Part shown: positions 1 to 36,847 of the stretch, one piece after another
How the letters are laid out: each line of letters opens with the position of its first letter
Position numbering within the stretch: the stretch's first letter is position 1
Assembly (NCBI GenBank): GCA_001767495.1
Contig: MELA01000025.1
Span: 1-36,847, forward strand
DNA length: 36,847 nucleotides
Direction of reading: 5' to 3'
Origin: Acidobacteria bacterium RIFCSPLOWO2_12_FULL_65_11
GTDB taxonomy: Bacteria > Acidobacteriota > Vicinamibacteria > Vicinamibacterales > CAVVIG01
Notes under the pieces: model-generated
Database searches by the model: none
What the model saw: only the letters and a program-made list of their open reading frames with translations
What the model was told of the DNA's origin: nothing
Program-made: the position numbers and the translations under genes

Positions 1-56
1 GGGGGACGGCCAACGGTGCGAACGTGGTCTGGCCCATCAACCGGGAGGGGAGATAG
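1..56 (+). CDS. 3' end of an unidentified gene (partial, left edge)
   Basis: The third frame is open from the left edge to a TAG three bases before the next ATG and reads ...NVVWPINREGR. Only about 17 residues are visible, so no family can be named. The purine-rich stretch that would serve as ribosome binding site of the downstream acetyltransferase gene lies in these last codons, which would suit a co-transcribed pair. The frame of the downstream gene is also open to the left edge, so this piece could be non-coding. Confidence 0.3.
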   Translation, partial: GTANGANVVWPINREGR

Positions 57-58
57 CC

Positions 59-742
59 ATGGAACAGATGCCCTATCGCCCGGAGATGGACACGGTCATG
101 ACTCAACCCACACCAGCCGCGGCGCTGCGCAGCTCGACCACGACCTCGGAGGTCGTGCAGAGTGACTGGCGCCAGCAGTTGCCGACACTGCGGGGCGAGC
201 GCGTAACGCTGCGACAGTTGCGAACCTCCGACGCGGCGTCGCTGTTCGCGATGCTGTCAACCGAGGAGGTGGCGCGGTTCATCTCGCCGCCGCCGACGAC
301 CGTCGAAGGCTTCGAGCGCTTCATCGCGTGGACCCTGCGGCAGCGGAGCGGCGGCACCTACGCGTGCTTCGCGGTCACCGTGCAGGGATACGACACCGCA
401 ATTGGCATTTTCCAGATTCGCGAGCTGGAGCCGGGGTTTGGTACCGCGGAATGGGGCTTTGCCATCGGATCGGGTTTCTGGGGAACCGGTGTCTTTCAGG
501 AAGGAGCAACACTCATGGTGAATTTCGCATTCGAGACAGTTGGTGTGCATCGCCTCGAGGCGCGCGCGGCGGTGAAGAACGGCCGCGGCAACGGCGCGCT
601 CCGCAAGATGGGCGCCGTCCAGGAAGGGCTGCTGCGGCGGTCGTTCCTGCGCAACGGCGAGTATCTGGATCAGAACCTGTGGACGATCCTCGACGAGGAC
701 TGGCTCTTGGCCAAGTACATCTGGGAAGGATCGATCCAGTAA
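59..742 (+). CDS. GNAT-family N-acetyltransferase (RimJ/RimL type)
   Basis: The product is 227 aa. Residues 1-38 look disordered, and an Acetyltransf_3-type GNAT domain follows from about residue 44 (LRGERVTLRQLRTSDAASLF). Landmarks are the strand pair FAVTVQGYDTAIGIFQI...AEWGFAIG, the acetyl-CoA loop region GFWGTGVFQEGA, the helix MVNFAFETVGVHRLEARAAVKNGRGNGALRKMGA, and a final strand with LWTILDEDW. Family members acetylate protein N-termini, amino groups or small molecules using acetyl-CoA; the substrate here cannot be told. The ATG follows a strong GGGAGGGGAG Shine-Dalgarno sequence. It converges with the next gene, leaving an 8-nt gap. In-frame codons are open upstream, so a longer product is possible but lacks a comparable ribosome binding site. 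Confidence 0.85.
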   Translation: MEQMPYRPEMDTVMTQPTPAAALRSSTTTSEVVQSDWRQQLPTLRGERVTLRQLRTSDAASLFAMLSTEEVARFISPPPTTVEGFERFIAWTLRQRSGGTYACFAVTVQGYDTAIGIFQIRELEPGFGTAEWGFAIGSGFWGTGVFQEGATLMVNFAFETVGVHRLEARAAVKNGRGNGALRKMGAVQEGLLRRSFLRNGEYLDQNLWTILDEDWLLAKYIWEGSIQ

Positions 743-750
743 TTAACTTC

Positions 751-1881
751 CTACGAACCGCCGGTCGCAAACATCAGCGTCCAGGGTTTGAGCGGCTGTT
801 TGTCAATCCCGAGGATTCCTTCCTGCAGTTCGACCTTCATGGTGCGGAAGCGTTCGAGCGGCTGCGCGAATCGCAGCACGAGCACACGGCGGGCGGCGTC
901 GTACTGCGTCGTGAACTCGGCGGTCTGCGTCGCGGGCTCGCCCTGGTCGATGCGTTGCGACTCGAGATACGACACGCGTAGGTGGTCTTTGACGGTCGCC
1001 TGATCGATGTCGCGCGAGAATTGAATCCGGACAGTCGTCGTCAATAACACGTCCGACTCGTCCTCGGTCGGCGCGCTGAAGACCACCTCGGGCGCCGGCC
1101 CCGCCGGCACGCGAATGGGATCATCGGCCGGTGTCTCGGCCGTCGGCCTGGCGACGGTCAGGCTTCCCGCATCCGCCTCGATCCAGATGAGTCCTCGCCG
1201 CTGTTGCACCTTGCCCGAGACTCTGACCCATCGGTTGGTATCGAGCCGCGCATCGAGTCCGAGCTCGACGTCCCGGCCTGCGTCTCTGGCCTTGGGCTGA
1301 ATATTGCTGACCCACAGCGCCGCGTCGGCCGATCGCACGACGAAGTCGTAGCGGCTTCGGCCGGGCGCGTCCGGCAGCTCGCCGAGAAGGTTCCGACCGC
1401 TGAACTGTCCCGTGACCGTCACCTTCTGATCGCGATACTGCGCCGGATGGAGGACGATTGCGCGAATCGATGGGGTCGGAGGCGGCGCGGCTGAGGTAAT
1501 CGCGGTCGCCACGATCGCGGTTGTCTCACCGGGCCTGGGCCACGCACCTTCGGGGTCGATGCCAAACGACGCGCGCAGATCGCGACCGGCAAACTGCGGA
1601 TCGTCCGGCTTCATACGGCCGAGATCCCAGAACTCGCCGCGAATCTCGTCAACGCCGTCGGGTGCGTTTCCTGTTGTGACAATGAAGATCGATCCTGCTT
1701 CGTCGGACACGTGGAGCTGTCCGTTCTGCAGAGCGACGGTGCCGAGGATGACCACTTGGTGGAGATGGTAGAAGCCGGGATAGGCCAGGAGCGCCGCGAT
1801 GTTGGTCGCGCGGCGTGCCGCCGGCTGCGCGGACGCAGTCGCCGCGATGACCACGAGAAGGAAGGCGGCTCGTTTCAGCAC
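751..1881 (-). CDS. Secreted protein with OB-like segments and C-terminal Ig-like (Big_5-type) domain
   Basis: The track ORF starts at 1989, but I place the start at GTG 1881. That gives VLKRAAFLLVVIAATASAQ, a clean signal peptide ending at ASA-Q, and avoids running into rex on the other strand. The mature protein has two similar segments that look like OB-fold strands (about residues 25-110, HQVVILGTVALQNGQLHVSD; and about 140-240, YRDQKVTVTGQFSGRNLLGE). A C-terminal domain (about 270-376, SAPTEDESDVLLTTTVRIQFSRDI ... LRFAQPLERFRTMKVELQEGI) resembles bacterial Big_5/SbsA Ig-like modules. It is probably periplasmic or surface exposed. No enzymatic motif is visible. It is divergent from rex, so the two may share a control region. 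Domain assignments are by pattern only. Confidence 0.7.
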   Translation of the reverse strand: MLKRAAFLLVVIAATASAQPAARRATNIAALLAYPGFYHLHQVVILGTVALQNGQLHVSDEAGSIFIVTTGNAPDGVDEIRGEFWDLGRMKPDDPQFAGRDLRASFGIDPEGAWPRPGETTAIVATAITSAAPPPTPSIRAIVLHPAQYRDQKVTVTGQFSGRNLLGELPDAPGRSRYDFVVRSADAALWVSNIQPKARDAGRDVELGLDARLDTNRWVRVSGKVQQRRGLIWIEADAGSLTVARPTAETPADDPIRVPAGPAPEVVFSAPTEDESDVLLTTTVRIQFSRDIDQATVKDHLRVSYLESQRIDQGEPATQTAEFTTQYDAARRVLVLRFAQPLERFRTMKVELQEGILGIDKQPLKPWTLMFATGGS

Positions 1882-1937
1882 ATCAAGCGAGGATCGGTTA
1901 CGGTGAATCTTAGCATGGGCCTTTTGGGTCGCTTTGC

Positions 1938-1975
1938 TACAATCAGGCTCGTTTGTTGTGAAAACTTCGAACAAA
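1938..1975 (+). promoter_or_regulatory. Candidate rex promoter (-10) and autoregulatory Rex operator
   Basis: A -10-like TACAAT (1938-1943) lies 14 nt before the GTG at 1958. Overlapping that start codon is a perfect 6-bp inverted repeat, TTTGTT-N12-AACAAA (1952-1975). Its left half contains TTGTGAA, the half-site of the known Rex operator TTGTGAA-N4-TTCACAA. The right half is degenerate and the spacing is off by one, so this is a candidate autoregulation site, not a firm one. No good -35 is visible. Confidence 0.4.
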
Positions 1976-2626
1976 GCCGCCAAGGGCAAGCAGAGCCTCG
2001 ATCAGGTCTCCGAGCTGACCACCAATCGTCTGTCGCTTTACCTGCGGTGCCTCAACGTGCTCGAAGGCGCCGGCGAGCAGACGGTGTCGTCACGGAGCCT
2101 CGCCGAGAAGTTCCATCTGAACGCCGCCCAGATTCGCAAGGACCTGGCGTATTTCGGCGAGTTTGGCGTTCGCGGCGTCGGCTACTACGTCGGGGACCTC
2201 AAACGGCATCTCCGGCAAATCCTCGGACTCGATCGGAAACTGCGCGTCGCGATCATTGGCGCAGGCAACCTCGGCCTGGCGCTCGCCGACTATCCCGGAT
2301 TCCGGCAGGAGGGCTTCGAGATCGCCGTGCTCTTTGACACGCTGCGGGAGAAGGTGGGGCAGACTTCACGTGGCGGCGTGCCGATCCACGACGTCGCAGA
2401 CCTGACGACGCTTACCCGCTGCGACGGCATCCAAATCGCCGTGATCGCCGTCCCCGAGGCCGCCGCGCAACATGTCCTCAATCTGGTCGTCGCGGCAGGC
2501 ATCAGGGCGATCCTGAATTTCTCGCCCGGCACGCTCGACGTACCGCCGGGGGTCAAGCTCAAGAGCGTCGATCTGACGGTCTCGCTCGAGAGCCTGTCGT
2601 TTTTCCTGGCACAAGGCGAGGGATGA
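1958..2626 (+). CDS. rex: Redox-sensing transcriptional repressor Rex
   Basis: Rex senses the NADH/NAD+ ratio and represses respiratory and fermentative genes when NAD+ is high. The 222-aa product (from GTG 1958; TTG 1934 is the track start) has the usual two-domain layout. An N-terminal winged helix comes first ([19 protein letters not shown], then [30 protein letters not shown], which matches the Rex signature). A Rossmann NAD(H) domain follows with [16 protein letters not shown], then a C-terminal swapped helix ([13 protein letters not shown]). Length fits the family (about 210-230 aa). Its stop overlaps the start of moaC by 4 nt (ATGA), so the two are translationally coupled. Start choice is uncertain because neither candidate has a Shine-Dalgarno; the -10 position would allow a very short leader. 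Confidence 0.93.
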
Positions 2627-3132
2627 GCAAACGAAGAGTGACGGGTCGGCGACGCTTACGCGGCCGAGAGCTCACGCATGTCGATGAGCGAGGTCGCATC
2701 GCGATGGTTGACGTCGGCAGCAAGTCGGTCACCGATCGCGAGGCGATCGCACGTGGGTCGATCGCAATGTCCCGCGAGGCGCTTCGCCTGATCCGATCCG
2801 GCCGGGTAAGCAAGGGCGACCCACTCCAGGCCGCGAGGCTCGCAGGGATCATGGCCGCCAAGCAGACCTCGGCGCTCATCCCGCTGTGCCATCCGCTGCC
2901 GCTCTCGAAAGTGCAGGTCGAGCTGACGCCGACCGCGCGCGGCTACACCATCGAGGCCCGCGTCCGCACCACGGCGCAGACCGGCGTGGAGATGGAGGCG
3001 CTCACCGCCGTGGCCGTCGCCGCGCTCACGATCTACGACATGGTCAAGGCCGTCGATCGATCGATGGTGATTGGAGACATCCGGCTGCTGTTCAAGAGCG
3101 GCGGGAGATCGGGCACGTACCGGAGAGCATGA
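2623..3132 (+). CDS. moaC: Cyclic pyranopterin monophosphate synthase MoaC
   Basis: MoaC converts the MoaA product (3',8-cyclo-7,8-dihydro-GTP) into cyclic pyranopterin monophosphate in molybdenum cofactor synthesis. The 169-aa product carries [15 protein letters not shown], the family-defining [20 protein letters not shown], the catalytic region [32 protein letters not shown], and the terminal KSGGRSGTY. The segment after MVDV reads GSKSVT where most relatives have SGKxxT. The first about 15 residues ([14 protein letters not shown]) are unusually basic. It is coupled to rex by a 4-nt overlap. No other molybdopterin gene is in the window. The gene converges on lepB, with an inverted repeat between them. 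Confidence 0.95.
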
Positions 3133-3157
3133 GATTGCAGATTGTGGGTATTGTGGG

Positions 3158-3209
3158 TTTCAGATTTCAGATTGAGTGGGCTGGTTCGCCATGAATCTGC
3201 AGTCTGAAA
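3158..3209. repeat. Imperfect inverted repeat between convergent moaC and lepB
   Basis: Two 16-nt arms, TTTCAGATTTCAGATT and AATCTGCAGTCTGAAA, pair at 14 of 16 positions around a 20-nt loop. Just upstream, ATTGTGGGT is duplicated in tandem, and part of the CTGAAAT motif recurs just after the right arm. It sits between the stops of moaC and lepB, so it could fold in both transcripts. There is no T-run, so a factor-independent terminator is not clearly supported. Confidence 0.75.
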
Positions 3210-3231
3210 TCTGCATTCTGAAATGTCAGCC

Positions 3232-3729
3232 TCAGAACACTCTCGCTGAGGGAACCGGCCACCAGCGCACCTGGACCTTGCCAATGATGTACTTCTTCGG
3301 CACCATGCCCCAGTGGCGGCTGTCCGAGCTGTTGTTGCGGTGGTCCCCCATCACAAAGTCGTAACCCTCGGGGACGAGCTGCGGTCCCCAGTCGTCGTGG
3401 CTGCGGAAGTCGGCCGGCACGTAGTCGTCCTGGAGCGGGATGTCGTTGACATACACACGACCACCGACGATCCGCACCGTGTCGCCTTCCTCCGCAATGA
3501 CACGTTTGACGAACGACTTCTCCGGATTGAGCGGGTAGTAGAGCATCACGATGTCGCCGCGCCGCGGCTCGCCGATCCGGTAGATCAGCTTGTTGACGAT
3601 GAGCCGATCCTGATCTTCGAGGGTGGGCGCCATGCTCTGGCCTTCGACCCGGGCGACCTGGAAGCCGAAGGTCACAATCAGGGTCGCGTAGACCGCCGCC
3701 GATACCAGCGTCTTGACCCACGCAAACAC
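3232..3729 (-). CDS. lepB: Signal peptidase I
   Basis: This membrane protease removes signal peptides from exported proteins. The sequence shows an N-terminal membrane helix (LVSAAVYATLIVTFGF), box B with the nucleophile Ser (VEGQSMAPTL), box C (RGDIVMLYYP), box D with the general-base Lys (FVKRVIAEEGDTV) and box E (GYDFVMGDHRNNSSDSRHWG). The track ORF begins at a TTG at 3951, which would overlap the upstream regulator gene by about 105 bp. I prefer GTG 3729, preceded by AAGGAAG, giving a compact 165-aa enzyme. The 115-bp gap 3730-3845 is GC-rich and palindrome-rich and looks like intergenic repeat rather than coding sequence. It is the third gene of a minus-strand series after the LytS/LytR pair. 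Confidence 0.9.
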   Translation of the reverse strand: MFAWVKTLVSAAVYATLIVTFGFQVARVEGQSMAPTLEDQDRLIVNKLIYRIGEPRRGDIVMLYYPLNPEKSFVKRVIAEEGDTVRIVGGRVYVNDIPLQDDYVPADFRSHDDWGPQLVPEGYDFVMGDHRNNSSDSRHWGMVPKKYIIGKVQVRWWPVPSARVF

Positions 3730-3845
3730 TTCTTCCTTGACGTGCGCGAGGCGGACGGCGGCGCTCGCCCTCGTTACGCCGGAGCCTTCACCGAAGGCGG
3801 GGTCCTTCGGGGCAAGCCACGCCTCCGGGTCCGGCGGGGCGAAGT

Positions 3846-4694
3846 CTAGAGCTTCAGGTACTCCCGCAGCCGGCGCGTCTGCGCGCGGCTCACGGGGATC
3901 TCGCTCGACTTCTGGTCCCTCATCCGAAGGATATAGTTCCGGCTGAACCAAGGTACGATCTCCTTGATCTTATTGATGTTCACCAGGTGCGAGCGATGTA
4001 CTCGCCAGAAAACGTTCCCATCGAGCCGCGCCTGCAGCTCGTCGAGCGTCCGATAGTTTGACGTTCCGGTGTGCTGGTTCGTCACGACCGTGATGCTGTC
4101 GTCGGAGAGCGAGGCGTACACAATCTCGTCGGCCTGCACGAGGAAGAACTTCTCGCCAACCTTGATGGCCAGCCGCTCGCGGCGGTTCTGGCGCTCGGCT
4201 ACGAGCTCGACGATCTTCTCCAGCTGGGCGGTCATTAATACTCCGGGGACTCCTACCCCTCGGTCTCGTGCTGCGGGCACGTCCATCTCCCGGCCTGGCA
4301 ATCCGGGGCGCGTTAGGCCCCGGTCCGCCTCGATACGCTTCCGTGCGCGCTCGACCGCCAACTCGAGCCGCGCCTGATCCACCGGCTTGAGGAGATAATC
4401 GACGGCGTTGATTTCGAACGCCTCGATCGCATGCCGGTCGTAGGCCGTGACAAAGATGATGTGCGAGGCGGCGCGGCTGTCGAGCATCCGTCGCGCGACC
4501 TCGAGCCCCGTCAGTCCCGGCATCTGGACGTCGAGAAAGACGACGTCGGGCTGCAACCGATCGATGGCCGTTAGGGCCTCGATGCCGTTCTCGGCCTGGC
4601 CGACGACTTCGACGCCGCTGATTCGTCCGAGCAGATAGCCGAGCTCGTCCCGCGCCGGCCGCTCGTCGTCGATCAACACCGCTGTGAGACCCAT
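3846..4694 (-). CDS. LytTR-family response regulator
   Basis: The 282-aa product has an N-terminal receiver domain: acidic pair DDE at TAVLIDDERPARDEL, phosphoacceptor Asp in VVFLDVQMPG, switch residue in IIFVTAYDRHAIEAFE, and Lys in DYLLKPV. A linker of about 60 residues follows, then a C-terminal LytTR DNA-binding domain (LAIKVGEKFFLVQADEIVYASLSDDSITVVT...FWRVHRSHLVNINKIKEI...IPVSRAQTRRLREYL). I choose the ATG at 4694 (MGLTAVLIDDE) over the track start at 4724, because it lies 1 nt after the stop of the histidine kinase, as expected for a coupled two-component pair. Known relatives control cell-wall, virulence or nutrient-response genes; the regulon here is unknown. Confidence 0.92.
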   Translation of the reverse strand: MGLTAVLIDDERPARDELGYLLGRISGVEVVGQAENGIEALTAIDRLQPDVVFLDVQMPGLTGLEVARRMLDSRAASHIIFVTAYDRHAIEAFEINAVDYLLKPVDQARLELAVERARKRIEADRGLTRPGLPGREMDVPAARDRGVGVPGVLMTAQLEKIVELVAERQNRRERLAIKVGEKFFLVQADEIVYASLSDDSITVVTNQHTGTSNYRTLDELQARLDGNVFWRVHRSHLVNINKIKEIVPWFSRNYILRMRDQKSSEIPVSRAQTRRLREYLKL

Positions 4695-4695
4695 A

Positions 4696-6045
4696 TTACG
4701 CTGTGACGCGCTCGGATACCGCAAGTTCTGGGATTTCCACGCTGGCCCAGGTCCCCTGGCCGGGGACGCTCCTGAGCTTGAGTTGGCAGCCCTCGCCGTA
4801 AATCGTCCGCAGCCGCTCGTTGACGTTGCTCAGCCCGATCCCGCCGCCAAAGGCCCGCTCCAGCCGCTCCTCGCTCATGCCCAGGCCGTCGTCGTGCACC
4901 TCGATGAGGGTGTGGCCGTGCCTGAGGTCGGTGCTGATGGTAATGCGCCCGCCGCCCACTTTGCGCGCCAGCCCGTGCTTGATTGAATTCTCGACGAGCG
5001 GTTGCAGAATCATGCTGGGCACGATCACGTCGAGCGTATCCGGACTGATGCGCTTGACCACCGTCAGCTGCGGGCCGAAGCGGATGGCCTCGATGTCGAG
5101 GTACTCGTCAACCGACTCGATCTCCTCGCGCAGGGTGACGAAGTGATCGGCGCTCCGCATGAGCCGGCGGAGCAGCCCCGACAGCTTCGTGATGAGCATG
5201 CGCGCCGTGTCCGGTTGCGTGCGGATGAGCGAGGAGATGGACGTCAGGGTATTAAAAAGAAAGTGAGGATTGATCTGATTGGCCAGCGCCTCGATCCTGG
5301 CCGCGAGCAGCAGTTTTTCCTGTTCCTGGAGCCGGTGCTCGATCCGGGCGTTATTCCAGATCTTGATCGGAGTGGCCACGGCAAGCACGGTGGCCAGGAG
5401 TACCACTATCAGCATCCACGGTGAGAGCGGCGGCACGCTGGGGTCTGGACTGGCTTGCCAGAGCTCGAAGATCCGCGCGTTCCAGCGCGCGCCCAGGACC
5501 AGCCGCAGCACCTCGAGACCGATCGGCGCCATCAGCAGGACGACTTGCCAGTCGACTGTGAGCGCACGGAGCATCTGCCATGCGCGGCGATGGAGACTGG
5601 TGAAGATGAACGGCGAGAAGTGCCAGATGGCCTCCTTCGGGCACAGCTCGCGCAGGCCGCCGGCCGCAAAGCCACAGCCGATCGCAAAGGGGAGCGCGAT
5701 CCATTCGCCGGCGCCAAACGCCGGGAGGCCGACCAGGACGCCGACGGTGACCCCGGCGTAGGGACCGTCGATCAGTCCGGCGAGAAACGCACCCTCGAGC
5801 GTGAGGTCGGCGGCCTTGTACCCGAGCAGCAAACGGGCGGCGACGCCGGCTGAGAGGAGGATGCCAAGGCTCAGCGCGAACGTCAGGCGTTCGCGCGACG
5901 GCCGGTGTTCGGAAATCAGGAAGTGCCGGAACCGCCGGAACCGGACGAGGATGGTCGCCGAGGCGGCCATCAGGGCGAGCTTGAAGACCAGCGTGGTCAG
6001 CAGCACCTGATCGGCGGAGAGAAACGTCGGCCCGGCTCCAGGCAT
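4696..6045 (-). CDS. LytS-type sensor histidine kinase (5TM_5TMR_LYT)
   Basis: The 449-aa membrane kinase starts with six or seven hydrophobic segments (residues about 10-240) of the 5TM-Lyt type, including GAFLAGLIDGPYAGVTVGVLVGLPAF. Next is a His_kinase segment with the phosphoacceptor motif ALANQINPHFLFNTLTSISSLI, then a HATPase_c domain with N-box LQPLVENSIKHGL and G-boxes DDGLGM and GGGIGLSNVNERL. This is the typical partner of a LytTR regulator, and the two genes are separated by one base. The signal sensed is not evident; relatives respond to membrane potential, peptides or pyruvate. It is divergent from the metallophosphoesterase gene. No Shine-Dalgarno is visible before the ATG at 6045. 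Confidence 0.93.
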   Translation of the reverse strand: MPGAGPTFLSADQVLLTTLVFKLALMAASATILVRFRRFRHFLISEHRPSRERLTFALSLGILLSAGVAARLLLGYKAADLTLEGAFLAGLIDGPYAGVTVGVLVGLPAFGAGEWIALPFAIGCGFAAGGLRELCPKEAIWHFSPFIFTSLHRRAWQMLRALTVDWQVVLLMAPIGLEVLRLVLGARWNARIFELWQASPDPSVPPLSPWMLIVVLLATVLAVATPIKIWNNARIEHRLQEQEKLLLAARIEALANQINPHFLFNTLTSISSLIRTQPDTARMLITKLSGLLRRLMRSADHFVTLREEIESVDEYLDIEAIRFGPQLTVVKRISPDTLDVIVPSMILQPLVENSIKHGLARKVGGGRITISTDLRHGHTLIEVHDDGLGMSEERLERAFGGGIGLSNVNERLRTIYGEGCQLKLRSVPGQGTWASVEIPELAVSERVTA

Positions 6046-6097
6046 GATTTACATTGATCTTATCGGCCAGGTAAACTGAGAGCAATGGCCGTCCCAC

Positions 6098-6796
6098 GTG
6101 ATGCAGATAGGAGCCTTAGGCGACATTCACGGCGCTTTTGATGCGGTTCTGACCATCATGCAACGGCACCCGGAGGTGTCGCTCTGGGTGTCGGTGGGCG
6201 ACGTGGCGAGCAACGACGGCGACTACTTCGAGCCCGTCGCGCCGCTCCACTGGATCAAGGGCAACAACGAAGATTTCGACGTGATCGCCGCGGCGCGGGC
6301 CGGAGGGCCGTTGGCGGGCACGATGCACTATCTGGCCAACGGTGGTCCGCATCACGTGGGTCCGTGGCGGGTGGCGGCGCTCGGGGGTACGTTCGCGCCC
6401 GGCTGGTACAACACGCCGGCGTCCCGCCTGCCACGGTCCACGGGCCGCAAGACCACCGCCACGTCACTCAAGCTGGGGAAGAACCGTGACGACAAGCGCC
6501 GGCATTTCGTGCGCGAGGAAGTCGTGGCCTGCAAGGCCCTGACGAACATCGATCTGTTCCTCACGCACGAGGCGCCGCGACCCTTCTATCCGGCCGGCCG
6601 CCGCATCGACGCCGGCAAGACCGTGCTCAACGACGTGATGGCCTCGATGCGTCCACGCCTGCATCTGTTCGGTCACCATCATGAGTTCACCGATTCGGTG
6701 CGGCAGGGCGTGCGCTCTATCGGGCTCGATGTCGTGACCACTTCGTATCTGCTCGTCGACGCCGGCACTTTCAAGTGCGAGCGCATCGATACGTGA
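6098..6796 (+). CDS. Calcineurin-like metallophosphoesterase
   Basis: The 232-aa product has the five metallophosphoesterase motifs in order: GDIHG near the N-terminus, GDVASNDG, GNNE (usually GNHE), THEAP and GHHHEF. These form a dinuclear metal site. Substrates in the family range from phosphoproteins to cyclic nucleotides and Ap4A, and none can be chosen from sequence. The start is GTG 6098 directly followed by ATG 6101; either may be used. Its stop overlaps the start of the methyltransferase/MTHFR gene by one base (TGATG), so the two are probably coupled. That is odd functionally and may reflect compact gene packing only. Confidence 0.85.
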   Translation: MMQIGALGDIHGAFDAVLTIMQRHPEVSLWVSVGDVASNDGDYFEPVAPLHWIKGNNEDFDVIAAARAGGPLAGTMHYLANGGPHHVGPWRVAALGGTFAPGWYNTPASRLPRSTGRKTTATSLKLGKNRDDKRRHFVREEVVACKALTNIDLFLTHEAPRPFYPAGRRIDAGKTVLNDVMASMRPRLHLFGHHHEFTDSVRQGVRSIGLDVVTTSYLLVDAGTFKCERIDT

Positions 6797-8697
6797 TGCA
6801 GCCCTTCATTGACGCTCTCGCGTCCCGTGTGCTCGTCTGCGATGGCGCGATGGGCACGATGCTCTACACCAGGGGCGTCTTCATCAACAAGAGCTTCGAC
6901 GCGCTGAACCTCACCGATCCCGATCTCGTGGCGAGAGTGCACCAGGAGTACGTGAGCGCGGGCGCCGATCTTGTCGAGACGAACACGTTTGGTGCCAACC
7001 GGATCAAGCTGGGATCGTTCGGGATTGCGGAGAGCCTGGCCGCCATCAACGCGGCTGGCGTGGCCATTACCAGGCGAGTGGCCGCCGATCGCGCGTACGT
7101 CGCCGGCGCGCTGGGGCCGCTCGGTCTTCGCATCGAGCCGTGGGGGAAGATCAGCGTGGATGAGGCGCGCGGCTATTTCCGCGAGCAGGCACAGGCGCTC
7201 GCAGCCGCCGGGGTCGATCTGTTCGTCCTCGAGACGTTCCGCGACCTCAACGAGATGGGCGCGGCGATCGACGCCGTTCGAAGCGTCTCCGATCTGCCGA
7301 TTGTCGCGCAGATGACGACCGAGGAGGATGGCAGCACGCTCGACGGCACGCCGCCCGAGCGCTTCGCGCCCGAGATCGAGCGGCGCGGCGCAACCGTCAT
7401 TGGCCTCAACTGCGCGGTGGGACCGGCGCCGATGCTCGAGACTATCGAGCGGATGGCGGCAGTGACGACGATGACCCTGTCCGCGCAGCCCAACGCCGGC
7501 ATGCCGCGCGACGTCGAGGGACGCAACATTTATCTCTGTTCGCCCGAGTACATGGCGTCCTACGCCCGTCGCTTTGTCCGGCACAACGTGCGGATCGTTG
7601 GCGGCTGCTGCGGCACGACGCCGGAACACATCCGTCAGATCAAGGCGGCGGTCGGCGCCCTCGCGCCCGGCGGCAAGAGACCTGCCCGGAGCGCCGTCGC
7701 CGGTTCGACGCGGCTCACCGTCGGCCCTGACCCTTCGGCGAGCTCAGGGTTGCCCCGAGCCACGACGTCGAGCGATGAGCCTGCCGAACGGGTCGAAGGG
7801 GTGCCGCGGGAGAAGAAATCCCGACTGGCGCGGCAGATGGCGCTCGGGCGGTTCGTCACGGCCGTCGAACTGCGGCCGCCGCGCGGTGTCGACGCCGGTC
7901 CGGCCATCGAGCGCGCTCGCGCGCTGAAGATTCGAGGCATCGACCTCGTCAGCATCCCCGACGGCCGCGCGGGCGCCCGGCTGAGCGCCCTCTCGCTCGC
8001 CGTCCTCGTCGAGCAGCAGGCAGGCATCGAGACGCTGCTGCACTACTCGTGTCGGGATCGCAACCTGCTCGGCATCGAATCCGATCTGCTCGGCGCCCAT
8101 GCCATGGGTCTGCGCAATCTGCTGCTCCTCACCGGCGACCCCGGGCGGATCGGCGGGTACCCGGATGCCACCGCCGTGTTCGACGTGGATTCAATCGGCT
8201 TGACCAACGTGGTTGCGCGCCTCAACCGCGGGCGCGATATTGGCGGACAGGCGATCGGATCGCCCACCGGATTTCATTTCGGCGTGCTCGTGAATCCGGC
8301 CATGCCGATTCTGGACGAAGAGCTGCGGCGCTTCGAGTACAAGGTGCAGGCCGGCGCGGAATTCGTCGTGACGCGTCCGGTGTTCAATCTCAGGAATTTC
8401 GAGCAGCTCCTGAAGCGGATCGAAACCTCACGCCTGCCGATCGTCGCCAACGTGTCCGTCCTGGAAAGTGCCAGCCACGCCGAGTTTCTGGCCAACGAAG
8501 TTCCGGGCTTGGACGTACCCGGGACGATCGTCGACCGGATGCGCGCGGCCGAAACGCCCGAGCGCGCGAGGGCCGAAGGGCTTGCGATCGCTCACGAGCT
8601 CATCCTGGGGTTGAAACCCATGGTGGCTGGCCTGCAGCTGGGGATGCCGGCCCGCAGTGACGACGTTGCCCTCGTGCTGCTGGACGATTTGCGCTGA
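6796..8697 (+). CDS. Bifunctional homocysteine S-methyltransferase / methylenetetrahydrofolate reductase
   Basis: The product is about 633 aa with two enzymes in one chain, as in Bacillus YitJ. Residues about 1-290 are a homocysteine S-methyltransferase domain (LVCDGAMGTMLYTRG, VETNTFGANRIKLG, IGLNCAVGP, and the zinc-binding VGGCCGTTPEHI). Residues about 345-633 are a MTHFR TIM barrel (VTAVELRPPRGVDAG, LHYSCRDRNLLGIESDLLGAHAMGLRN, LLLTGDPG, GAEFVVTRPVFN). Together they would make methyl-THF and methionine. The start is ATG 6796, overlapping the previous stop by one base; the track start at 6775 lies inside the upstream gene. The linker between domains (about residues 310-338) is low in complexity and encoded by a 70-bp repeat-like element (see 7731-7800). 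Confidence 0.93.
   Translation: MQPFIDALASRVLVCDGAMGTMLYTRGVFINKSFDALNLTDPDLVARVHQEYVSAGADLVETNTFGANRIKLGSFGIAESLAAINAAGVAITRRVAADRAYVAGALGPLGLRIEPWGKISVDEARGYFREQAQALAAAGVDLFVLETFRDLNEMGAAIDAVRSVSDLPIVAQMTTEEDGSTLDGTPPERFAPEIERRGATVIGLNCAVGPAPMLETIERMAAVTTMTLSAQPNAGMPRDVEGRNIYLCSPEYMASYARRFVRHNVRIVGGCCGTTPEHIRQIKAAVGALAPGGKRPARSAVAGSTRLTVGPDPSASSGLPRATTSSDEPAERVEGVPREKKSRLARQMALGRFVTAVELRPPRGVDAGPAIERARALKIRGIDLVSIPDGRAGARLSALSLAVLVEQQAGIETLLHYSCRDRNLLGIESDLLGAHAMGLRNLLLLTGDPGRIGGYPDATAVFDVDSIGLTNVVARLNRGRDIGGQAIGSPTGFHFGVLVNPAMPILDEELRRFEYKVQAGAEFVVTRPVFNLRNFEQLLKRIETSRLPIVANVSVLESASHAEFLANEVPGLDVPGTIVDRMRAAETPERARAEGLAIAHELILGLKPMVAGLQLGMPARSDDVALVLLDDLR
7731..7800 (+). repeat. Repeat-like palindromic element inside the linker of the HMT-MTHFR gene
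   Basis: A 70-bp segment begins CCCTTCG and ends with its exact reverse complement CGAAGGG, with GAGCTCAGGG and GATGAGCCTGCCGAAC inside. It encodes DPSASSG...PAERVEG, a low-complexity stretch exactly between the two enzyme domains. The composition resembles dispersed intergenic repeats of the CCCTTCG...CTCAGGG kind rather than coding sequence, so it looks like an in-frame insertion tolerated in a linker. Confidence 0.55.
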
Positions 8698-8716
8698 CAG
8701 GTGTTGACGAGGCCTG

Positions 8717-8752
8717 TGGTATAGTCGCCCGACTGGGTCCTGAGCGAGGACC
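8717..8752 (+). promoter_or_regulatory. Extended -10 promoter and hairpin covering the ribosome binding site
   Basis: TGGTATAGT (8717-8725) matches an extended -10 element. It is followed by a perfect 6-bp hairpin, GGTCCT-GAGCG-AGGACC (8736-8752). The only Shine-Dalgarno-like sequence for the ATG at 8759 is the AGGA in the right arm of this hairpin, so folding would hide it. A TTGACG at 8704 is too close (10 bp) to act as -35 for this box. Confidence 0.4.
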
Positions 8753-8758
8753 AGAGCG

Positions 8759-9415
8759 ATGATGGCACCGCCTCTGCCGCTGACCGACTGGCCGGAGTAT
8801 TTCCCGTTTCTTGGCCGATTCCTTCGAAGCCCGCGCACCGTCGGAGCCCTGGCCCCGAGTTCGAAGTGGCTCGCACGGGCGATGGTCGTGCACGTCGGCC
8901 AGCCGTCGACCCCCGCGAACCCTGTAAGGCCCGTGAGGATTGTCGAGCTCGGTGCCGGCACGGGCGCCTTCACGCGGGAAATCGTCGAGCGCCTTGGATC
9001 TGGCGACCGGTTTCTGGTCGTGGACGTCGAGCCGGGCTTCATCGAATGCCTGCGTCGGCGCTGGCCGCACGTCGAGTGCGTCTGCGCATCGGCGGCGACG
9101 CTGCCGGCTCTCCTCGGCGAGCGCCAGATCGGGCCGGTCGATCACATCGTGTCCGGTCTGCCGTTTGCGAGTCTGCCGGCCGAGACGACACGGCAGATTC
9201 TTGATGCGGTCGGGAAGACCCTGCGACGGGACGGGACGTTCACGACGTTTCAATATGTGCACTCGTACGGGTTGCCACGCGCGGTCGCCTTTCGCCGCGA
9301 GATGAACGCGCTGATGGGATCGACGCCTTCTCTGCAGTTCGTTGCGCGCAACCTTCCACCTGCGTTTGCGTTGAGCTGGACGAACCGTCGGGCCGATCCG
9401 GCCCGGCCCGACTAG
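8759..9415 (+). CDS. Phosphatidylethanolamine N-methyltransferase-like protein (Sinorhizobium-type PmtA family)
   Basis: The 218-aa SAM-dependent methyltransferase begins with FLGRFLRSPRTVGALAPSSKWLARAM. That N-terminal motif is typical of the soluble Sinorhizobium-type PmtA group, which is itself similar to rRNA dimethyladenosine transferases. Motif I is VELGAGTGAFT, motif II DVEPGFIECLR, and motif IV-like DHIVSGLPFASLP. Family members methylate phosphatidylethanolamine toward phosphatidylcholine; other members of the fold act on RNA or small molecules, so the substrate is inferred. A second, differently built PE-methyltransferase-like gene follows after 4 nt. The ATG at 8759 is directly followed by another ATG. 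Confidence 0.75.
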   Translation: MMAPPLPLTDWPEYFPFLGRFLRSPRTVGALAPSSKWLARAMVVHVGQPSTPANPVRPVRIVELGAGTGAFTREIVERLGSGDRFLVVDVEPGFIECLRRRWPHVECVCASAATLPALLGERQIGPVDHIVSGLPFASLPAETTRQILDAVGKTLRRDGTFTTFQYVHSYGLPRAVAFRREMNALMGSTPSLQFVARNLPPAFALSWTNRRADPARPD

Positions 9416-9419
9416 TCCC

Positions 9420-10130
9420 ATGGCCCTGCTCTCGCTGTTTGACCACGAGAAGTCTCGTCGCGAAGAGGAGATTCTCGCCTCCGGCAACGGCACGGCGCAG
9501 CTGTCTGTCGCCGTCGTCGAGAATGACTTCGTCGGCCGCGTGTACGAGAAGCTCGCCATCGTCTACGACCTGGCGTTCGGGCCGACGCTGCAGCCAGGCC
9601 GGCGGCGGGCGATCGCGCAGATGTCCATGGGCCCGGACGTTCGCGTGCTCGAGGTTGGCGTCGGGACCGGCATGAACATCGACCTGTACCCGCCGGATTG
9701 CTCGGTTGTTGGCATCGATCTGTCGGGCCCCATGCTCGAAAAAGCGCACGGGCGCATGATACGCCGAGGCCTCCGAAACGTCCGGCTGCTCGAGATGGAC
9801 GCGGCCCATCTCAAGTTCGCCGACAAGACGTTCGACATCGTCTACGCGCCGTACGTGATGAGCGTGGTGCCCGATCCGGTGGCGGTCGTTCGCGAGATGC
9901 ACCGTGTGTGCAAGAACGGCGGGCGCATTGTCATGCTCAATCACTTTCGGAGCGCGAACCCGGTTCTCGCGTGGCTCGAACGCGCGCTCTCGCCGTTCAC
10001 CGTTCACATCGGCTTCAAGGCGGATCTCGATCTGCCGGCCTTTCTGGCTCAGGCCGGGATGGCACCAGTGTCGATCGAGAAGGTCAACACACCCCGCATC
10101 TGGTCGCTCGTCACCTGCGTGAAGGAGTAG
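9420..10130 (+). CDS. Class I SAM methyltransferase, Rhodobacter-type PE methyltransferase/UbiE-like
   Basis: The 236-aa product has a Methyltransf_11/UbiE-like fold. YEKLAIVYDLAFG precedes motif I (VLEVGVGTGMNIDLYP); then come GIDLSGPMLEKAHGR, MDAAHLKFADKTFDIVYAPYVMSVVPDP and KNGGRIVMLNHF. The pattern fits the Rhodobacter-type phosphatidylethanolamine N-methyltransferase group, though UbiE/MenG-like quinone methylases share most of these motifs. It directly follows the Sinorhizobium-type homolog, so a joint role in membrane lipid methylation is a reasonable inference. The first about 30 residues before the fold are charged (EKSRREEEI). The 3' end overlaps the convergent TPR gene by 20 bp. 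Confidence 0.8.
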   Translation: MALLSLFDHEKSRREEEILASGNGTAQLSVAVVENDFVGRVYEKLAIVYDLAFGPTLQPGRRRAIAQMSMGPDVRVLEVGVGTGMNIDLYPPDCSVVGIDLSGPMLEKAHGRMIRRGLRNVRLLEMDAAHLKFADKTFDIVYAPYVMSVVPDPVAVVREMHRVCKNGGRIVMLNHFRSANPVLAWLERALSPFTVHIGFKADLDLPAFLAQAGMAPVSIEKVNTPRIWSLVTCVKE

Positions 10131-12234
10131 CGGTCGCCCTGCGACGCACGTCGAGGGCGAGCGCCAGGTTGTTTCTGGCCGACTGGAGATCGGGATTCAG
10201 TCGGACCGCCTCGGCGAAGTGCTCGATGGCTTCGTCCAGCCGGTCTTGTGAGGCGAGCGCGATGCCGAGCTGGTTGTGGGCGTCGGCGTCGGTTGGCAGC
10301 GAGGAGAGAAGCTTCCGACTTTCCTGCTCCAAATCAACAACCCTCCGTTGGTTGAAGAGTGGACGAAGCAGCTCCCGGCGGGCGGTGACGTTCGACGGAT
10401 CGATGCGCAGGGCGTGTTCGAGCGTGGAGATGGCCTCTTGATCGTGTCCGCTCGAGACGAGCGCCGTCCCTAGATCGATCAGCACGGCGAGATCGTCGGG
10501 CCTCAGCCGGAGATATTCGCGGTACTCCTGCGCTGCGCCGTCGAAGTCCTTGCGCGAGGCGAGCACGTTGCCCAGGTTCACGCGTCCCCGCGCGTACTCC
10601 GGAGCGGCCGCAACAATCTTACGAAGCTCATCGAGTGCCCTGTCGTGGTCACCCAGGCCCTGAAGCGCGTTGGCGAGCTCCTCGCGCGCCGAGAGCATCT
10701 GCGGGTGCTTGGGTCGTAGCCGCATGAAGGCTTCGATCTCATCCACGCCACCGCGTACGTCCCCACGCTGAATGAGCGCAGAGCCAAGGGGGAACCGGGC
10801 ATCGGGCCAGTCTGGCGCCCCAATCTGCAGATGCCTGATTGACTCGTCAATCTGACCCGCATCGCGGTAGTAGACGGCGATATTGTTATGGGCTCTTGCA
10901 TGCGGTCGCCGGTCGAGCACGGTTTGCCACAGGCCGAGGCCGGTTCGATACTCCACGTTTCGGGCGACCGTTGCTGCACCCAGGCCGATCAGGGAAAGGA
11001 CGACGATCGCCGAGACAGCAGCTCGGGCGGCGACCGACGGCACTTCGACGCTATTCGGACCATGGGAACGCGCAATCAGGTGTCGACATAGCAGCCGACC
11101 GAGAAGCACCACCATCACGACCACAGCTATGAGCGGTAGATACATGCGGCGCTCGGCGGCCACCTCTGTCGGGATGGCGATGACGCTCGAGGCGGGCGCG
11201 AGCGTGATGAAGAACCACGCGCCCCAGAAGCCGAACGTCGGGACGCGGATGAGCGCGACTACCGTCAGCGCAGCGAGCGCGAGCACGAGCAGTGCGCTCG
11301 GCCAGACGTCCAGGACGGTCAGGGGCAGGGGAATTCCGTAATCGAAGATGAGTGCTCGTGGCCAGAAGGAGAGGCGGAGGTACTGAGCGACCGCGGGAGC
11401 CTGGTTAAGGAGATAGGTCCAGCGTGTCACGTAGAGATCGAAGCCGTCGGCGCTGAAGAATGGTGTCTGAAAGGCAAACGCGACAAAGAGCAGCCAACCG
11501 GCCGCCAGGCCGAGGTACAGGTGGAGGCGAGCCCGAAACGCGGCCGAAAACGATGGATACGCGAAGATGCGATCGCAGAGCACGACGACAATCGGTGCGG
11601 TGACCATCGTTTCTTTGGCGCAGATACCGCCGATGTTCGAGACAATCGCGATGATTGCCCAGCGGCTCGACGGTTTGCCGTCCCACGTCCGAATCGCTGC
11701 GTACAGCGTCAACAGGTAGAAGAGTCCCATCAGCGACTCGGTCCGCTGTGTGAGGTAATCGACGGCATCGGTATTGAGCGGGTGGACGACCCACACCAGC
11801 GCGCAGACCAGGGCCACCAGATCCGGACTCGCGTGTGCGTCCGCGGCCAGCATGCGACCCAGGATTCTGCGAACGACGCCAAACAGCGCGAGCGCGGCCA
11901 GGACGTGAATGGTGACGTTCACCAGGTGATATCCCTGAACCCGCAGGCCACCCACGGCAAAATTCGCCGCGAACGTCAGGTTGGCGAGCGGTCTGCCGGC
12001 CACCGGCGTCTTTCGCGGCGGTTGGAGGGCTGATGTTGGTGGCCAGAGTTGGCGGATGCTCGTGTTGTCGACGATAGTCGGGAGATCGTCGAAGACGAAC
12101 GGCCCGCTGAGACTGTTCGCGTACACGCCGAATCCCGCCACAACAATGGCGAGCACGGCAAGACGCTCGTGAAATCGTTGCGCCGATCGCGACGGCGCTC
12201 CAGTCGATGGTGTGGGACGTCGACGTGTGGTCAT
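10111..12234 (-). CDS. TMTC-like polytopic membrane protein with C-terminal TPR repeats
   Basis: I start at ATG 12234 (MTTRRRPTP), giving 707 aa; the track's extra 80 residues are an overlap artefact. Residues about 25-440 hold about 10-12 membrane helices with TMTC-type landmarks: NSLSGPFVFDDLPTIVDN, GRPLANLTFAANFAVGG, YHLVNVTIHVLAALALF, YLTQRTESLMGLFYLLTLY, CAKETMVTAPIVVVLCDR and ERRMYLPLIAV. The C-terminal about 240 residues are TPR units (ARGRVNLGNVLASRKDFDGAAQEYREYL and similar). Eukaryotic TMTC proteins are GT-C O-mannosyltransferases; bacterial members are poorly described, so glycosyl transfer is inferred. The FDD near the N-terminus would be the expected GT-C acidic motif. Its ATG overlaps the stop of the upstream glycosyltransferase gene by one base. 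Confidence 0.85.
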   Translation of the reverse strand: MTTRRRPTPSTGAPSRSAQRFHERLAVLAIVVAGFGVYANSLSGPFVFDDLPTIVDNTSIRQLWPPTSALQPPRKTPVAGRPLANLTFAANFAVGGLRVQGYHLVNVTIHVLAALALFGVVRRILGRMLAADAHASPDLVALVCALVWVVHPLNTDAVDYLTQRTESLMGLFYLLTLYAAIRTWDGKPSSRWAIIAIVSNIGGICAKETMVTAPIVVVLCDRIFAYPSFSAAFRARLHLYLGLAAGWLLFVAFAFQTPFFSADGFDLYVTRWTYLLNQAPAVAQYLRLSFWPRALIFDYGIPLPLTVLDVWPSALLVLALAALTVVALIRVPTFGFWGAWFFITLAPASSVIAIPTEVAAERRMYLPLIAVVVMVVLLGRLLCRHLIARSHGPNSVEVPSVAARAAVSAIVVLSLIGLGAATVARNVEYRTGLGLWQTVLDRRPHARAHNNIAVYYRDAGQIDESIRHLQIGAPDWPDARFPLGSALIQRGDVRGGVDEIEAFMRLRPKHPQMLSAREELANALQGLGDHDRALDELRKIVAAAPEYARGRVNLGNVLASRKDFDGAAQEYREYLRLRPDDLAVLIDLGTALVSSGHDQEAISTLEHALRIDPSNVTARRELLRPLFNQRRVVDLEQESRKLLSSLPTDADAHNQLGIALASQDRLDEAIEHFAEAVRLNPDLQSARNNLALALDVRRRATATPSRR

Positions 12235-13277
12235 CAGTGACCCAACTTCAAGATCTCTGTGGCTGCGACCTCCGCCCCGTCGGTCCGCGGCTGCTCGGGC
12301 GGCGCCGGCTGGTGCAGCAAGGCGTCGATGGCGTCGGACCATCGACCGCCGAGCAGATCGTCCTGTGAAATGTGACGGCACCGAAGGACCCGTGGCATCT
12401 GGTCGACGAACACATCGTATTCGACGAAGTGTCCGCGCGATGTGTACAGGAGCGGGGTGTCGTGCGCGACGCACTCCGACACGATGCCATAACCCGGCTT
12501 GCTGACCACGACGTCGGCCGCTGTGACGATGTCCTGATGGGTCAGCCCATCCGGCGGATGCTGGTTGACGGTGACGATCGTGAACGGCGCGCGCCGCGAC
12601 CTGTCGTCGAACGGCAGCGGAACAGGATAGCCGCCAAAGGTCGCGAGGACCAGTCGTGCATCGTCAGCCACGCCGAGCACGCGTCTGGTCTCGCGACGGT
12701 CGCGGGTCGCACGCCGCGCGATGAACGGGATATCTCGAATGAGGCCGGCCATGGGCTCGAACCCGCCATGAAGCGGCAGGCGCAGCGCTAGCGTGGCGGC
12801 GGCGTACGCCCGGCGGATGATCGAGATCGCGTCGGGTGCGATCCGCTCGAAGGCAGGGTAGGCGTCGTAGATCCAGTCCCAGGTGAAGTTCGCGATGGCG
12901 ACCGACGCCAGGCCGGCGCGGCGGGCCGCCGCGAAGGCAATTGGCGGGACGTCGCCGAGCACGATATCGGCGGCGACCTGGCGGAGAAGCGTCGCCTCGT
13001 GTTCCACCCGCCGATCGAAGTTGCGATAGAAGCTCTCTGCGCGTCTCGCCGTGCCCTCCTCGTCCGGCCTCAGGCCGTCGATCTGCACCACGCCAACATC
13101 AGGCTCGAATGGCTGCACCTCAATCGGGATTGCAGCACGTTCGAACAGCCACTGAGGAGCGTCGGTACGAACGATGAAGCGCACGTCGTCACGCCTCGCG
13201 CCGATGGCCCTGATGAGCTCGATCGAGCGTGTCGCGTGGCCGAAGCCGTGACCGGAAATGTAGTAGACGATCAGCAT
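12234..13277 (-). CDS. Glycosyltransferase resembling the N-terminal domain of plant L-arabinokinase
   Basis: The 347-aa product starts MLIVYYISGHGFGHATRSIELIRAI, closely resembling the N-terminal domain of plant L-arabinokinase (YYVTGHGFGHATR). Further matching blocks are ADIVLGDVPPIAFAAARRAGL, SVAIANFTWDWIYDAY, LIRDIPFIARRATRDRRETRRVLGV and the nucleotide-sugar-binding type block VVSKPGYGIVSECVAHDTPLLYTSRGHFVEY. It is a GT-B-like fold and there is no GHMP kinase domain attached. Activity is therefore unknown; nucleotide-sugar glycosyl transfer is the likely reaction. I use the ATG at 13277 because the longer ORF start at 13304 lies in a REP-like hairpin. It is coupled to the TMTC-like gene, suggesting both act on the same glycoconjugate. 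No clear Shine-Dalgarno is present. Confidence 0.85.
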   Translation of the reverse strand: MLIVYYISGHGFGHATRSIELIRAIGARRDDVRFIVRTDAPQWLFERAAIPIEVQPFEPDVGVVQIDGLRPDEEGTARRAESFYRNFDRRVEHEATLLRQVAADIVLGDVPPIAFAAARRAGLASVAIANFTWDWIYDAYPAFERIAPDAISIIRRAYAAATLALRLPLHGGFEPMAGLIRDIPFIARRATRDRRETRRVLGVADDARLVLATFGGYPVPLPFDDRSRRAPFTIVTVNQHPPDGLTHQDIVTAADVVVSKPGYGIVSECVAHDTPLLYTSRGHFVEYDVFVDQMPRVLRCRHISQDDLLGGRWSDAIDALLHQPAPPEQPRTDGAEVAATEILKLGH

Positions 13278-13284
13278 GTTCACG

Positions 13285-13404
13285 GTCCGACCAAGGCCGG
13301 ACACTACGTACGGGGATTATGTAGTACGGGGCGTATGTAGTACGGGAAGTATGTAGTGTCCGGCTTTAGTACGGGAAGTATGTAGTGTCCGGCTTTAGCC
13401 GGAC
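13285..13404. repeat. REP-like inverted pair with nested 16-bp tandem repeats
   Basis: Left end: a minus-strand unit GTAGTGTCCG... (13307-13285). Middle: GTAGTACGGGGCGTAT (13321-13336) and GTAGTACGGGAAGTAT (13337-13352). Then 29 bp that start as the hairpin unit and end as the 16-mer (13353-13381). Right end: GTAGTGTCCGGC-TTTA-GCCGGAC on the plus strand (13382-13404), a 7-bp stem. The whole array fills the gap between the NnrU-like gene and the glycosyltransferase gene and ends 8 bp before the ATG of the latter. Confidence 0.85.
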
Positions 13405-13407
13405 GAG

Positions 13408-14070
13408 TCAATAAATGTACGGCACGAGGCGCCAGCGCACTTGCCGCGCGTACCGAATGTAGTGCTCGCCGAACGCATTGACGAGCGAGCGCTCCTCCAG
13501 GGGAACGGCCACCAGCACGTACGTCGATGAGATCGCCGCAAAGATCAGACGGTCGGCCGTCATGTGTGCGGCCCCAACCACCGCCAAGACCCACCCGAGG
13601 TACAGCGGATGGCGCACCCACCGGTACGGACCATCAACGTGCAACGCTCTTCCCGGGATCTGCGGCGTGATGCCCGCCAGTTCCAGCGCATCGATCCGTG
13701 CAACCGAGCGAGCGATGAGCCAGAGGCCTGCGAGCTGCACGCCCGCGTGCGCCACGGCGCGCCAGCCGGTGACGTGATAGACCTCGCTCCCAACGGGCTG
13801 CCAAAGGGCCAGGACGATGAGCAGGAGCACACTCGCCGTCCAGACGTACACCGATCGGAGCAGTCGATCGGGAATGACTCGCGCCACATGCGCCTTCATC
13901 CATGGACGCGCGAACAGACTGTGATGGAGCGCAAAGACGGCGAACAAGGCGACATTGCCGGCCCCGGCTAGCATGCCGCCGCCGACCCTATCGGGCATTC
14001 CCCACGTGACGAGATACGAATACGCGCAGACCAGGAGAGATACGGCGAACAACCCGCCGCCCGTCCACAC
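13408..14070 (-). CDS. NnrU/isoprenylcysteine methyltransferase-like membrane protein
   Basis: The 220-aa protein has about six membrane helices (LFAVSLLVCAYSYLV, GNVALFAVFALHHSLFA, VYVWTASVLLLIVLALW and others). The C-terminal half carries the methyltransferase signature DGPYRWVRHPLYLGWVLAVVG...VPLEERSLVNAFGEHYIRYARQV, found in ICMT, PEMT and NnrU proteins, where RHPxY and EE bind SAM. The ALHHSLFARPWMK block is NnrU-like. The methyl acceptor is not predictable; lipids or isoprenoid-linked groups are typical. The start is GTG 14070. TATACT on the minus strand lies about 30 nt upstream, in a 46-bp divergent gap shared with the ketoacyl synthase gene. A second, unrelated-looking ICMT-like protein is encoded 3 kb away. 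Confidence 0.8.
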   Translation of the reverse strand: MWTGGGLFAVSLLVCAYSYLVTWGMPDRVGGGMLAGAGNVALFAVFALHHSLFARPWMKAHVARVIPDRLLRSVYVWTASVLLLIVLALWQPVGSEVYHVTGWRAVAHAGVQLAGLWLIARSVARIDALELAGITPQIPGRALHVDGPYRWVRHPLYLGWVLAVVGAAHMTADRLIFAAISSTYVLVAVPLEERSLVNAFGEHYIRYARQVRWRLVPYIY

Positions 14071-14116
14071 GAAGAGACGCTCGAACGTGGTGATGACCAG
14101 ATAGTATAGGGCCCTT

Positions 14117-15394
14117 ATGCCTCACTCCGGTTCGCCTCGGGTCGTGATCACGGGCATCGGTGTCGTGTCGCCGTTCGGCGTCGGTCGCGAGCGCTTCTGG
14201 GAGCATGTGAGCCGCGGCTGCAGCGGCACGCGCGCCATCACGGAGTTCGACGCCTCGGCCTTCGGCTGTCGCGTGGCGGCGCCGGTGGCCGACGTCACGG
14301 CCGACGCGGTGCCGCCGCTCGACGGCGACGATCTCTGGGATCCCGGCTACCGCGCCGATCCCAAGCGGTACTCGCGCGCTGCGCTGGTGGGGGTCATCGC
14401 GGCCCGCGAAGCGTGGGCCGACGCGGGCCTGCGGGTCGGCGCGCGGGAGGGCGGCGTGGTCATCGGCAGCGGCGGTGGCGGCATCGACGTGGGCGAGCGC
14501 CAATATCACGACTTCTTCGTCGACCGCGGCAAGAAGGTGACGCCCTACGCCATCCCCGTGTCCATTGTCGGCATGGTCTCGAGTGAGATTTCGATTTCGC
14601 TGCGGCTGCACGGTGTCAGCCACGTCCTCTCGTGCGGGTGCACGAGCTCGACCGACGCCATCGGCTATGCGGCTGCGCTCGTTCGATCGGGAGAGGCCGA
14701 GGTGTTGATCTCCGGCGGCGCGGACGCGTGCGTCACGCCGGGCATGATCTTCGGCTTCTCAAAGATGAAGGTCGTCTCGATGGCGTTCAACGATCGGCCG
14801 GCCGAGGCCTCGCGCCCCTTCGACGGCGGGCGCGACGGGTTTGTGCTCGGCGAGGGCGCCTGGATGATGGTGCTCGAGCGCGAGGACCGGGCGCGGGCGC
14901 GCGGCGCACGAATCTACGCCTCGATTGACGGCTACGGGTCGACGTGTGATGCCTACCATCGCGTGCAGATGGCGCCCGATGGCGGGGAGATCGTCCGCGC
15001 CATCACCATCGCGATCGAACGATCAGCTAGGGATCGCGAGGACATTGGCTACGTCAGCTATCACGGGACGTCGACCGTGACAAACGATCGTATCGAATCG
15101 CAGTGCGTGCGGCAGGTGTTCGGCCCGTACGCGGATCGCCTGCCCGGCTCGTCGGTCAAATCGATGATCGGTCACCCGCAAGGCGCCAGCGGCGCGGCGG
15201 GCGTCGTCACGGCGGCGCTGGCGATCGACCGGGGGTTCCTGCCACCGACGATCAACCTGTGCCGTCCCGATCCCGCGTGCGATCTCGATTTCATCCCCAA
15301 TCAAGGCCGGGCCGCCCAGGTTGACGCCGCGCTCTGCAACTGCCTCGGCTTCGGCTCCAAGAACAGTGCGCTCGTCATCGGACGCGTGGCCTGA
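14117..15394 (+). CDS. Beta-ketoacyl synthase (FabF/KAS II-like)
   Basis: The 425-aa product has the full thiolase-fold layout: VVITGIGVVSPFGVGRERFWE at the N-terminus, the nucleophile region SCGCTSSTDAIGYAAALVRSG, then GFSKMKVVS, RPFDGGRDGFVLGEGAWMMVLE, the first catalytic His in YHGTSTVTND, and the second in SMIGHPQGASGAAG. The Cys-His-His triad of decarboxylating condensing enzymes is complete. The Cys context (CTSST rather than CASGA) and GHPQGASG rather than GHTLGAAG differ from housekeeping FabF, and no ACP or other fatty-acid gene is adjacent. A specialised lipid or polyketide role is therefore possible. It is followed by a geranylgeranyl-reductase-like flavoprotein and an ICMT-like methyltransferase on the same strand. 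Confidence 0.85.
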   Translation: MPHSGSPRVVITGIGVVSPFGVGRERFWEHVSRGCSGTRAITEFDASAFGCRVAAPVADVTADAVPPLDGDDLWDPGYRADPKRYSRAALVGVIAAREAWADAGLRVGAREGGVVIGSGGGGIDVGERQYHDFFVDRGKKVTPYAIPVSIVGMVSSEISISLRLHGVSHVLSCGCTSSTDAIGYAAALVRSGEAEVLISGGADACVTPGMIFGFSKMKVVSMAFNDRPAEASRPFDGGRDGFVLGEGAWMMVLEREDRARARGARIYASIDGYGSTCDAYHRVQMAPDGGEIVRAITIAIERSARDREDIGYVSYHGTSTVTNDRIESQCVRQVFGPYADRLPGSSVKSMIGHPQGASGAAGVVTAALAIDRGFLPPTINLCRPDPACDLDFIPNQGRAAQVDAALCNCLGFGSKNSALVIGRVA

Positions 15395-15396
15395 CC

Positions 15397-15419
15397 GTGG
15401 CTGGTGGCCGGTGACTGGT
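15397..15419 (+). repeat. Three 7-bp tandem repeats after the ketoacyl synthase gene
   Basis: GTGGCTG, GTGGCCG and GTGACTG follow one another directly, starting 2 bases after the ketoacyl synthase stop codon, with GT starting a fourth. This is a short simple-sequence array with no visible function. Confidence 0.6.
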
Positions 15420-15485
15420 TATGGCCGCTAGGTTGGGCGAGTGGCGGCCTTGAGCCGTTGCGAAGCGCGAATGCGCTGAGCAACA

Positions 15486-15544
15486 GCGCCGGGGGTGGGG
15501 CCCCGGCGCAGTGGGGAATGTGGGGCCCCACGAGCATTGATAGA
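15486..15544 (+). repeat. GC-rich hairpin element with conserved tail, copy 1
   Basis: A perfect 9-bp hairpin, GCGCCGGGG-GTGGGG-CCCCGGCGC (15486-15509), is followed by the 12-bp palindrome GTGGGGCCCCAC (15520-15531) and the tail GAGCATTGATAGATG. Related copies with the same loop or palindrome core occur at 33752 and, on the other strand, 36501, each upstream of a gene read in the same direction. Confidence 0.75.
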
Positions 15545-16694
15545 TGACGATGTGATCGTGGTCGGTGCGGGGCCGGCGGGCGCCGTCGCCGCGACTCTGC
15601 TGGCTCGCGCGGGTGCGCGCGTGCGGCTCATCGACCGCGCCCGGTTCCCTCGCGACAAGCTGTGTGGCGACACGATGAACCCGGGCACCCTGGCGGCCCT
15701 GAGGCGGCTGGGCATGGCCGGGCCGATCGAGGCGCGCGGCTTGAGGGTGGACGGCATGGTGGTGACGGGCGAGCGGGGAGTCCGCGTCGTGTGCCGATAT
15801 CCACGCGACCTCTACGGCCGCGCCCTGGTGCGACGGGAGCTTGATGCTGCGCTCGTCGAGCAGGCCCTTGCCGCGGGCGCGCGGTTTGAGCCGCAGACGA
15901 CGGTCCGACGAGCGATCGTCGGCCAGGGCCGGTCGCCTCGGGTTGCGGGTGTGGTGGTGGGCGTCTACGGGTCTGAGCGCGAGATGCGTTCGCGTGTCGT
16001 GATTGCCGCCGACGGCCGACATTCGACGCTCACATTCGGACTGGGGCTCGCACGGCATCCCGCGCGTCCGCGGCGTTGGGCTGTCGGCGCGTACTTCGAT
16101 AATGTCTCCGGGCTGACCGCATTCGGCGAGATGCACGTGCGGCGCGGGCGGTACATCGGCGTGGCGCTCGTGCCAGGCGGCCTTGCCAACGTCTGCCTCG
16201 TGAAGCCTTGGGACTTGGCGGCGGGCGACATCCCACTCCGCGACGCCCAGGCGGCACTGCGGCGCGAGCTCACGCGCGACGACGCCCTGGCAGAGCGGTT
16301 CGCCCGCGCACGACTCACCGTGCCGCCCGTCGTGCTCGGGCCTCTGGCAGTGGAGGTCGACCAGACGGCACCTGATGGGCTGCTGCTCGCCGGCGACGCA
16401 GCCGGGTTCATCGATCCGATGACGGGCGATGGTCTGCGCTTTGCGGTGTGCGGCGCCGAACTGGCCGCTCGATCCGCTCTGCAGGCGCTCGATCAGGGAT
16501 GGGACGGCGTTCATCAGCGCCTCGCTGCGCTTCGTCGCCGTGAATTCGCCGCGAAGTGGCGCTTCAATCGGACGCTCCGCTCGCTCGTAGCCTCGCCGCC
16601 GGCGGTCCTGGCAGCAGGGGCCGTGGCGTCAGTCGCTCCGAGCGTCCTTCGCCGCATGGTCGGCTTCGCCGGCGACTGTGGCTTCACCGACTGA
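15537..16694 (+). CDS. Geranylgeranyl reductase-like FAD-dependent oxidoreductase
   Basis: The product is about 385 aa from TTG 15537. It opens with an FAD-binding Rossmann motif, DVIVVGAGPAGAVAATLLARAGARV, then RARFPRDKLCGDTMNPG (family motif), YPRDLYGRALVRRELDAAL, the middle motif VVIAADGRHSTL, and the second FAD motif GLLLAGDAAGFIDPMTGDGLRFAVCGAELAA. This is the GGR/FixC/chlP-like family, which saturates isoprenoid double bonds or hydroxylates lipids and quinones. The track start (GTG 15495) lies in the GC-rich hairpin repeat, so I prefer TTG 15537 or GTG 15552 directly before the Rossmann strand. Placement between a ketoacyl synthase and an ICMT-like enzyme supports a lipid pathway, by inference. 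Confidence 0.85.
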   Translation: MIDDDVIVVGAGPAGAVAATLLARAGARVRLIDRARFPRDKLCGDTMNPGTLAALRRLGMAGPIEARGLRVDGMVVTGERGVRVVCRYPRDLYGRALVRRELDAALVEQALAAGARFEPQTTVRRAIVGQGRSPRVAGVVVGVYGSEREMRSRVVIAADGRHSTLTFGLGLARHPARPRRWAVGAYFDNVSGLTAFGEMHVRRGRYIGVALVPGGLANVCLVKPWDLAAGDIPLRDAQAALRRELTRDDALAERFARARLTVPPVVLGPLAVEVDQTAPDGLLLAGDAAGFIDPMTGDGLRFAVCGAELAARSALQALDQGWDGVHQRLAALRRREFAAKWRFNRTLRSLVASPPAVLAAGAVASVAPSVLRRMVGFAGDCGFTD

Positions 16695-16735
16695 CTCGAG
16701 GAACACAGAGCACGCCGAGGACCTAAGAGATCATG

Positions 16736-16817
16736 AACCACAGCGTCACCGAGACACGGAGGTTCACGTGCACGCTGACAATCCGGAGCGCCTCTGTGGC
16801 TCAATGACTCTGTGGTT
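16736..16817. repeat. 27-bp inverted repeat overlapping the start of the ICMT-like gene
   Basis: The arms at 16736-16762 (AACCACAGCGTCACCGAG...) and 16791-16817 (...TCAATGACTCTGTGGTT) pair at 22 of 27 positions around a 28-nt loop. The right arm contains the GTG start codon (16812) of the following gene. The CACAGAG-rich sequence resembles simple intergenic repeats, not coding sequence. Confidence 0.8.
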
Positions 16818-17342
16818 TATCTAAACTTCTCGATCGTCTCGCTCGTTGTGTTCGGTTCGATGTTGATGGAAGCGAGTCGATCCGCACGCAACGAACACTC
16901 GCAGCGCCTACGAGGCGGCGTCGAGCCCGCCGGCGACGTGTACCGGATCATGCGAATCGCCTATCCGGGGGCCTTCGTCGCGATGATCGGCGAGGGATGG
17001 CTGCGCGGAGTGTCGTGGCCCGCCACCGTTGTCGCCGGCGCCCTCGTGTTCGCACTCGCCAAACTGCTGAAGTGGTGGGCGATCGTCTCGCTCGGTTCGC
17101 GCTGGACCTTTCGGGTCATCGTCGTGCCGGGCGACACGCGCGTGGTGTCCGGACCGTACCGGTGCCTGCGTCACCCGAACTACGTGGGTGTCATCGGCGA
17201 GCTTGTCGGCGTCGCTGCGATGACGGGCGCGACCCTCGCCGGGGTGCTCGCCGTGCTGGTGTGTGGTGCACTGCTCGTGAGGCGAATCGCAGTCGAGGAG
17301 CGCGCCCTGCAGACGATGGCTGCGGGGACCGCGCCTGATTGA
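16812..17342 (+). CDS. Isoprenylcysteine carboxyl methyltransferase (ICMT)-like membrane protein
   Basis: The 176-aa membrane protein has four or five helices (LNFSIVSLVVFGSMLMEA, AYPGAFVAMIGEG, ATVVAGALVFALAKLL, GVLAVLVCGALLVRRIA). The ICMT signature is RWTFRVIVVPGDTRVVSGPYRCLRHPNYVGVIGELVGV, ending in VEERAL; RHPNY and EE would bind SAM. Such enzymes sit next to type III polyketide synthases and flavoproteins in alkylresorcinol clusters, but here the neighbours are a type II-like ketoacyl synthase and a geranylgeranyl-reductase homolog. The start GTG 16812 lies in one arm of a 27-bp inverted repeat and has no Shine-Dalgarno; a later start is conceivable. The acceptor is unknown. Confidence 0.8.
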   Translation: MVYLNFSIVSLVVFGSMLMEASRSARNEHSQRLRGGVEPAGDVYRIMRIAYPGAFVAMIGEGWLRGVSWPATVVAGALVFALAKLLKWWAIVSLGSRWTFRVIVVPGDTRVVSGPYRCLRHPNYVGVIGELVGVAAMTGATLAGVLAVLVCGALLVRRIAVEERALQTMAAGTAPD

Positions 17343-17396
17343 CATTTGTCACAGCTTCACGGGCGATCTCATCGGAAATAACGAAAACGGCCGGGC

Positions 17397-17402
17397 TATA
17401 AT
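17397..17402 (+). promoter_or_regulatory. Consensus -10 box (TATAAT) 9 nt before the TPR-peptidase start
   Basis: A perfect TATAAT sits in the only A/T-rich stretch between the ICMT-like gene and the next ATG (17412). Transcription would begin about at 17409-17410, leaving a leader of two or three bases, i.e. a leaderless mRNA. No -35 match lies 16-18 bp upstream. Confidence 0.55.
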
Positions 17403-17411
17403 ACGCGCTTG

Positions 17412-19934
17412 ATGATCCGCGCCACCCGCAATACGAGTCGCTTGTCGGCCTTCGTGATCGCCGGTGTGCTCCTGGGCATTCCGATCGTCTCAGCGACCGC
17501 CCAGGTGCGACGCCCGGGTTCGCCGCTCCAGGCCGCGACCCGTGCCTTCATCGAAGGACGATTCGACCAGATCGAGTCGCTCACCAGCGCGATCGACCCT
17601 GCCGATCCGAATGTCGTCGCCCTCAAGGCACGCGCCGCCATCGCCCGTGGCCGCTATCAGGAGGCGGAGGCGATGCTCCGGCCGGTGGCCGATCGCGCGC
17701 CGTCGAGCGAGGCGGCGCTCGCGCTGGGTCTGCTGCGCGACATGCTCGGCCGCGAGGACGCACAGGCTGTGCTGCTGCGAGTGGCCGCGCTCGGGAACAG
17801 GACCAACGATCCGATCGAGCTCGCTCGTGCGGCGCGTGCGCTGCGCGCGCTCGGCCGCTCCCGGGATGCGAATACGCTCTACCAGGCTGCGGCGTCTGGC
17901 GCGCGAGACGATGTGGCGATTCACACGGCGTGGGGCGAGCTGTTCCTGGAGACCTACAACATCACCGAGGCGTTCAAGTCCTTCCAGATGGTGCTCGAGG
18001 CCGACGCGCGGTGGGTGCCGGCGCTCGTCGGCGCCGCGTGGGCGCTGGTCGACGATAATCCGCCCCAGGCGGTCGCTCTGGCCCAACAGGCGCTCACCAT
18101 CAACCCCTCGTCGGTCGACGCTTACGTATTTCTCGCCCGACAGGCGGTCGACGCCGATCAGCGAGACGAGGCGCGGCAGTTGCTCCAGAAGGCGCTCGCC
18201 GTCAATCCATCGAGCCTCGATGCTCGGGCGATCGTCGCGGGGATGGCCTACGTCGAGGACAAGCCGGCCGAGTTTGACGCCGAAGTCGCCAGGACGCTGG
18301 CGATTGCGCCGACGCGCGGCGACGTCTATCGCGTGGCGGGCGAGATGACGGCTCATAGTTACCGGTTCGACGAAGCCGTCGAGCTGACACGGCGAGGACT
18401 GGCGATCGAGCCAGGGAACGCGCGGGCGCTTGCGGCGCTGGGCACGCACCTGCTGCGTACTGGGGACGAACCAGGCGCACGGGCGGCGCTCGAGGCCTCC
18501 TTCAAGGTCGACCCGTACGACGTGGTCACCTTCAATCTGCTCGCCATGCTCGACACGCTCGACAAGTTCGAGACGGTGACCGACGGGAATCTGATCTTTC
18601 GCATGCCCAAGGACGATGCGCCGCTACTGCGCGAATACGCTGTGCCGCTCGCGCATCAGGCGCTCGACACGCTGGGCAAGCGCTACGAGTTCACGGCGCG
18701 TGGCCCCATCCTCGTCGAAATCTTCTCCAAGCACGACCACTTCGCGGTCAGAAACGTCGGGCTGCCGGGCATGATTGGCGCCCTCGGGGCGTGTTTCGGC
18801 CGGGTGGTGACGCTCGACTCACCCAAGGCGCAGCCCCCGGGCACGTTCCAGTGGGAAGCGACGCTCTGGCACGAGCTGGCGCACGTCATCACCCTCCAGA
18901 TGTCGAATCAGCGGTTGCCGCGCTGGTTGAGCGAGGGCATTTCGGTGTTCGAGGAGGGCCGTGCCAGGCCGGAATGGGCGCGGCAGCAGGATATCGAGTT
19001 CGCGACGCTTCTCGAGCGTGGCGAGACGCTGAAGCTCGGCGACCTCAACGCGGCGTTCACCGATCCCCGGAAGATTTCAATCGCCTACTTTCAGGCCGCG
19101 CTGCTCGTCGAGCATCTGGCCGCGGTGTATGGCGACGCCGGGTTGCGGAAGCTTGTCAGCTCCTTCACGCAGGGGATCAGCACCGCCACGGCGCTCAAGG
19201 TCGCGCTCGACACGAGCTTCGACGAGCTGCAGCCGGGTTTCGATCAGCTGGTGGATCGGAGGTTTGCCAGCCTGAGGCGCGCGATGGCCACGCGCCCAGA
19301 AGATGCCACCGTCATGCAGCTGCCGCTTCCTGCCCTCAGGCTCTACGCGGCCGATCGGGCCGGCAGCTACATCGTGCAGATGGCGCTCGGCCGCGCGCTG
19401 CGCCGGGAGCAGCAGCTCGACGAGGCCATGGCGGTCTTTGAGAAGGCGGCCGCGCTCGTGCCCATCGCCCAGGGCGCCGACAGTCCCCACGCACAGATGG
19501 CGGCGATTGCCGTGGAGAAGAACGATCGGGCCCGCGCCATCTCGGAGTTGACGGCGCTCGTGGCGGTCGATTTCGATAACGTCAACGCGGCGCGTCAGCT
19601 GGCGTCGCTCCTGCGCCAGGGCGGAGTCACCGATCCGGCCCGGCTGCAGCCTGTGTATCAGCGGATCGCGGCCGTCGACCCCTTCGACGCTGACGCGCAC
19701 AGCATGCTCGGCCGCCTGGCGATGCAGCGCAACGAGCCGGAGGTGGCGTCGCGCGAGTTCCGCGCGGTCGTCGCGCTTGGCCCGGTCGATCGCGCCGTCG
19801 CGCTCACGGATCTGGCGGAGAGCTATGTCAGGGGCGGGAAGACCGCTGAAGCCAAGAAACAGACGCTGGCCGCGCTCGAGATTGCGCCGAGCTACGAGCG
19901 CGCGCAAATATTGTTGCTCCAGCTGGTCAAGTAG
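17412..19934 (+). CDS. Secreted TPR protein with gluzincin (HELAH) metallopeptidase-like domain
   Basis: The product is about 840 aa with a signal peptide (LSAFVIAGVLLGIPIVSATAQ). Residues about 30-370 are TPR repeats (for example AEAMLRPVADRAPSSEAALALGLL and PPQAVALAQQALTINPSSVDAYVFLARQA). Residues about 400-600 hold a peptidase-MA-like domain with WHELAHVITLQMSNQRLPRWLSEGISVFEEGRA; HELAH plus the downstream E (SEGISVFEE) fits a zinc gluzincin site. More TPRs follow to the end (DPFDADAHSMLGRLAMQRNEPEVASREFRAVV). It is predicted periplasmic or exported; substrate unknown. The track start TTG 17409 immediately precedes ATG 17412, which I use. A TATAAT box ends 9 nt upstream, suggesting leaderless expression. 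Confidence 0.85.
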   Translation: MIRATRNTSRLSAFVIAGVLLGIPIVSATAQVRRPGSPLQAATRAFIEGRFDQIESLTSAIDPADPNVVALKARAAIARGRYQEAEAMLRPVADRAPSSEAALALGLLRDMLGREDAQAVLLRVAALGNRTNDPIELARAARALRALGRSRDANTLYQAAASGARDDVAIHTAWGELFLETYNITEAFKSFQMVLEADARWVPALVGAAWALVDDNPPQAVALAQQALTINPSSVDAYVFLARQAVDADQRDEARQLLQKALAVNPSSLDARAIVAGMAYVEDKPAEFDAEVARTLAIAPTRGDVYRVAGEMTAHSYRFDEAVELTRRGLAIEPGNARALAALGTHLLRTGDEPGARAALEASFKVDPYDVVTFNLLAMLDTLDKFETVTDGNLIFRMPKDDAPLLREYAVPLAHQALDTLGKRYEFTARGPILVEIFSKHDHFAVRNVGLPGMIGALGACFGRVVTLDSPKAQPPGTFQWEATLWHELAHVITLQMSNQRLPRWLSEGISVFEEGRARPEWARQQDIEFATLLERGETLKLGDLNAAFTDPRKISIAYFQAALLVEHLAAVYGDAGLRKLVSSFTQGISTATALKVALDTSFDELQPGFDQLVDRRFASLRRAMATRPEDATVMQLPLPALRLYAADRAGSYIVQMALGRALRREQQLDEAMAVFEKAAALVPIAQGADSPHAQMAAIAVEKNDRARAISELTALVAVDFDNVNAARQLASLLRQGGVTDPARLQPVYQRIAAVDPFDADAHSMLGRLAMQRNEPEVASREFRAVVALGPVDRAVALTDLAESYVRGGKTAEAKKQTLAALEIAPSYERAQILLLQLVK

Positions 19935-19956
19935 GCCTCGAGGTCACCAACGGCCC

Positions 19957-20616
19957 TCACGTCCAGTACTCGTCTCGGCACTGGCGCTTTCTGAACGCAA
20001 ACACTCCGACGACTCCCATCGCAAATCCCGCGACGGGCCCCATCAACGCCATGCCGCCGCCCTCCGCGCTGGTCGTGACGGCGATGGCTCCGGTGCTGAC
20101 GAACTGCACCACGAGCCAGACGACCGGAAGGACAATGGCGGGTATCTCCACGATGTCCCAGAAGACGATGAGCGGGAGGAGCGTCAGCACGCGCGAGCGC
20201 GGATAGAGCACGAAGTAGGCGCCCATGACGCCCGCAATCGCGCCGCTCGCGCCGATCATCGGCAGCAGGGAAGTCGGATCGATGGCCGTCTGCCCGAGGG
20301 CCGCCACGATGCCGCACAGCAAGTAGAGGGCGACGAAGCGGCGGTGGCCGAGCCGACCCTCGACGGTGTCGCCGAAAATCCAGAGGCACCACATGTTGGC
20401 AACTACGTGGAACCAGCTCCCGTGCAGGAACATCGAGCTGACGAGCGCCGGCGCGCTGAAGCTGGCCGGCACGACGCCGTAGACCTGGAGCAATGTCCTC
20501 AACGCGTCGCGTGACAGGCTCAATTCGAACAGCCACCCCAAGACATTGAGCCCGATGATGACGAAGGTGAGGTAAGGAGTGGTCCGGGACGGAATGACGT
20601 CCCCAAGGGGAATCAA
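19957..20616 (-). CDS. Rhomboid-family membrane protein with catalytic His replaced by Pro
   Basis: I place the start at TTG 20616 (219 aa), one base after the leuA stop; the track ORF start lies inside leuA. The rhomboid core is clear: SSMFLHGSWFHVVANMWCLWIFGDTVEGRLGHRRFVALYLL, then the serine motif GASGAIAGVMGAYFVLYPRSRV. The helix that normally reads G-A-W-W-A-H-I-G-G-F here reads GMALMGPVAGFAMG, aligning Pro with the catalytic His. The Ser is kept but the dyad looks broken, so a pseudoprotease role is possible. The protein ends in a short basic tail (RKRQCRDEYWT). The TTG start and weak ribosome binding site suggest translational coupling to leuA. Confidence 0.82.
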   Translation of the reverse strand: MIPLGDVIPSRTTPYLTFVIIGLNVLGWLFELSLSRDALRTLLQVYGVVPASFSAPALVSSMFLHGSWFHVVANMWCLWIFGDTVEGRLGHRRFVALYLLCGIVAALGQTAIDPTSLLPMIGASGAIAGVMGAYFVLYPRSRVLTLLPLIVFWDIVEIPAIVLPVVWLVVQFVSTGAIAVTTSAEGGGMALMGPVAGFAMGVVGVFAFRKRQCRDEYWT

Positions 20617-20617
20617 T

Positions 20618-21814
<1,197 letters not shown>

Positions 21815-21822
21815 ACGGGACT

Positions 21823-21852
21823 GTTGTAGCGTTCGGCCGGCCTAGAAGTCAA
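21823..21852 (-). promoter_or_regulatory. leuA promoter (leaderless arrangement)
   Basis: On the minus strand TTGACT (-35), an 18-bp spacer and TACAAC (-10) lie directly upstream of leuA; only 8 nt separate the -10 from the ATG at 21814. Transcription would start within about two bases of the ATG. Confidence 0.55.
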
Positions 21853-21863
21853 GATGATAGTAA

Positions 21864-21891
21864 TTACCAAACAATAAGATTAGTTTATAAT
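21864..21891 (+). promoter_or_regulatory. lysR promoter (leaderless arrangement)
   Basis: TTACCA, a 16-bp spacer and a perfect TATAAT precede the GTG at 21900 by 8 nt. The box lies in an A/T-rich island of about 40 bp that also separates lysR from leuA, and is the natural place for LysR binding. Confidence 0.6.
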
Positions 21892-21899
21892 CTGCGATC

Positions 21900-22823
21900 G
21901 TGGATCTCTCGGCCCTCAAGATCTTTCTGGCCGTGGCGCACGAGCGCAGCTTTTCGCGCGCGGCGGCCAAAGTGCACCGGACGCAGCCGGCCGTGAGCCA
22001 GGCCGTGCGGCGTCTCGAGGCCGATCTGGGCGAGCAGCTCTTCGATCGGTCGTCGAAGACCGGCACGCTGACCGAAGCCGGCCAGATGCTGCAGAACTAC
22101 GGGCAGCGGCTCGTGCGGCTGGCTGAAGAGACCGAATCGGCCGTCCGCGATCTTCGCGACCTGCGGCGTGGCCGCGTGCTTGTCGGCGCCAACGAAGCGG
22201 CCGTGCACACACTGCTGCCGCTCATCGGGCGGTTCCGCGAGCGATATCCCGACATTGCCATCGACGTGCGCCGCGTGCCGGCGCGGCAGATTGCCGTCGA
22301 GGTACAGCAGGGGAGTCTTGATTTCGGCGCCTTGACCTTCCGGCCCTCCGAAGCGGGGTTGCTCGAAGTGCCCGTCGGGACCGACGAGCTGGCGCTGCTC
22401 GTGCCGCCGGCACATCCGCTCGCCAAGCACGCGCAGGTCTCGATGGAGGAGGTGGCGGGCGAGCCGGTAGTCGCGCACAACGATCCGTCGCCCGCGCGCG
22501 AGCGCGTCCTGCGCATGTTCGAAGAGCGGCACATTCCGCTCAAGATGGTGATCTCGCTGCCGAGTCTTGACGGGATCAAGCGCGCCGTGGAGATGAAGCT
22601 CGGTGTGGCGCTGCTGCCGCGCCGCTGCGCGATCACCGAAATCGCGAGCGGGCGGCTGGTGGCCATTCCGGTGACCGGCCTGTCTCGCCGCCGTCAGGTG
22701 ACGCTCGTCTGCCGCCGCGCGCATCGTTCCCATGCGGCCGATGCGTTCCTGGCGGTCGCTCAGGAAAAGACGACGGGTTCAGGAAGAACGTTGAACACAA
22801 AGGACACAACGGACACCAAGTGA
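21900..22823 (+). CDS. LysR-family transcriptional regulator, probable regulator of the leucine genes
   Basis: The 307-aa product has an N-terminal LysR helix-turn-helix (MDLSALKIFLAVAHERSFSRAAAKVHRTQPAVSQAVRRLEADLGEQLFDR) and a LysR substrate-binding domain from about residue 90 (GRVLVGANEAAVHTLLPLIGRFRERYPDIAIDVRRV). It sits between divergent leuA and convergent leuDC, so control of leucine biosynthesis is the simplest inference; the effector is unknown. The last about 12 residues (LNTKDTTDTK) are encoded by an intergenic-type inverted repeat, so the native C-terminus may have been extended by repeat sequence. The GTG start follows a TATAAT box by 8 nt. Confidence 0.92.
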   Translation: MDLSALKIFLAVAHERSFSRAAAKVHRTQPAVSQAVRRLEADLGEQLFDRSSKTGTLTEAGQMLQNYGQRLVRLAEETESAVRDLRDLRRGRVLVGANEAAVHTLLPLIGRFRERYPDIAIDVRRVPARQIAVEVQQGSLDFGALTFRPSEAGLLEVPVGTDELALLVPPAHPLAKHAQVSMEEVAGEPVVAHNDPSPARERVLRMFEERHIPLKMVISLPSLDGIKRAVEMKLGVALLPRRCAITEIASGRLVAIPVTGLSRRRQVTLVCRRAHRSHAADAFLAVAQEKTTGSGRTLNTKDTTDTK

Positions 22824-22872
22824 AATGCTTGTTTAGCTCTTTTCGTTTGTGTCCTTGGTGTCCTTGGTGTCG
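22794..22872. repeat. ACACAAAGGACAC-type inverted repeat between lysR and leuD
   Basis: The left arm near 22794-22819 (ACACAAAGGACACAACGGAC...) pairs with the right arm near 22845-22872 (...GTCCTTGGTGTCCTTGGTGTC) at roughly 21 of 26 positions. The left arm codes for the end of LysR. The element lies where two convergent genes meet. It may act in transcription termination on either strand, although a T-run is missing. Confidence 0.7.
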
Positions 22873-22873
22873 A

Positions 22874-23485
22874 CTAGAAACCCGCAATGTAGGGCAGTCG
22901 GTCGGCGACGCGGCGGACCTCGTCGTATCGATCGAGGAGCATCGCGGTGGGGTTCCATTGGCCGCTGAGAAATGCCTCGCGTAGCGCCGGCGGAACGCTT
23001 GCCGTGATGCGCACCGATCCCGCCGTGACGACGCCCGACCGAACGTCGGCCTCGATGATCACATCGGGCGTCTGTTCGACGAGCATCTGCAGCCGACCAA
23101 TCTCATCGTGGCCTGCGGCAAAGCACGGAATGCCGAGGATGGCGGAGTTGCCCTGGAAGATCTCCGCAAACGATTCGCCGATAATCGCGCGGATTCCGGA
23201 TCGGAGCAGGCCCTGGGGCGCATGCTCGCGTGACGACCCGGACCCGAAGTTGGCGTTGACGACGAGGACGGTCGCGCCGGCGTATCGCGGGTTGCTGAAC
23301 GGATGGCGCGGATCGGTGGCGCGATCGTCCTCGAACAGATGCTGCTCCAGCCCGTCGAATGAGACGACGCGCAGGAAGCGCGCCGGCATGATGCGGTCGG
23401 TGTCGATGTCGTTGCCGCGCAGCGGCAGGCCCCGACCGGAGATCGTGAGGATGGGGCCTGCGGCCGTAGCTTGCGTGGCCATCAT
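22874..23485 (-). CDS. leuD: 3-isopropylmalate dehydratase small subunit
   Basis: LeuD supplies the swivelling domain of isopropylmalate isomerase, which converts 2- to 3-isopropylmalate together with LeuC. The 203-aa product carries [22 protein letters not shown] near the start, [34 protein letters not shown] in the centre and [11 protein letters not shown], all family signatures; length matches the usual about 200 aa. Its ATG (23485, with a second ATG at 23482) overlaps the leuC stop by 4 nt, so the two subunits are translationally coupled. It is read toward lysR, with an inverted repeat in the gap. Confidence 0.95.
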
Positions 23486-24900
23486 TGTTTACTCCGCGCG
23501 GGGCCCATTCCCGCCACTTGGCCTCGGGTGTCGAACGTCCTAACGTCGATCACTTCGCCGGCCACCGCCGCGGCGGCAACCATGGCCGGACTCATGAGCA
23601 GTGTCCGCCCCGTCGGGCTGCCTTGGCGGCCCTTGAAGTTGCGATTCGACGAGGAGGCGCAGATCTGACGGCCCTCGAGCCGGTCGGTGTTCATGCCGAG
23701 GCACATCGAGCAGCCCGCGCCCCGCCACTCGAAGCCGGCGTCGATGAACACCTGGTGCAACCCCTTGGCCTCAGCCGCGCGGCGAACATGGCGCGAGCCG
23801 GGCACGACGAGCGCTTTGACGTGTGGGGCGACGTGGTGTCCCTTGACCAGCCGCGCCGCCTCCTCGAGATCTGACAGCCGGCCGTTGGTGCACGATCCAA
23901 TAAACGCGACATCGATGCGCGTACCCTTGACCAGCGCTCCCGGCGTAAAGCCCATGAACGCGAATGCCTCGTCTGTGGGATCGGCGTTAATCGGTTCGGA
24001 GATGCCAACCGACTGACCTGGATTGATGCCCCACGTCACCGTTGGCTCGATGGACGCGGCGTCCAGGGTCACGCGATCGTCGTACGACGCGTTCCGATCT
24101 GACGCGATCGTCCGCCACCACGCGACCGCCCGGTCGAAGGCGTCGCCTGAGGGCGCGAACCGACGCCCGCGCAAGAACGCGAACGTCGTCTCGTCGGGGT
24201 TCACGTAACCGACGCGGGCGCCGCCTTCGATCGACATGTTGCAGATGGTCATGCGCTCGTCGATCGTCATCTTGTCGAGGGCTGTACCGCCGTACTCGTA
24301 GGCGAATCCGCCGCCGCCGTGCACACCGAGGCGACGGATGATCGTGAGGATGACGTCCTTCGCGTAGACACCGGGCCCCAGCTGGCCGTTGACGTCGATC
24401 CGGCGGACCTTGAGTGGCTCGAGCGCCAGTGACTGGCTGGCGAGCACGTCGCGAACTTGTGATGTGCCGATCCCGAGCGCGATGGCACCCAGTGCGCCGT
24501 GGGTGGACGTGTGGCTGTCTCCGCACGCGATCGTCAGGCCGGGCTGCGTAAGACCCAGCTCCGGGCCTATCACGTGCACGATCCCCTGGTTCTCGTTGTC
24601 GGGCGTCCAGAGGGAGATGCCGAACTCGCGGCAGTTCCGCTCGAGCACGCCCGTCATCTCTTCGGCCATCAGGTCGAGAAACGGCCGCCCCTGTCTGTTC
24701 GTGGGAACGATGTGATCGACGGTGGCGAAGGTGCGGTTGGGGCAGGCGACCTTCCAGCCGTGCTGGCGGAGCATGTCGAACGCCTGCGGGCTCGTGACCT
24801 CGTGGATGAGGTGGAGGCCCACGAAGAGCTGCGTTTGTCCGCTCGGCAGCGTGCGGACGGCGTGTGCGTTCCACACTTTGTGGAAGAGTGTCTCGGCCAT
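23482..24900 (-). CDS. leuC: 3-isopropylmalate dehydratase large subunit
   Basis: LeuC is the aconitase-like subunit with a [4Fe-4S] cluster. The 472-aa product has [37 protein letters not shown] at the N-terminus, [41 protein letters not shown], and the cluster cysteines in [16 protein letters not shown] and [11 protein letters not shown]. Length fits the family. It is the first gene of a leuCD operon; no leuB is in the window. Upstream, a perfect CGACTA-GGA-TAGTCG palindrome overlaps a TATCCT -10-like box (24916-24930), a possible control point. Confidence 0.96.
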
Positions 24901-24915
24901 GTTCGAAATGACTCC

Positions 24916-24930
24916 CGACTAGGATAGTCG
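24916..24930 (-). promoter_or_regulatory. Palindrome over a -10-like box upstream of leuC
   Basis: CGACTA-GGA-TAGTCG is a perfect 6-bp inverted repeat 16 nt from the leuC start. On the minus strand its centre reads TATCCT, which could serve as -10. GGGAG lies between it and the ATG as a weak Shine-Dalgarno. Whether it is an operator or an RNA hairpin is open. Confidence 0.35.
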
Positions 24931-25002
24931 AAACCCGGCGCTCCGGGATAATCTGCCCATCTCAACCAAGCGACACTTCGTGGACAAGGACTGTACGAGG
25001 CT

Positions 25003-25320
25003 TTAGCGATCGAACCCGAGCGCGAACAGGAGAGCCGCGCGTACCTCCGCCATCCGAGGGGCTGGCAGTGTCGCGATCACCCGGCCCAAGCGGGCCTTCG
25101 GGACCGTCTGAAGATGATCGAGATTGACGGCGCACTCGCGCGGCACGCCGTCCGCGGGTGTGAGAGCCACCTCCGAAGGAATGTCTCTGACTGTCGACGT
25201 GACGGGCGCCACCGTCACGTCTCCTAGAAAGTCGAGCGCCGACCCTCGCGTGAGAATCAACACTGGACGCTGCTTGTCCGGTCGCTGAAAGCGGTACCAG
25301 CGGATTTCACCGTGGCGCAT
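25003..25320 (-). CDS. MazF/PemK-family toxin
   Basis: The 105-aa product begins MRHGEIRWYRFQRPDKQRPVLILTR and continues with VTVAPVTSTVRDIPSEVAL and GVPRECAVNLDHLQTVPKARLGRVIATL, the standard order of MazF motifs including the conserved Arg in the strand-turn and the T-S segment of the active site. MazF toxins are sequence-specific endoribonucleases that cut mRNA or other RNAs. The gene follows a ribbon-helix-helix antitoxin by 25 nt, the usual order for this toxin-antitoxin class. It could instead be a chromosomal relic, but no frame damage is visible. Confidence 0.9.
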   Translation of the reverse strand: MRHGEIRWYRFQRPDKQRPVLILTRGSALDFLGDVTVAPVTSTVRDIPSEVALTPADGVPRECAVNLDHLQTVPKARLGRVIATLPAPRMAEVRAALLFALGFDR

Positions 25321-25345
25321 GGCTCACTCGCGGCGTGTCCACCAA

Positions 25346-25576
25346 TCAATCTGGCCAGACTTGTTCGCGGGTCCACGCGGTGAGTTCGCCCCGTCGAACG
25401 GGCTTGCGTCGGTAGCCTTCTCGATGGCGTCGTTCCATCTCCTGAATGCGCTGGTGTTCGATCGCGGCATGCAGGGCGCGACGCGTGAACGCGGACCGTG
25501 TAAGACCGAGCCGCCGCGCAATGCGGTCGACTTTGACGACCAGATCGGGCTCGAGTGTCATCTGAACTGTTCTCAC
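25346..25576 (-). CDS. Ribbon-helix-helix antitoxin paired with MazF
   Basis: The track start at 25639 lies in the promoter region; I use GTG 25576, preceded by GAGG at 5 nt, giving 76 aa. The N-terminus VRTVQMTLEPDLVVKVDRIARRLGLTRSAFTRRALHAAI is a clear RHH (MetJ/CopG-type) DNA-binding fold: one strand then two helices. The C-terminal tail (EMERRHREGYRRKPVRRGELTAWTREQVWPD) is charged and ends with aromatic residues, as expected for the segment that wraps the toxin. Such antitoxins repress their own promoter; an operator-like palindrome overlaps the predicted -10 just upstream (25596-25619). Confidence 0.88.
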   Translation of the reverse strand: MRTVQMTLEPDLVVKVDRIARRLGLTRSAFTRRALHAAIEHQRIQEMERRHREGYRRKPVRRGELTAWTREQVWPD

Positions 25577-25595
25577 GTCGACCTCGCGATCATGT

Positions 25596-25639
25596 TGATA
25601 ACGATAGCTATAGTAATCACTCCCGAGATTTCCGGTCAA
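25596..25639. promoter_or_regulatory. Divergent control region with a 24-bp palindrome (TA operator or metal-regulator box)
   Basis: A 24-bp imperfect palindrome, arms TGATaACgATAG and CTATaGTaATCA, matches at 10 of 12 pairs (25596-25619). On the minus strand TTGACC (25639-25634), an 18-bp spacer and TACTAT (25615-25610) form a promoter for the antitoxin gene, with the palindrome covering its -10. On the plus strand TATAGT (25609-25614) could serve the zinc-uptake genes. The site is an A/T-rich island in GC-rich DNA. The form also recalls Fur/Zur boxes. Confidence 0.6.
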
Positions 25640-25713
25640 TCCCGAGTGTGTCGCACGGCTCAGCGGTCGCTCGGTTGTTCGTTACCGGCCTGGTGGCGTA
25701 TCATCGAAGGCAC

Positions 25714-26007
25714 ATGCGCGGCAGATTGAGCGATTGGCGCTGGCGGCCCGTGGCGTTCGTTGGGATCGCCCTCTACGCCACGTTCCTGGTTGTCGCGCCC
25801 TTCGAGCACCACGATCTGGTCTGTCATCTCAAGAACCCCATCCACTGTACGTCCTGCTCGTCGAGTCTGCCCGGCTCGGATCCCAATGCCCCCGACGTCC
25901 TCGGCGCCTCGAGCCTCTCTGACGCCGGCCGTGCCGTGGCTATTCACGTCCTCGCCGACGACACCCTCCTGTCCGTCCGATCGACCGGCCGTTCACCTCC
26001 TGCCTGA
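25714..26007 (+). CDS. Small membrane protein with Cys/His cluster, first gene of the metal-uptake locus
   Basis: The track ORF starts at 25555 inside the control region; ATG 25714 with GAAGG before it gives 97 aa. There is one hydrophobic helix (residues about 12-29, VAFVGIALYATFLVVAP), then a Cys/His-rich stretch, FEHHDLVCHLKNPIHCTSC, with four His and three Cys in under 20 residues, then a polar tail. The layout suggests a membrane-anchored or exported metal-binding protein. I do not recognise a named family with certainty. Position ahead of a porin, a zinc-type binding protein and a permease supports a role in metal capture, by inference. Confidence 0.65.
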   Translation: MRGRLSDWRWRPVAFVGIALYATFLVVAPFEHHDLVCHLKNPIHCTSCSSSLPGSDPNAPDVLGASSLSDAGRAVAIHVLADDTLLSVRSTGRSPPA

Positions 26008-26087
26008 CGAGGGACCTTCTTCGTGACCTCGTCGCTGGCGGTAGCCGGTCGCCGAGATTTCCATCGGTTTGGCATAGGAGGAAGAGC

Positions 26088-27386
26088 ATGCGAGCGCAGG
26101 TCATCGGCGCATCGCTGGTAGCCGTCGTTGTCTTGGGCCTTGTAGCGACGCCTGCCTCGGCGCAGGAAGCGCAGGCGATTCGACAGGACATCGATCAGCT
26201 CAAGCGCGATTTCGACACGCTCAAGCAGCAGTACGACGCGCGGCTGGCAGCGCTCGAAGCCAGGCTCGCGGCCATTCAAGCGGAGGGCGGTCAGCCGTCC
26301 GGTCAGCAGCCGACACCCACCGCCGAAGTACCGCCGGGCGCGGCTGGCGCGGGCGGGCCGACCGGATCGTTACCGGTCTATGGGGGAGCGGCGTTAGGTT
26401 CGAAGGTGTTCAATCCGGACATTGCCGTTATCGGCAATTTTCTCGGCGCCTCGGGCAGGAACACTGTGAATCCCAATCCGGCGCTGCGGATGCAGGAATC
26501 CGAGGCCTCGTTCCAGGCCATTGTCGACCCGTTTGCGCGCGCAGACTTTTTCGTTGCCTTCGGCGAGGAAGGCGTGGAGCTCGAAGAGGGATTTGTCACC
26601 TTTCCGACCGTGCCGGGTGGCCTGCTGATGAAAGTTGGAAAGCTCCGCGCGGACTTCGGCAAAGTCAACGGCCTGCACAATCACCTTCTGCCGTGGACCG
26701 ACCGGCCGCTCGTCACGAACAACCTAGTTGCGGGCGACGAGGGCGTCAGCGACGCCGGGATCTCAGTCGCGCGTCTGATTCCCAATCCCTGGATCTTCCT
26801 CGAAGCCACCGGACAGGTGTTTCGCGGCGACTCGAGCAGTCTGTTTCAGTCCAATGAGCGCGGTGACCTCGGCTACGTCGGGCACGTTCGCGGCTATCAG
26901 GACATCACCGAGGGCAGCAATATCGATCTCGGCGTGTCATACGCCCGAGGCCACAACGACGCTGGTATTGTCTCCGGCGTCGACGTCGGACGATTCCGGA
27001 CCACGCTGTACGGCGCCGACGCGACGTTCCGGTGGCGTCCGCTGCGGCGATCGATCTACCGCTCGTTTGTCGTGCGATCGGAACTCGTGTGGAGCCAGCG
27101 CGATCAGTTCACCGGGCTCGAGCGCGCCATGGGGTGGTACGTGTCTGGCAATTATCAGTTTGCCCGGCGATGGTTTACCGGCGCGCGGATCGATCGGTCC
27201 GGGCAGGCGGCCGATCGGTCGATGGTCGATGAAGGGCAGTCGGTCATGCTGACGTTCTGGCCGAGCGAGTTCAGTCAGATCCGCGGCCAGTACCGGCGGA
27301 CCAACTACGCCGCCGGGTCGACGGCAAACGAGTTCCTGTTCCAGTTCCAGTTTTCGATCGGTGCGCACGGGGCGCATCCGTTCTAG
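26088..27386 (+). CDS. Outer-membrane porin-like beta-barrel with N-terminal coiled coil
   Basis: The 432-aa product has a signal peptide (VIGASLVAVVVLGLVATPASAQ), then a short coiled coil (IRQDIDQLKRDFDTLKQQYDARLAALEARLAAIQ) and a Pro/Gly-rich linker. From about residue 100 it has alternating beta-strands typical of a barrel (ASFQAIVDPFARADFFVAFG, LLMKVGKLRADFGKVNGLHNH, RSFVVRSELVWSQRD, NEFLFQFQFSIGAHGAHPF with a terminal Phe). The N-terminal coiled coil resembles periplasmic trimerisation segments of some porins. The strong AGGAGG ribosome binding site is the best in the window. Gene order (binding protein and permease next) suggests passage of a metal or metal chelate across the outer membrane. 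Confidence 0.75.
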   Translation: MRAQVIGASLVAVVVLGLVATPASAQEAQAIRQDIDQLKRDFDTLKQQYDARLAALEARLAAIQAEGGQPSGQQPTPTAEVPPGAAGAGGPTGSLPVYGGAALGSKVFNPDIAVIGNFLGASGRNTVNPNPALRMQESEASFQAIVDPFARADFFVAFGEEGVELEEGFVTFPTVPGGLLMKVGKLRADFGKVNGLHNHLLPWTDRPLVTNNLVAGDEGVSDAGISVARLIPNPWIFLEATGQVFRGDSSSLFQSNERGDLGYVGHVRGYQDITEGSNIDLGVSYARGHNDAGIVSGVDVGRFRTTLYGADATFRWRPLRRSIYRSFVVRSELVWSQRDQFTGLERAMGWYVSGNYQFARRWFTGARIDRSGQAADRSMVDEGQSVMLTFWPSEFSQIRGQYRRTNYAAGSTANEFLFQFQFSIGAHGAHPF

Positions 27387-27393
27387 AGGTTCT

Positions 27394-28323
27394 ATGAAAC
27401 GCGGAACATTCACGACCACAATCGCGGCCCTGCTGCTCGCTGCTGGTCCGGCGTGGGCACAAGGCAAGTTGAACGTGATCACCACGACTGAGGATCTCGC
27501 GTCGATTGCGAGGGAAGTCGGCGGCGACCGGATTACGGTCGAGTCAATCGCGAAGGGCTATCAGGACCCGCACTACGTCGAGGCCAAGCCAAGCTTTATC
27601 CTCAAGCTGCAACGGGCGGACGTGCTCGTGCTCGTCGGACGCGAGCTCGAAATCGGGTGGCTTCCGCCGCTCATTCAGCAGAGCCGCAACGCGAGGATCC
27701 AGGCGGGCGCAGACGGCTATCTTGACGCGTCGCTCGAGGCACAGATTCTCGAGATTCCGACCGGCCAAATCACCCGCGCGATGGGCGACGTCCATCCGCT
27801 CGGCAACCCCCATTACTGGATGGACCCAGAGAACGGCAAGCGCATCGGCAAGCAGATCGCAAACAGGCTATCTCGGTTCCGCCCGAACGACCGCGCGTTT
27901 TTCGAGCTGCGGCTCGCCGACTTCACGTCGCGTCTCGATGTAGCCGAAAAGCGATGGCTGGCGATGGTGGCGCCCTATAAGGGCACCAAGGCGGTGACGT
28001 ACCATCGCTCGTTTCCGAACTTCGCCGACCGCTTCGGCCTCGACATCGTGGGATACGTCGAGCCTCGTCCCGGTATTCCGCCCACGCCGCAACACACCCT
28101 CGATCTGATCAATGAGATGAAGCGGGCCAACGTCAAACTGGTCCTCGTCGAGCCGTACTTCGACCTGAAGACGCCGAATGCCATCGGTCGGGCGACGGGC
28201 GCCGAGGTGCTGGTGTTGCCCCCCTCGGTCGGCGGTGTGAAGGTGGCGACCGACTACTTCAAGCTGTTCGACTACAACATCGACCTGCTCGTCGACGCCA
28301 TCAAGAAGAGCGCGTCGAAGTAG
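27394..28323 (+). CDS. Zinc/manganese ABC transporter substrate-binding protein (ZnuA-like)
   Basis: I start at ATG 27394 (MKRGTFTTTIAALLLAAGPAWAQ, a signal peptide), eight bases after the porin stop; the result is 309 aa. The cluster A-I fold is seen in LNVITTTEDLASIAREVGGDRITVESIAKGYQDPHYVEAKPS (first His ligand), GNPHYWMDPENGKRI (second His), AVTYHRSFPNFADRFGLDIVG (third His) and VLVEPYFD (acidic ligand region). The His-rich loop of classical ZnuA is absent, so the metal (Zn, Mn or other) is not settled. It works with the membrane permease encoded next. No ATPase gene is present. Confidence 0.9.
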   Translation: MKRGTFTTTIAALLLAAGPAWAQGKLNVITTTEDLASIAREVGGDRITVESIAKGYQDPHYVEAKPSFILKLQRADVLVLVGRELEIGWLPPLIQQSRNARIQAGADGYLDASLEAQILEIPTGQITRAMGDVHPLGNPHYWMDPENGKRIGKQIANRLSRFRPNDRAFFELRLADFTSRLDVAEKRWLAMVAPYKGTKAVTYHRSFPNFADRFGLDIVGYVEPRPGIPPTPQHTLDLINEMKRANVKLVLVEPYFDLKTPNAIGRATGAEVLVLPPSVGGVKVATDYFKLFDYNIDLLVDAIKKSASK

Positions 28324-28341
28324 GGGCCGGCCTCAACGCTC

Positions 28342-29202
28342 ATGGATACCTCGATACTCGAGTTTCTGGCGGCGCCGTTCGCCGCCAGCCTCATCCTCAC
28401 GGGGATCCACGCTTATCTCGGCGTGCACGTCGTCGAGCGCGGCGTGATCTTCGTCGATCTCTCGCTCGCCCAGATCGCGGCCCTCGGCGCGACGATCGCA
28501 CTGCTATTGCCGATCTCGGGCGGCGATCCGCACGGGCCGGCGGTCTATTGGACCAGTCTCGCGTTCACTTTCATCGGCGCGCTGGTCTTCTCGACCATTC
28601 GCGGCCGACACGCGCGCATCCCCCTCGAAGCGATCATCGGGATCTGCTACGCCGTCGCGTCGGCGGCGGCGATTCTGGCGATGAGCAAGGCGACCTCCGA
28701 GAGCGAGCACCTCAAGGACATGCTCGTCGGCAACATTCTCGCCGTGTCGTGGCCAGAGGTGGGAGCGACCGCGGCGCTGTACGGCGCCGTCGGACTGTTC
28801 CACTACATCTTCCGCCACAAGTTTCTCGCCATCTCGATGGATCCCAAGCGGGCGCAGGCCGAAGGGATGTCAATCAGGCTGTGGGATTTTCTCTTCTATG
28901 CCTCGTTCGGGTTCGTCGTGACGTCCTCGGTCGCCATCGCCGGGGTGTTGCTCGTGTTCTGTTACCTGATCGTGCCCTCTGTGGCGGCCATGCTGTACGC
29001 CGATGAGATCGGCAAACGGCTCGCGATTGGCTGGTCGATGGGGACGGTCGTCTCGGGGCTCGGCGTCTACCTCTCACTGCGGCTCGACCTGCCGACCGGC
29101 GCGACCATCGTGTGCACCTTCGGCCTCGTGTTGATTATCATGGCCGCCGTCCGGCCGCTGTTGCAGAGACGCCTCCATGCGATGCCGCCAGTGCGGAACT
29201 GA
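28342..29202 (+). CDS. Metal ABC transporter permease (ABC-3/ZnuB family)
   Basis: The 286-aa product has about eight membrane helices and the ABC-3 permease layout: LEFLAAPFAASLILTGIHAYLGVHVVERGVIFVDLSLAQIAALGATIALL, MSKATSESEHLKDMLVGNILAVSW, then FLFYASFGFVVTSSVAIAGVLLVFCYLIVPSVAAMLYAD. It would form the membrane channel for the upstream binding protein. Start is ATG 28342, 18 nt after the upstream stop, without an obvious Shine-Dalgarno. The expected ATP-binding subunit is not found between 25.7 and 29.5 kb on either strand, so either a remote ATPase energises it or it was lost. Its end overlaps the zinc-ribbon gene by 26 nt. Confidence 0.9.
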   Translation: MDTSILEFLAAPFAASLILTGIHAYLGVHVVERGVIFVDLSLAQIAALGATIALLLPISGGDPHGPAVYWTSLAFTFIGALVFSTIRGRHARIPLEAIIGICYAVASAAAILAMSKATSESEHLKDMLVGNILAVSWPEVGATAALYGAVGLFHYIFRHKFLAISMDPKRAQAEGMSIRLWDFLFYASFGFVVTSSVAIAGVLLVFCYLIVPSVAAMLYADEIGKRLAIGWSMGTVVSGLGVYLSLRLDLPTGATIVCTFGLVLIIMAAVRPLLQRRLHAMPPVRN

Positions 29203-29467
29203 AATCGCCGACAAGGCCCTCGTCTGCTTTCGCTGCGGCGAGGCGACAACCGACTCGACGTTCGCGGCACGGGCCCCCAAAGAGCGACGCCCATCGATCG
29301 GTTTGCGGGTGGCCCTCTATGCCTTGGTGCTGCTGGTCTTGCTGGTGCTGTTTGTGGCCTACGAGGGCCCGACGCCCTCCGGTTTGCCTCCCCAGGCCGT
29401 GCAGTGGGCCATCATCGCCGGCGTGCTGGCGATCGTCGTGCTGCGCGTGATCGCACGTCGCCGCTAG
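29177..29467 (+). CDS. Zinc-ribbon membrane protein
   Basis: The 96-aa product starts MRCRQCGTEIADKALVCFRCGEA, a CxxC...CxxC zinc ribbon, followed by two membrane helices (LRVALYALVLLVLLVLFVAYEG and WAIIAGVLAIVVLRVIARR). Such small zinc-ribbon/TM proteins are common and uncharacterised. It starts inside the 3' end of the permease gene and its stop abuts the bioB start codon (TAG-ATG), so the metal-uptake and biotin genes may be read through as one transcript. A link to metal supply is only suggested by position. Confidence 0.8.
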   Translation: MRCRQCGTEIADKALVCFRCGEATTDSTFAARAPKERRPSIGLRVALYALVLLVLLVLFVAYEGPTPSGLPPQAVQWAIIAGVLAIVVLRVIARRR

Positions 29468-30475
29468 ATGCTAGACTCAACACTCGTGACGACTGCCACT
29501 CCTACTCAGCCCGCGATCCGGCACGACTGGACACTCGACGAGATCGAATCGATTTACGCCGCGCCGCTGTCCGACCTCATCTTCCGGGCCCAGCAGACCC
29601 ATCGCGCCTGGCACCGTGCCGATGAGGTGCAGGGCTGCGTCCTGCTGAGCATCAAGACCGGCGGATGCCCGGAGGACTGTGGGTACTGCCCGCAGTCGGC
29701 GCACTACCAGACCGGAGTGGCGCGGGCCGAACTGGTCGACCTCGAGGAGATGACCGAGGCGGCCAGACGCGCTCGCGCTCAGGGGGCGACGCGCTTCTGC
29801 ATGGGCGCTGCCTGGCGCGATGTCCCCGACGGCCAGCCGTTTGCGCGCGTCCTCGAGATGGTGCGGGCCGTGCGCGGGCTCGGCATGGAGGCGTGCTGCA
29901 CGCTCGGCATGCTCACCGACGATCAGGCCGAAGCGCTCGCGGAGGCCGGGTTGACGGCCTACAACCACAACCTCGACACCGCACCGGAGTTCTACGGCGA
30001 GATCATCACGACGCGGACCTACGACGATCGGCTGGCGACACTGGCGCGCGTGAGAGCAGCCGGTGTCACGGTGTGCTGCGGCGGCATCATCGGCATGGGC
30101 GAGAGCCGGCGCGTCCGCTGCGGCCTGCTGCGGCAGCTTGCGACGCTCGACCCGCATCCCGAGAACGTGCCGATCAATCTTCTGGTCCGCGTCTCGGGCA
30201 CGCCGCTCGGCGACCTGCCGCCAGAAGATCCGATCGAGCTGGTTCGGACGATTGCCAGCGCGCGCATCCTGATGCCCGCCTCGACCGTCCGCCTGAGCGC
30301 GGGCCGCCTGTCGCTCTCAGACGAGGCGCAGGCGCTCTGTTTTGTCGCCGGCGCCAATTCGGTGTTTCTCGGTGATCGCCTGCTGACGACGCCCAATCCA
30401 GGTGCCGATCGTGACGCGCAGCTGTTTGAGAAGCTGGGGCTGCGACTGCAGGAGCAGAGCCCACCGACGACGTAG
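29468..30475 (+). CDS. bioB: Biotin synthase
   Basis: BioB is the radical-SAM enzyme that inserts sulfur into dethiobiotin. The 335-aa product has the radical-SAM Cys motif in [20 protein letters not shown], then [64 protein letters not shown], and the auxiliary-cluster region [14 protein letters not shown] and [34 protein letters not shown]. Length fits. ATG 29468 directly follows the zinc-ribbon stop; a later GTG (29486) lies 8 nt after a -10-like TAGACT, so the start is not certain. It is first in bioBFDA. Its stop codon is part of the GTAG of a REP-like hairpin. Confidence 0.95.
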
Positions 30476-30494
30476 CGTCCGCCTTCAGGCGGAC
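30472..30494 (+). repeat. Solitary GTAG-hairpin (REP-like) between bioB and bioF
   Basis: GTAG then C, then GTCCGCC-TTCA-GGCGGAC, a 7-bp stem with a 4-nt loop, related to the units at 13285-13404 and 34116-34213. The TAG of GTAG is the bioB stop codon. It is 16 bp from the bioF start. Confidence 0.85.
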
Positions 30495-30510
30495 GTAACA
30501 AGGTGGCGAA

Positions 30511-31683
30511 ATGGCTGCTATGCGAACGGTGAATGCCCTCGAAGCCCGCGTGCGCGAGCGGCTGGCCGCCTGGGAGGCGTCCGGTCTGTTACGCGTGCTC
30601 CGTCCGCCCTCCGGCATCGATTTCTCGTCAAACGATTACCTGAATCTGGCCAGCCATCCGCTCATCGTCGAGCGGCTCGTCCAGGCCGTCGCTCGCGAAG
30701 GCTGCGGCAGCACCGGTTCGCGCCTCTTGCGTGGCGAGCGCGCGTCGTTTCAGGCGATCGAGCGCCGCTTCGCGCGGTTCAAGGGCACCGAAGGTGCGCT
30801 GTACTTCTCGAGCGGCTTTCTCGCCAACCTCGCCGTGCTGACGACGCTCGCCGAGCAGGGCGATGCGATCTTCTCGGACGACCGGAATCATGCCAGCCTG
30901 ATCGATGGCGCACGGCTCTCGGCGGCGCGCCGGGTCGTGTTCCCGCACAACGACGTCAATGAGCTGGCGCGTCTGATGGCTGAGGCGGGAGCGGCCGGGC
31001 ATCGCTTCGTGGTGGTGGAGTCGCTCTTCAGCATGGACGGCGACATGGCGCCGCTCGCCGAATACGCCCGGCTGTGCCACTCCACCGGAGCCTCGCTCAT
31101 CGTCGACGAAGCGCACGCAGTCGGGATCTACGGAGCGACGGGCAGTGGGCTGCTCGAAGCATGCGGCGTCGATGCCCATACGTGTATCTCGGTGAATACG
31201 GCAGGGAAGGCGCTCGGCGTCGGCGGCGCGTTCGTGGCAGGTCCCACGTGGGCGATCGACTACTTGATCCAGCGCGCCCGGCCGTTCGTGTTCTCGACCG
31301 CCGCGCCGCCCGCGCTCGCCTCCGCCCTGGACGCGAGCCTCGACATTGTCGCCAACGAACCCGAGCGGCGCCATCGGCTCGCGGCGCTGGCGCGCCAACT
31401 GCGATCCAGGCTGGCGGAGGCGCGTGTCGCTGTGCCCACTGGCACGTCGCAAATCATTCCCATCGTGATCGGCGACAACGAGCGGGCCGTGGCCGTCGCG
31501 AGCGCGCTCCAGGCGCAGGGGTTCGATGTGCGGGCGATTCGGCCGCCGAGCGTCCCGCCGGACACCTCGCGGCTCAGAATCTCGGTGAATGCCGGGCTGT
31601 CCGAGGAGACAATCGGCCATTTCGCCGTTTCACTCGCCGGCGCGCTCAGGGAGGTTGGGGTCTGCTGCGCGGCGTCTTCGTAA
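30511..31683 (+). CDS. bioF: 8-amino-7-oxononanoate synthase
   Basis: BioF condenses pimeloyl-thioester with alanine in a PLP-dependent reaction. The 390-aa product has FSSNDYLNLASHPLIVE, the substrate region STGSRLLRGERASFQAIERRFARF, VVESLFSMDGDMAPL, PLP contact DEAHAVGIYGATGSGLLEA, and the Schiff-base Lys in SVNTAGKALGVGGAFVAG. It starts at ATG 30511 with AAGGTGG upstream and ends by overlapping the predicted CTG start of bioD by 22 nt. No pimeloyl-ACP genes (bioC, bioH, bioW, bioI) are in the window, so precursor supply lies elsewhere. Confidence 0.95.
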   Translation: MAAMRTVNALEARVRERLAAWEASGLLRVLRPPSGIDFSSNDYLNLASHPLIVERLVQAVAREGCGSTGSRLLRGERASFQAIERRFARFKGTEGALYFSSGFLANLAVLTTLAEQGDAIFSDDRNHASLIDGARLSAARRVVFPHNDVNELARLMAEAGAAGHRFVVVESLFSMDGDMAPLAEYARLCHSTGASLIVDEAHAVGIYGATGSGLLEACGVDAHTCISVNTAGKALGVGGAFVAGPTWAIDYLIQRARPFVFSTAAPPALASALDASLDIVANEPERRHRLAALARQLRSRLAEARVAVPTGTSQIIPIVIGDNERAVAVASALQAQGFDVRAIRPPSVPPDTSRLRISVNAGLSEETIGHFAVSLAGALREVGVCCAASS

Positions 31684-32327
31684 CCGGAACCGACACCAAC
31701 ATCGGCAAGACGGTCGTGTCGGCGGCGCTCGTCTGCCGCTATCGCGGTGCGGCACCCGTCAGGTACTGGAAGCCGATCCAGACCGGCACCGAGCAGAGCG
31801 ACGACACCGCCCAGGTGCGGCGCCTGGCAGCCTGTTCGGCCGCCGAGATTCTGGACGACGGATTCCGGTTTGCGCCGTCTGTGTCGCCGCACCTTGCCGC
31901 ACAGTTGGCGGGCGAGCGCATCAGCGTCGGCACGCTGATGGCGCTGGCCGCGTCGCAGCCGCCGACGGACCGCTGGATTGTCGAAGGCGCTGGTGGCGTG
32001 CTCGTTCCGCTGAACGATTCAGATCTGATGATCGATCTGATCGCGCAGCTCGGGCTGCCGGTCGTCATCGTCTCGCCGAGCGGCCTGGGGACCATCAACC
32101 ACACGCTGCTGACGCTCGAAGTGCTGCGCGCACGTTTGGTGAGAATCGCCGGCGTGGTGATGGTCGGCGTGGCGGACGCCGAGAACCGGCTCGCGATCGA
32201 GCGCTACGGCGTCGCGAGCGTGATTGGCGAGCTGCCGATGTTGGTCCCGCTTGAGCCCCGCTCGCTCGAACGATGGGCGCAGACCTCGCTCGATCCCGAA
32301 GGGCGTGTGATGGAGTTCCTGAGATGA
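31662..32327 (+). CDS. bioD: Dethiobiotin synthetase with probable CTG start codon
   Basis: BioD closes the ureido ring using ATP and CO2. The family fold begins FVTGTDTNIGKTVVSAALVCRY (Walker A), then YWKPIQTGTEQSDDT, IVEGAGGVLVPLNDSDLMIDLIAQLGLPVVIV and GTINHTLLTLE. No ATG, GTG or TTG exists in this frame close upstream: the track start (31074) is 590 bp inside bioF. The first reasonable codon is CTG at 31662, placed 6 nt after a perfect GGAGGT (31650-31655), giving LLRGVFVTGTD, exactly the length expected from other BioD proteins, and 221 aa in total. An adjacent CTG at 31665 is an alternative. Its stop overlaps the bioA ATG by 4 nt. Confidence 0.93.
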   Translation: MLRGVFVTGTDTNIGKTVVSAALVCRYRGAAPVRYWKPIQTGTEQSDDTAQVRRLAACSAAEILDDGFRFAPSVSPHLAAQLAGERISVGTLMALAASQPPTDRWIVEGAGGVLVPLNDSDLMIDLIAQLGLPVVIVSPSGLGTINHTLLTLEVLRARLVRIAGVVMVGVADAENRLAIERYGVASVIGELPMLVPLEPRSLERWAQTSLDPEGRVMEFLR

Positions 32328-33670
32328 ACCGGCCCGCGAGAGCGTCGCCGACGCTGGTCGACCGCGATCGCGCGTGCGTGTGGCACCCCTACACGCAGGC
32401 CAGAATCGCGCCGCCCCCGGTGCCGATCGTCAGAGGCGAGGGCGTCTACCTCTATACGGAAGACGGCCGCCGACTGCTCGACGGGATCTCCTCGTGGTGG
32501 GTCAATATCCATGGCCACTCGCATCCCAAGTTGAACGAGGCGCTCACGGCGCAGGCGCGTGAGCTCGATCACGTCGTGTTTGCCGGATGCACGCATCCGC
32601 GGGCGGTCGAGCTGGCCGAGCGTCTCGTCGCCCTGCTGCCTCGAGGTCTGACGCGAGTGTTCTATTCCGACAACGGGTCCACGGCCGTGGAAGTGGCGCT
32701 GAAGCTCGCCCTCCAGTACTGGGGCAATCGCGGCGAGCCGTCGCGACGGACCTTCATCACTCTTCACCATGCGTATCACGGCGACACGGTCGGTGCGATG
32801 TCGGCGAGCGAGGACTCCATCTTCACGCGTCCGTTCGCATCGATGTTGTTCGATGTCCTGCGAGCACACCCGCCGTATTGTTATCGCTGTCCCTTGGGGC
32901 TGGAGCGATCGACGTGCCAGATCGATTGCCTCGGCGATCTCGAGCGCGTCTTGCGGGAACGGTCAGGATCGGTGGCCGGTGTGCTGGTCGAGCCGATGCT
33001 CCAAGGAGCGGGCGGCATGATCGTCTGGCCGGCCGAGTTTCTCGCAGGCGTCCGGCGCCTGTGCGATCGCTACGGGACGCTGATGATCGCCGACGAAGTG
33101 CTGACGGGATTTGGCCGGACGGGGCGCATGTTCGCGTGTGAGCACGCCTCGGTGTCGCCCGACATCATCTGCCTGTCGAAGGCGCTGACAGGAGGGTATC
33201 TGCCGCTCGGCGCGACGGTGGCGACCGAGGCTATCTACGAGGCCTTCTTGAGCGACGACCGCACGAAGACGTTCTTCCACGGCCACTCGTACACGGCCAA
33301 TCCGCTCGCCTGCGCCGTCGCACTGGCCAGCCTGGACGTGTTTGAGGAGACCGGCACGCTCGACACGGTCCGCGCCCTTGAAGGCTGGCTGCGTGAAGGG
33401 TTTGGGCCGCTGGCCGCGCTCCAGATGGTGGGTGACGTCCGCGTCATCGGCGGAGTGGGTATCGTCGAGCTGGTCACCGACAAGACGCGGAAGGATGCGG
33501 GCGGTTATCTCGACAACGTCGGCCCTCGCCTTGCCGAGGCCTTCCTCCATCGCGGACTCCTGCTGCGTCCGCTCGGCAACGTCCTCTACTTCATGCCACC
33601 GTACGTCATCACGAAGAACGAAACCGCGTGGGCGATCGAGCAGATTCACGAGGTGCTGAATGATCTCTGA
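32324..33670 (+). CDS. bioA: Adenosylmethionine-8-amino-7-oxononanoate aminotransferase
   Basis: BioA converts KAPA to 7,8-diaminopelargonate using SAM as amino donor. The product is 448 aa from ATG 32324, which overlaps the bioD stop (ATGA). Family motifs are VWHPYTQ near the N-terminus, LLDGISSWWVNIHGHSHP, VFYSDNGSTAVEVALKLALQYW, LHHAYHGDTVGAMS, IADEVLTGFGRTG, LSKALTGGYLPLGA with the PLP Lys, and FFHGHSYTANPLACAVALASL. CPLGLERSTC is a typical internal segment of many BioA enzymes. It is the last gene of the bioBFDA operon; a GC-rich repeat region follows. Confidence 0.96.
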   Translation: MNRPARASPTLVDRDRACVWHPYTQARIAPPPVPIVRGEGVYLYTEDGRRLLDGISSWWVNIHGHSHPKLNEALTAQARELDHVVFAGCTHPRAVELAERLVALLPRGLTRVFYSDNGSTAVEVALKLALQYWGNRGEPSRRTFITLHHAYHGDTVGAMSASEDSIFTRPFASMLFDVLRAHPPYCYRCPLGLERSTCQIDCLGDLERVLRERSGSVAGVLVEPMLQGAGGMIVWPAEFLAGVRRLCDRYGTLMIADEVLTGFGRTGRMFACEHASVSPDIICLSKALTGGYLPLGATVATEAIYEAFLSDDRTKTFFHGHSYTANPLACAVALASLDVFEETGTLDTVRALEGWLREGFGPLAALQMVGDVRVIGGVGIVELVTDKTRKDAGGYLDNVGPRLAEAFLHRGLLLRPLGNVLYFMPPYVITKNETAWAIEQIHEVLNDL

Positions 33671-33718
33671 GTGGCTGAGGGTGCGGCGCCTGCGGCCCGA
33701 GCGAGGCGCCAGCGGGAA

Positions 33719-33735
33719 GTCCGGCGTAGCCGGAC
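33719..33735. repeat. Hairpin related to the REP units, without GTAG
   Basis: GTCCGGC-GTA-GCCGGAC is a perfect 7-bp hairpin 49 bp after bioA. It shares the stem sequence of the GTAG hairpins but lacks GTAG. It may be a decayed copy or act as a terminator-like structure; no T-run follows. Confidence 0.6.
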
Positions 33736-33751
33736 CGCCGAGTGAGAGCGA

Positions 33752-33784
33752 GCGGGGGTGGGGCCCCGCGAGCATAGATAAATG
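33752..33784 (+). repeat. GC-rich hairpin element with conserved tail, copy 2
   Basis: GCGGGG-GTGGGG-CCCCGC (33752-33769) is a perfect 6-bp hairpin with the same loop as copy 1, followed by GAGCATAGATAAATG. It lies directly upstream of the octamer array and the small membrane protein gene, in the same orientation. Confidence 0.75.
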
Positions 33785-33824
33785 GTGCGTAAGTGCTTCG
33801 GTTCGTAGGTGCTGAGGTGCGTCG
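33785..33824 (+). repeat. Five degenerate 8-bp repeats across the start of a small membrane protein gene
   Basis: GTGCGTAA, GTGCTTCG, GTTCGTAG, GTGCTGAG and GTGCGTCG follow one another directly. The GTG start of the next ORF is the first codon of unit 2, and units 2-5 are translated. Gain or loss of one 8-bp unit would shift the frame. Confidence 0.6.
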
Positions 33825-34125
33825 GCGTCTCGTCGCGCTGAGGCAGCCGGCGCGTGCCAGACGCATCGCCCGGGCGCTGTGGATTGCCTGGGCGATTGTG
33901 GTCTGGAACGTGGTGTTCGACCGCGTGATCGTCGTCGCCGGCCGTGAGTATGTGTACGCGGCGACGGTCGCGGCGAAAGGCGCAGGCCCTTACGCGCGGA
34001 TGGACGACTGGATGCGCCCCGCCGTCACGCGCGCGCGATGGAGCGCAACAGCAGCGGGCGCCACGATTCTTTTTGTCGGACTTGTCGCCGTGCAGCTTTC
34101 AGTCCGTCGATCACGGTCCGGCTGA
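33793..34125 (+). CDS. Hypothetical two-helix membrane protein
   Basis: The 110-aa product has two hydrophobic segments (ALWIAWAIVVWNVVFDRVIVVAG and SATAAGATILFVGLVAVQLSV) separated by about 40 polar residues that contain YVYAATVAAKGAGPYARMDDWM. I do not recognise a family. The start is uncertain: GTG 33793 and a later in-frame GTG at 33817 both lie within an octamer repeat array, and there is no Shine-Dalgarno. It is bounded by a GC-rich hairpin element upstream and a REP-like inverted pair downstream, so its expression may be set by these repeats. Coding status rests on length, composition and the membrane segments. Confidence 0.6.
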   Translation: MLRFVGAEVRRRLVALRQPARARRIARALWIAWAIVVWNVVFDRVIVVAGREYVYAATVAAKGAGPYARMDDWMRPAVTRARWSATAAGATILFVGLVAVQLSVRRSRSG

Positions 34126-34213
34126 AGCCGGACACTACATCTGTGGTTTAGATATCTGTGGTTTAGACATCTGTGGTTGAGCTATCTGTCGTAGTGTCCG
34201 CCTTTAGGCGGAC
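34116..34213. repeat. REP-like inverted pair flanking a 15-bp tandem array
   Basis: The left unit is on the minus strand (GTAGTGTCCGGC...; 34138-34116; stem GTCCGGC-TGAA-GCCGGAC). The middle has ATCTGTGGTTTAGAT, ATCTGTGGTTTAGAC and ATCTGTGGTTGAGCT plus a partial ATCTGT (34139-34189). The right unit is on the plus strand (GTAGTGTCCGCC-TTTA-GGCGGAC; 34191-34213). It separates the hypothetical membrane protein gene from the end of the M28-like gene and has the same plan as the array at 13285-13404. Confidence 0.88.
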
Positions 34214-34214
34214 C

Positions 34215-35135
34215 TCATCGCGCCGGCGCGGTGAGGCGTGTTTCGATCTGGGGAAGCGCGGCGAGCAGCACGTCGCCGACCACCTGCAGGCTGCGTGCGC
34301 TGACGAGGTCGAGCGTGTCCTGGGCGGTGTGCCAGGCGGCAAAATCGAGGTCGATGATGTCGAGCGAGGGAACGCCGGCCTGCAGGAACGGCACATGGTC
34401 GTCTTCGACCTGCGTCGTCTCGGAAATGAAGTAATTGTCCAGTTTCTGGCGCTTCGCCGCGTCCCACACGATGTCGGTCAGCCAGCGTGTCGAGTTCAGG
34501 TCCCGCCGAATCCGAAGATCTCGATCGCCAATCATGTCCACGAGCAGGAAAGCCTTCAGGCTCGCGAGCGAACCGTCCCGCTTGGCGACTTCCACGTAGT
34601 GCCGGCTGCCATAGGTATTGTCCGTACCGGCCCACTCGGTGTTGACCGCCTCCTCGCCGTCGAGGAAGAGCACCTCGATCGTCAGCGCGTTTCTGCGTGC
34701 CTTCAGCACGCGCGCGATCTCGATGAGAAACGCCGCGCTCGACCCGCCGTCGTTGGCCCCGACGAAGCGGAACTGCCGGAAGAGCTTCGTGTCGTAGTGC
34801 CCCGCGATCACGAGCCGGTCCTTCCGCGCGCCGGGAATGGTGACGGCGAGATTCACCATCCGCATTCTGCCGAGCGGCGTCCGATCGTCCCACGCCTGTT
34901 CCACCGCGGTCAGGCCGGAGGAGGCGAGCTGGGTCTTGATGTAGGCGCGCGCCTGTTCGATGGCCGGCGAGCCGGCCGGCCGGGGACCAATGGCGACGAG
35001 CTGCCGCAGGTGCTCCCACGCGCGACTGGAATCAAAGCTCGGCGCAGGCGACTGCGCGGAGGCGCAGGCAGCCGCCATCAGCACCACCACCACTTTCTGT
35101 AATCCTGCAATCCTGTAATTCTGCAATCCTGCCAT
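34215..35135 (-). CDS. M28-family metallopeptidase resembling glutaminyl-peptide cyclotransferase
   Basis: The 306-aa exported protein (VVVVLMAAACASAQ hydrophobic signal) has M28 zinc-site motifs: IAGHYDTKLF, VGANDGGSS, FLDGEEAV, LLVDMIGD and AWHTAQDT. The segments GTDNTYGSRHYVE, VEDDHVPFLQAGVPSL and HYDTKLF match secreted glutaminyl cyclases more closely than ordinary aminopeptidases. Those enzymes convert N-terminal Gln to pyroglutamate. Activity is inferred, and an aminopeptidase remains possible. I use ATG 35135, which lies inside an 8-bp repeat array; GTG codons at about 35093 would give a shorter signal peptide. It follows citrate synthase on the same strand after 19 nt. Confidence 0.8.
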   Translation of the reverse strand: MAGLQNYRIAGLQKVVVVLMAAACASAQSPAPSFDSSRAWEHLRQLVAIGPRPAGSPAIEQARAYIKTQLASSGLTAVEQAWDDRTPLGRMRMVNLAVTIPGARKDRLVIAGHYDTKLFRQFRFVGANDGGSSAAFLIEIARVLKARRNALTIEVLFLDGEEAVNTEWAGTDNTYGSRHYVEVAKRDGSLASLKAFLLVDMIGDRDLRIRRDLNSTRWLTDIVWDAAKRQKLDNYFISETTQVEDDHVPFLQAGVPSLDIIDLDFAAWHTAQDTLDLVSARSLQVVGDVLLAALPQIETRLTAPAR

Positions 35136-35143
35136 CCTGCAAT
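35096..35143 (-). repeat. Six 8-bp repeats spanning the start codon of the M28/QC-like gene
   Basis: Reading the coding strand: ATTGCAGG, ATGGCAGG, ATTGCAGA, ATTACAGG, ATTGCAGG, ATTACAGA. The ATG of the second unit is the most upstream start of the gene, so four more units are translated. The unit length is not a multiple of three. Confidence 0.8.
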
Positions 35144-35154
35144 GTGACGATCTT

Positions 35155-36447
<1,293 letters not shown>

Positions 36448-36500
36448 GAGAAGGTCAAAAGCCAATAGGTAGAAGTTAAAAGGACATCGATCTTATTTTC

Positions 36501-36522
36501 GCGGGGCCCCAGCCCCGCTCGC
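36501..36522 (-). repeat. GC-rich hairpin element, copy 3 (upstream of gltA)
   Basis: On the minus strand GCGAGCGGGG-CTGGGG-CCCCGC forms a perfect 6-bp hairpin (GCGGGG/CCCCGC) followed by GAAAATAAGATCGATG. It is 54 nt from the gltA ATG and probably in the 5' UTR if the TAGAAT at 36557-36552 is the -10. Confidence 0.75.
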
Positions 36523-36551
36523 CCAGACGCTCGCAGCAGACTGGCGTTGCT

Positions 36552-36557
36552 ATTCTA
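36552..36557 (-). promoter_or_regulatory. Possible gltA -10 box
   Basis: TAGAAT on the minus strand, about 105 bp upstream of the gltA ATG, matches five of six -10 positions. No convincing -35 is seen. If used, the GC-rich hairpin would be transcribed as part of the leader. Confidence 0.3.
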
Positions 36558-36579
36558 TGTCAGGGTTCGGCCCAAAAGC

Positions 36580-36847
36580 CTAGCGGCCCTGGTCGGCGGC
36601 GTGGTGCCTGACGTCGCGCGCCGAAACGATGAAAATCACGTCTTCGGCGATGTTCGTGGCGTGATCCCCAATCCGCTCGAGGTGGCGTGACACGAGGATC
36701 AGGTCGAGCGCGGGCTCGATGGTGGCCGGATCCTGCAGCATATAGGTCAGCAGCTCGCGGAAGATCTGCGTCTTGAGCGCGTCCAGCTTGTCGTCCTCGT
36801 TCAGCACCTTCTGCGCCAAATCGGTGTCGCGGCGGACGAAGGCATCG
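36580..36847 (-). CDS. phoU: Phosphate transport system regulator PhoU (3' part; gene continues past the right edge)
   Basis: The open frame runs to the window edge, so the start is outside; the track start TTG 36819 is artificial. The 88 visible residues form the second PhoU repeat: DAFVRRDTDLAQKVLNEDDKLDALKTQIFRELLTYMLQDPATIEPALDLILVSRHLERIGDHATNIAEDVIFIVSARDVRH. ERIGDHATNIAE is the metal-binding signature of the family. PhoU links the Pst phosphate transporter to the PhoR/PhoB system. pst genes would be expected beyond the edge. The tail DVRHHAADQGR is typical of the end of PhoU proteins. Confidence 0.95.
   Translation of the reverse strand, partial: DAFVRRDTDLAQKVLNEDDKLDALKTQIFRELLTYMLQDPATIEPALDLILVSRHLERIGDHATNIAEDVIFIVSARDVRHHAADQGR

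Follow-up and report, generated by a model that had tools for sequence, protein, structure and literature searches.

The closest described systems are the GTAG-tagged REP families, the REPtrons of RAYT/TnpAREP, the REPINs of Pseudomonas fluorescens and the enterobacterial BIMEs, and the present genome shares features with each. The account of the GTAG-tagged families (Di Nocera et al. 2013, PMC3733652) describes a short, high-copy palindrome with an unpaired GTAG foot, HH, TT (tail-to-tail) and HT (head-to-tail) groupings, variable TT spacers, heterodimers and head-to-tail reiteration that includes flanking DNA, and all of these recur here. REPtrons (Nunvar et al. 2010, PMC2817692; PMC8266576, 2021) comprise a Y1 gene bracketed by inverted REPs, an arrangement also present in this genome. 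The REPINs of P. fluorescens (Bertels and Rainey 2011, PMC3116915) are similar in their inverted doublets and in tandem units that include flanks; their clustered REPs are somewhat better conserved than singlets, a tendency that may also exist here. Enterobacterial BIMEs share the alternating REP orientation and the local tandem amplification. The cleavage by the RAYT enzyme has been studied in vitro.

The window is the whole stretch of DNA analysed (36,847 nucleotides, contig C25 of a 3.55 Mb genome in 153 contigs), and its features are collected in Table 1. The element at 13285-13404 is an inward-facing (tail-to-tail) pair of a high-copy, non-autonomous GTAG-tagged REP and occupies 120 of the 130 bp separating two minus-strand genes. 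The layout given in the original prediction was borne out. The element consists of two 23-nt GTAG hairpins with feet inward enclosing 16-bp tandem units, and the hybrid unit named in that prediction is identical to the initial 16 nt of a hairpin. At the junction of the 29-bp duplication a TAG is common to the hairpin loop and the flank (microhomology).

Table 1. Features of the REP elements in the window and genes next to the first element
Feature	Coordinates	Strand	Basis or remark
Glycosyltransferase-like gene	12234-13277	-	neighbour of first element
REP hairpin, G-stem type, degenerate (3 mismatches to consensus), foot inward	13285-13307	-	sequence and pattern match
Tandem units, period 16: GTACGGGGATTAT / GTAGTACGGGGCGTAT / GTAGTACGGGAAGTAT	13308-13352	.	
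Unit GTACGGGGATTAT (13 bp)	13308-13320		
Unit GTAGTACGGGGCGTAT (16 bp)	13321-13336		
Unit GTAGTACGGGAAGTAT (16 bp)	13337-13352		
Exact 29-bp direct duplication (13338-13366, 13367-13395), flank plus 5' part of REP	13338-13395	+	
Truncated REP within array, GTAGTGTCCGGCTTTA: foot, 5' arm, loop	13353-13368	+	
Unit GTACGGGAAGTAT (13 bp)	13369-13381		
REP hairpin GTAGTGTCCGGCTTTAGCCGGAC, perfect copy	13382-13404	+	pattern match
ICMT/PEMT-like methyltransferase gene	13408-14070	-	neighbour of first element
Lone REP at bioB-bioF junction	30472-30494	+	pattern match
REP hairpin, G-stem type, 1 mismatch	34116-34138	-	pattern match
Tandem 15-bp units ATCTGTGGTTTAGAY, about 3.5 copies	34139-34190	.	
REP hairpin, C-stem type, perfect	34191-34213	+	pattern match

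The hairpin is GTAGTGTCCGSCTTTAGSCGGAC, and its perfect copy at 13382-13404 folds as a 7-bp stem and a 4-nt loop after GTAGT, the family stem being GTCCGSC and the loop TTNA. The genome search proposed with the original prediction recovered 665 copies with at most 3 mismatches (326 forward, 339 reverse), single and paired, against no genome-wide match of the reversed-pattern control, which supports the REP identity, the GTAG foot and the high-copy family. The window alone contains five hairpin matches vs 0.00 expected (100 shuffles). These sequences agree with the definition of GTAG REPs as 20-40 nt palindromes after an unpaired GTAG or GTGG, high in copy number and mainly intergenic. Flanks and pairs were analysed in 1.86 of the 3.55 Mb, sampled as stretches partly around exact REP copies and containing 379 copies with at most 3 mismatches; according to a home-made simple gene caller, 281 of the 379 are at most 20% coding.

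A single Y1 transposase gene was identified in the genome (one PF01797 match), scoring 90.5 bits against the curated cut-off of 80 for NF047646 REP_Tyr_transpos. It is bracketed by two REP copies upstream and inverted copies downstream, so that a RAYT gene of the sort the original prediction proposed to test for is present, with the hairpin at either flank. The 665 copies, the NF047646 score and the inverted REPs around the gene together identify a REP population of the GTAG family and the RAYT cognate to it; binding and cleavage of the REP by this enzyme are predicted, and the population was presumably spread by it. The hairpin is also common among relatives from this family, in which the RAYT gene is likewise bracketed by inverted REPs. 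The eight family genomes with more than 100 hairpin copies, this one included, all have a Y1 gene (8/8), and some with fewer copies have none. In named Acidobacteria records the RAYT homologues are at 71% identity and below, and carry on their flanks the same hairpin or, where identity is lower, GTAG hairpins whose stems differ. These nearest RAYT records also indicate that the genome of the window belongs to Acidobacteriota. The flanking cognate REPs are again inverted and their stems vary with the enzyme, that is, the enzyme-REP co-evolution described for proteobacteria (PMC2817692). Head-to-tail REP arrays were seen at the upstream ends of several other Acidobacteria RAYT genes (L294-L312), one of them (L294) with five REP copies at 49-bp spacing. 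The relative G026 (L212-L241) has four Y1 matches, and its related REPs are mostly tagged GTGG, not GTAG.

The second element of the window, at 34116-34213, follows the same plan with a different, 15-bp unit, as had been noted from the sequence; its units, unlike those of the first, do not start with GTAG. The lone REP between bioB and bioF supplies the bioB stop codon, the TAG of its foot (30473-30475). The foot TAG is the stop of 24 predicted genes in the 1.86 Mb sample, bioB included, and a stop within a reverse REP terminates about 21 further genes. REPs are thus often found at, or cutting into, gene 3' ends.

The sites were also compared with those of relatives. G013 also has the methyltransferase gene next to the glycosyltransferase gene, and the 179-bp gap between the two contains no such REP. 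The bioB-bioF REP is missing from the same junction in six relatives. Both absences would fit insertion and argue against a conserved gene leader, which is ruled out for the first element by its absence at the G013 junction; the intergenic flanks are too diverged for a base-exact empty site. Heptamer-type repeats fill the G013 junction that corresponds to the first element. In relatives, such arrays (GATTGCA, GTTAGTC, GCGATGG, GCGGTCG) adjoin REPs and are also found close to genes; they were seen in L243 (G013), L184, L205, L208, L230, L383 and L394.

Three pair arrangements were found in the 1.86 Mb sample: outward pairs (GTAG outside) with gaps mostly of 0-10 bp, inward pairs with gaps of 6-150 bp and head-to-tail copies mostly 6-20 bp apart. 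Outward pairs with gaps of at most 10 bp nearly always join one G-stem and one C-stem copy (38 mixed vs 1 same-stem; L032-L151), and head-to-tail pairs are mostly same-stem (33 vs 8). The stem mixing of outward pairs fits the exclusion of long perfect palindromes suggested for other REP families (PMC3733652). The 5' flanks of outward pairs more often end in CT (34/98), the dinucleotide cut by known RAYTs.

The original prediction had raised the possibility of a separate REPIN class in which short tandem arrays arise between the two ends. On such a reading the mobile unit would be the inward pair with its spacer and the arrays internal expansions. Inward pairs are indeed common (of 106 -+ neighbours, 65 are no more than 150 bp apart), and their REPs differ slightly less from the consensus than do lone REPs (0.29 vs 0.58 mismatches, P=0.014). 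The other conservation differences from singlets are also small (HT doublets, P about 0.015; HH, P=0.11). However, the inward-pair spacers in the first 1 Mb sampled are mutually unrelated in sequence and vary from 6 to 127 bp, at odds with a REPIN as a conserved-spacer doublet replicating as a unit, and no evidence was found of the 120-bp pair moving as a single element. Moreover, arrays also adjoin lone REPs, on one defined side of each, and therefore the unit that breeds arrays is not the inverted pair. The proposed class is considered very unlikely.

Local tandem duplications have a strong bias to the GTAG side of REPs. Arrays were called as tandem repeats of period 6-40 and score of at least 10 in the 60-bp flanks, and in the 1.86 Mb sample they were identified in 39 of 233 GTAG-side flanks vs 6 of 245 on the opposite side (P=6e-8), about 2.5% of random segments carrying such arrays. 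Some of the arrays in this count are common to two facing REPs, for which reason the test on lone REPs (no other REP within 150 bp) is cleaner: 18 have an array on the GTAG side only vs 2 on the other side only (sign test P=4e-4), so that the effect persists without double counting between paired REPs. Coding bias was ruled out as its cause by the flanks with at least 40 bp of noncoding DNA beside the REP (21/77 on the GTAG side vs 1/67 on the other). Four other genomes, one with a different REP stem, gave 19/77 vs 3/106 when pooled (P=1e-5); considered by itself, G023 gave no significant bias when first tested. Since the bias holds at lone REPs, in noncoding DNA and in other genomes, the arrays need no two ends and are a property of the foot of each REP.

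Forty-one arrays have their ends at positions -5 to +22 relative to the start of the REP, most often after its first two bases, and 4 begin at the other side. Their periods are mostly 11-18 bp and their units are locus-specific, often including the first 2-18 nt of the REP. A single mobile minisatellite family was ruled out, the most similar units mostly sharing REP-derived bases. It is improbable that RAYT favours REP insertion beside existing tandem repeats, a pyrimidine-GT step being one conceivable target. Such a preference would account for the C or T that precedes GTAG in 93% of cases (the commonest context being CGTAC), for the first two REP bases, GT, shared at least by most arrays, and for arrays in relatives that are plain heptamers: several arrays on the GTAG side in G021, G026 and G060 consist of 7-8-bp repeats that include no REP bases, and these could reflect target choice instead. 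Against it, the unit continues on the far side of the REP in only 1 of 41 arrays (control 3.9%), which also rules out REPs inserted inside old arrays, and 14 of the 41 carry 5-18 nt of REP, so in these the REP was in place before the duplication.

Hairpins are known to provoke slippage. Plain replication slippage at the REP hairpin, with RAYT uninvolved, would agree with the TAG microhomology at the 29-bp junction and with the positions of array ends (stem base, end of the arm, loop), yet a palindrome looks alike from either side and the arrays lie almost only on the GTAG side. Generic noncoding hairpins, in addition, have arrays in 6 of 91 flanks, near the background of plain noncoding DNA (119/2433) and well below the 21/77 of the REP GTAG side, and this explanation is unlikely. 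Since a bare palindrome cannot distinguish its sides, the source of the bias must be the foot with its GTAG, the loop or a protein reading them, RAYT being the obvious candidate. The near confinement of the arrays to the GTAG side suggests that the cutting site of the enzyme, not the hairpin alone, triggers the local DNA duplication.

The best explanation of the locus, held at about an even chance, is a tail-to-tail REP pair spread by RAYT in which breaks directed to the GTAG foot would cause the one-sided duplications. The E. coli TnpAREP/RAYT binds the single-stranded REP, not its complement, requires GTAG, and cuts on either the 5' or the 3' side of the REP, and the resulting 3'-OH could serve as a primer for synthesis (PMC8266576); replication priming from a REP 3'-OH has been proposed before (PMC2817692). 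The published cleavage is 3' of the REP too, and by itself would not predict one-sidedness. Under foot-directed breakage, RAYT or another foot-directed activity would make single-strand breaks at the GTAG foot. Synthesis from the free 3'-OH of the flank might then run for a variable length into the displaced REP, as far as the base of the stem, the point where the 5' arm ends or beyond the loop, and the extended strand would slip back onto upstream microhomology and recopy the flank. After several such rounds a minisatellite private to the locus would lie directly against GTAG. The kind of array would depend on how much of the REP had been copied (up to the stem base, the arm end or the loop, or all of it), and extension past the whole REP would yield head-to-tail REP arrays. 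The wider proposal, tentative and below even chance, is that a domesticated single-strand transposase may generate minisatellites in a polar fashion, in that nicks made at the GTAG foot would lead to re-replication of adjacent DNA and to one-sided, private arrays. If true, each genome would bear at dozens of loci a side-specific scar that serves as in-vivo evidence for the site and mode of action of the enzyme, the variable tail-to-tail REP spacers would be explained as a RAYT by-product, and a transposase would be linked to the birth of bacterial minisatellites.

The population described here is of a known kind, GTAG REPs with their RAYT, and its one-sided micro-duplication is a feature not found described in the open-licence literature, the search of which gave no report of REP-linked minisatellites. 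Compared with the GTAG-tagged families of PMC3733652, this one belongs to Acidobacteriota and differs in stem and loop, and one-sided minisatellites with sub-REP units were not found in the available part of that account. Unlike the REPINs of P. fluorescens, the inward spacers are unrelated and variable, there is no sign of joint movement and lone REPs are frequent. Enterobacterial BIMEs have a conserved inter-REP linker, which is absent here, the units being private to each locus. Finally, the published RAYT/REPtron models deal with amplification of whole REPs or BIMEs, whereas the duplication in this genome is polar and comprises the flank together with a fragment of the REP.
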